Source: an uncultured Azospirillum sp.
GTDB lineage: Bacteria; Pseudomonadota; Alphaproteobacteria; RF32; CAG-239
Length of the DNA stretch: 55,052 bases
Direction: 5' to 3'
NCBI GenBank assembly: GCA_947301965.1
Contig: CAMYUM010000010.1
Span: 1-55,052 of the forward strand
The translations under genes and the position numbers were made by a program. Positions 1 to 55,052 of the stretch are shown in pieces; the first letter of the stretch is position 1, and each line of letters begins with the position of its first letter. The notes under the pieces are model-generated. The model made no database searches. It saw only the letters and a list, made by a program, of their open reading frames with translations, and was not told the DNA's origin.

Positions 1-29
1 GTTCTGAGCCAGGATCAAACTCTCAAATT
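1..29 (-). rRNA. rrs: 16S rRNA, 5' end only
   Basis: The reverse complement of the first bases reads GAGTTTGATCCTGGCTCAG, the universal 5' end of 16S rRNA (the 27F primer site). The gene runs leftward out of the window, so only about 29 nucleotides of the mature RNA are present. The exact 5' boundary is approximate. Identity is certain from this motif, but these bases are too few for taxonomic placement. Confidence 0.93.
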
Positions 30-235
30 AATTCAATCCTGTCTGTCATTACTTTCTACTCTAAAGAATTTCCTTAGGTTCCTAATATACAGACTTTATA
101 TATCATTTCAGAAATATACCGTCCGCATATCCTCTAGTCCTATTTACTCTGTATTATAACTACTCAAGCTTCGCTTGAATAACTGTCGTTTGCGCGACTG
201 AAGGGGGTTATATGCCACCAAATCTTTGATGTCAA
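30..235 (-). promoter_or_regulatory. rRNA operon promoter and transcribed leader
   Basis: On the minus strand a near-perfect sigma-70 promoter lies upstream of 16S: -35 TTGACA (230-235), 17-nt spacer and -10 TATAAC (207-212). This predicts a transcript start near 200 and a leader of about 170 nt. The leader carries two small hairpins, GTCG/CGAC (185-198) and TCAAGC/GCTTGA (164-178), which may be processing or antitermination elements. I do not see a convincing boxA. The stretch 236-388 contains no gene I can support. Confidence 0.75.
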
Positions 236-388
236 CAACTTTTTTCATAAAAAAATTTAATTATTATCATTACCATGTTAGTACATTGAAAATACTCATT
301 TTTTATTTATAAAAATCGCCTGTTTATAAAATTTTTATCCCTCACAATCTTTATCTCCGATTCGTTCAAAACAGACCTTTTAAAATAG

Positions 389-420
389 AAAAAAGGTTCA
401 CCGTTTTCAGATGAACCTTT
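389..420 (-). terminator. intrinsic terminator of the His-rich protein gene
   Basis: Stem of nine base pairs (392-400 with 412-420, AAAGGTTCA/TGAACCTTT) followed on the minus strand by a run of U. It lies 20 bases after the stop codon of the gene at 441-836. Confidence 0.8.
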
Positions 421-440
421 GTTTATAATCTTATTATATA

Positions 441-836
441 TTATCCCTTCTTATGTCCGCCTTTTCCGGGTTTGCCTGGTACAGGTTTCACCGGTTTGGC
501 TTTAACATGATGTCCGCCTCCGATTTCCTTAAAATGATGTCCAGGATTATGATGTTTCGGCGCACTGACATGTTTGTGATGATGATGATCATGAATACTG
601 TCAAACACTATTCCACCGATGATGGCTGATGTAATGCCGGCAGCAAGTACCAAGCCCGGATTTGAGTTTTCGTAATAATAACTTGTCTGTACCGGGGTAT
701 ATGTCGGAGTATAATATACAGGCTCTGATCTGACAATTTGTTGGGTTGTACCATTATTATCAACCACAATTATGGTTTCGGCCATAGCATTACCTGACAA
801 CAACATCATAGCTAACAAACAAAATATTTTTTTCAT
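441..836 (-). CDS. secreted or membrane-anchored histidine-rich small protein
   Basis: A 131-aa protein of unknown function. Residues 1-19 form a signal peptide ending at AMA/E. A Tyr/Pro/Thr-rich stretch follows (about 40-55), then a glycine-rich hydrophobic segment (about 61-80, PGLVLAAGITSAIIGGIVF) that could span or attach to a membrane. The C-terminal third is very rich in histidine (DHHHHKH, HHNPGHH, GGHH) and then Lys/Pro/Gly. Clusters like these often bind zinc, nickel or copper, but no family is recognised. The start has an AGGAG-type ribosome site, and the gene stands alone with its own terminator. Periplasmic metal binding is an inference. Confidence 0.75.
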   Translation of the reverse strand: MKKIFCLLAMMLLSGNAMAETIIVVDNNGTTQQIVRSEPVYYTPTYTPVQTSYYYENSNPGLVLAAGITSAIIGGIVFDSIHDHHHHKHVSAPKHHNPGHHFKEIGGGHHVKAKPVKPVPGKPGKGGHKKG

Positions 837-950
837 TTTTTTACTCCTTTAATTAAGGTCAAAATTTTCCATTCACACCCTCTATAACGTTGCCACTTTT
901 TAAAAGGTTTATTTTTTTTTGAAAAAAATTTTTCAATTTTCAAATTTTGC

Positions 951-978
951 TTGAAAATACAGATTTGTTTTGTATGAT
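951..978 (+). promoter_or_regulatory. infC promoter
   Basis: -35 TTGAAA (951-956), 16-nt spacer and -10 TATGAT (973-978). The predicted transcript start falls near 985-987, on the first alternative start codon (GTG 987). This argues that translation begins further downstream. Confidence 0.55.
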
Positions 979-1013
979 TACCAATAGTGAAAACATTTAT
1001 GGAGGCTACAATA

Positions 1014-1550
1014 ATAAAAGAGAATACCAATGCGCCAGTACGAGAAGGTGACGGACCACGCATTAACCAAGATATCAGAGTAAAAGAAATTCGTTTAATT
1101 GATGAAAATGGAGAAAATAAGGGAGTAGTTAGTATAAAAGAAGCACTCCTGCTGGCAGACGAAGCCGGACTTGATTTAATTGAAATTTCTCCGCAGGCTG
1201 TTCCCCCTGTTTGCAAAATTATGGATTATGGCAAATATAAATATGAGCAACAGAAGCGCAAGAACGAGGCCAGAAAAAATCAAAAGGTAGTCAACATAAA
1301 AGAACTTAAACTTCGTCCGATGATCGATGTTCATGATTATGAGGTTAAAGTTAAACAAGCCAAGAAATTCTTGTCCCAAGGCGACAAAGTAAAATTTACC
1401 ATTCGTTTTAAAGGGCGCGAAATGAGTGCCAACGACATGGGGCAAAAAGTTTTAGACAATCTGGTAGAAGATTTGGAAAACGTCTGCAAAGTTGAGTCCG
1501 AACCAAAAGTTGAAGGCCGTCAGATGATGATGATTGTCGCACCATTGTAA
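1014..1550 (+). CDS. infC: translation initiation factor IF-3, probable AUA start
   Basis: IF-3 binds the 30S subunit and checks initiator tRNA and start codon. The sequence matches the family from GPRINQDIRVKEIRLID through the central lysine-rich linker (EQQKRKNEARKNQK) to the C-terminal domain ending in EGRQMMMIVAPL. I chose ATA at 1014 because a perfect GGAGG (1001-1005) lies eight bases before it. The next residues (KENTNAPVREGDGPRIN) also match the usual alphaproteobacterial N-terminus. GTG 987 and ATG 999 are in frame but have no ribosome site, and ATG 999 overlaps the GGAGG. IF-3 genes in other bacteria use near-cognate codons such as AUU, allowing autoregulation. rpmI and rplT, frequent partners, are absent here. 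Length from 1014 is 178 aa, normal for the family. Confidence 0.93.
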   Translation: MKENTNAPVREGDGPRINQDIRVKEIRLIDENGENKGVVSIKEALLLADEAGLDLIEISPQAVPPVCKIMDYGKYKYEQQKRKNEARKNQKVVNIKELKLRPMIDVHDYEVKVKQAKKFLSQGDKVKFTIRFKGREMSANDMGQKVLDNLVEDLENVCKVESEPKVEGRQMMMIVAPL

Positions 1551-1574
1551 ATTCGACTTTATATTATATATAAG

Positions 1575-1600
1575 AAGGCAGCTTAACCGCTGCCTTTTTT
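1575..1600 (+). terminator. infC terminator
   Basis: Eight-base-pair stem AAGGCAGC/GCTGCCTT (1575-1582 with 1589-1596) followed by a T run, 25 bases after the infC stop. Confidence 0.88.
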
Positions 1601-1661
1601 ATCTTTAACTAAAGCCCCTTTGAGATAAAAGTGACTTATATGGAAGTTTACCTTCTAATTA

Positions 1662-2105
1662 TTATCGGCAATTTCCACTAAGTATCGTTTGATATGGCTC
1701 AGCATTTAACAAATAACGCCATTCAGTCGGTACAATAGTATTTCTAGCAAACATCACTTTTTTGTGCACCTTATCAATAGAATATATAGCTGACGCAACT
1801 TCTCCAGAAGCAAGCAACTCAGCTTTTTCGTCTGTGTTTACAAAAAGTATAAGCTTTGTTTTTTCAGGATCACCATCGGATTGTATATAAGAATTATCAC
1901 CATCTACAACAATCCTAAAACCTGATGATATTTTATCTGTTTCGACACCATTACCGACCCACAACTTTATCTTCTTTAGAAAACTTGGTTTTTTAATCGA
2001 CGTAGTAACTCCTGTCAACGCGCCGCTGTCACAATAATAGGTTTCTGCGCTCAAAGTATTAAAACTAACGAATGTAAATGCCAAAATTAAGACAATTTTC
2101 TTCAT
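1662..2105 (-). CDS. exported protein of unknown function
   Basis: A 147-aa protein with a clear signal peptide (residues 1-20, cleavage after LSA/E). The mature part has one cysteine near each end (YYCDSG and GNCR), which could form a disulfide in the periplasm. It is predicted to be mainly beta strand. A good ribosome site (GGGGAG) precedes the ATG. No family is recognised. It is a single gene between infC and ligA, transcribed opposite to both. Confidence 0.7.
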   Translation of the reverse strand: MKKIVLILAFTFVSFNTLSAETYYCDSGALTGVTTSIKKPSFLKKIKLWVGNGVETDKISSGFRIVVDGDNSYIQSDGDPEKTKLILFVNTDEKAELLASGEVASAIYSIDKVHKKVMFARNTIVPTEWRYLLNAEPYQTILSGNCR

Positions 2106-2170
2106 TTTTTCTCCCCTACTTCAACTGATTCATTTTCTTTTTAGCATGTGCAAAATAAAGATTCAAATAG

Positions 2171-4303
<2,133 letters not shown>

Positions 4304-4376
4304 AATAGTTCTTAAATTTAATTGATTTTTTACTTCCTTGGCATAAACTGAAACTAACATTTTAGGGAGAAACACC

Positions 4377-4895
4377 ATGTGGAAAAAATTACTTACAACC
4401 GTTGCTGTTGCAACTTTGTGCTTTGGCAGTGCCGGTGCTCAACAATCACCCAACCCGCCTCAAGAAGGCTCTGTAATTCAAGCTAATTATGACTTTGACC
4501 AGACCATTTATAACAGTTGTATATCCCGAATTTCCAACGGTAGCGGTCCGGCTTATGTCGGTTGTATTGATCAGGAACTCCGCCGTCAGGAAAGTGCAAT
4601 GCAATTTTTCTATACCGAGTTGTTGAAACAGGAACAATATCAAAAATGGAACAACGGCAAAACCCTTGCCAGCGGAAATATCAAAGACATGAATGATCAA
4701 TATATTGCTTATCGTGATCGTTTATGCTCAATGTTTGCAATCGGTATGATGAATTTCTACCAAAACATTGAATGGGGCAGAAAAGAATGTATGATGAAAG
4801 TAAACGACGAAATGCTCCGCCGTTTACAGCGTTTCTACGGCGAAAGTTTAGCAGACTTTTCTCACTTTAATGATTTTGATCCGGGTACAATCTAA
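4377..4895 (+). CDS. periplasmic LprI-like (DUF1311) protein
   Basis: A 172-aa protein with a signal peptide (1-21, GAGA/QQ). The mature part has the DUF1311/LprI pattern: spaced cysteines (NSCIS, YVGCID, RLCSM, KECM), an aromatic/charged core (YTELLKQEQ, YRDRLCS) and a closing MLRRL helix. Some LprI members inhibit lysozymes; whether this one does is unknown. GGGAG lies before the ATG. Its stop codon overlaps that of the converging DUF4340 gene (4892-4895). Confidence 0.7.
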   Translation: MWKKLLTTVAVATLCFGSAGAQQSPNPPQEGSVIQANYDFDQTIYNSCISRISNGSGPAYVGCIDQELRRQESAMQFFYTELLKQEQYQKWNNGKTLASGNIKDMNDQYIAYRDRLCSMFAIGMMNFYQNIEWGRKECMMKVNDEMLRRLQRFYGESLADFSHFNDFDPGTI

Positions 4896-5698
4896 ACCTG
4901 ATCCATTCCAAACAAACGGCTTCCTATCGGTTGAGGCAATTCAAAATACCAGCCGTCATAAAGGAAGCCGTTATTTTTTACAAATTCATACGCTTCCGCT
5001 GTCGGCATAATACTTGTATCAAGATTCAACCTCACCCAATAACTGTGACCTTGAGCAAAGATTGTCGCATTGATTACCACACCGTTTTTTAAAACAACTT
5101 TAATCTCTTTTGACATCCAGTCCGCAAAATCTGCCTTTTGCGCAACTTGATAAAAAATCAAATCCTTAAAACTAAAATCATGCGGATCAACCCCGCTGAT
5201 TTCTTCAATCTCATCATCATCCAAATTTATCAGCGGTTGAGCAAACCATTGATAAGGCTGCGACGGCAAAACAAAATCTCCATACAGCAACTTGCTCTCA
5301 TTTTCATAAACGGCCGCCACTTTATCTGTTCGCCCGTTTTCATCATCAAACCAAAGATTAATTTTATCGCCGTTATTCAACAACAATGTAATCTGATTTT
5401 TTTCGCCGCCGGCTCTGACCGACCTGTCAGCATGCAATGCCGCATTTTTCAACGTTTTGAAAAAATCATCGACTGTCACATTATTAACCGGATAATAATC
5501 ATCATCTTGGCTGCACCAAATTCCGTCCTTATAAACAACCGTCATTCCGTCGTTTACCACAAAAGATTTTACATCCTCCAACATTACGGACAGCTTCATT
5601 TCTTCTTTATAAAACGACGGCAGTAATCTCATCGCAAATATTGCTACACCGCCCAATGCCAACAATAAAATAACTGCCCATAAGAGTTTTCTGTTCAT
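4892..5698 (-). CDS. DUF4340-type membrane-anchored protein of the Gld-like ABC system
   Basis: A 268-aa protein with one N-terminal membrane anchor (about residues 7-24) and a mostly beta extracytoplasmic part (VVYKDGIWCSQDDDYYPVNN..., LLNNGDKINLWF). This matches DUF4340 proteins found next to GldG-like subunits. It is the last gene of the run; its start overlaps the end of the GldF/GldG fusion by 4 bases (5695-5698), implying translational coupling. It probably works with that complex at the inner membrane. The substrate is unknown. Confidence 0.65.
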   Translation of the reverse strand: MNRKLLWAVILLLALGGVAIFAMRLLPSFYKEEMKLSVMLEDVKSFVVNDGMTVVYKDGIWCSQDDDYYPVNNVTVDDFFKTLKNAALHADRSVRAGGEKNQITLLLNNGDKINLWFDDENGRTDKVAAVYENESKLLYGDFVLPSQPYQWFAQPLINLDDDEIEEISGVDPHDFSFKDLIFYQVAQKADFADWMSKEIKVVLKNGVVINATIFAQGHSYWVRLNLDTSIMPTAEAYEFVKNNGFLYDGWYFELPQPIGSRLFGMDQV

Positions 5699-8184
5699 TT
5701 AAGACCTCGTAGATTTTTCTTACGCCGCCACTGGAACAACACCCCTAATACCAATAAAATTATGGTCGGATAAACTATCATATTCAGCAACAACAAATAA
5801 TTTATTGCTCTGCCGCTCTTATATCCGACTTCTTTACGCAAACGTCCTATTTCCGCATTCTTTTGTTTTGCCGCTTCTTCCAACTCATTCAGTTCTTTAC
5901 GATACATCAACTGCTTTCCGGTATCCTCAAGTTGAGCCAAAACTCTTTTTTCACGCAATTGTTCCTGCAACAGATTATACTCACTCTTGAGTTTGCTTTG
6001 CGTTTTGTTTGAGGCCTCAACAAACGGCTCCACAATTTTTTCGGCAATACTGAGCTCATTGACATATTTCAACTTTGCAGACACCGGTTGTCCCGCTAAA
6101 ACGCCGACCATTGACAGCACGAACTCTCCATTATCCGCATATGGTACTGTACCATAAATCGGATTTTCAACATCATTAGTCAACGCCCAAGCTTCATCCG
6201 ACATAAAATCTGAATCTGCAACTGCTACCACCGTTGCTTCCTCAACCGCTTCAGGAACAAATGGTGCAAACTCATCCGCGTATTCCGTACCCTCATAGTA
6301 GCCGTGCTCATAATACGATAAAAAGTTCCCTCGTGCCATAACCGCCAGGTTATATGATTTATTATCCGAAGTTAAATGTTCCGCCACATCTTTTCTTGAC
6401 GCATAGCGCAAAAATTCCGTATCAATTGTACCCGCATCTTCCGAAGACTGTACTAACACCTCATAATTAACATCTTCCCTCGGCTCAATACCAAGCGCCC
6501 CTGCGGTTCTGAAATGCAGTTTTTCATATCCGTTGCCCGATGCAAAAAACCACAACGGATAACGTGTTTCACCATCTACTTTCAGAGCTTTTTCAAAACT
6601 GCCGACAACTTTGTTATAGTCATAAATTATTCCCCAATGCGCCAATAAATTTTTCATATTGGTATTTCCTCGCGGAGGATACCCCTTGTAAAAGTGCGCC
6701 GCTTCAGAATAGGGATCAACAAAAACCATAATTTTTCCGCCATACATCAGATATTGGTCAATTGCATACATCTGGGAAACCAACAACTCTCTCGGATTAA
6801 GCACAATCAAAACTTTTACATCTGTCGGAATATAGGTTGCATTTTGAGTAACATGCACCAATTGATAATCAAACCTCAGTTCATCCACTATTGACCAAAT
6901 TTTTTGCTTTTTACCGTTTTCAAACAACGGTATATCCGGCGACATAATACCGACAATTGGCTTTTCCCGTTGCAAAACATCTGACAAAATTCGATTGATA
7001 TCGTTTTCAAAATATCTTGCCCGTCCCGAAACCAGTTCTCTTATTACTCTCTCATTATCGGCACTTTGTACCTGCAACCCGAAATACATATATTCGTCAT
7101 TATAGGCTATGGGCTTAATTCCCGCTTCTTCGGCAATTTTTGCTTCGGGGCTATACGGTCTTACCCGCACAATTTCAAGACTAATGTTTTTATTATTCAG
7201 TTTTTGATATTGGCTCAAAATCCCCGTTACATATTGTGCATAGGCATATTCGTTACGACTGTATCCGGACAAATCAGAACCCACGTATAATTTAAATTTT
7301 ATCGGTTTATCTATGGCTTTTACCAGCGCTCTGGTTGTTTCATCAAGAGTATATTTTTTTGACGATGTCATATCCATACTCCATCCGCCGACAAGCCTGC
7401 CGACAAACAACATAAGCATTATCCATGCTGCAAATACCGCTACCGCCACAGTAGTTTTTCTTTCTGACTTTGTTCTCCAACCGGCCACAATCAACCAGTT
7501 GAATAAAAGTAAAATGGCCGTCAAACTCACAAAATAAAATATACTTGATAGATTAAACTGCCCGCTTAGAAAATTTCTGTAATTGGCATCAAAATTCAAC
7601 ACTCCGTCAAAATAGAACGGGGCATTAACCCATATTCTTGTAATCAGAGCGCCAAAATTAAAGTTAACCCACAGGCTCCCGCAGACCAATGCTCCCAAAT
7701 AAGCAACAATCGGCAGGTTACTCAGCGCGGATATTGCGCATCCCAAGGCGACGATAACCGATGCCGCGCACACAAAACCCAGATACGTACTTAAAACATT
7801 TCCCCAATCCGGTTTTATATACATCGCTGTTGTCATCAGCAGAGGCAGGCTGAACAACAACATCATCACCACTATTGTCATTGATGCCAAAAATTTTGCA
7901 AATACCAACTCCATGCTCGACAGCGGAAATGTTAAAAGATTTTCTATTGTGCCGTTTTTTCTTTCTTCTGCCCAACAACGCATTGTTATCGCAGGCACAA
8001 CCATTACCAAAACCTGCGGCTGATATGCAAAAAATGCTCCCATTGCCGCATCGGCACTAAAAAAATATTCAGCAAAAAAAAGAGCCGACAGCATTGACAT
8101 CAAAACATAAACGCCAAATACTGCATAAGCTGCCCCGCTATAAAAAAAACTTGTTATCTCACGTTTATACAAACCTGAATGCAT
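5695..8184 (-). CDS. GldF-GldG fusion: ABC-2 permease plus GldG-like domain
   Basis: About 829 aa. The N-terminal 240 residues form an ABC-2 permease with six membrane segments, preceded by a short cytoplasmic tail; CWAEERKNGTIENLLTFPLS is typical of GldF/NosY-like permeases. After a seventh segment (about 250-270) comes a large extracytoplasmic GldG-like domain (PIKFKLYVGSDLSGYSRNEY..., LIVLNPRELLVSQMYAIDQYL, GGKIMVFVDPYSE). A coiled coil (about 715-780) and a final membrane segment complete it. GldF and GldG are separate in gliding Bacteroidota and fused here. I prefer ATG 8184 over ATG 8196 because GAGG lies six bases before it; it follows the ATPase stop by one base. Confidence 0.85.
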   Translation of the reverse strand: MHSGLYKREITSFFYSGAAYAVFGVYVLMSMLSALFFAEYFFSADAAMGAFFAYQPQVLVMVVPAITMRCWAEERKNGTIENLLTFPLSSMELVFAKFLASMTIVVMMLLFSLPLLMTTAMYIKPDWGNVLSTYLGFVCAASVIVALGCAISALSNLPIVAYLGALVCGSLWVNFNFGALITRIWVNAPFYFDGVLNFDANYRNFLSGQFNLSSIFYFVSLTAILLLFNWLIVAGWRTKSERKTTVAVAVFAAWIMLMLFVGRLVGGWSMDMTSSKKYTLDETTRALVKAIDKPIKFKLYVGSDLSGYSRNEYAYAQYVTGILSQYQKLNNKNISLEIVRVRPYSPEAKIAEEAGIKPIAYNDEYMYFGLQVQSADNERVIRELVSGRARYFENDINRILSDVLQREKPIVGIMSPDIPLFENGKKQKIWSIVDELRFDYQLVHVTQNATYIPTDVKVLIVLNPRELLVSQMYAIDQYLMYGGKIMVFVDPYSEAAHFYKGYPPRGNTNMKNLLAHWGIIYDYNKVVGSFEKALKVDGETRYPLWFFASGNGYEKLHFRTAGALGIEPREDVNYEVLVQSSEDAGTIDTEFLRYASRKDVAEHLTSDNKSYNLAVMARGNFLSYYEHGYYEGTEYADEFAPFVPEAVEEATVVAVADSDFMSDEAWALTNDVENPIYGTVPYADNGEFVLSMVGVLAGQPVSAKLKYVNELSIAEKIVEPFVEASNKTQSKLKSEYNLLQEQLREKRVLAQLEDTGKQLMYRKELNELEEAAKQKNAEIGRLRKEVGYKSGRAINYLLLLNMIVYPTIILLVLGVLFQWRRKKNLRGLK

Positions 8185-8185
8185 T

Positions 8186-8905
8186 TTACGCCTCATTATT
8201 TGTAAGATTATAAAACAATTCCGAAAGATTTTTATCCGGTGCCTTACGCTTCATCTCTGCTACCGAACTGTCTGCAATCAACTTTCCGTGGTTTAGCAAC
8301 AAAACGCGTGATGACATCAACTCCGCCTCTTCCAGCAAATGGGTTGAAATCAATACCAGTGCTTCTTTTGCATATTCTTTCAAATATTTTCTTAAGACAA
8401 TTTTTTGGTTGGGATCCAATCCCTCGGTCGGCTCATCTAATATCAAAAATTTCGGCTTATGCAGCATAACCGCCGCTACCCCTACACGCCTGGTAAATCC
8501 CTTTGACAAAGTTGCAATCTTCTGCTCAATCACAGACTTCAAATCAAGTTTTTCTACCACATCGGCAAAATTTTCTTTCCTCTCACTCGGAGACAAGCCG
8601 TATATTTCTGCCACAAAATCCAAATATTCGGCTACTTTCATTTCCGAGTACAGAGGCGTGTTTTCCGGCATATACCCTACTATTTTTAATACTTCGGATA
8701 ATTTTTCTTGCACATTTTGACCATTAATCTTAATACTGCCGCCATCAGGCACCAAAAAACCGCAAAGACAGCGCATCAACGTTGACTTTCCGGCTCCGTT
8801 CGGTCCGAGGAGCGTAATAACCTCCCCCTTTTCCGCCTTAAAACTAATATCATCAAGGGCTGTAAAATCACCGAATTTTTTACTTAAGTTAAGAACTTCA
8901 ATCAT
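8186..8905 (-). CDS. ABC transporter ATP-binding protein (GldA-like)
   Basis: A 239-aa ATPase with Walker A GPNGAGKST, Q loop (GYMPENTPLY), signature LSKGFTRR, Walker B FLILDEPTEGLDP and the H loop (STHLLEE). It is closest in type to GldA/CcmA/NatA ATPases that pair with ABC-2 permeases. It lies directly upstream of the GldF-GldG fusion and presumably energises it. The clpX stop is only 15 bases upstream with no terminator between, so read-through from clpPX is likely. Confidence 0.88.
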   Translation of the reverse strand: MIEVLNLSKKFGDFTALDDISFKAEKGEVITLLGPNGAGKSTLMRCLCGFLVPDGGSIKINGQNVQEKLSEVLKIVGYMPENTPLYSEMKVAEYLDFVAEIYGLSPSERKENFADVVEKLDLKSVIEQKIATLSKGFTRRVGVAAVMLHKPKFLILDEPTEGLDPNQKIVLRKYLKEYAKEALVLISTHLLEEAELMSSRVLLLNHGKLIADSSVAEMKRKAPDKNLSELFYNLTNNEA

Positions 8906-8920
8906 TTTACAGCCTTCTCC

Positions 8921-10195
8921 CTATTCTGCTCCTATGGCTTTTGTATTTTGATCATATACTAATACCGGCTCTTTTTTGCCATTAATTACATCAGCATCAA
9001 TAACAATTTCTACCACTTCTTTCTTATCCGGTATATTATACATCAGCTCTAATAATCTTTCTTCCATAATCGCCCTCAAACCGCGCGCGCCGCTCTTACG
9101 TTCAATTGCTTTTTTAGCAATTGCAACCAAAGCATCATCAGTAATCGTCAGTTTAACATTTTCCATATTAAACAACTCAACATACTGTTTCACTAAAGCG
9201 TTTTTGGGTTCGGTCAAAATCTGTACTAATGCTTTTTCATCCAAATCATCGAGCGTTACAATAATCGGCAAACGACCGATAAACTCAGGAATCAAGCCGT
9301 ATTTTAACAAATCTTCCGGCTGCACCTGTTTCATTGTTTCACCGACGCTCTTATCCTCTTTGCTGGCAACTTTTGCCCCAAAACCTATAGAGGTCTTTTG
9401 GCTGCGTTTGTTAATAATCTTTTCAATGCCGGCAAAAGAACCGCCGCAAATAAACAAGATATTTGATGTATCAACGTGCAAAAACTCCTGTTGCGGATGC
9501 TTACGACCGCCTTGCGGAGGCACATTGGCTACGGTCCCTTCAATAATCTTCAGCAAAGCCTGTTGCACACCTTCGCCCGACACATCACGAGTAATCGACG
9601 GACCATCGCTTTTACGGTTAATTTTATCAATTTCATCAATATAAACTATGCCGCGTTGTGCTTTCTCAATATCATAATCTGCGGCCTGCACCAATTTAAG
9701 AATAATATTTTCAACATCCTCGCCTACATAACCGGCTTCCGTCAAAGTTGTAGCGTCAGATATAGCAAACGGTACATCCAAAATCTTGGCCAAAGTCTGC
9801 GCCAAAAGCGTTTTTCCGCTACCGGTCGGTCCCAACAAAATTACATTTGATTTAGAAACTTCAACATCGCTGTTATGTTCTTTGCAGTTCAAACGTTTAT
9901 AGTGGTTATATACCGCAACCGACAAAACTTTTTTTGCCAGTTCCTGCCCGATAACATATTCATCAAGAAAACTCTTTATCTTTGAAGGTGTCGGCAGTTC
10001 ACCGTGTTCACACCCTTCAATGTGAGGTTTGTTTTCTTTTTCAATCTCGTTCATTTCATCAGTAACAATACTGATGCACACCTTAATACACTCATCGCAG
10101 ATATAAACTCCATGACCGGCGACCAGTTTTTTTACTTCCGATTGACTTTTGCCGCAAAAAGAGCAGCACAGTTGGTCTTTACTTTCTTCGCTCAT
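8921..10195 (-). CDS. clpX: ClpX, ATP-dependent unfoldase of the ClpXP protease
   Basis: Unfolds tagged or damaged proteins and feeds them to ClpP. The 424-aa length is usual. The N-terminal zinc-binding domain has four cysteines (CSFCGKS and CDEC). Then come Walker A GPTGSGKT, pore loop GYVGEDVE, Walker [11 protein letters not shown], the ClpP-binding IGF loop (SIGFGAKV) and the sensor-2 arginine (SGARGLR). One base separates the clpP stop from this ATG. Confidence 0.97.
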
Positions 10196-10196
10196 A

Positions 10197-10814
10197 TTAT
10201 TTTCCTACTTCTTTGCGGTTAGTAACAATTTGATCAATCAAACCAAATTTCAAAGCTTCTTCCGGTGTCATAAAATTGTCTCGGTCCACAGCTTTTTCAA
10301 TTACCGACAATTTTTGACCGGTATTTGCAGCATAAATCTGGTTCAAACGACGGCGCATATCCAAAATCAATTTAGCCTGAATTTCAATATCTGAGGCTTT
10401 TCCCTGTGCTCCGCCTGACGGCTGGTGAATCATAATCTGTGAATTAGGCAGCGAAAATCTCTTACCTTTGGTTCCGCCGGCCAATAAAAACGACCCCATC
10501 GAACAAGCCTGCCCGATACATAATGTATTAATATCGCAACTGACATAACGCATAGTGTCATAGATAGCCATTCCCGAAGTAATTACACCGCCCGGTGAAT
10601 TTATGTACATATAAATATCTTTGTCCGGATCTTCAGCTTCCAAGAACAACAATTGCGCACAAACCAGCGATGCCATCTCATCTTCAACCTGACCGGTAAC
10701 AAATATAATACGTTCTTTCAACAGGCGCGAAAAAATATCAAAAGAGCGCTCTCCCTGCGGAGTTTGTTCGATTACCATCGGCACCAAACGATCATAAATC
10801 TCTGAATTAGCCAT
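10197..10814 (-). CDS. clpP: ClpP, proteolytic subunit of ClpXP
   Basis: Serine peptidase that forms the double-heptamer chamber. The 205-aa protein starts at ATG 10814, which has an AGAAGGA ribosome site; a longer reading from TTG 10835 lacks one. The N-terminus ([23 protein letters not shown]) is typical. Catalytic residues are Ser105 (GQACSMGS), His130 ([10 protein letters not shown]) and the Asp in VDRDNF. Trigger factor and lon, common neighbours of clpPX, are not present here. Confidence 0.97.
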
Positions 10815-10892
10815 AATTCTTTTCCTTCTAATCAAAACATTTCACAATTATTAGCATAATAACCAAATTTATTCAACAAAATCTTAACAAAC

Positions 10893-10922
10893 AAAAAACC
10901 GACGAAATTAATCGTCGGTTTT
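10893..10922 (-). terminator. cspA terminator
   Basis: Stem AAAACCGACGA/TCGTCGGTTTT with a TTAATT loop, followed on the minus strand by a T run, 22 bases after the cspA stop. It separates cspA from clpP. Confidence 0.88.
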
Positions 10923-10943
10923 CCATAAAAGTAATTTTGATGA

Positions 10944-11147
10944 TTACAGCAGCTTGATGTTGCCTGCGACGGTTCTGTCACGCTCAGTCATTGTTTCATA
11001 GCTGACTTTATCGCCCTCGTTCAATGTACGTAATCCGGCCTCTTTAACTGCCGTAATGTGAACGAACACATCTTTTTCACCTTCATCGGGGGTAATGAAA
11101 CCATACCCTTTTCTTTTATTAAACCATTTTACTGTTCCTGCTGCCAT
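10944..11147 (-). CDS. cspA: cold-shock domain protein (CspA family)
   Basis: A 67-aa single cold-shock domain that binds single-stranded nucleic acid and acts as an RNA chaperone. The RNA-binding motifs RNP1 (KGYGFI) and RNP2 (VFVHI) are intact, and KWFNKRKG is typical. A GAAGGA ribosome site precedes the ATG. An extended -10 (TGATATAAT, box at 11254-11259) predicts a 5' UTR of about 100 nt, as in many csp genes, so control through mRNA structure is possible. Cold inducibility itself cannot be read from the sequence. Confidence 0.93.
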   Translation of the reverse strand: MAAGTVKWFNKRKGYGFITPDEGEKDVFVHITAVKEAGLRTLNEGDKVSYETMTERDRTVAGNIKLL

Positions 11148-11253
11148 AATCTTAATCCTTCCACAAACAGGTTAATACAATGCTACTTACATCTCCCGTA
11201 GCCTTTAAAGACTATTCTATTTTTCTCAAATTTTCAAGATATTTTTAACGTGC

Positions 11254-11262
11254 ATTATATCA
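11254..11262 (-). promoter_or_regulatory. extended -10 promoter of cspA
   Basis: The minus strand reads TGATATAAT, an extended -10 element; no good -35 is visible. The predicted transcript start near 11247 gives a roughly 100-nt leader. The rest of the divergent region (11263-11371) shows no gene. Confidence 0.5.
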
Positions 11263-11371
11263 GCCTACTAAACATTGGCATTTAACCAGTTACTTTAACA
11301 TTTTAATAATCAAAAACACCTATCATTTTATAGTAGACTTATTTTTTAGATAATGCTAACTTAAAACTCAC

Positions 11372-11400
11372 GTCTGCAATATGGGATTGCGGACTTTTCG
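11372..11400 (+). promoter_or_regulatory. hairpin with T tract in the proS leader (possible attenuator)
   Basis: GTCTGCAAT (11372-11380) pairs with ATTGCGGAC (11386-11394) across a five-base loop and is followed by TTTTCGTT. It has the form of a short intrinsic terminator and lies only about 15 bases before the proS ribosome site AAAAAAGGA. It is not a T-box: no specifier stem or T-box sequence is seen. Confidence 0.4.
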
Positions 11401-11426
11401 TTACGTTATGAAAAAAGGAATAAACT

Positions 11427-12944
11427 ATGACATTAAAAAATTTAAGAAAAGACAATTACCCTGAGTGGTACCAAAATGTAGTTGCGGATTCAGAAATGGC
11501 TGAAAATTCATCTTCTCCGGGCTGCATGGTTATCAAATCTTGGGGATACGGAATGTGGGAACGCATTCGTGACATATTTGATGAAAAAATTAAAGAAACC
11601 GATCATGAAAACTACTACTTTCCAATGTTTATTCCACTGTCGTTCTTTCAAAAAGAAGCTGACCATGTTGAAGGTTTTGCCAAAGAAATGGCCGTGGTTA
11701 CTCACTCTAAACTTCAAAACAAAAACGGTAAACTGGTTCCCGCCTCTCCTCTGGAAGAACCTTTAATTGTTCGCCCTACTTCCGAAACTATTATCGCCGA
11801 TAGTTTTTCCAAGTGGATAAAATCTTATCGCGATTTGCCGGTTTTGGTCAATCAATGGGCTAACGTCGTCCGTTGGGAAATGCGTCCACGCTTGTTCCTG
11901 CGCACTCGTGAATTTTTGTGGCAGGAGGGACATACCGCCCACGCGACCGAAAAAGAAGCCGAAGAAGAAACCGTAAAAATGCTCAATGTCTACCGTGAAG
12001 TCTGCGAAGACTATTTGGCTATGCCTGTGATAGAAGGTCGCAAACCTGAATATGACAAGTTTCCGGGTGCGGTTGATACTTATTGCGTTGAAGCTATGAT
12101 GCAGGACGGCAAAGCTTTGCAAGCCGGAACCTCTCATTTTTTGGGACAAAACTTTGCAAAATCGGCCAACATCACCTTCGTCAACAAAAACAATCAACCA
12201 GAGTTTGCTTACACAACTTCTTGGGGTGTTTCAACAAGGCTTATCGGCGGTTTGATTATGACCCATGCCGATGATGAAGGAATGGTCGTTCCTCCTGCAG
12301 TTGCACCTTATCAGATTGTTATTGTACCGTTAATCAAAAATGAGGCCGATACTGATACCATTATGGCTTATGTTAACGAACTGCATAACATGCTCAAAAA
12401 CAAAACCCCTCTCGGTCATAAAATCCGCGTCAAGATTGACAAGCGAGACAAGAAACCTGTCGATAAATTCTGGGATTGGACTAAAAAAGGTGCGCCGATT
12501 ATTGTTGAAGTCGGACTTCGTGACATTGAAGGCGAAAATCTCATGGTTCGCGAGCGTCTCAAAATTAATACTCCTGAGGGTAAAGAAGTCGTCAAACGCA
12601 GCGATTTTGTTGCCAATATTGAAGAACGCCTGCAAAACATTCAAAATCAAATGTTTGCGCGTGCAAAATCACGTATGGAACAAAATATTCGCACCGATAT
12701 AACCACCAAAGAACAGTTCGCCGCCTACTTTGCCAACAGCAACGAATGGATTGAAGACGGCAAACAAGGTAAAGTTGCTTTTGTTCGTGGCAAATGGTGT
12801 GCTGATCCTGCAACGGAAGAAATCTTAAAATCAATGAAGATTACCATCCGCTGCATTCCGTTTGATCAAAGCAACACTACCGGTGAATGCCTGTTGAGCG
12901 GCAAACCTGCAACCATGGACGTCATCTACGCCCGCAGTTATTAA
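11427..12944 (+). CDS. proS: prolyl-tRNA synthetase, archaeal/eukaryotic (ProS3) type
   Basis: Charges tRNA-Pro with proline. This 505-aa class II synthetase has motif 2 around RWEMRPRLFLRTREFLWQEGHTAH and motif 3 around TTSWGVSTRLIGGLIMTHADD. It then has the anticodon-binding domain (QIVIVPL onward) and a zinc-domain-like C-terminal extension (KWCADP, IRCIPFDQ, GECLLSGKPA) ending in a terminal tyrosine (YARSY). It lacks the editing insertion of bacterial type 1 and is unlike the short type 2 usual in Alphaproteobacteria. That pattern is typical of the type 3 enzyme. A strong ribosome site precedes the ATG. Replacement by gene transfer is likely. Confidence 0.95.
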   Translation: MTLKNLRKDNYPEWYQNVVADSEMAENSSSPGCMVIKSWGYGMWERIRDIFDEKIKETDHENYYFPMFIPLSFFQKEADHVEGFAKEMAVVTHSKLQNKNGKLVPASPLEEPLIVRPTSETIIADSFSKWIKSYRDLPVLVNQWANVVRWEMRPRLFLRTREFLWQEGHTAHATEKEAEEETVKMLNVYREVCEDYLAMPVIEGRKPEYDKFPGAVDTYCVEAMMQDGKALQAGTSHFLGQNFAKSANITFVNKNNQPEFAYTTSWGVSTRLIGGLIMTHADDEGMVVPPAVAPYQIVIVPLIKNEADTDTIMAYVNELHNMLKNKTPLGHKIRVKIDKRDKKPVDKFWDWTKKGAPIIVEVGLRDIEGENLMVRERLKINTPEGKEVVKRSDFVANIEERLQNIQNQMFARAKSRMEQNIRTDITTKEQFAAYFANSNEWIEDGKQGKVAFVRGKWCADPATEEILKSMKITIRCIPFDQSNTTGECLLSGKPATMDVIYARSY

Positions 12945-12977
12945 ACTCGCGTTATAAAGGAATTCTATACCAAAACA

Positions 12978-13007
12978 AAAAGAGGTCCCCTTGGGGACCT
13001 CTTTTCT
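12978..13007. terminator. bidirectional terminator between proS and the 617-aa orphan
   Basis: A strong stem (AGAGGTCCCC/GGGGACCTCT extended by A/T pairs, loop TT) with A runs on one side and T runs on the other. It ends both converging transcripts. Confidence 0.9.
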
Positions 13008-13023
13008 GTAGTGCAAAGAGCTG

Positions 13024-14877
13024 TCAGGTCTTGGAGATATACATATCCAACACATTATTCAGCCCCTTTTCTTGGAGTTTGGCAACCAGACGCTCGCTGT
13101 ATCCGAACTGTTCTTTTCCGGAAAAATATTCCGTCAGAATTTCCCCGGCATCATCCATATCGCAGATCAGGCAGAGAGCATCAGTACTCAAAGTACCTCC
13201 GGCCTTGTAGTAAGGCCTGACATATTTGCCGTCCTTAACTTCGGCAATCATCTTTGAGGCATTGTAGCTGAGCCCGAATTTGCCGGCCGCAATCTGATCC
13301 ACAATATACTTGTCCAGGACTTGGTCTGTCTCAGGTTCAGTTTTGGTCAGATCCGGATGCTCTTTCAGATAACGGAGCAAAGACTCCGGCAGATAGGTAT
13401 CCCACCTACCTCGCCTTTTCAGGAACAAAGCCAGCATTGACGGCCACTTCTTAAAATCATCAATGTGACACGGACTAATGCTGCCGTTCTTTTCAATAAA
13501 CAGCGGCAACAGATCCTCCGTATCAACACGATTGAGGAAGATAGGAAGATCTTCTCTGGTGACATATTCCTGCATTTCCAGCCATGTCTTCAGTACTTCC
13601 TCTGATTTCTCTTCGGCAGCATCTGCCAGCTGTTTGACGGAATCACTCCCCAGATAATAAGGCCACTTGACATGCTTGCAAATGTAGAACTTAGCCATTT
13701 TCAGCCAGTTTTTCATCCCGACAAAACTCACCACGACATCACTTTCAAGTCCGCGATGAGACTTTTCCATGTAGGCCTGCATTATCTCCGAAGCATGCTC
13801 AAGACGCTTAAAAGCCTCCATGTACTCGGCACGCTCTGCTATGCACTCATCCGTATATTTATGATTATGCTCATCATAATAATACGAATGATTGTCAAAA
13901 TACAGCACATGGCCTTTGTTCACATACTTCTGCATAACCTCGTCGCCCCACGGCTCTTTCATAATCTCCATTTGCATCTCGCGCGAGAACCCGAAGTAGT
14001 TCAGCAAAAAGATCATCACATCCCTTATCATGTACCTGTCACTGATGTCATCTATCAGAGGTTGCACACCTCGGCAAAGATGTTTTCCATGTCGCCAACC
14101 GTTCGCCAGTTCATCAAACGGAGTCCAGTAGTAGTCATTGGTTGAATCATACGCTTTAAGATACTGCATCAGATCCTTTTCCCTCAGGCCAAGTTTGACA
14201 ATCGCCGCACACAGCCGGCGCCAAAACAGCTCCATATCAGAATCACACAGATTATTGGTGTATGTGTCTTGAGGACCGTAAAGACCGCGTCTCCTAAAAA
14301 GGTAATACTCTACCAGATTCTCCCAGTTAGGCATCTTCAAACAACCGAGCAGAAAACCTTTTGAGATTTCCGGATGCTTTACCCCTAAGCGTGCTCTCAT
14401 GTATTCGAACGCTGCTTTCCCGGAATCAGACAGATTAAGAAATGCCATCTCTCCAGGAAAATGGTAAAAATCCCTATCGCGCGAATACTCAAGAGCCAGT
14501 TCCACCCAGTCATCGCAGATTCTGGTCATCCGACCTGCCTCTTCATAGCTAAGACTCTCATATGAGCGCTCATTCAGGCATTTTTTGACCTTATCCCGCA
14601 GATACTGCTCTCGTTGCTCTCTTGGATACGACCACTTGTCATGATAGATCGAGAGCACTTTGACATTCCGAGTCTCTTTTAGCATTGCCAGAGTCTCAGA
14701 GTAAATGTCATACTCGTTGACATACTCCTTATAAACAGACTTGTCCAAACCCAGTTGAAAAAACTTCAATTCAACCGGCTTGGTCAACGCATAGTGCTTG
14801 ACATACTCTGTCAAAGCAATGGGATCGGATAGCAACTCGTGCTGTCGGTCCGGCGGTAGTTGTAAAACTCCTTTCAT
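13024..14877 (-). CDS. orphan protein of 617 aa, unknown function, SD-less
   Basis: Not recognised. It is soluble, with no signal peptide or membrane segment, rich in aromatic and charged residues, and probably all alpha-helical (many Trp-Leu-Glu and Tyr-Met motifs, possibly repeats). ATG 14877 is chosen. The open frame extends to TTG 14952, but that codon lies inside the -35 box of an excellent promoter, so it cannot be the start. No Shine-Dalgarno precedes ATG 14877; the leader is AT-rich (ACAATTAATCTTATATCT). By eye the coding sequence is richer in G and C than its neighbours. It has its own promoter and terminator, separating proS from gatB. Four other genes in this window share this layout (see findings). 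Confidence 0.7.
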   Translation of the reverse strand: MKGVLQLPPDRQHELLSDPIALTEYVKHYALTKPVELKFFQLGLDKSVYKEYVNEYDIYSETLAMLKETRNVKVLSIYHDKWSYPREQREQYLRDKVKKCLNERSYESLSYEEAGRMTRICDDWVELALEYSRDRDFYHFPGEMAFLNLSDSGKAAFEYMRARLGVKHPEISKGFLLGCLKMPNWENLVEYYLFRRRGLYGPQDTYTNNLCDSDMELFWRRLCAAIVKLGLREKDLMQYLKAYDSTNDYYWTPFDELANGWRHGKHLCRGVQPLIDDISDRYMIRDVMIFLLNYFGFSREMQMEIMKEPWGDEVMQKYVNKGHVLYFDNHSYYYDEHNHKYTDECIAERAEYMEAFKRLEHASEIMQAYMEKSHRGLESDVVVSFVGMKNWLKMAKFYICKHVKWPYYLGSDSVKQLADAAEEKSEEVLKTWLEMQEYVTREDLPIFLNRVDTEDLLPLFIEKNGSISPCHIDDFKKWPSMLALFLKRRGRWDTYLPESLLRYLKEHPDLTKTEPETDQVLDKYIVDQIAAGKFGLSYNASKMIAEVKDGKYVRPYYKAGGTLSTDALCLICDMDDAGEILTEYFSGKEQFGYSERLVAKLQEKGLNNVLDMYISKT

Positions 14878-14923
14878 AGATATAAGATTAATTGTTGTGT
14901 TAATAATTTTTTTGATGGCGCTT

Positions 14924-14952
14924 ACAGTATCATTTTTGTTCAATTTTGTCAA
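14924..14952 (-). promoter_or_regulatory. promoter of the 617-aa orphan
   Basis: Minus strand -35 TTGACA (14947-14952), 17-nt spacer and -10 TACTGT (14924-14929). The predicted leader is about 40 nt, AT-rich and without a Shine-Dalgarno. Confidence 0.7.
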
Positions 14953-14968
14953 GATTGTCTATCAAACA

Positions 14969-14999
14969 CAAAAAACCGCCCATAAAAATGAGCGGTTTA
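14969..14999 (-). terminator. gatB (gatCAB) terminator
   Basis: Stem AAACCGCTCAT/ATGGGCGGTTT with a TTTT loop, followed by T residues on the minus strand, 17 bases after the gatB stop. Confidence 0.85.
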
Positions 15000-15016
15000 C
15001 TTTGTGCTTATTGCCT

Positions 15017-16462
15017 TTAGAGCTTCTTATTCAACAATTCGTTTACAATCTGCGGATTAGCTTTTCCCTTAGATTCTTTCAAAACCTGCCCGACAAACCA
15101 ACCGCGCAAATTAACTTTACCATTGCGATAAGCCGCCACATTGTCAGGATTGTTGGCAATTACCATATCAACAATAGCCTCAATGGCTGCCGTATCCGTA
15201 ACCTGTTTTAGTCCTCTTTCTTCCACAATTTTTTCCGGATTATCGCCGGTTTCTGCCATAATTTCAAATACATCTTTGGCTACTTTGCCGGAAATTACGT
15301 TAGTTTCAATCAATTCAACCAACTTACCGAGGTTTTCTGCCGAAATCGGTGAATTTTCAATTGTCAGATTTTTGCGATTGAGCATTGCAAAAAAGTCGCC
15401 CATCAACCAGTTAGCCACTTTTTTGCCGTCATGACCTTTGGCCGCTTTTTCAAAAAAGTCAGCAACTTCCTTATTTTCACAAATAATCGTTGCATCATAC
15501 TTTGTCAGCCCCATTGTTTCCATAAAACGAGCTTTTTTCGCATCCGGCAATTCCGGCAGATTGCGACGAATTTCTTCAATATATTCGTCACTCAATACCA
15601 ATGGTGGCAAATCCGGCTCCGGAAAATAGCGATAGTCATTGGCAAACTCTTTTTTGCGCATAAACTTTGTTGTACCGGTAGCAGCATCAAACTGACGAGT
15701 TTCCTGCTCAATCTGACTACCGCTCTCATATACTTCCAACTGCCGCTTTGCTTCAAATTCTATCGCTTGCATGGCAAATTTTACCGAGTTTACATTTTTG
15801 ATTTCGGCACGCGGACGAAGTCCTTCTTCCCCGACCGGACGAATAGAAATACTGGCATCACAACGCATTGAGCCTTCATTCATATTACCATCACAGGTGC
15901 CGAGATAACGCACGATTGAGCGCAGTTTTTTCAAAAATGCACCGGCCTCTTCCGGCGAGCGAAAATCAGGCTTGGTCACAATCTCCATCAACCCCACGCC
16001 GCAACGGTTTAAGTCAATAAAACTCTTGGTCGGCGACATATCATGGATTGATTTAGCCGCATCTTGCTCAATATGCAAACGCTCAATTCTTATATCTTTG
16101 GTGCTACCGTCATCTAAATCGATTGTAACTACGCCCTCACCGACAATCGGATGCACAAACTGCGTAATCTGGTAACCCTGCGGCAGGTCGGCATAAAAAT
16201 AGTTTTTGCGGGAAAATTCCGAATATTTATTGATAACCGCACGCAAGCCGAGACCGGTTTTTACTGCCTGACGCACACACTCCTCGTTCAACGTCGGCAA
16301 CATTCCCGGCATTCCCGCGTCAACAAACGAAACGCTTTGGTTGGCATCGGCTCCGAATTTAGCAGATGCGGTGCTGAAAATCTTTGATTTGGAAATTATC
16401 TGGCAATGTATCTCCAAACCGCAGATTATTTCCCATTTTCCTGTTTTGCCTTCCAATATCAT
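15017..16462 (-). CDS. gatB: Asp/Glu-tRNA amidotransferase subunit B
   Basis: Subunit B of GatCAB, which amidates Glu-tRNA(Gln) and Asp-tRNA(Asn). It binds the tRNA and phosphorylates the misacylated residue. The 481-aa protein begins with the typical WEIICGLEIHCQI and has GMPGMLPTLNE, YADLPQGYQITQ and the invariant DLNRCGVGLMEIVTKPD. It ends with the YqeY-like tail domain (GKVNLRGWFVGQVLKES). The gatA stop and gatB start share a base (TAATG), so translation is coupled. Its presence suggests that GlnRS, AsnRS or both are missing from the genome. Confidence 0.97.
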   Translation of the reverse strand: MILEGKTGKWEIICGLEIHCQIISKSKIFSTASAKFGADANQSVSFVDAGMPGMLPTLNEECVRQAVKTGLGLRAVINKYSEFSRKNYFYADLPQGYQITQFVHPIVGEGVVTIDLDDGSTKDIRIERLHIEQDAAKSIHDMSPTKSFIDLNRCGVGLMEIVTKPDFRSPEEAGAFLKKLRSIVRYLGTCDGNMNEGSMRCDASISIRPVGEEGLRPRAEIKNVNSVKFAMQAIEFEAKRQLEVYESGSQIEQETRQFDAATGTTKFMRKKEFANDYRYFPEPDLPPLVLSDEYIEEIRRNLPELPDAKKARFMETMGLTKYDATIICENKEVADFFEKAAKGHDGKKVANWLMGDFFAMLNRKNLTIENSPISAENLGKLVELIETNVISGKVAKDVFEIMAETGDNPEKIVEERGLKQVTDTAAIEAIVDMVIANNPDNVAAYRNGKVNLRGWFVGQVLKESKGKANPQIVNELLNKKL

Positions 16463-17919
16463 TATTTCAGCCTTTCAAATTTTGCTTCTTTTTCCAGCAC
16501 TGCCGCTGTTTTGAAAATTGTTTCTTCGTCAAAAGCCCGCCCGATTAGTTGCAATCCCAACGGCAATCCATCCTTTGACAACCCAATCGGCAGGCTCATT
16601 CCAGGTAACCCGGCCAAATTTACCGACACCGTAAATACGTCATTCAGCCACATATTAATCGGATTTTCCTGCATCGACTTATCACCGATCGGAAAAGCCG
16701 CTGTCGGAGTAGTCGGAGTTAAAATTACATCACACAGCTTAAAGGCTTCAAGAAAGTCGTTGCGAATCAAACGACGTATTTTCTGCGCCTTGCGATAATA
16801 AGCATCATAATAACCTGCCGACAACACATAAGTACCGATCATGATACGGCGTTTAACTTCTTTGCCGAAGCCGGCACTACGAGTATTGATATACATCTCG
16901 TCCAAACTGTTGCCATCAACTCGCAGGCCATAACGTACACCATCATAACGTGCTAAATTAGATGACACCTCTGCCGGTGCAATAATGTAATACGTAGGCA
17001 AAGCATATTTTGTATGCGGCAAAGATATATTAACGATTTCCGCTCCGGCTTGCCTTAAAATCTCGATTCCTTTATCCCAATATCCACTTATTTCCGCATT
17101 CAACCCTTCAGGACGATATTCTGCCGGAACACCGACCTTAAGTCCCTTTACGCTCTGTCCCAATACTGCGGCAAAATCCGGAACTTCCTTATTGATTGAA
17201 GTTGAATCCTTGGCGTCATAGCCGGCCATAGATTTTAGCAATATTGCACAGTCTCTTACATCTTTGGCAATCGGACCCGGCTGATCCAATGACGAGGCAA
17301 AAGCTATAACCCCGTAACGCGAACAACGACCGTAAGTCGGCTTAATTCCCGTAACTCCGCAAAAAGCTGAAGGCTGACGTATGGAACCGCCGGTATCAGT
17401 ACCGGTCGCCGCGGCACAAATATTAGCCGCTACGGCTGCCGATGAACCACCAGACGAACCTCCGGGGACTAAATTGCGTTCACGTTGCCAAGGGTTAATT
17501 GTAGCTCCGAAAAAACTGGTTTCGGTACTACTGCCCATTGCAAACTCATCCAAATTCAATTTGCCCAAACAAACCGCACCATCATTAAACAAATTGGCTG
17601 TAACCGTCGATTCATATTGAGGAACAAAATTATCCAATATATGCGAGCAAGCTGTAGTACGAATATCTTTGGTACAAAATAAATCCTTGATTCCTAGCGG
17701 AATACCCTCCAAAGCACGATTTGTACCACTCGCATAATGTTTGTCAGCCTCGCCGGCCTGTTTCAGAGCTTCTTCCGGCGTTTCAAGTACATAAGCATTC
17801 AAACTGCGGTTATTTTCCATTGCCTGTAAATAAGCTTTTGTTAAATCTGTAGCGCTGAACTGCTTATTTTTCAGACCGACCAAGCTCTCGGCAATTGTAA
17901 GTTTGGTTATATCGTTCAT
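16462..17919 (-). CDS. gatA: Asp/Glu-tRNA amidotransferase subunit A
   Basis: Amidase subunit that releases ammonia from glutamine for transamidation. The 485-aa protein has the amidase signature with the Ser-cisSer-Lys triad. The lysine is in GIKDLF, the cis-serine in GGSSGGSS and the nucleophilic serine in [10 protein letters not shown]. It sits between gatC (6-base gap) and gatB (1-base overlap). Confidence 0.97.
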
Positions 17920-17925
17920 TGTCTT

Positions 17926-18213
17926 TTACTCCACTACTTTCGGCACGACGAAATAGTCATATTCTTCCAGCGGAGCATTTTTCAAAATTTTATCCGCCTG
18001 ATTACCCTCTATTACTTCATCTTTGCGGCACACCAATTCGGTATCATTAACCGCCGACAAAGGTCTGACATCCGAAGTATCAACCTCGCTCAACTGCCCA
18101 ACCCAATCCAATATTCTGTTAAATTCTTGCTCGGTCTCGCCGATTTTATCGTCTTCAATTTTCAAATGCGATAAAAAAGCTATTTTTCTGACGGTTTGTG
18201 CATCTATTGCCAT
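17926..18213 (-). CDS. gatC: Asp/Glu-tRNA amidotransferase subunit C
   Basis: Small 95-aa subunit that stabilises GatA and GatB. It has the typical VRKIAFLSHLKI start, the EFNRILDWVGQLSEVDT core and an LRKDE-like region (LVCRKDEV). It leads the gatCAB operon. Its ribosome site (AAGAGG) comes directly after a terminator-like hairpin, described separately. Confidence 0.95.
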   Translation of the reverse strand: MAIDAQTVRKIAFLSHLKIEDDKIGETEQEFNRILDWVGQLSEVDTSDVRPLSAVNDTELVCRKDEVIEGNQADKILKNAPLEEYDYFVVPKVVE

Positions 18214-18230
18214 TATTAATTCCTCTTTCT

Positions 18231-18261
18231 AAAAAACAGAGCCATTGAAATTCAATGGCTC
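18231..18261 (-). terminator. hairpin between fabI and gatC (fabI terminator or gatC 5' hairpin)
   Basis: Stem GAGCCATTGAA/TTCAATGGCTC (18239-18249 with 18251-18261) followed by TGTTTTTT on the minus strand. It can terminate fabI. It ends only 18 bases before the gatC start, leaving no room for a promoter after it. Confidence 0.85.
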
Positions 18262-18289
18262 ATAATAAGGTATTTGTTCAAAAACTCAA
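18262..18289 (-). promoter_or_regulatory. putative gatC promoter upstream of the hairpin
   Basis: Minus strand -35 TTGAGT (18284-18289), 16-nt spacer and -10 TATTAT (18262-18267), located between the fabI stop and the hairpin. The predicted transcript would begin with the hairpin itself. Confidence 0.45.
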
Positions 18290-18297
18290 GTCTGTTT

Positions 18298-19128
18298 TTA
18301 ACCTTCGAGCAGCATTTTTCCGGTTTCTTGTGCATTGTCAATGTTTATCATCCCAACAACGTGGTAGCCACAATCAACATGCAAAACTTCACCACTGACG
18401 GCAGAACCAAGATCAGACAACAAAGCCAGAGCCATATTTCCGACCTCATCTTGAGTTACATTACGACGTAATGGAGAGTTCAACTCATTCCAATGTAAAA
18501 TTTTACGAAAATCACCGATTCCCGATGCTGCCAATGTCTTGATCGGTCCGGCTGAAATAGCATTTACTCTCACTCCCTGTGATCCCATATCAACGGCAGC
18601 AGCACGAACCGAAGCCTCCAAAGCCGCTTTTGCCACACCCATAATATTATAATTAGGTAAAACACGCTCAGATCCCATATAAGTTAAGGTCAAAATTGAG
18701 CCGTTTTCATTCATAATCGGGGCTGCACAACGACAAGCCTCCAAAAACGAATAGCAAGAAATATGCATTGTATTCGTAAAGTTGACCAACGACGTATCAA
18801 TAGTACGACCTTTCAACTCATTTTTATCGGAAAAAGCAATGGCATGAACCATAAAATCAATTTTGCCCCACTTTTCTCCCAATTCCTTAAAACAAGCCTC
18901 AACACTTGCAGAATCAGAAACATCACATTTTATCAACAAAGGCTCATTATCCAACTGAGCAGCCAATGGCTCAACACGTTTTTGCAAGACTTCATTTTGG
19001 TAAGATATTGCCAACTGCGCTCCCTGGGCATTCAATGCCTGAACAATTCCCCAAGCAATTGACTTATCATTAGCCAATCCCATAACAATACCTTTTTTGC
19101 CACTCATTAACAACTGGTTATTAGTCAT
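18298..19128 (-). CDS. fabI: enoyl-ACP reductase, FabI type
   Basis: Carries out the last reduction of each fatty acid elongation cycle. The 276-aa short-chain dehydrogenase has the FabI-type nucleotide site (GLANDKSIAWGI) and the catalytic residues Tyr150, Tyr160 and Lys167 in TYMGSERVLPNYNIMGVAKA. These match E. coli Tyr146, Tyr156 and Lys163. The C-terminus (GEVLHVDCGYHVVGM) is also typical. FabI is the target of triclosan-type inhibitors. Confidence 0.97.
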   Translation of the reverse strand: MTNNQLLMSGKKGIVMGLANDKSIAWGIVQALNAQGAQLAISYQNEVLQKRVEPLAAQLDNEPLLIKCDVSDSASVEACFKELGEKWGKIDFMVHAIAFSDKNELKGRTIDTSLVNFTNTMHISCYSFLEACRCAAPIMNENGSILTLTYMGSERVLPNYNIMGVAKAALEASVRAAAVDMGSQGVRVNAISAGPIKTLAASGIGDFRKILHWNELNSPLRRNVTQDEVGNMALALLSDLGSAVSGEVLHVDCGYHVVGMINIDNAQETGKMLLEG

Positions 19129-19236
19129 TTATTTTTCCTTTGCTTTTATTCTAAATTTAAGATACTAAATAAACTTGACTGCATATTTATAAGATTTATA
19201 CATTTTTGTAAACTGTTTTTTTATTTGGGGTTAATT

Positions 19237-20136
19237 ATGAGTACCTATACTGCTGTTACCAACAAACTTAAGGCTTTTAACGCTTTTTTGTTTTTTTTGA
19301 CCAAACGTGCAAAAGCCGACGCTGTATTTAGAGTTGCTTCCTCCTTGGCTTATACTTCACTAATTGCCCTGGTTCCGCTTATTGCTATCGGCATTGCCAT
19401 CTTCTCCGCTTTCCCCGTATTTGACAACATTCGCGGGCAACTTGCCGACTTTTTGTTTCAAAATTTAACTCCGTCATTTGAAGAAGAGATTCGCCAATAT
19501 TTAGGAGATATCGTCAGCAAATCAGGTCAACTCGGTGCGGTCGGTGTTACCGGTATTGCTATCACTGCAATTTTGCTGCTTTCCACCATAGAAGACAGTT
19601 TTAACTACATTTTCAAAGTCACTCAACCTCGTCGCATTGCCACCAAAATCACTTTGTACTGGACAGTCATTACCCTCGGTCCCTTACTTTTGGGCACAGC
19701 GTTTTCAATGCGTGGCTACCTTTATACCCTGCAAAAATTTGTTGATGACGGCGGAGAAACATCACGACTTTTCTTCAGCTACATGATTCCACCGCTCATG
19801 ACCATTATTACGCTTATGCTGGTTTACATTCTTGTACCTAACAAAAAAGTATCAATCTGCAATGCTTTTATCGGTGCTATAGTTGCCGTTATTCTGTTTT
19901 GGTTCCTGCGTTTGGGATTCGGGTCATTTGTAATGTCAAACACCACCTACTCCACCTTGTATGGGGCTTTGGCTATTATTCCGATTTTCTTAATCTGGAT
20001 GTACTTGTCCTGGGCGGTCGTTTTATTTGGCGCCGTGGTTACTGCCGCAATGGATGAATACAAATCTCTTAATAAAACCGAAATTAAAAAAGTAATTGTC
20101 GCCGGAAAAAAGGGCAAACGCTTGATAAAAAAATAA
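19237..20136 (+). CDS. YihY/BrkB family inner-membrane protein
   Basis: A 299-aa protein of the YihY/BrkB family (once annotated as RNase BN) with about six membrane segments. It shows the family regions RVASSLAYTSLIALVPLIAIGIAI, NYIFKV and STLYGALAIIPIFLIWMYLSW. The role of the family is not settled. ATG 19237 is preferred over TTG 19225 because GGGG lies just before it. It is monocistronic with its own terminator. Confidence 0.9.
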   Translation: MSTYTAVTNKLKAFNAFLFFLTKRAKADAVFRVASSLAYTSLIALVPLIAIGIAIFSAFPVFDNIRGQLADFLFQNLTPSFEEEIRQYLGDIVSKSGQLGAVGVTGIAITAILLLSTIEDSFNYIFKVTQPRRIATKITLYWTVITLGPLLLGTAFSMRGYLYTLQKFVDDGGETSRLFFSYMIPPLMTIITLMLVYILVPNKKVSICNAFIGAIVAVILFWFLRLGFGSFVMSNTTYSTLYGALAIIPIFLIWMYLSWAVVLFGAVVTAAMDEYKSLNKTEIKKVIVAGKKGKRLIKK

Positions 20137-20152
20137 ATTTAACCGTCTAATT

Positions 20153-20185
20153 AAATCCCTTACCCTAACCCGGTAAGGGATTTTT
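20153..20185 (+). terminator. terminator of the YihY-type gene
   Basis: Twelve-base-pair stem AAATCCCTTACC/GGTAAGGGATTT followed by T residues, 16 bases after the stop. Confidence 0.88.
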
Positions 20186-20224
20186 CTATTGCAAAATACC
20201 GTAGGTTGTTATAGCTTGAAAACA

Positions 20225-20460
20225 GATATGTTTACACATATTCAGAACCTGTAAACGGTTCGGAGCCTTCACAAGCTCATTACCATATTCGGCGCTCGGA
20301 ATAACGTCGTCAAACAATCGTTTTGATTGTTGAATATTCCCAGACTGCGGTCTGGGAGCTTTCAGCGTATGTCCAATAACTTTTGTTTAAAGGCTGAAAG
20401 ATCATTTGATATGGTATGATTTGTGAACTCCCAGACCACTTTTCAGGTGGTCTTTTTTTA
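20225..20460 (+). ncRNA. structured leader or small RNA ending in an intrinsic terminator, upstream of an XRE gene
   Basis: No protein gene fits here, but the region is full of hairpins: GAACC/GGTTC (near 20246-20262), AACAATC/GATTGTT (near 20313-20331), CCCAGAC/GTCTGGG (20339-20345 with 20350-20356), CTTTCAGC/GCTGAAAG (20360-20367 with 20393-20400), and a terminator AGACCAC/GTGGTCT with seven T residues (20433-20460). GGTCTGGGAG (20349-20358) is also perfectly complementary to CTCCCAGACC (20428-20437). That alternative helix would invade the 5' arm of the terminator. This is either an attenuator-type leader or an independent small RNA. It does not match tmRNA, SRP RNA or RNase P RNA motifs that I know. 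A possible -35 TTGCAA lies near 20189. Confidence 0.5.
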
Positions 20461-20484
20461 TTGAACAACAAAGGAAACTGCACA

Positions 20485-20790
20485 ATGACCATATCAATCA
20501 CTCAAAGACAGCGAGGAAGACACCCTGACGGCACACCGAACAAAATTGATGTTTTTGTAGGCAACCGTATCAAACAAAAACGTCGTGAGCTCAATCTCTC
20601 ACAACAACAACTTGCTCAAAAACTGCATATCTCATTCCAACAACTGCAAAAATATGAGAGCGGACAAAACCGCATTTCTGCTAGCCGCCTTTGGGATATA
20701 TCGCAAACCCTCGACGAGCCGATCAGCTATTTTTTTGAAAACATCGATGAAAAACTGGCCCGACAAAGTCCACGCCTTTTACAGGAATAA
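20485..20790 (+). CDS. XRE-family DNA-binding regulator
   Basis: A 101-aa protein with a Cro/C1-type helix-turn-helix (GNRIKQKRRELNLSQQQLAQKLHISFQQLQKYESGQNRISASRLWDIS region, about residues 28-78). The order resembles small alphaproteobacterial XRE regulators in which IDVFVGNRI precedes the helix-turn-helix and a PISYFFE segment follows. ATG 20485 has the ribosome site AAAGGA; longer readings start inside the terminator and are rejected. The gene follows the structured leader, so its expression may be attenuated. Target genes are unknown. Confidence 0.85.
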   Translation: MTISITQRQRGRHPDGTPNKIDVFVGNRIKQKRRELNLSQQQLAQKLHISFQQLQKYESGQNRISASRLWDISQTLDEPISYFFENIDEKLARQSPRLLQE

Positions 20791-20795
20791 TTTTT

Positions 20796-22259
20796 TTAAT
20801 TACCACCGTACTTTTTCAAAAGTTTTTTAGCCTCTTCAATATCGTTCATCGGAATAACTTTATCTCCGATTTTTTGCCCTGTCTCATGCCCCTTTCCGGC
20901 CAAAACCAGCATATCTCCTTTTTCCAAATGAGAAATTGCATATTCAATAGCCTCAATACGATCACCTATTTCAACCGCATCCGGACATTTAGCAATAATT
21001 TCGCTTCTGATTTGCGCCGCCTGCTCCGTACGTGGGTTATCATCCGTAACCACAATTTTATCTGCCAGTTTTTCAGCAATTTCACCCATAATCGGGCGTT
21101 TGAGTTTATCCCGATCACCACCGCAACCGAAAACCACCCAAAGATTATTAGCGGTATGCACTCTCATTGTCTTAAGCACGTTTTCCAAAGCATCAGGCGT
21201 ATGAGCATAATCAACATATACAGCCGCTCCGTTAGGCAACACCCCAACTCTGTCCAAACGACCGCATGCTCCTTTGATATGCGGCAGATATCCAATTATT
21301 TTCTCATTCATACCGCCATTCAATGCAATAACCATTCCGACTGCACACAACACATTCATCGCCTGAAATTCACCAATAAGCGGTAACTCTACCGTATATC
21401 GTTGACCTAAAATTTCCACCACCAGCTTTTGCCCGTCGGCATGCGGAATATGTTCAATCAGTCTTAAATCTTTTCCGTTTCTGCCATATGCCAAAACTTT
21501 AATTCCGCGTTTATCACAAATCTCCTTAAGTTCCTCGAACTCTTTAATATCAGCATTCAAAACCGCTGTCCCTCCGGCTTCTGCCACACGAGAAAACAGT
21601 TGCTTTTTAGCTTCCAAATAGTTTTCCATGGTCAGGTGATAGTCCAGATGATCTTGTGTAAAATTAGTAAACCCGACAACCTTAATCGGCAAATTATCCA
21701 TACGATATTGCTCAATCCCGACTGATGAAGCTTCCATCGACACATAATCCACTCCCGCCTTGGCAAGATTTGTCAGGATTTTATGCAAAGTAATACTGTC
21801 CGGAGTAGTCAGGGTTTCTATATTTTCAAACCCGTCCGCCACAACACCGACCGTGCCGATGCTGGCTGCTGCATGGCCTAAATTCTTCATCATCTGACGA
21901 GTAAAATCCGCAATTGATGTTTTGCCGTTGGTGCCGGTAATAGCCGACATCAGCTGCGGAACATGAGGATAAAAATTAGCTGCAATTTGTGCAATATTTT
22001 TACGCATATCACCTTGCAAACGGATAAACTCCGCCTCATCTTCAGCACCCTCATATTCCCCGTCATATGCCACAACCTTGGCTCCCTTGGCCAAAGCACT
22101 CGGAATGTATTTTTTTCCGTCTTGGTTTTTACCGCTCAAAGCAATAAACATTCCTCCTTTGACCACATTACGTGAATCAAGCTCCACCGAAGACACTTCC
22201 AAATCATGGTTGTAATCATCAACGGTTTCTACACCGTGCAAAATTTTGCTAAGTAACAT
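20796..22259 (-). CDS. murE: UDP-MurNAc-tripeptide synthetase MurE
   Basis: Cytoplasmic ligase that adds the third amino acid to the peptidoglycan stem peptide. The 487-aa protein has the ATP site GTNGKTS, the carbamylated-lysine region (GVDYVSMEASS) and DNPRTE. The DNPR motif marks specificity for meso-diaminopimelate, as in Gram-negative bacteria. It lies outside any division/cell-wall cluster: its neighbours are an XRE regulator and a hemolysin III gene. GAGAGG precedes the ATG. Confidence 0.97.
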   Translation of the reverse strand: MLLSKILHGVETVDDYNHDLEVSSVELDSRNVVKGGMFIALSGKNQDGKKYIPSALAKGAKVVAYDGEYEGAEDEAEFIRLQGDMRKNIAQIAANFYPHVPQLMSAITGTNGKTSIADFTRQMMKNLGHAAASIGTVGVVADGFENIETLTTPDSITLHKILTNLAKAGVDYVSMEASSVGIEQYRMDNLPIKVVGFTNFTQDHLDYHLTMENYLEAKKQLFSRVAEAGGTAVLNADIKEFEELKEICDKRGIKVLAYGRNGKDLRLIEHIPHADGQKLVVEILGQRYTVELPLIGEFQAMNVLCAVGMVIALNGGMNEKIIGYLPHIKGACGRLDRVGVLPNGAAVYVDYAHTPDALENVLKTMRVHTANNLWVVFGCGGDRDKLKRPIMGEIAEKLADKIVVTDDNPRTEQAAQIRSEIIAKCPDAVEIGDRIEAIEYAISHLEKGDMLVLAGKGHETGQKIGDKVIPMNDIEEAKKLLKKYGGN

Positions 22260-22417
22260 CTTAACCTCTCAAACAATCATTTATGCATGATTATATACTG
22301 CAATTTTTACTTTTCCATTAACTTTAACAGTTTCTCGACAGAAACTATTGCACCCCAAAGTGCCTACTTTACACTTATAGCCGCCATGTGCTAAAGTTTT
22401 TTGGTTCGGAGATAAAA

Positions 22418-23059
22418 ATGCAAAAGACTTATACCACAAAAGAAGAAATTTGGAGCAGCACCGTCCACGGATTCGGGATTCTTTTTGGAATTGCGGCGCT
22501 CACCGTCCTGACCGCCATGGCATCAAGCTATGGCAACGCTTGGAGCATCGTTTCATCGGCAATTTTCGGCGCCTCAATGATTATGCTTTATTCTGCCTCC
22601 ACACTATACCACGCCATCACCAATGAATACGCCAAAAAAGTTCTCAAAAAATTTGATCATATATCAATTTACTATTTAATCGCCGGCACTTATACTCCGT
22701 TCTTGCTCGTCAATCTTCGCGGTCCGGTCGGGTGGACAATCTTCGGCATCATATGGGGATTAGCACTAATCGGCACTATTCTCAAACTTGCCACTCCGAC
22801 TAACGGCACCAAATTTTGGTCAATAGGCTTATATTTGCTTATGGGTTGGATGATTGTGTTTGCCTCCAAAACATTACTTTCCAACATCAACACTTCGGGT
22901 CTTGTTTTTTTAATCCTCGGAGGATTGTTTTATACCCTTGGTATCAGTTTTTATGTTTGGAAAAGCAAAAAATACACTCATGCAATCTGGCACTTTTTTG
23001 TTCTATGCGGAACCATCATGCATTTCTTTGCTATTTTATTCGGTTGCATTTTGCTCTAG
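22418..23059 (+). CDS. hemolysin III family (PAQR-type) membrane protein
   Basis: A 213-aa protein with seven predicted membrane segments. It has the family signatures VHGFGILFGI, SASTLYHA, FDHISIYYLIAGTYTPFLL and HAIWHFFVLCG; the His and Asp residues are those likely to bind zinc in this superfamily. Haemolytic activity is not implied. ATG 22418 is chosen because CGGAG precedes it; an earlier GTG at 22388 lacks a site. Its stop overlaps that of the converging lipoprotein gene. Confidence 0.9.
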   Translation: MQKTYTTKEEIWSSTVHGFGILFGIAALTVLTAMASSYGNAWSIVSSAIFGASMIMLYSASTLYHAITNEYAKKVLKKFDHISIYYLIAGTYTPFLLVNLRGPVGWTIFGIIWGLALIGTILKLATPTNGTKFWSIGLYLLMGWMIVFASKTLLSNINTSGLVFLILGGLFYTLGISFYVWKSKKYTHAIWHFFVLCGTIMHFFAILFGCILL

Positions 23060-23433
23060 TTATTCGGCAAAATATCGACTACACAGTTATCACCGTTAAA
23101 ATTATACGATGAAACCACGCCATTGTTGATAATGAAAGACACCTGACAATAATATATCGGATTTTCATCGGAATTTGTCCCAACGTTTTCAGCATCAATT
23201 GCCGAATATACCACCTGATTTTGATAGGGATCCTGTTCTCCGCCGTTTGACTGTAACATATATGTATAAATTTGGGTATCGGCATCAACTTCTGATTGAG
23301 TATTAGGTATTCCCCATTCCTCTACTAATGTTGTCGGCGAGTTTCCAACCCAGTTGTTCAAATTTGATGCAAAATCCGCATTGCCGTTATAGGCACAAGC
23401 ACTTAACAGAACTAATGGTAACCATATCCGCAT
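23056..23433 (-). CDS. small lipoprotein of unknown function
   Basis: A 125-aa protein with a short signal peptide and lipobox LLSAC (Cys13), so it is probably a lipoprotein. The mature part (NNWVGNSPTTLVEEWGIPN..., YYCQVSFIINNGVVSSYNFNGDNC) resembles small SmpA/OmlA-like lipoproteins, with a W-G-P segment and two cysteines near the end, but I cannot assign a family firmly. The stop codon sits in CTAG shared with the hemolysin III stop. Confidence 0.72.
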   Translation of the reverse strand: MRIWLPLVLLSACAYNGNADFASNLNNWVGNSPTTLVEEWGIPNTQSEVDADTQIYTYMLQSNGGEQDPYQNQVVYSAIDAENVGTNSDENPIYYCQVSFIINNGVVSSYNFNGDNCVVDILPNN

Positions 23434-23486
23434 TTCTTATCTCCCTGATTTCAATTAATGCAGATATATAAAAAGACACTCGTTTT

Positions 23487-24758
23487 TCAACCCCTGTTTA
23501 AAAATTTTTGCAATTTTTCATTATCATCTTCTTTTATACGCAGTTGCATATGTATTCTGTCATTTTTTAATTTGCTTTCCAATACCTCGGCATTTTTGTG
23601 CAACCACGCCATCAATTTTCCGTCCGCCGCATCAACATCAATTTCAATCATTTGATATTCTTCGCGCAAAATTTCATCAATTCTTTGCAATAACTCATCA
23701 CACCCGTTGCCGTTTAATGCCGACAGCACAATCGTTTGACGACCGCTTTGCATTTTTTTGATTTGGTTTTTATCCAACAAATCAATTTTGTTATACACCT
23801 CGATATAATTTTTTTGATGCTCTATCTGCTCAAGTCCCAGATGATGAAGAACATCTATAACATCCTGTCGTTGCTTTTTACTATCGGCATTGGCGGCATC
23901 AAGCACCTGAACAACAATATCCGCTTCCAAAACTTCTTCCAACGTAGCACGAAAAGCCATAATCAGTTCATGTGGCAAGTCAGATATAAAACCGACCGTA
24001 TCCGACAAAATAACTTCCCGTCCCGACGGCAAACGAAGTTTTCGCATTGTCGTATCCAATGTTGCAAACAACAAATCTTTTGCAAAAACATTTGCTTTGG
24101 TAAGACAATTAAACAACGTAGATTTTCCGGTATTTGTATATCCGACTAATGCCACAATCGGATACGGAACTTTTTGTCTTGCTCTGCGTTGCAGTCCGCG
24201 TGTCTGCTTAATTTTTTCAAGCGCTTTTTTAATTTTAACAATTTTATCATCAATAATTCTTCGATCCAACTCAATCTGAGTCTCGCCCGGACCACCCAAA
24301 AAACCGGCTCCGCCTCTTTGGCGTTCCAAGTGCGTCCAACTTCTGACCAATCGGCTCCGTTGATATGTCAGATGAGCCAATTCCACTTGCAAAGAACCTT
24401 CTTTGGTCTGCGCTCTTTCCCCGAATATTTCAAGAATAAGCGCTGTTCTATCAATAATTTTTATATTGAGTTCTTTTTCCAAATTACGCTGCTGTATCGG
24501 GCTTAAATCAGCATCAACAATCATAAGTTCAATTGCCCGCTCTCTGACAATTGAACTTATTTTTTCAATATTCCCTTTACCAAAAAAAGTTCCCGCCCTA
24601 ATCTCTCGCAACCTGATAATATCTGACCATGCCACATCCAAACTTATTGCCGCGGCGAGATTAACCGTTTCGGACAGACGGGCATTAACATCCAAACTTA
24701 TATTATTTATAAACGGATATATTACAGCAGCACGAGTTATATTTTTTGCTGACGACAA
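23487..24758 (-). CDS. hflX: ribosome-associated GTPase HflX
   Basis: A 423-aa GTPase that splits or rescues ribosomes under stress. The HflX-specific N-terminal domain (VDADLSPIQQRNLEKELNIKIIDRT, RSWTHLERQRGG and GFLGGPGETQIE) is followed by the G domain. G1 is GYTNTGKST, G3 is DTVGFISDLPHELI, and the NKxD equivalent is YNKIDLL. The only plausible start is TTG 24758, two bases after the hfq stop, so translation is probably coupled to hfq. It is the last gene of the operon. Confidence 0.95.
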   Translation of the reverse strand: MSSAKNITRAAVIYPFINNISLDVNARLSETVNLAAAISLDVAWSDIIRLREIRAGTFFGKGNIEKISSIVRERAIELMIVDADLSPIQQRNLEKELNIKIIDRTALILEIFGERAQTKEGSLQVELAHLTYQRSRLVRSWTHLERQRGGAGFLGGPGETQIELDRRIIDDKIVKIKKALEKIKQTRGLQRRARQKVPYPIVALVGYTNTGKSTLFNCLTKANVFAKDLLFATLDTTMRKLRLPSGREVILSDTVGFISDLPHELIMAFRATLEEVLEADIVVQVLDAANADSKKQRQDVIDVLHHLGLEQIEHQKNYIEVYNKIDLLDKNQIKKMQSGRQTIVLSALNGNGCDELLQRIDEILREEYQMIEIDVDAADGKLMAWLHKNAEVLESKLKNDRIHMQLRIKEDDNEKLQKFLNRG

Positions 24759-24760
24759 AA

Positions 24761-24985
24761 TTATTCTTCGCCCGCAATATCAATTGCCGCACTTGGCATA
24801 ATTGTCGATACGGCGTGTTTATATACCAATTGAGTATGACCATCGCGACGCAACAAAATAGCCTGATCATCAAACCATGTAATTACACCTTGTAATTTTA
24901 CGCCGTTAATCAAAAACACCGTAACCGCAATTTCGTTTTTGCGGATATCGCCTAAAAAATCTTCTTGAACTTTAGTTGTAGGCAT
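24761..24985 (-). CDS. hfq: RNA chaperone Hfq
   Basis: A 74-aa Sm-like protein that forms a hexamer and pairs small RNAs with mRNAs. Sm1 ([20 protein letters not shown]) and Sm2 ([12 protein letters not shown]) are intact, with the YKH poly-U-site residues. AAGGA lies before the ATG. The usual Gln8 and Phe/Asp residues are present in KVQEDFL. Genomic position between trkA and hflX is typical of Alphaproteobacteria. Confidence 0.97.
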
Positions 24986-25060
24986 CTTTTTTTGTCCTTA
25001 TTTATTATCGTTATAATTTAAATATCATTTTTTCACTAATAGTAAAGAAGTGTTTTGTTT

Positions 25061-26419
25061 TTATGCAAAAATTTTCTCAGCTTTGCGAATTGCCGACGGC
25101 GCACAGAAGAATATTAGTTTGTCATCAGCCTCAATTTTTAATTCATCAAGTTCAAACAAAATCTCACCTTTTCTGACCAATGCACAAATCTTACTTTCCG
25201 ACGGTAGTGTCAAATGTGACAACCCCGTGCCGATTAAAGTAGAATCTTCCTGAATTACTATCTCCCAAATCTCGCCTAAAGTCGCCCCCAAAGAATACGC
25301 ATGAGATATATTAACCTTGCGCAGTTCCTTAAGAATTGATGAAATTGTCAGTGCCGTTCTATCTACCAAAATATTTTCACCGATATTAATAATTTGCGTA
25401 TTGGCTGTGCGTTCCGTTACTAAAGCAATCGTATTTTCAACACCGTTTTTACGTGCTACCATAGCCGCAACTAAATTATCTTTATCTTCAAAACCCAGAG
25501 CTACTACCGCATCTGCATTTTCAATGCCGACATCATTCAAAATACTTTCACTCATGATAGAGCCGCTGAACACTGCGGTTTTGTTCAATTTTTCTGCCAG
25601 TTCTTCAGCTGTCTTGGCATCATCGTCAATAATTTTGCAACTGATAATATTATCATCGGCTTCTAATTTTTCCGCTAAATATAATGCTGTTTGGTTGCCG
25701 CCGACAATAAGTACACGCTCATTGGCTTTATGTTCAAGCCCGAAAGCCGTAACTAACTCTTCAACTTTTCCGCTTTCAACCAAAACATTCACCTCATCGC
25801 CGCCGTGCAACATATCTTCACCTTTAGGCAAAATCACTTTGCCACTACGAGCAATGCTGACAATCATAATCCTCAATCCCTGCGCGTTGCTTTCCAAATC
25901 ACGCAAAGGAACATTAACCAACGGACATTTTTTAGTAATACGAAAAGATAAAAGTTGCATTTTACGATCTGCCAACGGATATACCGCTGACATTCCGGGA
26001 ACCTTAATTATATTCATCAAAGCTTTGGCAATTTCATATTCGGGAGAAACCACCAAATCAATCGGCAAACTTTCATCATTAAACAAACCGCCCCAAGCTG
26101 CCTTAAAATACACTCTTGAGTTAATGCACGCCACCCTTCTCGGAATATTAAACAATGTATGTGCCGCCTGGCATGCCACCATATTAACTTCATCACTATT
26201 GCTGGCGGCAATCAACAAATCAGCATTACCGGCCTCGGCTTTTTTTAATAAATCAGGATGTGACACTCGCCCCAAAATAGGCAATACATCCCATTCCTCA
26301 CCAATGGCATTAAGAGCTTGTTCATCATCATCAATCACAACGATGTCATTATTTCCATGGCTTAAGTACCCCACAATACTGCGGCTTATACTGTTTGCGC
26401 CTCCGACAATTATTCGCAT
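25061..26419 (-). CDS. trkA: TrkA-type potassium uptake regulator
   Basis: A 452-aa peripheral protein that gates the TrkH/TrkG potassium channel. It has two RCK repeats, each an N-domain (starts MRIIVGGANSIS and ERVLIVGGNQTA) and a C-domain. In both nucleotide-binding loops the classic GxGxxG is degenerate (GGANSIS and GGNQTA), which may alter NAD/ATP binding. Start ATG 26419 is chosen: GGAG lies about ten bases upstream, while ATG 26428 has it too close. It overlaps dusB by 10 bases. TrkH is not in the window. Confidence 0.93.
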   Translation of the reverse strand: MRIIVGGANSISRSIVGYLSHGNNDIVVIDDDEQALNAIGEEWDVLPILGRVSHPDLLKKAEAGNADLLIAASNSDEVNMVACQAAHTLFNIPRRVACINSRVYFKAAWGGLFNDESLPIDLVVSPEYEIAKALMNIIKVPGMSAVYPLADRKMQLLSFRITKKCPLVNVPLRDLESNAQGLRIMIVSIARSGKVILPKGEDMLHGGDEVNVLVESGKVEELVTAFGLEHKANERVLIVGGNQTALYLAEKLEADDNIISCKIIDDDAKTAEELAEKLNKTAVFSGSIMSESILNDVGIENADAVVALGFEDKDNLVAAMVARKNGVENTIALVTERTANTQIINIGENILVDRTALTISSILKELRKVNISHAYSLGATLGEIWEIVIQEDSTLIGTGLSHLTLPSESKICALVRKGEILFELDELKIEADDKLIFFCAPSAIRKAEKIFA

Positions 26420-27381
26420 CTGCCACATTCTCCTGCAAAAAAACTATCTATAACTTTATAAGCACTTTCAAAATCTTTGGTTCTCACATATTGCTCTCTG
26501 AATTTTTTAGCGTCATGTAAGCCTTTGCAATACCAACAAACATATTTGCGAGAAAGCGCCAACGCGGTTCTGTCTCCATAATATTCTCTTAATCCTTTAA
26601 TATGAGTTAACAGCACTCTTTCAATTTCTTTCACGCTGGGCTGTTCAGGTTCAACACCGTTTTTAAGATAATTATCTATTTGCGCAATCAACCATGGAGC
26701 TCCTAAAGTTGCCCGCCCAACCATAACTCCGTCAACGCCGGTTTCTTCCATCATTGCTTTTGCCGAACAACCATCAAACACATCGCCATTACCGATTACG
26801 GGAATTTTTACCGCTGACTTAACTTCCGCAATCTTATTCCAATCAGCTTTTCCGGCATAAAAATCACTGCGTGTTCGTCCATGAACCGTAATATATGCCG
26901 CACCGCTGTCTTCGCACATTTTTGCAAAATCAACCGCATTAATATGCTCGTGATCCCAACCGAGACGAAACTTGACACTGACTTTCAACGGCGTTGCCTT
27001 TACCACCGCTTCAATAATTTTTGCAGCCAAATTTATATCTTTACTCAGTGCCGACCCCGAATTATTGCTAACAATTTTTTTGACCGGGCATCCCATATTT
27101 ATATCAATACTGTGCGCACCGAGTTCTTCTGTCAGCTTTGCTGCCTCAACAAACAAATCAGCATCGCCACCGACCAACTGCACCACTACCGGATAAGGTT
27201 CATCACGTACATCGGCAATTCTGCACGTTTTCGGATTTTTTCGCTCCAAAGCATTTATTGCCACCATTTCCGAAACAATATTACCGCCACCGAAAGAATG
27301 CACCAAACGGCGCAACGGCTTGTCTGTTATACCTGCCATCGGAGCCAAAAAAACTTTGCTGTCAAAATCCAAAATTTGCAT
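26410..27381 (-). CDS. dusB: tRNA-dihydrouridine synthase B (NifR3)
   Basis: FMN enzyme that reduces uridines in tRNA. The 323-aa protein has MAPMAGITDKPLRRL, the catalytic cysteine in NMGCPVKKI, and the conserved ITVHGRTR and GVMVGRATLGAPW. In Alphaproteobacteria dusB (nifR3) normally precedes ntrBC and ntrYX before trkA. Here trkA follows directly with overlapping ends. It starts two bases after the stop of the coiled-coil gene. Confidence 0.95.
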   Translation of the reverse strand: MQILDFDSKVFLAPMAGITDKPLRRLVHSFGGGNIVSEMVAINALERKNPKTCRIADVRDEPYPVVVQLVGGDADLFVEAAKLTEELGAHSIDINMGCPVKKIVSNNSGSALSKDINLAAKIIEAVVKATPLKVSVKFRLGWDHEHINAVDFAKMCEDSGAAYITVHGRTRSDFYAGKADWNKIAEVKSAVKIPVIGNGDVFDGCSAKAMMEETGVDGVMVGRATLGAPWLIAQIDNYLKNGVEPEQPSVKEIERVLLTHIKGLREYYGDRTALALSRKYVCWYCKGLHDAKKFREQYVRTKDFESAYKVIDSFFAGECGRCE

Positions 27382-27383
27382 TA

Positions 27384-30300
27384 TTAATTAATTTTATCCA
27401 AAGCACGCGCCATTATATAGTAAACTTTTCCTATATCGGCACCAGAAATAACCGAAAGCAACAAACTTGATTTTTCACAACTGCGGGCTTTGGCAATCAA
27501 TTTTTCAAACTCCGTCATATAAGCCGTAACCACTCTTCTGAAGTCGGAATTTTTCTCATATTCGTCCTTAATTGCCACCACTTGCTTGCGTGAAATATTC
27601 TTCGCTAACGACCTTACAAAAGCTTCTGTATCTCCGTCATAATATTTTGCCCATAACTTTTCCTGAGCCTCGCCATTGAAAACCGCATTTATATCAACTG
27701 CCAGGTTTTCCAGCGTTTCGATGATGCCGGTTGCATTTTTCAAAAAGTTATCGACTTTCACATCTTGATATTTTTTCTCAATATCGGCTAATTCTTTGTT
27801 GGCTTTTTTAGCCTCTCCGTTTAACAACTCAATTTGCTTTTGCAACACGCTGTTAAAAGTACCGGTATTGGCAACAACTTCTCCGCCTTTGACATTAAAC
27901 TCATTAATACTGCTTTGTACGCACAACATAGCATTATTAACTTTATTCACGGTATCATTAGCCGCGGTTGAAAGCGAACTTGACTGTTCCAAAAACATTT
28001 CACCTGAGTTTTTAATATCATTTGCGATTCGTTCGGCATTGGCCGTAATTTCCATAATTGTTGAACGCAATTTATCACCGGAATTTTCAAAATACTTGGC
28101 ACTCATATTTGCCGCATCTTCAAGTTTTAAGCTCAAGTCATTCAATTCTTTACCCAATCCCTGAACTTTCTTATGTGCAAAATCGGCTCTTTCATTCAGC
28201 TTTTCGGAAGCATCCTGTAAAATCTGATTAAAATATTCTACCAATGCCTTTGTATCTTTTGAAATACTAACCATTTTGTTATTTTGTGCGGCAATCAAAT
28301 CATTAACCTCAACTACCCCTGTACTAACTTCTGCCGTAACCGTATTAAAACCGGACAAATATTTTTCATAATCGCTCATTACTTGTCCCATTTTTGCCGT
28401 CGTCATATCTGCTGTATTAACCAAAGCCGTTGAACATTCACCCATTGAAGCATGAACTTTTTCAATGCTGTTAAGCGAGTTTTGTATTGATTGGTTAACT
28501 TCTTCCCCAACCTTACTCAAACGCTCTCCCAGCGTATTCACTTCAAACGACAATTTACCCGCCTTTTCATACAGCCCGTCAATATCACCATTCAAAGCCT
28601 TGCTGATTTCTTTCATTCTGCTTTCAACTTCCGCCGCCAAAGCTTGCATATTTTTATATTGCTGCGCCATTGATGATTCGCCGAGCCTTGTTTGCGTAGA
28701 AACTTTATTGGCTACATCTGCCAAAATATCTTTGTGATGAACAAAGCTCTTTTCCAAAGTTGCGGCTTGCTCTTTCAGTTTGTTTGCTATGTCATCAAAA
28801 CCTTTAAGTTGTACATCTATTTGTTCTGTAAAGCCCTTCATATTCTGCGAAAAACCGTTGTTGGCGTTTTTGAGTTTGTCCGCACTGGCAACAATACCCG
28901 CAGTCGCCGCATCAGCCCCGACTTTAATATCTTTAACCGCGTCCGAAAAACCGCCCAAGCTTAAAGCAAAATCACTTGCAACTTTTGAAACTTTTCCGAA
29001 TATGGCATCAATATTATCCTCAAGTTTTTTGCTTCTGCTCGCAATTGCCTCATCAACCTCTCCCAAACGTTCAATTGAGCGTGATGATACTTCGGCAACA
29101 TTCAAAACCCGTTTGTTGACACTATCTTCCATATCTGCCATTTTTGCAAATACGCGATCTGAACTTTCTTCTATAGATGCCATTTGAGTTTTTAATGATG
29201 CCCCGAGCTTGTCCGTATAATCGGAAATCTTATTAAACACATCTAAAAATTCACCTTGCTGATGCTTGAACAACAAGTTAATATTTTCGGCTTTTTCATC
29301 CAAAGCATGGACCACATCCGAAACATATCCGACCGTATTCTCGGCCACCGAATTAAGTACGGTAGATTGGCTTTCAAACGCCGATAAAATATCATTAAAG
29401 GCAGTAGTCGATTTGGCCGCGGTCTTTTCAACCAACGATGCATGGTCAGACAGCGATTTTGCCACTTGTTCCGATGTTTCGCCGACTTGCGTAACCAAAT
29501 ATCCGAACTTATCATTTTGCTCCGCAAGCATATTTTCAAATCCCGAAGCCTTTTCCAAAGTTTGTTCGGTCATTGACACAAAACGCTCTGACTCTTTTGC
29601 CAAATTGTTGCTGATTTCATTTGTCCGATTAACAACATCTGATGACATCTGAACTGAAGCTTCCAATTGCTCTTTCAGTTTGAGAACGGCATCATTTGCC
29701 TCACCGGCAATAACATCTGCCGCATGCGCCAACTCATCAATTTCACGTTTCAGCTCGGCTTTTGTTTCTTCAATCTTACTGATAGAGTTGTTAATATGAC
29801 GATTTTGCTGTTGTAATGATGTTTCCGCCACCTTGCTTTGTGTAATTGCAAAATTACTGACTTCAGACAACTTATCGGTTTGAGTATTTAAAGCCTCACC
29901 CAACGTACTGAATACTTCCATAACATTGTCTGTTGTTGATTTTACATTTGTAACATTGGTTGCCAATTCAGCAGAAATATTATTAAAGCTGTCATATACA
30001 TCGCTCGACAAACGCTCCATTTTGTCGCGTTCATCTTCGACGATACTTCCGCAAGCTTTGGCCTGATCAACAATATCATTTGCCAAATTCCGCATTTTGT
30101 CCGCATTCTGCTCAAATGTATTTACAACGCTTTGAATATCGCCAATCGCACTACTGCTACTACTGTTCAAGCTACTGACTTGCTCTTTCAGCGACTTTTC
30201 GACACTATTCAATTGCGCCGTAATTTCGTCAGCAACGTTTCTCAATTCATTAACTTGAATTGAAACACTTTCCTCAATAACATTTGCGCGGGCAATAATC

Positions 30301-31337
30301 TTATCAACCTCACTGCCCAATGATGCCCCGTGTTCGGCAAATTTTTCATAAATTCCCTTAATGTTGCTGTCTAATGATTTTGCATAATCCTCAACATGAA
30401 CCGTCTGCGCCTTAATCAATTCATCAACGTCACCGGCAATTTCTTTTAACTTGTCTCCCAACTCCTGACTACCGCTTATTGCCCGTTCCGAAATCGTTTC
30501 CAAATATTCGCCCTGGCTTTGCAGATTGCCGACCACACGGTTAACGCTTTCCTCTGACATTAAGCTATAATTCTTCATATTTTCATTAGCTTCCAACACA
30601 TTTTTAGATGCGTTTTCGGTAACATTTTGAATTGTATTTGCCGTAGCTTTCATCTCTTCGATTCTCGGCATAATTTTCTTAATCATGCCGTCAATTTCGC
30701 CCTGAAGATGATTAGCAACCTCAGAAAACTGCTCCATACAACCGCTTAAATCTTTTGTAGTTTGAAAAGCCCTGTCCGTAACTCCGTCAAAACTCGAGGT
30801 CAACGTTTTAACTCCGCTGTTCAACTCAACAATGCTTTTTGTAGAATAATTATCCAATACCTGAACCAAATTAGCAAAATCATCAACTCGCCCGCCCAGT
30901 TCTTTTTTTATGGTTTCGGTCTGTTTCATTGCCAACTGCGTAACTTCCTGCAACTCTGAAACTTGAGAACGAATGGCATCGGCCATCGCTTTAGCTGTCT
31001 CGGCGCTGCCTTCTTCCGGATAAACCAATTGATTCATATAAGCCCTTAAAAACTTTGCCTCCTGCTTAAAACTGCGTTCCCGGTCAATAAACGAAATCAC
31101 CAACCATATCAACGGCAAAGGCAGAGAAACACCCGCCAAAAAAACGCCGAACTCATCAGGCATCATCAAAAACAAATTTGACCACCCGAAAAATTGCGTA
31201 ATATAAACCAAGATAATCGTAAACCAAACCACACTGATCCAAATCATCAGTCGGTGCATGTTATTTCCCAGCCAAGAACCTTCTTCTTCAACCGGTAACG
31301 ACACACTGTTTTGCTTATTGCGATTCTCTTTAGCCAT
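27384..31337 (-). CDS. 1317-aa membrane-anchored coiled-coil protein (TipN-like architecture)
   Basis: Two membrane segments near the N-terminus (about residues 28-52 and 59-83) are followed by some 1200 residues of nearly continuous heptad-type helix, rich in Ala, Ser, Asn, Glu and Lys with repeated short units (VADEI, SxVxxTxEISNNL, LGEVDEAI). The C-terminal 130 residues (FLKNATGIIETLENLAVDINAVF... YMTEFEKLIAKAR) look like a compact helical domain. This layout resembles TipN polarity factors and the large apolipoprotein-like proteins of Alphaproteobacteria, but shared coiled-coil composition is weak evidence of homology. It is the first gene of the dusB-trkA-hfq-hflX run; GAGGA precedes the ATG. 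Confidence 0.8.
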   Translation of the reverse strand: MAKENRNKQNSVSLPVEEEGSWLGNNMHRLMIWISVVWFTIILVYITQFFGWSNLFLMMPDEFGVFLAGVSLPLPLIWLVISFIDRERSFKQEAKFLRAYMNQLVYPEEGSAETAKAMADAIRSQVSELQEVTQLAMKQTETIKKELGGRVDDFANLVQVLDNYSTKSIVELNSGVKTLTSSFDGVTDRAFQTTKDLSGCMEQFSEVANHLQGEIDGMIKKIMPRIEEMKATANTIQNVTENASKNVLEANENMKNYSLMSEESVNRVVGNLQSQGEYLETISERAISGSQELGDKLKEIAGDVDELIKAQTVHVEDYAKSLDSNIKGIYEKFAEHGASLGSEVDKIIARANVIEESVSIQVNELRNVADEITAQLNSVEKSLKEQVSSLNSSSSSAIGDIQSVVNTFEQNADKMRNLANDIVDQAKACGSIVEDERDKMERLSSDVYDSFNNISAELATNVTNVKSTTDNVMEVFSTLGEALNTQTDKLSEVSNFAITQSKVAETSLQQQNRHINNSISKIEETKAELKREIDELAHAADVIAGEANDAVLKLKEQLEASVQMSSDVVNRTNEISNNLAKESERFVSMTEQTLEKASGFENMLAEQNDKFGYLVTQVGETSEQVAKSLSDHASLVEKTAAKSTTAFNDILSAFESQSTVLNSVAENTVGYVSDVVHALDEKAENINLLFKHQQGEFLDVFNKISDYTDKLGASLKTQMASIEESSDRVFAKMADMEDSVNKRVLNVAEVSSRSIERLGEVDEAIASRSKKLEDNIDAIFGKVSKVASDFALSLGGFSDAVKDIKVGADAATAGIVASADKLKNANNGFSQNMKGFTEQIDVQLKGFDDIANKLKEQAATLEKSFVHHKDILADVANKVSTQTRLGESSMAQQYKNMQALAAEVESRMKEISKALNGDIDGLYEKAGKLSFEVNTLGERLSKVGEEVNQSIQNSLNSIEKVHASMGECSTALVNTADMTTAKMGQVMSDYEKYLSGFNTVTAEVSTGVVEVNDLIAAQNNKMVSISKDTKALVEYFNQILQDASEKLNERADFAHKKVQGLGKELNDLSLKLEDAANMSAKYFENSGDKLRSTIMEITANAERIANDIKNSGEMFLEQSSSLSTAANDTVNKVNNAMLCVQSSINEFNVKGGEVVANTGTFNSVLQKQIELLNGEAKKANKELADIEKKYQDVKVDNFLKNATGIIETLENLAVDINAVFNGEAQEKLWAKYYDGDTEAFVRSLAKNISRKQVVAIKDEYEKNSDFRRVVTAYMTEFEKLIAKARSCEKSSLLLSVISGADIGKVYYIMARALDKIN

Positions 31338-31399
31338 CGGATTTTCCTCATATTTACGGGTTTTTGCCTAGAATATCTTATTAAATTTATTTTTCAATA

Positions 31400-31435
31400 A
31401 AAAATCCCGATATGTCAGACATTACATATCGGGAT
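31400..31435 (-). terminator. terminator of the 196-aa conserved hypothetical
   Basis: Twelve-base-pair stem ATCCCGATATGT/ACATATCGGGAT followed by TTTTTT on the minus strand, 20 bases after the stop at 31455. Confidence 0.88.
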
Positions 31436-31454
31436 AGCATACTTATACACAGAC

Positions 31455-32045
31455 TTATTCAATGCAGCAATCAACCGCCTTGCGAACAAAACTTTTAATT
31501 TTAGCAAAAGTTCCGCCGGAAACCTCAGCTTTTTCTGCCTTTTTCTCCATTTTCTCAGGCTCCGAACGTTCTGCCAAATCGCCGGTCAGCTTTTTGATGT
31601 CATCAAAGCTGTCTTCAATCCACTTAACATCATCGAGATTGAGCAACTTCATATTCAGCCCCCAGAATAAGCAATACAACTCATAAGACTGATCAAAAAG
31701 TTTGTATGCATCTGCCTTATGTCCCAAGCTTTGTTGCTTTGTTCCGACTTCCATCAAACGCATTGACGCAGACAATAAATGCTTTGAAATACACCAAACC
31801 TCGCCTTCATATTCAGGAATAACCTTCTGCATCAAACTTTTGCGTACTTCACGCACTTGTTCAATCAAGTCATAATACGATGTTTTACCGGTTTTGGCTC
31901 CCGAAAACATCAAATGTTCTTCAATCGAAATCAAATTCATAATTCCGATTGTCAAATCCTGATCTGACGACAAATCTTTAGGATTGACTTTTTTAGTTGC
32001 ATCAATTTTTTCAACAAACTCTTTTATTTTCTTTTCTTTATCCAT
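31455..32045 (-). CDS. conserved hypothetical helical protein, 196 aa
   Basis: Soluble and mainly helical, with no signal peptide. The central part (DLTIGIMNLISIEEHLMFSG, GEVWCISKHLLSASMRLMEVGTK, LFDQSYELYCLFWGLN) looks like a well-conserved hypothetical family; from memory, similar proteins occur in candidate phyla and archaea. A charged linker (about 160-175, Lys/Glu-rich) leads to a short C-terminal helix ending in DCCIE. The upstream membrane-protein gene ends 10 bases before, so the two form an operon. Function unknown. Confidence 0.75.
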   Translation of the reverse strand: MDKEKKIKEFVEKIDATKKVNPKDLSSDQDLTIGIMNLISIEEHLMFSGAKTGKTSYYDLIEQVREVRKSLMQKVIPEYEGEVWCISKHLLSASMRLMEVGTKQQSLGHKADAYKLFDQSYELYCLFWGLNMKLLNLDDVKWIEDSFDDIKKLTGDLAERSEPEKMEKKAEKAEVSGGTFAKIKSFVRKAVDCCIE

Positions 32046-32054
32046 ATTCAGCTC

Positions 32055-32585
32055 CTAAAAATTATACAGTTCATTGGCCTTCTGGCACAACGGATAAAAG
32101 TAAAAATACAAACTTGCCAAAGCCAAAGCCACGACCGGTACGGCAACTTTTTCAAACGGAAAATGAGCATGTCCGCCGTTTTTCGCCTTTATCCACTGAT
32201 AAAAGCGATTAGCCCAAATCAGCACCAACGCTCCCACAATCACGCTGAACAAAAACGGATCTATGAAAAACACCAAAATCGGCTGCGGATTATACTCCAG
32301 CTTACTGATATACATAAAACCGATCATGGCCACACTCAAAAAAATCAACCAAAAATCGCGTCCCCAAAAATTCCACTTTTTCTTCTCAAACCACACAATC
32401 ATCCAATATCCGAGCAACGCCAAAAAAGCACCGGCCCACACTCCGACAACACTATCATCAACTCCCAAACGGCGTGCAATTTCCAATGAAGCCGCAACCG
32501 CTACCGTACATACCGCACATGCCGGATTTGCCCATACCGGAGCGGACCATACCATCAACAAAGCCAAAGCAAACACTAACATCAT
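32055..32585 (-). CDS. multi-pass membrane protein with CxxC motif
   Basis: A 176-aa protein with an N-terminal signal or membrane segment, then CAVCTVAVAASLEIARRLGVDD, and four further membrane segments. The CxVCTVAV motif followed by a G-(I/V)-DD turn recurs in a small-membrane-protein family that I recall from diverse bacteria, including candidate phyla. The two cysteines could be redox active or bind metal. It is first in a two-gene operon with the 196-aa protein. The ribosome site is GGAAAGGAA. Confidence 0.72.
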   Translation of the reverse strand: MMLVFALALLMVWSAPVWANPACAVCTVAVAASLEIARRLGVDDSVVGVWAGAFLALLGYWMIVWFEKKKWNFWGRDFWLIFLSVAMIGFMYISKLEYNPQPILVFFIDPFLFSVIVGALVLIWANRFYQWIKAKNGGHAHFPFEKVAVPVVALALASLYFYFYPLCQKANELYNF

Positions 32586-32670
32586 ACCATTCCTTTCCTC
32601 TTTAGACTTTCTCTATATAGCCTATTTATCTTCAACTTTCAATCACTTTATTGACCTGTGTATTTTAAAC

Positions 32671-32700
32671 TTGACTTGCTTATCAATACCCAGTTATATA
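32671..32700 (+). promoter_or_regulatory. rubrerythrin promoter
   Basis: -35 TTGACT (32671-32676), 18-nt spacer and -10 TATATA (32695-32700), with the start codon at 32732. Confidence 0.55.
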
Positions 32701-32731
32701 AAATCACTTTTTCAACTAAGGAGTTTATACA

Positions 32732-33271
32732 ATGGAACTTAAAGGATCAAAAACCGAAAAAAACCTTATGGAAGCATTTGCCGGCGAGTCTCAGGCCCGC
32801 AACAAATATACTTATTACGCTTCAAAGGCCAAAAAAGAAGGCTACAACATCATTGCCGCCAAATTTGAAGAAACCGCCAATAACGAGAAAGAACATGCCA
32901 AAATTTGGTTCAAACTTTTGCACGATGGTGCTGTTCCTTCTACAATTGACAACCTTAAAGATGCCGCTTCCGGCGAAAATTTTGAATGGACCAACATGTA
33001 TGAACGCATGGCCAAAGAAGCTGACGAAGAAGGCTTTACCAAAATTGCCAACCTCTTCAGATTGGTCGGCAAGATCGAAAAAGGCCACGAAGAAAGATAC
33101 AACGCTTTACTCAAGTCTCTTTGTGAAGGTTCTATTTTTTCACGCCCGACCAAAGTTATTTGGGAATGTGCTAACTGCGGTCACCGTGTAGAAAGCCCTA
33201 TGGCTCCCGAAAAATGCCCGGTATGCGACCACCCGCAGGCTTATTTCTTTGAACTGCAGGAAGAATTTTAA
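32732..33271 (+). CDS. rbr: rubrerythrin
   Basis: Non-haem iron peroxidase that protects anaerobes from hydrogen peroxide. The 179-aa protein has an N-terminal ferritin-like di-iron domain with metal-ligand Glu motifs ([31 protein letters not shown]). A C-terminal rubredoxin domain has CANCG and CPVCDHP. A strong AAGGAG site precedes the ATG. It is a single gene. Its presence supports an anaerobic or microaerobic host. Confidence 0.97.
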
Positions 33272-33288
33272 TTTTAGATTCGCACAAC

Positions 33289-33322
33289 AAAAAAACGCCG
33301 TTTTCTAAAACGGCGTTTTTTT
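33289..33322. terminator. bidirectional terminator between rubrerythrin and the acidic-tail orphan
   Basis: Fourteen-base-pair stem AAAAACGCCGTTTT/AAAACGGCGTTTTT with a two-base gap, so the loop takes in some A/T pairs. A and T runs on both sides allow it to serve both converging genes. Confidence 0.88.
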
Positions 33323-33336
33323 GTAATCACAGATCA

Positions 33337-33948
33337 CTAGTCATCGTCATCATCATCGTCACGATCTCCGAAAATTTCGAAATTCGAATTGCCCTTGAAA
33401 GGATTTTCCAGCATCTCTTTTTCATCATGTACGGTTCGTATAATCATAACCCCGCCATTCTGAACCAAGATTGCCTCGGTGGGAGCGTCCGTCTTTGGCA
33501 CCATCCGAGAAAACTCGACAAAGAGCATCGGATACTGAAAGATTGACAACGTGTACATCCCGGCGTCATCATGGACACCGATCTTCATACATGCCAGACA
33601 ACGACTTTCGGGAGAATCCACAAAATTATCTCGCAGACTCATAATATAGTCCTCAAGGTCTTCTCCCGGCTCGTTCTTCAAAGCAATTCTGGTGTACTTG
33701 TACAAAAAGTTCTTCTGGGCATCAGTAACTCCATGACCGACGGTTCTTTTCAGCACCGGATAGACCATAGTATCATCAACTCCCGGTCTCTTTTCGTAGA
33801 TGGCCACCATGATATCGCAAAAGTGCAAGTCATCGGCATCTTTTTCTCTCAGCTCCGTACCGAAGTTTTGATCAAAAGCCACCATAAGCTTGTTTTTCAG
33901 GACATAGCTGTCGTGATCGATTTGTTTTAGAAACTCTTCCTTTTTCAT
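33337..33948 (-). CDS. orphan protein, 203 aa, with poly-aspartate tail, SD-less
   Basis: Not recognised. It is soluble, mixed alpha/beta, without signal peptide. The body (EEFLKQIDHDSYVLKNKLMVAF... GVMIIRTVHDEKEML) ends with DRDDDDDDD, encoded by alternating GAT/GAC codons that form a short trinucleotide repeat. The tail could bind calcium or a basic partner, or mimic nucleic acid; this is speculation. The ATG has no Shine-Dalgarno; its leader shares ACAATTAA ten bases before the ATG with the 617-aa orphan. It has its own promoter and shares a terminator. Confidence 0.65.
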   Translation of the reverse strand: MKKEEFLKQIDHDSYVLKNKLMVAFDQNFGTELREKDADDLHFCDIMVAIYEKRPGVDDTMVYPVLKRTVGHGVTDAQKNFLYKYTRIALKNEPGEDLEDYIMSLRDNFVDSPESRCLACMKIGVHDDAGMYTLSIFQYPMLFVEFSRMVPKTDAPTEAILVQNGGVMIIRTVHDEKEMLENPFKGNSNFEIFGDRDDDDDDD

Positions 33949-33981
33949 AATAATTAAGTTAATTGTAGTATACTGCCGAGC

Positions 33982-34010
33982 AGTGTACCACCATTATAGA
34001 CAAAAATCAA
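33982..34010 (-). promoter_or_regulatory. promoter of the acidic-tail orphan
   Basis: Minus strand -35 TTGATT (34005-34010), 17-nt spacer and -10 TACACT (33982-33987). A perfect TATAAT (33993-33998) lies in the spacer and could be an alternative -10, although its -35 is poor. Confidence 0.55.
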
Positions 34011-34019
34011 CAAAAAATA

Positions 34020-34502
34020 TTATCTTAAATTTCGTGCCCCGCGATAATTAAAATGTGCAATCGCCATTGCCAAAGCATCTGAGGAGTCATTATTTTTCGG
34101 CCTGCACCCCGGGAGCAAAACTTTCACCATTGTTTCGACCTGTTCTTTTGCGGCTTTTCCCACTCCGACAACGGCCTTTTTGACTTTGTTCGGCTCATAT
34201 TCCGTAACCGAGATACCATACAACGCCGGAGCCAAAATAACCACCCCGCGAGCCATACCTAATTTTATGGTCGAAGTCGGGTTATCATTCAAAAACACTT
34301 GTTCAATAGCCGCCTCATTGGGATGATAAGTCTCTATCACCTCATTAAGTGAGCGATGAATAATTGCCAATCTTTCTGCAATTGGCAGTTTTGTATCGGT
34401 TTTAATAAAACCATCGGCAACATATTTCATTTTGTTGTTTTCGGTTTCAATCACTCCCCAACCGGTAGAAGACAAACTGGGGTCAAGCCCTAAAATCCGC
34501 AT
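34020..34502 (-). CDS. ruvC: Holliday junction resolvase RuvC
   Basis: Endonuclease that resolves Holliday junctions in recombination and repair. The 160-aa protein has the four acidic active-site residues: Asp7 (ILGLDPS), Glu67 (AAIEQVF), Asp139 and Asp142 (NNDSSDALA). A GGAGGG site precedes the ATG. The partner genes ruvA and ruvB are not adjacent, which is unusual but not rare. Confidence 0.96.
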   Translation of the reverse strand: MRILGLDPSLSSTGWGVIETENNKMKYVADGFIKTDTKLPIAERLAIIHRSLNEVIETYHPNEAAIEQVFLNDNPTSTIKLGMARGVVILAPALYGISVTEYEPNKVKKAVVGVGKAAKEQVETMVKVLLPGCRPKNNDSSDALAMAIAHFNYRGARNLR

Positions 34503-34599
34503 TCAGTCCCTCCGTTACATAAACTACCAAACAAACTGTAGATTACAACATATTTTATAGTATAAACTTGTAACTGTTAAAAATGCTTTAATTTACAAC

Positions 34600-34629
34600 A
34601 AAAAACCGCTCATTTTTGAGCGGTTTTTC
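34600..34629 (-). terminator. terminator of the RND efflux operon
   Basis: Stem AAACCGCTCA/TGAGCGGTTT with a TTTT loop and a following T run on the minus strand, directly after the transporter stop at 34635. Confidence 0.88.
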
Positions 34630-34634
34630 AAAAC

Positions 34635-37600
34635 TTATTCTTCTTCTGTTCTATGTCTTCTTTCCAGCACCCTTTCAGTAATTGTCTGGAACAAAACATA
34701 CAACATCGGAATAATAATCAACCCTGCACCGGTACCAATCAACATTCCATAGAACACCGGCACACCGATTGCAATACGGCTGTTTGCACCGCAACCGCTG
34801 GCCACAACCATCGGTAACACACCTAAAATGAACGTAAACGCAGTCATCAGCACAGCACGAAATCTTTCTTTCAAGCCAACTAATGCCGAACGTTCAATTG
34901 ATGTGCCGCGCAAACGCTCTTCTTTAGCAAACTCAACAATCAAAATCGCGTTCTTTGCTGCCAAGCCTACCAGCAGTACCAAACCCAATTGAGCATAAAT
35001 CGAAAGTGGCAAGCCGTGGATAAACAATCCGATCAATGCACCTACCATTGCCACCGAAACCGATGCCAAAACCGGAACCGGCGTTGACCAACTCTCATAT
35101 TGTGCAACCAGGAACAAATAAGCAAATGTAATCGCCAACAAAATCAAACTTCCGATTGTTCCCTGGTTAGCTCGTTCCTGAAAACTCATACCTGACCAGT
35201 CATAGCCATAACCTTGAGGCAGAGTTTCTCTAGCCAATTTTTCTACTCCGGCCATTGCTTCACCACTGCTTACGCCGGGACGTGCAATTGCCGTAATCGA
35301 TGCTGACGGATACTGGTTATAACGGTTAACGGCACGCGGTCCTAACACTTTACGCAGATTAATCATACCGCCCAACGGTACCATCTTGCCTTCGTTGTTT
35401 TGAACATACAAACTGTTAATACTGTTAATATCTTTACGGAATTTCCAATCCGACTGCATAACCACTTTGTTAACCTGAGTTCCAAAGTTTACATCGTTGA
35501 TGTAAGATGAACCCAAATATTGTCCCAACGTGCTGTAAATGCTGCCGACAGAAGTCTTGCTTGCTTCAGCTTTTTCACGGTTTACATCAACAAAAATCTG
35601 CGGGGTTTCGGCATTATAGCTCGAGAATGCATACATCAAAAGCGGTGATGTGTTCATCTTTGCCAACAACATCTTTAATGCATTATCCAATGCATGCGGA
35701 TTATTACTATCCAGTTCCTGTAAACGGAAATCCATACCATTGGTGCTACCAAGTCCCATAATCGCCGGCATCTCAAACATATTGATTTTTGCTTCTGGAG
35801 TTGTTGATGACACTTTAGCATTTACCGCATTCAACAAATTGGTTGACAGCAGGGCTTTGGATTTACGATGATTCCAAGGATCGAGAATTACTGCCATGAA
35901 AGCAACATTTTCACCACTACCGCCAATCATGCTAAATCCGGAAATATTCATAACATGTCTAACTCCGGGAGTATCTTTTATCAATTTAGCAACTCTGGAA
36001 ACCACTTTTTCAGTTCGTTCACGTGACGCACCTTCAGGCAACTGAACATCCACCATAAAAATACCTTGGTCTTCATTCGGAAGAAAACTGGTTTGACTGA
36101 TTTTCATAATTCCGAAAATCAGAAAAACAATTATTCCGAAAATTACCGCAATTCCTTTAATACTGCGTCCACCAATCGCCGCAATACTTAAATATCTGTT
36201 ACGTGTTTTTTCCAACGTTTTACTAAACCAGAACAACGGGCCACTGGTTCTTGGCTTTAACGGACGCAATATTGTTGAGCACAAAGCCGGTGACAGTGTC
36301 AAAGCATTTAATGATGAAAAAGACACTGAAGCTGAAATTGCCACTGCAAATTGTTGATAAATACGTCCGGTAATACCGCCCATAAAACCAATCGGCACAA
36401 AGATCGCCAACAACACCAACGTAGTTGCAATAACCGCGCCCGACACTTGTTCCATAGCTTTTATGGTTGCATCTTTAGATGAAAGATTTTCTGATTCCAT
36501 CAAGAACAGCACACGTTCAACCACCACGATCGCATCATCAACCACCAAACCGATTGCCAACACCAAACCAAACAATGTCAGAATGTTCAAGCTGAAGCCG
36601 AACATTAACAACACCGCAAAAGTCGCAAAAATAGATACCGGAATTGTTACCGATGGAACTAATGTTGAGCGCCAATCCTGCAAGAAAACATAGCATACCA
36701 AAACCACCAACAAAAATGTCAGTACCAAAGTCATAACCACTTCTTCAATAGAAGTCTTAATATATTCTGTTGCATCGTGAGCAATATTTAACTCAAAACC
36801 TTTAGGATACATTACTTCCAAACGCTTCAATTCAGCTTTCAGGTTTCTCATTGCATCAATAGCATTTGCACCTGACAACAGGTTAATTGCAATCGCTACT
36901 GACGGAGCACCGTCAAATTGAGCTCTGGCAAAATAACGTTCTTCACCGATTTCAACTCTGGCCACATCTTTCAGCCTGACTAAACCGCCTTCTTCGTTAG
37001 TGCGGACAATAATGTTTTCAAAATCTTTTACATCATTCAGACGGCCTGTCGTTTGCAAACTATATACCATCTGTTGAGTACCATCACCCGGCATTGCACC
37101 GACTTTACCTAAAGACGGTTGCACGTTTTGTCCTCTGATTGCTGCGGCAATCGATGCAATCGGTAAATTCAACGCCGTAATCTTGTCAGCATCAAGCCAT
37201 ACACGCATACTGAGCGGTGGAGCATAAACATTAACCTCACCTACACCGTTAACTTTAATCAGGTTCTTTTTAATGTTGTTTTGTACATAGTCACTCAACT
37301 GTAATGAGTTCATACTTTGATCCGGTGAACGCGCAATCAAAAAGCCCAAAATATCGGTTGAACGTCTGGATACAGTGACACCTTGCTGTTGCACATCAGA
37401 CGGCAATTTTGATAGGGCTTGTTGCACACGATTTTGGGTTTTTACCTGTGCCAGATCCGGATCAATACCTACTTTAAAAGTAATTGTCAGACTATAACTA
37501 CCCGAAGAGTCAGAAGTTGAGTCCATATACAACATGTCTTCAACACCGTTAATGGCCTCTTCCAACGGAATACCTACCGTATTTGATATAACCTCGGCAC

Positions 37601-37760
37601 TTGCGCCAGGATAATTGGCAGAAATAGTAATTGTCGGCGGAGTAACTTCAGGATACAGCGTTATCGGTAACGAAAAAACCGAAATAACACCGGCCAACAT
37701 CAAAACAATTGAAATAACTATCGCAAAACGAGGACGTTCAATAAAAATCCTTGAAAACAT
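34635..37760 (-). CDS. RND multidrug efflux transporter, HAE1 (AcrB/MexB-like)
   Basis: Inner-membrane proton-driven pump of 1041 aa with twelve membrane helices. The proton-relay residues are present: a paired Asp in helix 4 ([12 protein letters not shown]) and Lys in helix 10 ([16 protein letters not shown]). The N-terminus ([19 protein letters not shown]) and [19 protein letters not shown] are typical of the family. It is encoded after the adaptor (6-base gap). No TolC-type outer-membrane channel gene is present, so a channel encoded elsewhere is presumably used. Substrates cannot be predicted. Confidence 0.95.
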
Positions 37761-37766
37761 TAGTCG

Positions 37767-38918
37767 TTATTCCTCCACCTTAACATTTTCTGCTCTTACT
37801 TTTTTGCCATCAGCAACCTTTTGCAGTCCTTGAACAATTACTTTGTCACCGGCTTTCAAACCACCGGTTATAATTTGACGTGAACCGATTGCCTCACCCA
37901 AGGCTACACGATGTTGCTCAACAACGCTGTCATCATTAACTGTCATTACATAGTTGCCGTTAGCATCCTGTCCGATGGCTGATTGCAAAACCGTAATTGC
38001 TTTTCTGCTTGCACCGGAATCAATTTTCATATTTACATAGCTACCCGGTAACAACAATTCTTCATCGTTCTTAAATTCCGCATATACGGCTATTGTTGCT
38101 GTGTTGGTATCAATAGCATTATCAACAAACTCGTTTATAGAATTCATTCTGACAACTTTGCCGTTTGGCAGTTCAATTCTTGCACTTATATGCTCGTTAC
38201 GCATTCCGCTTTGCAGAACATCACTAATTTCTTTATCTGTCATTGAAAAAGTAATGCGTACCGGATTCATTTGTACAATCGAAGCCAAAACACCGGTTGC
38301 CGAGCTTACAAAGTTACCTTCCGTAACTTTGGCTTTACCGATTTTGCCGGAAAACGGTGCTTTAATTTCCGCATGTTCCAAATCAATTTTTGCCAACTCA
38401 TAACTGGCCTCGGTTTGTTTTACGGCAGCTTGTGCCTGCAACAAACTTGAATATGCTTCATCAAGTCTTGCTTCTGACGCATATTTCTGCTGGTTAAGTG
38501 ACTTTTGACGGCGATAGTCCTTTTCAATCTTGGTCAAACTTGCTCTTGCCGAATCAAGCTCTGCCTTGCGCAAATCCGCAGTAGCCTGATAGCGTTGTTT
38601 TTCAATCACAAACAAAATGTCACCTTCTTTTACGACCGAACCTTCGTCAAACTTTACCTCTTCCAAATAACCGCTGACTTGAGGCTGCAAATTGACCGAA
38701 TTCAAAGCTTCAACATGCCCAATCACACTGCTGTACGGAGTAACATCATCTTCGGCAACCGTCTCAACCACAACATAAGGATCTCCGCCGGCACCGCCCA
38801 TCATTCCCATCATATTTGGTGTCAGACGAGATTTTAAAAACCAACCGATTCCAATACAAAAAAGCACACCGACAACACGCCATACCATCTTATTGCTGTC
38901 TAATCTTCCCATAACCAT
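37767..38918 (-). CDS. RND efflux periplasmic adaptor (MexE/AcrA family)
   Basis: A 383-aa membrane-fusion protein that links the pump to an outer-membrane channel. It has an N-terminal membrane anchor (about 12-28) and no lipobox. The lipoyl half-motifs (VSGYLEEVKFDEGSVVKEGDILFVIE and KAPFSGKIGKAKVTEGNFV) flank a coiled-coil hairpin, and beta-barrel domains follow. A short Met/Gly-rich stretch (NMMGMMGGAGG) after the anchor is distinctive. It begins one base after the TetR gene stop and reuses the end of that gene as ribosome site (AGGAAG). Confidence 0.93.
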   Translation of the reverse strand: MVMGRLDSNKMVWRVVGVLFCIGIGWFLKSRLTPNMMGMMGGAGGDPYVVVETVAEDDVTPYSSVIGHVEALNSVNLQPQVSGYLEEVKFDEGSVVKEGDILFVIEKQRYQATADLRKAELDSARASLTKIEKDYRRQKSLNQQKYASEARLDEAYSSLLQAQAAVKQTEASYELAKIDLEHAEIKAPFSGKIGKAKVTEGNFVSSATGVLASIVQMNPVRITFSMTDKEISDVLQSGMRNEHISARIELPNGKVVRMNSINEFVDNAIDTNTATIAVYAEFKNDEELLLPGSYVNMKIDSGASRKAITVLQSAIGQDANGNYVMTVNDDSVVEQHRVALGEAIGSRQIITGGLKAGDKVIVQGLQKVADGKKVRAENVKVEE

Positions 38919-38919
38919 T

Positions 38920-39543
38920 TTAATCTTCCTTCCTTAGTTGGTTTAATATCATATCCAATCCGTATAAAAAACTTCTGCCGAGTTTTACGCTTTGCGACTT
39001 TTGGTTCAAAACATAATAATACAACGACCCTCGCCACAGACTCATTATTGTCAATGCCGCATCATTAACATTAGTACCGGGCATTAATTGTCCACTTTTT
39101 TGCGCTGAGGTCAAGGCCTTTTGCACGATATCCAACCCTAAAATTCTGATATCGCCCAGTTTTTCGATCACACTGTTAAACACGGCATCTGACCACTCAA
39201 CTTGAGCCATCACAAAAAACAAAAACTTTTGTAAATCAGAACTGCTTTCAATATACTTGATTTCACGTACAAACAAATCACGCAAACTCTGCAGACTGTT
39301 TGGCAGACCAAACTTTTTTTTCATCGGCTCAAATTGATCTTTGATGTGATGTTGTATCAACGCCGCCAACAACTCCCCTTTGTCCTTAAAATGCCAATAC
39401 ACTGCACCTTTGGTCATGTTTATACGTGCGGCTATATCATCAAAAGACGTCTTTGAAAAACCCTTTTCATAAAAACAATCAAGAGCCGCCTCTAATATAC
39501 CGGCTCTTGTGTTTTCGGTCTCTTCTTTGGTTTTACGCCCCAT
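38920..39543 (-). CDS. TetR/AcrR family repressor of the efflux operon
   Basis: A 207-aa regulator. The N-terminal helix-turn-helix (ILEAALDCFYEKGFSKTSFDDIAARINMTKGAVYWHFKDKGEL) is very close to the AcrR/TtgR pattern, and a ligand-binding helical domain follows. ATG 39543 is chosen: GAGG lies five bases before it, and the longer frame would translate through the operator. It is the first gene of the tetR-adaptor-pump operon, so it probably represses its own operon through the palindrome at 39561-39582. Confidence 0.92.
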   Translation of the reverse strand: MGRKTKEETENTRAGILEAALDCFYEKGFSKTSFDDIAARINMTKGAVYWHFKDKGELLAALIQHHIKDQFEPMKKKFGLPNSLQSLRDLFVREIKYIESSSDLQKFLFFVMAQVEWSDAVFNSVIEKLGDIRILGLDIVQKALTSAQKSGQLMPGTNVNDAALTIMSLWRGSLYYYVLNQKSQSVKLGRSFLYGLDMILNQLRKED

Positions 39544-39560
39544 AACTACCTCATTTTTGA

Positions 39561-39582
39561 ACATACATTCTAGTAGGTATGT
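39561..39582. promoter_or_regulatory. TetR/AcrR-type operator
   Basis: Inverted repeat ACATAC-(10)-GTATGT with CTAG at the centre (39561-39582). It lies in the leader/promoter of the TetR gene and resembles the AcrR operator half-sites of enterobacteria (ACATACATT/AATGTATGT). On the minus strand it overlaps possible -10 elements (TATACA/TACATA), as expected for repression. Confidence 0.65.
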
Positions 39583-39654
39583 ATATCTTTTTTCAAAATA
39601 ATACAAGCAAAAAATGTGTAGCTACCGCATTTTTTTGTTTATTTTAATCTAAAA

Positions 39655-39669
39655 CCTAATATAATTAGG
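39655..39669. promoter_or_regulatory. aquaporin -10 region inside an inverted repeat
   Basis: CCTAAT-ATA-ATTAGG is a 15-base inverted repeat that encloses a perfect -10, TATAAT (39660-39665), 33 bases before the aquaporin start. The -35 is weak (TTGTTT, 39635-39640, spacer 19). The repeat may be a regulator site. Confidence 0.45.
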
Positions 39670-39697
39670 GCGTTATAACAATTTGGAGGACTAGTCT

Positions 39698-40384
39698 ATG
39701 AAAAAATACATTGCCGAATTATTTGGCACATTTGTACTTGTTTTCATCGGTTGCGGAACAGTCGTATTTTCCGGCCCTGCCGTTGGAAACATCGGTATAG
39801 CGTTTGCTTTCGGTCTGGCAGTTATGGCTATGGCTTATGCTATCGGTCCGGTTTCGGGTGCACATGTAAACCCTGCCGTAACCCTCGGCGTATATAGTGC
39901 CGGACGTATGTCAGGCAAAGACACTCTCGGCTACATCATTTTCCAATTTATCGGGGCTACTCTTGCTGCCGCCGTTTTAATCATTATGGTAACAGGTCGT
40001 GCTTCCGGTTTTGATATTTTGATTGATGGCCTCGGTCAAAACGGATGGGGCGCAGGTTACGCTGATGAATACAATGTTTGGTCTGCCCTGCTCTTTGAGT
40101 TTATTGCCACATTCATTTTTGTAAAAGTAATTTTGCACACTACAGCAGCTGATCTCAAAATCGCCGGTGTAGTAATCGGTCTTACTTTGGTTGTACTCCA
40201 CATCCTCGGTCTTCCGATTACCGGTGTATCGGTCAACCCTGCCCGTAGCTTCGGTCCGGCCGTATTTGTCGGCGGTATTGCCCTAAAACAGTTGTGGCTG
40301 TTCTTGGTAGTTCCTGCCGTTGCCGGAATTGTTGCCGGTTTAGGTTGCCGTTTTTGCCCCTGCTGCAAAAGCTGCAAAAAATAA
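39698..40384 (+). CDS. aqpZ: aquaporin (AqpZ-like MIP family channel)
   Basis: A 228-aa six-helix channel. The two NPA motifs are intact (GAHVNPAVTLG, residues 58-60; SVNPARSFGPA, 180-182). His168 occupies the aromatic/Arg filter position of water-selective channels, which favours water over glycerol; a Val sits where E. coli AqpZ has Thr183. The C-terminus is unusual: CRFCPCCKSCKK, five cysteines in 12 residues, possibly cytoplasmic. GGAGG precedes the ATG. It is divergent from the TetR-controlled pump. Confidence 0.93.
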   Translation: MKKYIAELFGTFVLVFIGCGTVVFSGPAVGNIGIAFAFGLAVMAMAYAIGPVSGAHVNPAVTLGVYSAGRMSGKDTLGYIIFQFIGATLAAAVLIIMVTGRASGFDILIDGLGQNGWGAGYADEYNVWSALLFEFIATFIFVKVILHTTAADLKIAGVVIGLTLVVLHILGLPITGVSVNPARSFGPAVFVGGIALKQLWLFLVVPAVAGIVAGLGCRFCPCCKSCKK

Positions 40385-40408
40385 TAGGCAATAATTATCA
40401 CATAGAAA

Positions 40409-40436
40409 AAGCCTCGTAAATCGCGGGGCTTTTTTA
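40409..40436 (+). terminator. aquaporin terminator
   Basis: Stem AAAAGCCTCG/CGGGGCTTTT followed by a T run, 25 bases after the stop. Confidence 0.82.
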
Positions 40437-40505
40437 TTATAAAATTTATTTTGAATTTATTTTTTAGTATGTTATACTATCTCCGAATTTTGGGAGTAAA
40501 AAGCA

Positions 40506-41264
40506 ATGAAAAACGAAGAAATTAAAAAGAAGCTTGAAAAACTGTCTCTGTTATTCCAACAGTTGAAGGCACTTCGTGACTCACAGGGAGAAGAACTCAG
40601 CCCTGAAGAGGAGGATTTACTGTCCCATGCCGAACTTCTTGAAGAAGCTCTCAAAAACTATATGTATCAATTTGGTCTGTCTATTTATCGCAACAAAAAA
40701 GGCAAACGCTTTTTCAAAAAATTCATTCATGATGAAGACGAGGTTCGCGGTTTTGATGAGTTGGAACCTCAATGTTTTGAGTTTGTTGAAGGACACCCGA
40801 GTTTCTTACAGCGTATTCTTGAGTACAAACCGGCAGACCATCTGCTTATGAACTACAGCATTGAAGACACTGTTGATCAGCTTTATACCAAAGATCCTCA
40901 CATGGTCGACATTTTTGATGAGCTTGTTAATGAAGAAGCTCAACATTATATGGCTGCTATTTACAACACCAAACTTGATGCTCAAATTGAAAAGACTTTT
41001 GAAATTGAAAACGAGATCAAGACACCAGAAATTAATATTGAACTTGATGCCCCCAATATTGAAGTCAAAGATATTGAAAAAGAACTTGCCCCCAAAAAGA
41101 CCAGAGCAGCGACAACCAAAACACCTGCCAACAAGCGCGCCAGAGTTACCAAAAGCTCACGCGACGGTTTCGGTTGCGGCAAAGATAATGTTAAGAAAAA
41201 AACAACTACCAAAACCCGCCCTGCTGCGGTCAAAATCAAAAAAGACAACGGCAATGAACTTTAA
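40506..41264 (+). CDS. unknown protein, 252 aa, with basic histone-like tail
   Basis: Not recognised. The first 60 residues are a charged helix or coiled coil (KKKLEKLSLLFQQLKALRDSQGEELSPEEEDLLSHAELLEEAL). The middle is acidic/aromatic (DELEPQCFEFVEGHPSFLQRILEYKPADHLL). An acidic, proline-spaced segment follows (about 175-200). The final 55 residues are rich in Lys, Thr, Arg and Ala (KKTRAATTKTPANKRARVTK... KKKTTTKTRPAA), like H1-type nucleic-acid-binding tails. DNA or RNA association is an inference from this tail. It is a single gene with an AGT-rich leader and its own terminator. Confidence 0.7.
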   Translation: MKNEEIKKKLEKLSLLFQQLKALRDSQGEELSPEEEDLLSHAELLEEALKNYMYQFGLSIYRNKKGKRFFKKFIHDEDEVRGFDELEPQCFEFVEGHPSFLQRILEYKPADHLLMNYSIEDTVDQLYTKDPHMVDIFDELVNEEAQHYMAAIYNTKLDAQIEKTFEIENEIKTPEINIELDAPNIEVKDIEKELAPKKTRAATTKTPANKRARVTKSSRDGFGCGKDNVKKKTTTKTRPAAVKIKKDNGNEL

Positions 41265-41265
41265 C

Positions 41266-41292
41266 AAAAAGGCACTCCACGGTGCCTTTTTT
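41266..41292. terminator. bidirectional terminator between the basic-tail gene and tsaC/sua5
   Basis: Stem AAAAGGCAC/GTGCCTTTT with a six-base loop and flanking A/T runs between two converging genes. It overlaps the stop of the sua5 gene. Confidence 0.85.
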
Positions 41293-42238
41293 ATTTTGCA
41301 TAAGAAGCTCGTCTTATCCGGTCATTTATTGCTAAACCCAAACCTTCTTCAGGTATCGGGGCTATGGCTATTCCTTTTTCTCCGGCCATATCGTCGGCCA
41401 ACCGCATATAAGCAAACAAATTCGCCGCCGCCTCACACAAATCACCATTCACACTCAAATTGAGATCTGCACGTTCGCTATAACCAAAACCGATGTAAAA
41501 TTCGTCATCTTCCGGCTCTACAACATTTATACGAAAACGATGCTCCGGTGCATAGTGCCGCAACATTTGCCCCGGAGAAGTCGGCTTGTTCGGATCTCCG
41601 TGCGAAATAATCACCGGCTCGTGCAAAAATGCTTCAATGTCTTCTTTGGGCACACCGCCGGCACGCAACAAAAACACATCTTTGCCGGTAACATCAATAA
41701 TTGTTGATTCCACTCCGACTGCACATTTTCCGCCATCTAAAATCATATCAACTTTGTTGCCCAAACTATCGGCCACATGCTCTGCCGTTGTCGGGCTTAT
41801 GGTCTGTGACCTGTTGGCCGAAGGTGCAACAATCGGCACTCCACTCAAACGTATCAATTCCAGTGCTACCGGATGGTTCGGCATTCTGACAGTTGCTGTC
41901 GGCAAGCCTGCGCAAGCCAAATCAATCGCCGTATTATGCTCTTTCCTTTTCAGCACCATTGTAAAAGGCCCCGGCCAAAACTTGTGCGCCAGAGCCAATG
42001 CACGCTCGTCTGTTTCAACATACTCTTTCAAAAAATCAATATCGGCAATATGTGAAATCAGCGGATTAAAAGTAGGCCTGCCCTTAGCCTCAAAAATACT
42101 CGCCACTGCTTTGGCATCGTAAACATTTGCCCCCAAACCATAAACCGTCTCGGTCGGGAAAGCTACCAAGCCGCCGTCCTTTATTATTTGTGCGGCTTTT
42201 TGCAAATTATCGGGATTAATCGGATAAATATTAGACAT
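41291..42238 (-). CDS. L-threonylcarbamoyladenylate synthase, Sua5 type
   Basis: Makes threonylcarbamoyl-AMP for the t6A37 modification of tRNAs. The 315-aa protein has a YrdC/TsaC domain (FPTETVYGLGANVYDA, KRKEHNTAIDLA, VRMPNHPVAL and APSANRS) and a C-terminal Sua5 domain (SPGQMLRHYAPEHRFRI), so it is the long two-domain form. It follows the HNH-like gene with a 3-base gap. Confidence 0.93.
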   Translation of the reverse strand: MSNIYPINPDNLQKAAQIIKDGGLVAFPTETVYGLGANVYDAKAVASIFEAKGRPTFNPLISHIADIDFLKEYVETDERALALAHKFWPGPFTMVLKRKEHNTAIDLACAGLPTATVRMPNHPVALELIRLSGVPIVAPSANRSQTISPTTAEHVADSLGNKVDMILDGGKCAVGVESTIIDVTGKDVFLLRAGGVPKEDIEAFLHEPVIISHGDPNKPTSPGQMLRHYAPEHRFRINVVEPEDDEFYIGFGYSERADLNLSVNGDLCEAAANLFAYMRLADDMAGEKGIAIAPIPEEGLGLAINDRIRRASYAK

Positions 42239-42241
42239 TTT

Positions 42242-43342
42242 TTATTTACGCCCACCGTTTTTATTTACATATGTCGGCAGCGACTTACCGCTTTTACCGT
42301 TAGGCACATCAACACTTTGCACAAAGGTTTCAATCTTGTTCAAATATACCAAATTGTTACCATGCGGTTGCGGCGGCATAATTTTTCGTTGCGGATTGTC
42401 AAAATCATGCACAATATAATGCTCAAAATCAAGCATTGCCACACAATATCTTGGCAACAAAATCTTTTCATACCCAATCATTCCGTCTTCCATCTCAACC
42501 CGACGTTCCAATTTATGTTTAAGACGATGAATACTATCCTCAACAAGCGCCAATCGAGGGGGATCATTCACTTCTGCATAAGATGCAATATTATTCGGAC
42601 AATACACCGGCTCTTTATGATCAATTCCAAAACCGGGGCCGGTAATAATCTGCCCTTTATATTCAAACTCAAAACTGTTGGCACAGCCTTTGGTATACAT
42701 GTTTTCAATCAATCTGTCCACATACGCCGGATGCACTCCGTTGTCACGTAAAAGAGTATAAAAATCCTGTTCGTTCTCGCGGATAAATACTTTTACAAAG
42801 CCCTCTTTTTCACGATATTTTACAAAATCGTCATAACAAAACTCTTTTATAAAATCTCTAAAATCGGATATCCCCATATTAACAATAACATTGGGTGAAA
42901 TCCCTTTAGACACCAAATTCAAAAGCAATGGATATTCTACCGCCTCATAGCTTTTATAGCCCTTCATCTCGCGCTCATATATGGACTCTTTCAGTGCCTG
43001 GCGATACATGGACATTCCGAACATTTTATCACGTTTTGTTTTTTTCTTTTTCAGTGCTTCAACATATTCCGGTGACAAATATTCGCTGACAACATCTGAA
43101 ATACGACCGTTACAGTCATCTCTTATGCAATGTTTATGCTCGGGCGAAATCGGGTTTTCCGGCGTAACAATCAATGAGCAATTATTGTTAATCACGTATC
43201 TTCTGAGCATACTGACCAAGCGTCTTTTGTCGTCATCACTGGCATTAGACGTCAAAATCTTCATTGCTCCGTCCAGAACGATCTCGGCGTGCTCTCTGTT
43301 ACGCCTTGCTTCAACCAGATCTTTTCTTGTTTTATTGCCCAC
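42242..43342 (-). CDS. unknown 366-aa protein with weak HNH-like motif
   Basis: No family is recognised. It is soluble and highly charged, with an N-terminal helical region (KTRKDLVEARRNREHAEIVL), a KKKKTKRDK stretch near residue 100 and a C-terminal half rich in aromatic residues. GPGFGIDHKEPVYCP, then NDPPRLALVEDSIHRLKH, has the spacing of a His-Asn-His nuclease core (IDH, N, H), but only one of the usual zinc cysteines is apparent. Nuclease function is therefore a weak inference. The start is GTG 43342 with AAGGAAG before it. It is co-transcribed with sua5. Confidence 0.65.
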   Translation of the reverse strand: MGNKTRKDLVEARRNREHAEIVLDGAMKILTSNASDDDKRRLVSMLRRYVINNNCSLIVTPENPISPEHKHCIRDDCNGRISDVVSEYLSPEYVEALKKKKTKRDKMFGMSMYRQALKESIYEREMKGYKSYEAVEYPLLLNLVSKGISPNVIVNMGISDFRDFIKEFCYDDFVKYREKEGFVKVFIRENEQDFYTLLRDNGVHPAYVDRLIENMYTKGCANSFEFEYKGQIITGPGFGIDHKEPVYCPNNIASYAEVNDPPRLALVEDSIHRLKHKLERRVEMEDGMIGYEKILLPRYCVAMLDFEHYIVHDFDNPQRKIMPPQPHGNNLVYLNKIETFVQSVDVPNGKSGKSLPTYVNKNGGRK

Positions 43343-43459
43343 GATTGCTTCCTTTTCTTAAATTTTGTCCAGAGTATACTCTCTTTTTTTGCAAATGTCT
43401 AAACTTTTATTTAAGCTTTTCGCATTTATAATATACCAATCAATTAAAAGGAGTAAAAC

Positions 43460-44923
43460 ATGGTAGAGTTTATATTTAACAGTACAAAATCCGCTCTCAA
43501 GAGCGACGTAAACGTTGTTTTAGCCGCATCAGCATCATTCAAATATGACGGCTTCTGCAATGACCAAACCCTATCTGCCCTAAAATCTGCGGTAAAAGAA
43601 GCGAAGTTTAGCGGTGAACTTGATAGTACCACCTCAGTATATGACGGCAAAAAACGAACTATTTTATCAGGTATTGGACAAACCCCGTCTCTGCTTGATC
43701 TGCAAACCTTAGGCGGAAAATTATACAAACAAATCAACAAGTTTGAAAAAGTTACTGTTATTGTGCCATCTTTCCCGAAAAGCAAGTTGTCTTCTTCAGA
43801 CATTGCCTGCAACATAGCTTTTGGTATTGAACTGGCCTCATACCGATTCGATAAATATTTTACCACTAAAAAGGCCGAGGATTTTCCCAAACTTGAAACT
43901 GTTGAGTTCGTTTCCATATCAGAAAAAATCTCTGCCAAAGATTATAACAACCTGCGTTCTGTTGCCAACGCCGTGCGCTATGCCCGAGACCTTTCCAACG
44001 AACCGGCCAACTACTTAACCCCTGAAGTTTTTGCCGCTGACATTAAACGTCTTGAATATCTGGGCTTAAAAGTCAAAATTCTTGAAGAAAAAGAGATTCG
44101 CGCCCAAGGCATGAATATGTTGCTGTCAGTCTCTCAAGGCTCGCACAACACACCGCGTGTTGTCGTTATCCGCTGGGAAGGCGCACCAAAATCATCTAAA
44201 CCCGAGCTCGGCTTAATCGGTAAAGGTGTAACTTTTGACTCCGGTGGTATCTCGCTCAAACCGTCAAACGGCATGGGCGACATGAAGAGTGATATGACCG
44301 GCGCCGCCGTAGTTGTTGCCACAATGAAAGCTGCCGCTCTTTGCAAAGTCAAACAAAACATTACCGCCATTGTCGGCTTGGTTGAAAACATGCCTTCAGG
44401 TCACGCCTCTCGCCCCGGAGATGTTGTGTCTTCAATGTCCGGGCAAACGGTAGAAATCATCAATACTGATGCTGAAGGACGTTTAGTCTTGGGTGATTGC
44501 CTCTGGTATTTGCAACAAAAATATAAATCACAAGTTTTAATCGACGTTGCCACCCTGACCGGTGCAACCGCACGTACATTTGGTTTTGAATATGCAGGAC
44601 TGTTCAGCAACACCGACAATCTCGCCAACGACCTTTATGCCAAAGGTTTAGAAACCGGCGAAAAACTCTGGCGTTTACCGGTGACCAAAGAATATGACAA
44701 GATGATTGACTCTGACATTGCCGACATCAAAAACTGCGGCACCGGTACTGCCGGCGGTATTCTGGCCGCATGCTTTTTACAACGTTTTGTAAAACCCGAA
44801 AACAATTGGGCTCACCTTGACATTGCCGGTGTTTATAATGACGAGAAAGGTCATCCTCTCACCCCAAAAGGTGCAACCGGTTGGGGTGTACGCCTGTTGA
44901 CCAAGTTTATCAACTGCTACTAG
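43460..44923 (+). CDS. pepA: leucyl aminopeptidase PepA (M17)
   Basis: Cytosolic zinc/manganese aminopeptidase, 487 aa. The C-terminal catalytic domain has GLIGKGVTFDSGGISLKPS with metal-binding Lys and Asp, DMTGAAVV and the signature NTDAEGRLVLGD with its catalytic Arg; LIDVATLTGA is also typical. The N-terminal macro-like domain is divergent, as usual. AAAAGGAG precedes the ATG. Confidence 0.96.
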   Translation: MVEFIFNSTKSALKSDVNVVLAASASFKYDGFCNDQTLSALKSAVKEAKFSGELDSTTSVYDGKKRTILSGIGQTPSLLDLQTLGGKLYKQINKFEKVTVIVPSFPKSKLSSSDIACNIAFGIELASYRFDKYFTTKKAEDFPKLETVEFVSISEKISAKDYNNLRSVANAVRYARDLSNEPANYLTPEVFAADIKRLEYLGLKVKILEEKEIRAQGMNMLLSVSQGSHNTPRVVVIRWEGAPKSSKPELGLIGKGVTFDSGGISLKPSNGMGDMKSDMTGAAVVVATMKAAALCKVKQNITAIVGLVENMPSGHASRPGDVVSSMSGQTVEIINTDAEGRLVLGDCLWYLQQKYKSQVLIDVATLTGATARTFGFEYAGLFSNTDNLANDLYAKGLETGEKLWRLPVTKEYDKMIDSDIADIKNCGTGTAGGILAACFLQRFVKPENNWAHLDIAGVYNDEKGHPLTPKGATGWGVRLLTKFINCY

Positions 44924-44937
44924 ATCAACAAAGAAAC

Positions 44938-44977
44938 AAAAAGCTTGTTTCTGCCCAGGCAGAGACAAGCTTTTTAT
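44938..44977. terminator. long-stem terminator after pepA
   Basis: Seventeen-pair stem AAAAGCTTGTTTCTGCC/GGCAGAGACAAGCTTTT (one G-T pair) with T residues after it. The A run on the other side lets it also serve the small minus-strand gene that ends at 44995. Confidence 0.9.
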
Positions 44978-44994
44978 TTAAGCATAAAATAATT

Positions 44995-45126
44995 TCACAA
45001 TCCGGCAAGTTTGCGCATAAGACGTTTTTCAACATGCTCAACACCTATTGCAAAAACCGCCACAATCGTCGTCAGTACTGCGATGCATCCGGCAACTACA
45101 AGTACAGGCTTGTTCTTTTTATTCAT
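44995..45126 (-). CDS. 43-aa single-pass membrane peptide, SD-less
   Basis: A small open frame reading MNKKNKPVLVVAGCIAVLTT then a hydrophobic helix (to about residue 28) and a charged tail (EHVEKRLMRKLAGL). The basic start, one membrane segment and basic end suggest an inner-membrane microprotein. It has an excellent promoter and a terminator, so it is probably expressed, yet there is no Shine-Dalgarno (leader ATTATTAATTTTCAACT). This layout is shared with four larger orphan genes in the window. Function unknown. Confidence 0.55.
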   Translation of the reverse strand: MNKKNKPVLVVAGCIAVLTTIVAVFAIGVEHVEKRLMRKLAGL

Positions 45127-45158
45127 AGTTGAAAATTAATAATTTCATTAAGGCTTTC

Positions 45159-45186
45159 AATATAAACCGCATGGTTGTTTTGTCAA
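45159..45186 (-). promoter_or_regulatory. promoter of the 43-aa peptide gene
   Basis: Minus strand -35 TTGACA (45181-45186), 16-nt spacer and -10 TATATT (45159-45164), giving a leader of about 25-30 nt. The stretch 45187-45282 shows no further gene. Confidence 0.65.
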
Positions 45187-45282
45187 TCATGTTGTTTTCA
45201 ACGTTTCATTATTTCCTTACATTTTAAAATTGCTACTTCCACCACCACAAACGCTTGCCAAGGATATAGGGGGAAGAATTTG

Positions 45283-47715
45283 TTAATATATATTTTCTCT
45301 TTCCCATAGAAGCAAACCAGAATCTACCAATTGTTTATTTATTTTCTTCGCTAATATATCTCGTGCATCGAAAAATTTTTCAAAAATAGGTAAATACTCC
45401 GAATTTATGACATATTTTATCGTATTACGACCAAAACCTCTAGTTCCCTTCGTTGTTTTAGTTTTTGTAATTCTTGTATCATTTTCGGTTTCTAATTCAC
45501 TAAATGTTGAAGTATCTTTGCCCATAATAGCATTAGTTACATCATAAAAGCTATCATTCCAATCCTTATTAGAATATTCCTTATTCCGATGATAAAATTT
45601 AAATATTTCAAGTGCAGCATTGTATAAATTTTTTGCTTCTTCTGAAAATTCAAACTGTTTAAGCCATTCTCTAAAATCAAAAGGCTTATCATGTAAATCA
45701 TTTGAAAATAAATCATTTCCAAATGATTTAGGAAACAAAACGTTTAGATCATTTTTATCGCAATCTAATTCTTCTGCAGAAAACGGCATAATATAATTTT
45801 TATCGTCTTTATTTGTAAATTGATTATTCTTATAAAATAATGAAAAAATTATTGAATCGCTAAATAATTCTAAAGAAATATCCTCAATACTGCCTTTGTA
45901 ACAGTGATAGTTTCTTTCAAAATATTTTGCATGTGTATTGAAACTTATTCCTTTTGATAACAAAACATATTTTAAATTATTTGTTGTAATTTTATTATCT
46001 TTTTCCTTTCCTCCATTGCCTATAACCAACACATGGGTTAAATAGCTCCATTGTCCTAGAATTGTCCCTGTCATATTATTTTTAATTTCTTTTTCTATTG
46101 ATTTCATTAAATACGGCTTGGTGACATTATAATTGTAAGTTTTTATATATTCTAAATTATCTGTTTTTTCGTTAATTTCATATCTATCAGCAGGGATGCA
46201 ATCGTCATTAAATTCATATCCATCATTTTTATCAAAAATTACTTGACTTATTGGCCACTCTGATAACAAGAAAGTTGTTTTTGCATTGCTAAAGATATGG
46301 GATTTAATTTTATATTCACTGTTTATATAATTCATCCTTTCATCTCTGAAGAAACTTTCCATTGTATAATAAAAAACAATAACTTCAGGATTTAATTTTA
46401 AGACTTTATTAAAAAACTCAATTGCCAAATTGTTTTTAAAACCTGTTTTATTCTGGTATGGTGGATTCATCACAATCATTAACTTGCGATTTTCTCGCTT
46501 ACAAATGTCATTGATATCTAATAAACTACCTTTATATTTAAACTTTGGATGTTCATCATTTTCTAAATAATCAAATTTAACAGAATTTTCAAATCCTTTA
46601 ATTTTGCACGTGTCGACATCCATCTGTTCAAGCGTTGAAAGATAACAGTACTCTTTATAATCCTTTCCAAATTGGTTTTCGAGATTGCCAACACCAGCAC
46701 ATGGATCAAATACTATAAAATCATTCATATTGTAATACCGTGCAAGAATTTCATTTTGTTTTTCTACAAAACAAGTAGGAGTATATTCGCCACCAGTATC
46801 TCTTCTATATTTATCAGAGTAAAGTCTATCACTTCTTTCGATAATTTTAAGAAATTCATGTTTTTCAGGGGGCCTTTTATATTTTTTCCAGAATTCTTGG
46901 TATTTTTCAGAATTTTTGATAGTATAATATGTTGATCTATATTTACCTTCATATTTAATACCGTCTACTTGGCTATTAGAATTATATACTATGGAATACT
47001 TGCTTAAATTAGTTCCTTCTCTGATTAAATCATTTTCTGTATCAACTTCACGAGTTCCTGTTTTCTCTTTACCAAACAACGTATTTTCTTCAATATCTTC
47101 ATAGAAAGATTTTTTATAAGTTGTTCCATTTAAAATATCTATAAGAAAAAGATTAATTAAATCCTGTTCATCGTTGACATTTTCTCGGAAAGAAATTTCA
47201 TTTTTCCAATGATTGTAAACATTTTCAACATTATCTTCTGTTATGTCAAATTGGACGTCCTGATCTTTTTTTATCCTCTTATATAACTCTACAATTTCTT
47301 CATTTATATACCTTGTTATTTTATTTTTAATACGGTCATTAATCCTGTCTATTGCATCTTTTGTCGGGTGACTTGGTACCTCTGATTTCCAATTAATATC
47401 GTTATTATACATTACACTATTATCAGAACAATCTATAAGTTCGAGAACATCATTTTTTTTATTATCTTGGTAAACAAGAGCAACTCTATTCATAATGCGG
47501 CTTTGTTTTTTATTTGTAATAATTACTTGTGCTAGGGCACTTCTGTACTCAGCATCATTTGTTATGATAAATTTCGTTTCTATGTAAAGAAGAAAATTTC
47601 CCTTTTTATCTTTTAATAAAACATCAACTTTGTTGAGAACATCTAAATCCCAACACCCACTATCAAAGTACTTTTCACAGAAATTCTTTTTGTAATTAAC
47701 TTCTTCAGATTTCAT
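45283..47715 (-). CDS. Type IIG-like restriction-modification protein (nuclease plus N6-adenine methylase)
   Basis: An 810-aa single-chain enzyme. The N-terminus carries a likely PD-(D/E)xK nuclease core (KVDVLLKDKKGNFLLYIETK: Asp, then ExK). After a helical linker comes an N6-adenine methylase with EYTPTCFVEKQNEIL, the SAM-binding motif I DPCAGVGN and catalytic motif IV NPPY. The C-terminal 300 residues are the likely target-recognition region. The combination points to a Type IIG or related self-contained system. The gene is strikingly AT-rich compared with its neighbours, indicating recent transfer. GAGG precedes the ATG. It is divergent from the XRE regulator. Confidence 0.85.
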   Translation of the reverse strand: MKSEEVNYKKNFCEKYFDSGCWDLDVLNKVDVLLKDKKGNFLLYIETKFIITNDAEYRSALAQVIITNKKQSRIMNRVALVYQDNKKNDVLELIDCSDNSVMYNNDINWKSEVPSHPTKDAIDRINDRIKNKITRYINEEIVELYKRIKKDQDVQFDITEDNVENVYNHWKNEISFRENVNDEQDLINLFLIDILNGTTYKKSFYEDIEENTLFGKEKTGTREVDTENDLIREGTNLSKYSIVYNSNSQVDGIKYEGKYRSTYYTIKNSEKYQEFWKKYKRPPEKHEFLKIIERSDRLYSDKYRRDTGGEYTPTCFVEKQNEILARYYNMNDFIVFDPCAGVGNLENQFGKDYKEYCYLSTLEQMDVDTCKIKGFENSVKFDYLENDEHPKFKYKGSLLDINDICKRENRKLMIVMNPPYQNKTGFKNNLAIEFFNKVLKLNPEVIVFYYTMESFFRDERMNYINSEYKIKSHIFSNAKTTFLLSEWPISQVIFDKNDGYEFNDDCIPADRYEINEKTDNLEYIKTYNYNVTKPYLMKSIEKEIKNNMTGTILGQWSYLTHVLVIGNGGKEKDNKITTNNLKYVLLSKGISFNTHAKYFERNYHCYKGSIEDISLELFSDSIIFSLFYKNNQFTNKDDKNYIMPFSAEELDCDKNDLNVLFPKSFGNDLFSNDLHDKPFDFREWLKQFEFSEEAKNLYNAALEIFKFYHRNKEYSNKDWNDSFYDVTNAIMGKDTSTFSELETENDTRITKTKTTKGTRGFGRNTIKYVINSEYLPIFEKFFDARDILAKKINKQLVDSGLLLWERENIY

Positions 47716-47755
47716 ACATTCCTCATCTAGCTATTTTAAAGCTACTTCGCTATTC

Positions 47756-47792
47756 ACTATAGTTAAGTTATTTTACTTAACTATAGTTAAGT
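47756..47792. promoter_or_regulatory. tandem operator with 18-bp perfect palindrome
   Basis: ACTATAGTTAAGT occurs twice, at 47756-47768 and 47780-47792, exactly 24 bases apart. The second copy is part of a perfect palindrome ACTTAACTATAGTTAAGT (47775-47792); the first has only a degenerate left arm. The palindrome centre coincides with the predicted -10 (TATAGT, 47780-47785) of the restriction-modification gene. It lies just upstream of the XRE -35. Confidence 0.75.
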
Positions 47793-47829
47793 AACAAAGT
47801 TTGTCAATCATGATTATCATAATTATATG
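47780..47829. promoter_or_regulatory. divergent promoters sharing one -35 palindrome
   Basis: TTGTCAA (47801-47807) reads as TTGTCA rightward and TTGACA leftward. Leftward: 16-nt spacer and -10 TATAGT (47780-47785) for the restriction-modification gene. Rightward: 17-nt spacer and -10 TATATG (47824-47829) for the XRE gene. Confidence 0.55.
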
Positions 47830-47850
47830 AACATACGAGAAGCATATAAA

Positions 47851-48072
47851 ATGAGTGACCGAGTCGTTGACTTGATTGACCGAAAAATGAAAAACGCAAA
47901 GATTTCAAGATATAAGCTTGCGCAAGATAGCGGCGTAACTCAATCATCACTCAGTTATTTGTTTGATAAAAAGCGTCGCCCAACAATAGCTTATCTATTT
48001 AGACTTACCAATGCATTGAACATACATTTAGCAGATATAATTGCACAAGTTGAAAAAGATACCCAAAAATAA
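47851..48072 (+). CDS. XRE-family regulator, probable controller of the restriction-modification gene
   Basis: A 73-aa helix-turn-helix protein (VVDLIDRKMKNAKISRYKLAQDSGVTQSSLSYLFDKKRRPTIAYLFRLTNAL). The size and divergent position fit C-protein-type controllers. ATG 47851 is preferred: GAGAAG lies upstream, and ATG 47827 falls inside the predicted -10. A start at 47827 would give 81 aa. It probably binds the palindrome at 47775-47792, repressing the enzyme promoter and activating or tuning its own. Confidence 0.82.
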   Translation: MSDRVVDLIDRKMKNAKISRYKLAQDSGVTQSSLSYLFDKKRRPTIAYLFRLTNALNIHLADIIAQVEKDTQK

Positions 48073-48080
48073 CACCAAAC

Positions 48081-48110
48081 AAAAAAGCCCGATTTTCATC
48101 GGGCTTTTCT
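48081..48110. terminator. terminator, copy 1 of a duplicated hairpin
   Basis: AAAAGCCCGA/TCGGGCTTTT with a TTTTCA loop. It ends the XRE gene and the converging small membrane protein gene. The same 28 bases recur at 48451-48478. Confidence 0.88.
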
Positions 48111-48111
48111 T

Positions 48112-48321
48112 TCATTTATCATCATCTACCTTGCTAACCACCTTTATCTGACCACATAAAATCAGAATTATCTCCAAGCAAAAATTAAATACCTTCATAA
48201 TTCCGGTAATAAACCACATTATAACCGTTGCCACACCACACCCCACGCTGACAAACTTATGCCATACCTTTTTCCAGCTTATACTTTTATTATTTGTATT
48301 TGGTGTTTTGCTTTCTGTCAT
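48112..48321 (-). CDS. small membrane protein, 69 aa
   Basis: Not recognised. A short hydrophilic N-terminus (TESKTPNTNNKSISWKKVWHKF) precedes a long hydrophobic stretch (about residues 27-60, VGCGVATVIMWFITGIMKVFNFCLEIILILCG), enough for one or two membrane helices, and then VVSKVDDDK. A strong ribosome site (GAGAGGTAGG) and a -10 (TATAAT) upstream support expression. It lies between two copies of the same terminator, next to the restriction-modification island. Confidence 0.62.
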   Translation of the reverse strand: MTESKTPNTNNKSISWKKVWHKFVSVGCGVATVIMWFITGIMKVFNFCLEIILILCGQIKVVSKVDDDK

Positions 48322-48450
48322 AACCTACCTCTCTCACATCGCTGCACCTGTATTATAAAACACGTATATGAAAAATCAATTAAAAATCTAATCCCCACAC
48401 GCCGGCAACCACTCATCTCCCCCCATCAATGCCACTTTCTGACACCACAC

Positions 48451-48480
48451 AAAAAAGCCCGATTTTCATCGGGCTTTTTC
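48451..48480 (-). terminator. cyclophilin terminator, copy 2 of the duplicated hairpin
   Basis: Same stem and loop as copy 1 at 48081-48108, also preceded by ACACCA-like bases. It ends the cyclophilin gene. 48322-48450 holds no gene beyond the promoter of the small membrane protein. Confidence 0.85.
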
Positions 48481-48497
48481 GCTTAAAATCATCAACC

Positions 48498-49103
48498 TTA
48501 CAAATCGGCAATCACGGATAAGGATACAATTTCGTCCGGCTCACGCACCATACCATTAGCACCTGCTCCACGTTTTATCATATCTACAAACTCCATACCT
48601 GACGTAACCTCACCCCAAACAGTATATTGTCCATTCAGCCACGGTGCATCGGCAAAACAAATAAAGAACTGGCTGTCGCCTGAATCCGGATCCATTGCTC
48701 TTGCCATTGAAACCGTACCTCTGACATGCGGACGTTTATTAAACTCGGCTTTCAGCTTTTTGCCGCTACCGCCGGTTCCGGTGCCGTATGGACAACCTGT
48801 TTGTGCCATAAAACCGTCAATCACCCGGTGAAACTTCAATCCGTTATAAAAACCTTGGCGCACCAATTCTTTAATTCTTGCTACATGTTTCGGAGCATCC
48901 TCCTCAAACATCTCAATCACCACATCACCGTCTTTCAGTTTCAGCAACAATGAGTTTTCAGCATCTTTAACATTATACTTGGCTTTTTCTTTTTTGGAAC
49001 GAGTCGCACTTTGCGTCAGCTTTTTTGTTTCAACCGTACCGAGCTTTTGGGTATCGGCTTTGCCCAGTTTCATAGCCTCGGTATTCTTTAACAATTCCGC
49101 CAT
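48498..49103 (-). CDS. cyclophilin-type peptidyl-prolyl isomerase
   Basis: A 201-aa isomerase that speeds folding at proline bonds. The cyclophilin core runs from about residue 45 (NSLLLKLKDGDVVIEMFEEDAPKHVARI) with the active-site block FHRVIDGFMAQTGCPYGTGTGGSG, RGTVSMARAMDPDSGDSQFFI and the tryptophan in APWLNGQYTVWGEV. There is no signal peptide, so it is probably cytoplasmic. An N-terminal extension of about 45 charged residues (LKNTEAMKLGKADTQKLGTVETKKL) is unusual and of unknown role. Confidence 0.93.
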   Translation of the reverse strand: MAELLKNTEAMKLGKADTQKLGTVETKKLTQSATRSKKEKAKYNVKDAENSLLLKLKDGDVVIEMFEEDAPKHVARIKELVRQGFYNGLKFHRVIDGFMAQTGCPYGTGTGGSGKKLKAEFNKRPHVRGTVSMARAMDPDSGDSQFFICFADAPWLNGQYTVWGEVTSGMEFVDMIKRGAGANGMVREPDEIVSLSVIADL

Positions 49104-49154
49104 TTCAATCTCCTTCAGCTTATTTTTCTTTCTGCAATATATATAGGTATTGCT

Positions 49155-50114
49155 TTAGGCTTTCGCAACATCCAGAACATAATCAAGCCGCTGTTCAAAA
49201 TTCAGACCTTTGGGATAGTTGTTCTTAATGTTTTCCAACACATCGCGCATCCCTCGCCCGTTAGCGATTTGAATAGCTAACCCAGGACGCGCATTAAGTT
49301 CCAACATCATCGGACCTCTGAACTTGTCCAGCACAATATCTGCCCCCAAATAGCCCAAACCGGTCATATCATACCCTTTGACCGCAATCTCCAAATGTTC
49401 TCTCCAGAACGGCACCTGCAAATTCATCAAATCAGCTTTGGTGTCGGGATGGAACTTGACCGGGCGATTATGTTGCACTGCGGCAATTGCTTTGCCGGTT
49501 TTGATGTCTATTCCGACACCGACCGCACCTTGGTGCAAGTTGGCCCGTCCACCCGATTCTCTCGTTGCCAGACGCATCATCGCCATTGCCGGAAATCCCT
49601 GATAAACAATCACCCTCACATCAGGTATACCCTGAAAACTGTAATCTTGAAACTGGTTTGAAAAATGCACCATCTCTTCCAAAACCGCCACATCATAACG
49701 ACCGCCCAAACTGTACAGTCCGCTCAAAATGTTTGATATATGCTGATAGACTTCGTTGTAATTCAAAACTTTCTCTGAAGCGGTAACAAACTCTTTGTCG
49801 GTATATTTTTTAATCACCAACACCCCTTTACCGCCCGAACCGTGTGCCGGCTTGATCACAAATTCATCAAAACCTTTTACCAACTCCAAAAAGCTGTCAA
49901 CTTTGTTCTGCACCTCAATCACCCCGATCAAACGCGGAGTATTAATGCCGATTTTATTGGCCAATCCTTTGGTTTGCACTTTGTCATCAACCAGCGGATA
50001 TAAACTTCGCTGATTGTTTTGAGCAATAATATCATAGTTACGAGCGTTCATGCCAAGCACACCGGCGGCACGCAAAGCAGAAGGTCTGACCATGGATTTC
50101 AAACGCTCAAACAT
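49155..50114 (-). CDS. ATP-grasp alpha-L-glutamate ligase-like protein (RimK related)
   Basis: A 319-aa ATP-grasp enzyme. The ATP-binding loop is FVIKPAHGSGGKGVLVIKK, and metal-binding residues lie in MMLELNARPGLAIQIAN. This branch occurs in a three-gene cassette with a membrane transglutaminase-like protein and a retropepsin-like protease. Surveys of amidoligases predict a role in forming or modifying peptides or side chains. The TAATG overlap with the upstream gene (50114) indicates coupled translation. The acceptor substrate is unknown. Confidence 0.88.
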   Translation of the reverse strand: MFERLKSMVRPSALRAAGVLGMNARNYDIIAQNNQRSLYPLVDDKVQTKGLANKIGINTPRLIGVIEVQNKVDSFLELVKGFDEFVIKPAHGSGGKGVLVIKKYTDKEFVTASEKVLNYNEVYQHISNILSGLYSLGGRYDVAVLEEMVHFSNQFQDYSFQGIPDVRVIVYQGFPAMAMMRLATRESGGRANLHQGAVGVGIDIKTGKAIAAVQHNRPVKFHPDTKADLMNLQVPFWREHLEIAVKGYDMTGLGYLGADIVLDKFRGPMMLELNARPGLAIQIANGRGMRDVLENIKNNYPKGLNFEQRLDYVLDVAKA

Positions 50115-51646
50115 TATTTTTCCTTCTTAGCTAAAGGTGCAAAACGCATTAACTCGGTAACCCTATATCCCGTATATGTACCGAGCAACATAACAACAAA
50201 CAAAATAACCAAATTGAGTTCGTCAAATGCAAACATAATGTGGCGGATATATTCGTTCACAATCACAAAATAAGTAATAATCGCTACCAACACACTGTAA
50301 ACAATCTGCTTCATCGCGTTTTTGGCGCCCTCTTCTTCCCACGTAATTGAGGCACGTTCAATAATCCATGCCGTAATAATGATAGGGAAGAACAACGCAG
50401 ATGACGCAATCGACCAGTTCCAGTTATAACCGATGATTGCCAAGAACTGCATAATCAAAATTACAAAAATTACCACGGCCGAAATTCTCGGTACCAACAG
50501 CAAATTCAACTTCGACAAACCGGCACGAATTGCCACGCCCATGCCGATAATCAGTGCAAAACATACCAAACCGGCCCAAAATCCGGTTTCGACCAGCGAC
50601 ATTGCAATCAACATCGGTGTGAATGTTCCCATTGTCGATATACCGATAACGTTACGCATCAAAACAACTACCAAAATCGCTAACGGGAAAATCATCAACC
50701 ACTTCAAAGCGTTTTGTTGGTTAACCGGCAGGTTATAAATTGAATATCCGAAACTTGTTTGCTGGTTGGCCAATTTTGCACGATGGCCTGCCATTTTGAA
50801 AGACGAACGTAAAGATTTCATGACCGAATATTTAATGCTTGAATTCTCACCGCCGGTAACATCAAACATTGAATCTGCACCGCGTTGGAATACCACAAAA
50901 CTGCTCGGCAGACCTTTTTTGCCGGTTTTGATGTCATAGATCTTCCACATCTTGTCAATATAAGCCTCAATCATCACATCAGGCACAAAGGTTTTCTTTT
51001 CCTCTTGCAGTTTGATACCTCTGACCATTCGAGCCGAAACATTCTTCAGCGCCAACAAATCAATTATGGCCTGTGCCGTCTCTTTATTTGTGCTGCGTTC
51101 CGGCATAAAAGCCTGCACCGTTTGGTCAGGTGGCGTTTGATTGAGCAAAAAGATAACCTGTTGCACCGCATCGCCTTCCAGCTTTGAAGCGGTTTCCAAA
51201 ACCTCCATCGCAACATTCGTTTCCTGTTCCGACAAAACCGGTCTTACAATCTTATCAGCTCTAGCTGCCGGAGTCTTGCCGTTACTGTCAACATTGTCGT
51301 ACATTAAAACACGATAATAAACATCTTGATGTTTGGTCTTTGGTTTTGTCGTCAGAACAACCTTGTCTTTGGTCATGTTTACGGTGTATTTTGGAGCAAC
51401 CGTATCTTCATCCAAGACCTTAAAATCTTTTGAAGGTGTTGGGCGTGTAATCACTACCTTAATCGGATCACCCGTAGGCTCAAACGCAACATGGGCCTCA
51501 ACTGTCCATACCGCAGTTTTTTTCTTTGGTGCAAAACTAAAACCCCAATATCTGATCTTATAATATGCACTAATACCGGCGAACAATATCGACAATACCA
51601 AGCCGATAGTTAAAACAAATCTGACTGATTTTAGTTTTTGTAACAT
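50114..51646 (-). CDS. inactive transglutaminase fused to seven membrane helices
   Basis: A 510-aa inner-membrane protein. One N-terminal helix (about 9-30) leads to an extracytoplasmic part with a beta domain and a transglutaminase-like fold (NKETAQAIIDLLALKNVSARMVRGIKL, then KMWKIYDIKTGKKGLP). The usual catalytic Cys and His are missing, as in this named family. The C-terminal third has about seven membrane segments. It lies between the retropepsin-like and ATP-grasp genes of the cassette. Confidence 0.88.
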   Translation of the reverse strand: MLQKLKSVRFVLTIGLVLSILFAGISAYYKIRYWGFSFAPKKKTAVWTVEAHVAFEPTGDPIKVVITRPTPSKDFKVLDEDTVAPKYTVNMTKDKVVLTTKPKTKHQDVYYRVLMYDNVDSNGKTPAARADKIVRPVLSEQETNVAMEVLETASKLEGDAVQQVIFLLNQTPPDQTVQAFMPERSTNKETAQAIIDLLALKNVSARMVRGIKLQEEKKTFVPDVMIEAYIDKMWKIYDIKTGKKGLPSSFVVFQRGADSMFDVTGGENSSIKYSVMKSLRSSFKMAGHRAKLANQQTSFGYSIYNLPVNQQNALKWLMIFPLAILVVVLMRNVIGISTMGTFTPMLIAMSLVETGFWAGLVCFALIIGMGVAIRAGLSKLNLLLVPRISAVVIFVILIMQFLAIIGYNWNWSIASSALFFPIIITAWIIERASITWEEEGAKNAMKQIVYSVLVAIITYFVIVNEYIRHIMFAFDELNLVILFVVMLLGTYTGYRVTELMRFAPLAKKEK

Positions 51647-51657
51647 ACTTGCCCCTG

Positions 51658-52215
51658 CTATTTCAAAGTATTACTGATAGAAGTATCAACAACCGCACGA
51701 CCGGTCAAAATATTGCGTCCGATCAACCCCTGATAAGAAAATCTGTCTCTTTCCGCCAATGAAAACTGTGTTCTGATAATCTCCCCGCCGAAACGTACGC
51801 TCATCATTACCACAATACGGTCTTCTTTACCTTCGATTCTTTTGACCTTTTGCTGGCGAAGCACTTTTTTCTCAAAATGATATTTTTCACCGTGTTCACG
51901 ATTAATCAGATCAAATGAAACCCATTTTTCACCGTCACGTTCAAAAAGTGTACGATTCGCAACATCAATTGATGACGTTTCTGCCCCGGTATCAATACGA
52001 GCTAAAAACGGTTTTTTCATCGGCAAAAAATAAATCGGCTCAACTTCCCCGATAACCCCCAAACGGTGTTTGCTTGCGACATTTTTGACCGCATCGGTTT
52101 CAGGTGTTTTTACTTCAACTCCGGGCACGATTGCCGGACGAACATCACTGCGACAAGCGCTGTTGGCGAGCACGGCTGCCGCCAAAATCATAATTTTTAT
52201 CGGTAATAGTTTCAT
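51658..52215 (-). CDS. retropepsin-like aspartic protease lipoprotein (PF05618 type)
   Basis: A 185-aa exported protein with lipobox ANSAC (Cys21). The catalytic motif of retropepsins is present as ARIDTGAETSSI (DTG), followed by the flap region and GLIGRNILTGRAVVD. Family members were once annotated as ATP-dependent zinc proteases. It leads the three-gene cassette (gap of 11 bases to the transglutaminase gene). Periplasmic processing of the cassette's product is an inference. Confidence 0.88.
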   Translation of the reverse strand: MKLLPIKIMILAAAVLANSACRSDVRPAIVPGVEVKTPETDAVKNVASKHRLGVIGEVEPIYFLPMKKPFLARIDTGAETSSIDVANRTLFERDGEKWVSFDLINREHGEKYHFEKKVLRQQKVKRIEGKEDRIVVMMSVRFGGEIIRTQFSLAERDRFSYQGLIGRNILTGRAVVDTSISNTLK

Positions 52216-52370
52216 CTGTAATTCTTCTTTTTTTATATCATCTCATCTACAGAGCCTATTTAGCTTCAAAGCCGAAAAATTGTAAAGCAAAAAAAACGAG
52301 TTAGCCCAACATTTTTAATGACAAACATCTCAAAACAATGTACTATTTCAGCGACTCAACGGAGAACACG

Positions 52371-53390
52371 ATGCACAACAACAAAAAAGCCTTTTGGGTA
52401 CGTCTCAACAAAATAAAATATTATATCCGCCGTTTTGGTATTATCAAAACTGCCAAAAAACTCATTTTGCCGACTGTTACCGTAGCCGCACTGAATGTTT
52501 CCAACCTCAACGCACAGGAACAACGCCCGCAACAGTTATCTGACCGCGACAACATTGAAACTGTCAAAAATACCCTTGCCCACAACCGCAAAGTCGTGTT
52601 CAACCTCGGCAACGAAATAGATGCTCGTGCAGACTGGTTTGTTGACAATTTTTTGCTTGCTGCTCAAAAACATCTTGATGCATTGCAAAACTCTTCCAAC
52701 AAAAAAGACTACGTCAAATGCAACTTCTTTGATATTGTCTCACCGCGACGCAATTTGCCCGGCAGTACACCTTATTGCATAACTGCGCTCAATCGTGCTT
52801 TGATTGATGCCAACAAAATTGCCGGCGATCTTGACAATGTTCTTCCCAATCCCAACTCATCGGAGTGCTATTCTGCCAACGAGTGTAACGCTTTTGCTGC
52901 GTTTTTGCGCAAAAAAGGCTTCGGTGATTGTATTGATGAAGGCCGTATTGATTTCAACAAACTTCAGGCCGGAGATATCATTTTGACCGTGCGCAATCGT
53001 AACGGTGATCGTCACGCCCAACAATATATCGGCAAAAAGAACGGTAGCCACTATTGCCTGAGTTTTAACAGTGACGGCATTCGTGAACTGAAGAGCTCAA
53101 GTGCCATTGTCATTCATATGCATCAGCTTACTCGCAAGGCCATCATCAAAAACATGCAAAAAGAAAATCTGATTCCTCAAAAAGTTGTGCTTGATGACGT
53201 CGTTCTTCCTCTTGAGCAAGCCCGACGCATCCAAAGCTACTTGCTACGCGGACGAGAAAATCCCAATCAAAATGCTCCTTATTTGGCGGCCAATACATAC
53301 ACTCTTACTTCTCGTGATTTTGCTGCCGCTGAAAACAGGCAACCAAATTTGACAACAATTCGTCGTCAACGTTCCCGCACCAGAGGATAA
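52371..53390 (+). CDS. secreted NlpC/P60- or CHAP-like cysteine peptidase/amidase
   Basis: A 339-aa protein with a long basic N-terminus and a hydrophobic export signal (about residues 28-45, LILPTVTVAALNVSNLNAQ). The central part has a papain-like layout: a candidate nucleophile in STPYCITALNRAL, then LQAGDIILTVRNRNGDRHAQQYIGKKNG, where the GD and the His fit NlpC/P60-CHAP domains. Cell-wall peptide cleavage is plausible but unproven. Extra cysteines are present (SECYSANECNAF, GDCID). ATG 52371 has CGGAG; the longer frame at 52338 lacks a site. It is a single gene ending in a strong palindromic terminator. Confidence 0.75.
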   Translation: MHNNKKAFWVRLNKIKYYIRRFGIIKTAKKLILPTVTVAALNVSNLNAQEQRPQQLSDRDNIETVKNTLAHNRKVVFNLGNEIDARADWFVDNFLLAAQKHLDALQNSSNKKDYVKCNFFDIVSPRRNLPGSTPYCITALNRALIDANKIAGDLDNVLPNPNSSECYSANECNAFAAFLRKKGFGDCIDEGRIDFNKLQAGDIILTVRNRNGDRHAQQYIGKKNGSHYCLSFNSDGIRELKSSSAIVIHMHQLTRKAIIKNMQKENLIPQKVVLDDVVLPLEQARRIQSYLLRGRENPNQNAPYLAANTYTLTSRDFAAAENRQPNLTTIRRQRSRTRG

Positions 53391-53401
53391 GCACACAAAC
53401 A

Positions 53402-53435
53402 AAAAAGGAGTAAACCACGTGGTTTACTCCTTTTT
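53402..53435. terminator. 34-bp perfect palindrome, bidirectional terminator
   Basis: Two 17-base arms (53402-53418 and 53419-53435) are exact reverse complements with no spacer: A5, GGAGTAAACCAC and its complement, T5. It serves the NlpC-like gene and the converging orphan. Confidence 0.88.
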
Positions 53436-53450
53436 GCATCATCGCACAAC

Positions 53451-53888
53451 TTACAACGTTGTTGCCTCAAGCTCCCGTTTCAGATCGTCACCATCTCCCC
53501 ATCCCTGTTGATAGTAGAAGGTTACCGCCAGTGTCGCCATCTCCTGCAACGTAATCATCAGCGGAATTTCCTGCATGGCTTCCCACACAGCACTCATCTT
53601 TTTCCGATTACGTAATGCACTAAAAAGAGAACGACCATAATCTTTCAGCAAGCCCTCATAACTGTGATAGGTGTCCAATCTCTCACTCATTCGCCGAAAC
53701 ATAGGAACGTTGATTTCCCAATGCAGCATCTGCACCAGCAGATAAAAATCCAGCTGGGTATTCACATCTGACTGCATTTTCACCCCCCAAACAAGGTGTT
53801 TCACGAACGCTTGGAGGAACTCAGTCCGGTCTTTCTTTTGTATAACCGGTTCAAAGTAACGCAGGTCATACATTTTGTGATCATTCAT
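53451..53888 (-). CDS. orphan protein, 145 aa, SD-less
   Basis: Not recognised. It is soluble and probably all helical, rich in Met, Leu and aromatics (LVWGVKMQSDVNTQLDFYLLVQMLHWEINVPMFRRMSERLDTYH), with no signal peptide. The ATG at 53888 has no Shine-Dalgarno; the leader is AT-rich (TTTTTTTAGATATT). It has its own near-perfect promoter and a palindromic terminator. By eye its codon use resembles the neighbouring 176-aa orphan. Confidence 0.62.
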   Translation of the reverse strand: MNDHKMYDLRYFEPVIQKKDRTEFLQAFVKHLVWGVKMQSDVNTQLDFYLLVQMLHWEINVPMFRRMSERLDTYHSYEGLLKDYGRSLFSALRNRKKMSAVWEAMQEIPLMITLQEMATLAVTFYYQQGWGDGDDLKRELEATTL

Positions 53889-53918
53889 AATATCTAAAAA
53901 AATAAAACATTCTGGATA

Positions 53919-53947
53919 CTTATATCATATAGACAAAAATTTGTCAA
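53919..53947 (-). promoter_or_regulatory. promoter of the 145-aa orphan
   Basis: Minus strand -35 TTGACA (53942-53947), 17-nt spacer and -10 TATAAG (53919-53924). The spacer holds GTCTATA preceded by TTTTT, also seen in the promoter spacer of the acidic-tail orphan. GACAAATTTTTGTC is an inverted repeat over the -35 edge. Confidence 0.72.
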
Positions 53948-53948
53948 A

Positions 53949-53987
53949 CAAAAAAGGGAAAGCAGCTTCGGCCTGCCCTCCCTTTTT
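53949..53987 (-). terminator. terminator of the 176-aa orphan
   Basis: Stem AAAAAGGGA/TCCCTTTTT with an inner GCAG/CTGC stem, then T residues on the minus strand. It abuts the -35 of the next orphan. Confidence 0.82.
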
Positions 53988-53989
53988 CT

Positions 53990-54520
53990 TCAGTCTTCGG
54001 TTTGCACCATCTGCAGCATTTTCGCCGCGAAGTCCTCCGGTGTTCCCAATTTTTTCCTTACGAACAGTGAGATTGCAACGGAGTACAAATTCTGCATCCC
54101 CAGATACACGTCGTTCCGCCGTCTGATTTCTCGCAGAAGAACCCGATTACGATGGTTTTTTAACCACTTTATCGGACCTCCTTTGCAATATCTGGCCATA
54201 CGCTCGTCGCACATATCCAAAACCTCAAACGTTCTTTCCATTTCGGCGAGCATTCTGTCATCAGGAACATAGCTCATCGCCATGCACAGATTGGCAAAAC
54301 CTTTTTCAACAACGAACTGGATCAATTGATGATGACTTGCATCCCATGTAGAATAGGTGTCCGTGGACTCGTCCATTGGCCACATGCCGACTTTTTCCCA
54401 AAAATACAGCCCTTTTACCTCTGCGGCAAAAAGATTGATGTATTCCTCGGCAGTAGTGGCACTATACAGCTTCTCGAAACCTGCGTCTCTCACTTGACTG
54501 GTTGGTATAAAAATTTCCAT
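53990..54520 (-). CDS. orphan protein, 176 aa, SD-less
   Basis: Not recognised. It is soluble and helical, without signal peptide (EEYINLFAAEVKGLYFWEKVGMWPMDES..., MERTFEVLDMCDERMARYC). A basic middle (KWLKNHRNRVLLREIRRRND) could bind nucleic acid, but this is speculative. ATG 54520 is chosen; ATG 54559 overlaps the predicted -10. No Shine-Dalgarno (leader ATTATTAATAAATTACTGCCT). It has its own promoter and terminator and forms a pair with the 145-aa orphan. Confidence 0.62.
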   Translation of the reverse strand: MEIFIPTSQVRDAGFEKLYSATTAEEYINLFAAEVKGLYFWEKVGMWPMDESTDTYSTWDASHHQLIQFVVEKGFANLCMAMSYVPDDRMLAEMERTFEVLDMCDERMARYCKGGPIKWLKNHRNRVLLREIRRRNDVYLGMQNLYSVAISLFVRKKLGTPEDFAAKMLQMVQTED

Positions 54521-54554
54521 AGGCAGTAATTTATTAATAATATATTTTGCCCCA

Positions 54555-54583
54555 AGCATATACTCAGCTTACTTAACAGTCAA
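54555..54583 (-). promoter_or_regulatory. promoter of the 176-aa orphan
   Basis: Minus strand -35 TTGACT (54578-54583), 17-nt spacer and -10 TATGCT (54555-54560). Confidence 0.6.
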
Positions 54584-54641
54584 CGATTGTTTTATTTTTG
54601 TATTGACTATTACAAAAAAAATACTTATTAAGGTAGCTGTT

Positions 54642-54729
54642 GCCCTGATGGCGGAATTGGTAGACGCGCAAGTTTCAGGTACTTGTGACCGTTTTGGTCG
54701 TGGAAGTTCGAGTCTTCTTCAGGGCACCA
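54642..54729 (+). tRNA. tRNA-Leu, anticodon CAG
   Basis: Complete class II tRNA. Acceptor arm GCCCTGA pairs with TCAGGGC, followed by A and an encoded CCA. The D-loop has GGTAGACGC, the anticodon stem CAAGT/ACTTG encloses TTCAGGT (anticodon CAG), a long variable arm GACCG...TGGTC follows, and the T-loop is TTCGAGT. It reads CUG codons. Confidence 0.95.
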
Positions 54730-54730
54730 T

Positions 54731-54760
54731 AAAAAATCCCCTCAACCGAGGGGATTTTTT
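54731..54760. terminator. bidirectional terminator after tRNA-Leu
   Basis: Stem AAAAATCCCCTC/GAGGGGATTTTT with an AACC loop. It serves the tRNA gene and the converging beta-barrel gene. Confidence 0.88.
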
Positions 54761-54777
54761 GTTTTTGTATTATTAGT

Positions 54778-55052
54778 TTACCAAGCGTAATTCAGCCCTG
54801 CACCGAGGGCAATGGCATCATATGATGAGCCAAAGGTGTAGTTAGCCCAGGCATAAGCAGATAAGGCATCGGTAAAGCCATAGCGTCCGCCAATCTCAAT
54901 ACGTCCCAATGTTTGGTCATGGTAAGTGTCAGCTTTAGATAAGCCGGTAATCAGTACGCTGTCATCTCCGGTAATAGTCTGGATTACACTCGGCTTGATA
55001 TATACTTTCGCATTATCAAACTGCTTCTCAAGTTTGGCTCCCAATTCTGCTT
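54778..55052 (-). CDS. C-terminus of an outer-membrane beta-barrel (autotransporter-like), partial
   Basis: Only the last 91 residues or so are in the window; the frame is open at the right edge. The sequence alternates like transmembrane beta strands (RIEIGGRYGFTDALSAYAWANYTFGSSYDAIALGAGLNYAW) and ends in an aromatic residue (Trp), the signal for outer-membrane insertion. The closing pattern resembles the autotransporter barrel (LGRIEIGGRYGFTD, ALGAGLNYAW). The passenger domain lies outside the window, so its role cannot be judged. Confidence 0.78.
   Translation of the reverse strand, partial: AELGAKLEKQFDNAKVYIKPSVIQTITGDDSVLITGLSKADTYHDQTLGRIEIGGRYGFTDALSAYAWANYTFGSSYDAIALGAGLNYAW

Follow-up and report, generated by a model that had tools for sequence, protein, structure and literature searches.

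A candidate cis-acting RNA switch in the leader of an XRE-family regulator gene, and its remote kinship with sRNA-Xcc1

The noncoding DNA before an XRE-family regulator gene in an uncultured Azospirillum sp. raises the question of whether it encodes a switch for that gene, a separate small RNA, or an element that acts as DNA. The locus lies in a contig stretch of 55,052 nucleotides, which is called the window below. A preliminary description had proposed a new attenuator or small RNA here.

Layout of the leader and its exclusive pairings

The folded leader RNA occupies 240 bases upstream of the regulator gene, and its parts and surroundings are as follows.

20153-20183, + strand: terminator-like hairpin that closes the upstream brkB gene, separating it from the leader
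20189-20214, + strand: putative promoter TTGCAA ... TTATAG, read from the sequence
20245-20261, + strand: hairpin P0 (GAACC/GGTTC), kept in the bacterial family and missing from the wider core
20263-20278, + strand: hairpin a:a' (GAGC/GCTC), with strand b in its loop
20268-20274, + strand: strand b (TTCACAA), partner of b' (20421-20427), forming a pseudoknot with a:a'
20281-20289, + strand: strand c (TACCATATT), partner of c' (20408-20416)
20290-20309, + strand: hairpin f (CGGCG/CGTCG), with covariation
20314-20330, + strand: variable hairpin (ACAATC/GATTGT), differing in length and sequence between relatives
20339-20345, + strand: strand e (CCCAGAC), the local partner of d and candidate anti-antiterminator
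20349-20358, + strand: strand d (GGTCTGGGAG), the putative switching segment, partner of e or d'
20359-20400, + strand: hairpin h (CTTTCAGC/GCTGAAAG), with the conserved internal loop GTATGTYCA..TAAAG
20401-20420, + strand: hairpin k (ATCAT/ATGAT), with c' in its loop
20408-20416, + strand: strand c' (GATATGGTA), partner of c
20421-20427, + strand: strand b' (TTGTGAA), directly abutting d'
20428-20437, + strand: strand d' (CTCCCAGACC), the putative antiterminator partner of d, shared with the 5' arm of the terminator
20433-20453 (stem), T run to 20460, + strand: intrinsic terminator AGACCACTTTTCAGGTGGTCT with a 9-bp stem, from the terminator scan
20470-20476, + strand: Shine-Dalgarno sequence AAAGGAA, read from the sequence
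20485-20790, + strand: XRE-family regulator of 101 aa, the putatively controlled gene (Pfam HTH_3, E=6e-16)
20488-20497, + strand: ACCATATCAA, spanning codons 2-4 of the XRE gene, with complementarity to TTGATATGGT (20406-20415) in k/c'

The putative promoter is retained in a relative (L004) and received no call in a consensus promoter scan of the window. Elsewhere, on the minus strand (window:10892-11216), a cspA thermoregulator match was found below threshold (40.8 bits, cut-off 78, E 4e-7).

The minimum free energy of the leader is -85.0 kcal/mol, compared with -51.8 (sd 4.8) in 200 dinucleotide shuffles (z -6.87), none of which equals its stability. More than five hairpins are predicted, in agreement with the five or more of the preliminary description. 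The main structure of the minimum free energy fold consists of two long-range helices, b:b' and c:c', which were absent from that description. Segment d can pair locally with e, as a hairpin of CCCAGAC (20339-20345) with GTCTGGG (20350-20356), or with d' through ten of ten Watson-Crick pairs, exactly at the positions first proposed (20349-20358 with 20428-20437). The last five bases of d' are the 5' arm of the terminator, and because d' overlaps the terminator (20433-20453), d:d' would take the outer five bases of the 9-bp stem; the earlier proposal that this pairing would break the terminator is thereby upheld, as is its placement of the terminator 25 bases before the gene (T run to 20460, start codon at 20485).

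The d:d' helix crosses both b:b' (20268-20274/20421-20427) and c:c' (20281-20289/20408-20416) as a pseudoknot, and since b' adjoins d', b:b' and d:d' could stack coaxially as an H-type pseudoknot. In nested folding, a model outside which the pseudoknot falls, the antiterminator state is 19.5 kcal/mol worse than the terminator state (-65.5 versus -85.0 kcal/mol), so that the ON state would need the pseudoknot or an effector, and the default, given this preference for the terminator, is probably OFF. The complementarity of codons 2-4 to k/c' is a single case and suggestive only of an extra translational arm; a complementarity of 10 bp was reached by 0 of 130 other downstream regions and by 14 of 5000 shuffles.

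Two further explanations for such a leader are extremely improbable. Leader-peptide attenuation could draw on a short AUG frame inside the h loop of the window copy, but relatives lack the AUG (L024, and sRNA-Xcc1 types, which have AAUACAA) and their loops differ in length without keeping the frame. 6S RNA, likewise a long hairpin, is excluded, having no match in Rfam searches.

Distribution, covariation and genomic position

A DNA search matched 27 of 90 genomes of relatives, with up to six matches per genome, and a covariance model (R1) was built from 20 of these. R1 detected copies in 128 of 152 genomes from the bacterial family to which the window belongs and in 14 of its 16 genera; several genomes have at least 16 copies. 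The family comprises small gut and rumen alphaproteobacteria, the close relatives being rumen MAGs (RUG10691, Tb.RUG.69). In an even sample of the class, R1 matched 33 of 385 genomes, the majority belonging to other families. When one copy from a larger genome served as the query of a distant search, 268 plasmid records were retrieved, with Agrobacterium, Rhizobium, Bradyrhizobium, Shinella, and Methylobacterium foremost. The element occurs on chromosomes as well as plasmids across Alphaproteobacteria; the window-type element was not found in the phage records searched. The genome of the window contains three copies, including that of the window, and the other two, both on contig C12, are diverged.

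L287:4047-4199, contig C12: diverged copy before an EcoRI-type adenine methyltransferase gene, followed by a DUF262/HNH-like gene
L287:12848-13001, contig C12: diverged copy before a sugar-transferase-like gene

At one locus (L010:1145-1810) copies stand head to tail in tandem, with a short ORF after each. The window leader is 100% identical to that of a relative (G002), an identity that we rejected as a striking feature because the flanks are likewise 98-99% identical.

Covariation within the family was assessed in 53 copies, for a structure that included the d:d' pseudoknot. Strands b and c, the e:d pairing and hairpins f and h guided the alignment; a, k and d:d' lay outside the aligning structure, so that support for the last three is unbiased. 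Across the 53 copies, 97.5% of the cells of the 42 proposed pairs are paired, 32 of the 42 pairs change on both sides, and two-sided cells number 356 versus 102 in shuffles; in slid controls, pairing falls to 37-46%. Covariation was found in 6/7 pairs of b:b' (92.9% paired), 9/9 of c:c' (97.4%), 4/5 of hairpin f (99.2%), 3/7 of the e:d hairpin (96.4%), and 8/8 of hairpin h (99.3%). Hairpin a:a' is 99.0% paired with two-sided changes in 3/4 pairs, and hairpin k, at 98.9%, hardly varies. The d:d' helix is 97.9% paired in the family and only 2/9 pairs vary on both sides; because it is mostly invariant there, part of its conservation could reflect sequence constraint. In the alignment of 56 distant copies, its pairing stands at 97.3% and two-sided cells number 14 versus 2.0 in shuffles (for example GTCGGGGTG/CACCCCGAT, GACTGGGAG/CTCCCAGTC, and TTCGGGGGG/CCTCCCGAA). 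The 10-bp helix of the preliminary description thus comes out 97-98% paired, with two-sided changes above those of shuffles, and so withstands the refutation set there, a lack of covariation. On these alignments the long-range helices covary strongly and the alternative helix d:d' modestly. A further loop helix, g:g' (GGAATA/TATTCC), was convincing by eye but finds no support on the model alignment (12-63% paired), where the region may be misaligned.

The position of the element is nearly constant. A same-strand ORF start, chosen by a simple script, lies downstream in 188 of 189 located copies, mostly 38-60 nt past d'. An intrinsic terminator whose 5' arm starts inside d' is present in 122 of 132 family copies, and the overlap is 4-5 nt in nearly all of the 122; a control terminator scan 400 nt downstream gave 3 matches. 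More than 100 copies keep the exclusive helices and the terminator overlap, almost all of them immediately upstream of a gene, and the attenuator reading of the preliminary description is thereby supported. Its mention of an XRE regulator was accurate for the window, where the gene has a clear HTH_3 domain (E=6e-16), but this is incidental, since most relatives precede other genes; an XRE gene as dedicated partner was rejected, with only a handful of copies preceding one.

Within the family, accessory genes with mostly envelope-related products follow the element: glycosyltransferases, outer-membrane barrels, surface antigens, and opacity porins, with further copies before BspA-type repeats, pilins, XRE regulators, and PD-(D/E)XK nucleases. 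Outside the family, the element is followed by genes that, judged by eye, are DNA methyltransferase-like or restriction-like, and also by traM, an AHL-synthase operon, and DUF2285 genes. On an Agrobacterium plasmid, a relative of the element (L238:3001-3226) stands directly before traM; TraM is the quorum-sensing antiactivator of Ti-type conjugation. At L050, L055, L068, L072, L141, and other loci, the downstream genes share a near-constant signal peptide (MKNxLLxTTALVA) and have very different mature parts, as though leader and signal peptide together made up one module common to variable surface proteins.

From comparison of predicted structures among these copies, we regard as established the conserved fold (a, b:b', c:c', f, h, and k), the two mutually exclusive pairings open to d, the terminator overlap of d', and the position before genes.

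Relationship to sRNA-Xcc1

At the Rfam gathering threshold the window element has no match, whether to known riboswitches, to 6S RNA or to any other family that might explain its structure, as the preliminary description had anticipated in stating that it matched no recognised class. That statement holds at threshold; through a series of linked models, however, the element connects to sRNA-Xcc1 (RF02221), the only family that recurs at gathering and relaxed thresholds across the window, relatives and distant copies. The window element itself has no direct match to RF02221. Seven relatives match the full sRNA-Xcc1 model (1-87) at the homologous position with 27-37 bits, and a second element in the genome of the window matches it with 33.3 bits, all below the Rfam gathering cut-off of 53 bits; the same second element is matched full length by R1 (E 1e-5). 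A bridging covariance model (R2), built from rhizobial-type copies, scores the window element at 79 bits (E 2e-15) and detects a dozen genuine RF02221 loci, full length and in register (best E 2e-7); 148 kb of control DNA gave no match. In the R2 and RF02221 alignments the core structure of d:d', h and k is homologous and in register between the element and sRNA-Xcc1. These cross-matches indicate that window-type elements and sRNA-Xcc1 form one superfamily, within which model comparison places the window element as a remote relative of sRNA-Xcc1, in an alphaproteobacterial branch that uses a terminator.

The likeness extends to the core d..d' domain, hairpins h and k, the A-rich internal loop, the location of c' in the k loop and of b' adjoining d', and genuine sRNA-Xcc1 loci also have an a/b/a'/c 5' domain and stand upstream of a gene. 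The alphaproteobacterial copies differ by the addition of hairpin e and a terminator overlapping d', and the Rfam and literature entry differs in being a trans-acting sRNA of 87-88 nt without the 5' domain. The novelty suggested in the preliminary description therefore applies to the terminator-driven branch and not to the superfamily, which was already catalogued, if only as an sRNA fragment. In the literature searched, no described alphaproteobacterial motif of this kind was found.

We inspected 30 loci that RF02221 detects, the majority above its cut-off. They too lie upstream of genes, encoding Bro-N, P22 antirepressor, KilA-N, Rha, and SymE proteins, and they precede antirepressor genes in phages Rac-SA53, Aaphi23, Smp131 (where the match overlaps the annotated ORF), and PhiR5_2. 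In nearly all of the loci, the a/b/a'/c domain is found upstream of the annotated 5' end. Strands b/c are complementary to the c'b' of their own locus over 8.1 bp on average, versus 5.7 when loci are crossed (p 3e-14), and c'b' to its own Shine-Dalgarno region over 6.9 bp versus 5.2 (p 6e-11); the loci are mutually related, so both p-values are optimistic. The Shine-Dalgarno region often repeats b and c (for example CCGAAAAGGAGCAACAAG at L272), so c'b' can pair there instead. In many loci among L243-L272, a terminator-like hairpin (ccgcacccgtcagac..gcggtATTTTT) occurs about 40-110 nt upstream of the RF02221 match, between the 5' domain and the annotated sRNA start.

Shine-Dalgarno complementarity is slight in the bacterial family (p 0.004) and at chance level in rhizobial-type copies (p 0.17). 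The rhizobial copies have neither platform, terminator or Shine-Dalgarno pairing, but a GCGGGGGCGYACCGC hairpin before the ribosome site, apparently a third output. In these copies a hairpin conserved at the sequence level (TGCGGGGGCGYACCGCA) lies 20-50 nt past d', just upstream of the ribosome-binding site (L095, L097, L099, L234-L242).

From Northern blot and RACE experiments, sRNA-Xcc1 was described as a small RNA of about 88 nt (PMC2996969). This detection, the strong terminator that closes the leader and the precedent of IsrK of the Gifsy-1 prophage, which occurs in two forms, one a short RNA and the other a read-through mRNA (PMC4825925), would suit a trans-acting small RNA, a promoter-to-terminator transcript of about 235 nt that acts on other mRNAs and serves the gene by read-through. 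We consider this unlikely: the spacing to a same-strand start codon falls in one narrow range in nearly all copies, the terminator arm is coupled to d' by an overlap of 4-5 nt, and the partner of c'b' in RF02221 loci is their own ribosome-binding region rather than a shared target. To judge from sequence, the genomic layout of the RF02221 loci argues for a leader rather than a free-standing sRNA of about 88 nt. The occurrence of sRNA-Xcc1 in integron cassettes, upstream of symE (PMC12444791), fits the leader reading. The same cassettes, together with copies on plasmids and in phages and the tandem arrangement at L010, could also be taken to indicate a recombination or insertion site, integron-like, whose palindromes act as DNA. 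Fixed orientation and spacing to the start codon, long-range compensatory changes and the in-register terminator are features of RNA, and a DNA-level element is strongly disfavoured and highly improbable.

Proposed switch, significance, and comparison with known systems

We think it likely that the XRE gene carries in its 5' leader a cis-acting RNA switch, an attenuator or orphan riboswitch in kind, to which sRNA-Xcc1 is remotely related. As in intrinsic-terminator attenuators, terminator and antiterminator share a strand 5' of the gene; as in riboswitches, a conserved aptamer-like fold predicted in the 5' UTR is joined to an expression platform. The direction of switching and the simultaneity of the pseudoknotted helices are what we infer from these features. 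In the OFF state, e would hold d and leave d' free, the terminator would form, and transcription would end some 25 nt short of the XRE start. When ON, the RNA would take up its full pseudoknotted fold with d:d' stacked on b:b' and c:c', the terminator would lose its 5' arm, and RNA polymerase would read into the gene. An effector (small molecule, protein or RNA) would stabilise one of the two states. Both branches can be read economically if the pseudoknotted fold is ON in each: for sRNA-Xcc1 types, the helices b:b' and c:c' would hold c'b' away from the ribosome site when ON, and when OFF c'b' would pair with the Shine-Dalgarno sequence and block the site.

The regulated genes are too varied to indicate a ligand. 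What triggers the same switch could, instead of a metabolite, be a protein or a second RNA, such as a phage or plasmid factor, Rho, Nus factors or an sRNA; we hold this as a serious but tentative option, somewhat short of even. The regulated genes are mobile or accessory (antirepressors, traM, restriction-modification, surface genes) with no common metabolic theme, and in phage Aaphi23 the element is placed after the Q antiterminator gene; against this, small-molecule aptamers are called to mind by the conserved internal loop and the several pseudoknots, and no common partner gene was identified.

Whatever its trigger, we lean, by a small degree, towards seeing the switch as one member of a widespread riboswitch-like class of leaders in Alpha- and other Proteobacteria, gating accessory and mobile genes (phage antirepressors, SymE, conjugation regulators, restriction-modification, and surface proteins). 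sRNA-Xcc1 would then be its truncated 3' domain, and one aptamer would serve three outputs: termination, Shine-Dalgarno sequestration and the third hairpin type. Hundreds of copies stand before surface, phage, plasmid and defence genes across Proteobacteria, so far recognised only as the sRNA-Xcc1 fragment, which has been discussed as a trans-acting virulence sRNA and its genome copies counted accordingly. If the reading is true, the catalogued family would be corrected, sRNA-Xcc1 becoming the 3' part of a cis-acting leader; one RNA sensor would precede genes that time the expression of prophages, plasmids, toxins, restriction systems, and surface antigens, and its trigger would expose a signal common to mobile elements across Proteobacteria.

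In pseudoknotted terminator-type riboswitches such as ZTP and fluoride, the 3' strand of a pseudoknot doubles as the 5' arm of the terminator. Strand d' of the element likewise appears to be both, although the sequence and architecture of the element differ from theirs and it has no Rfam match. A second parallel is the IsrK leader of the Gifsy-1 anti-repressor. No sequence or Rfam relation to the element was found, and IsrK acts in trans on its own read-through form, but it shares with the proposed switch alternative structures, a short terminated form beside a read-through mRNA, and a place on mobile DNA before an antirepressor operon (PMC4825925).
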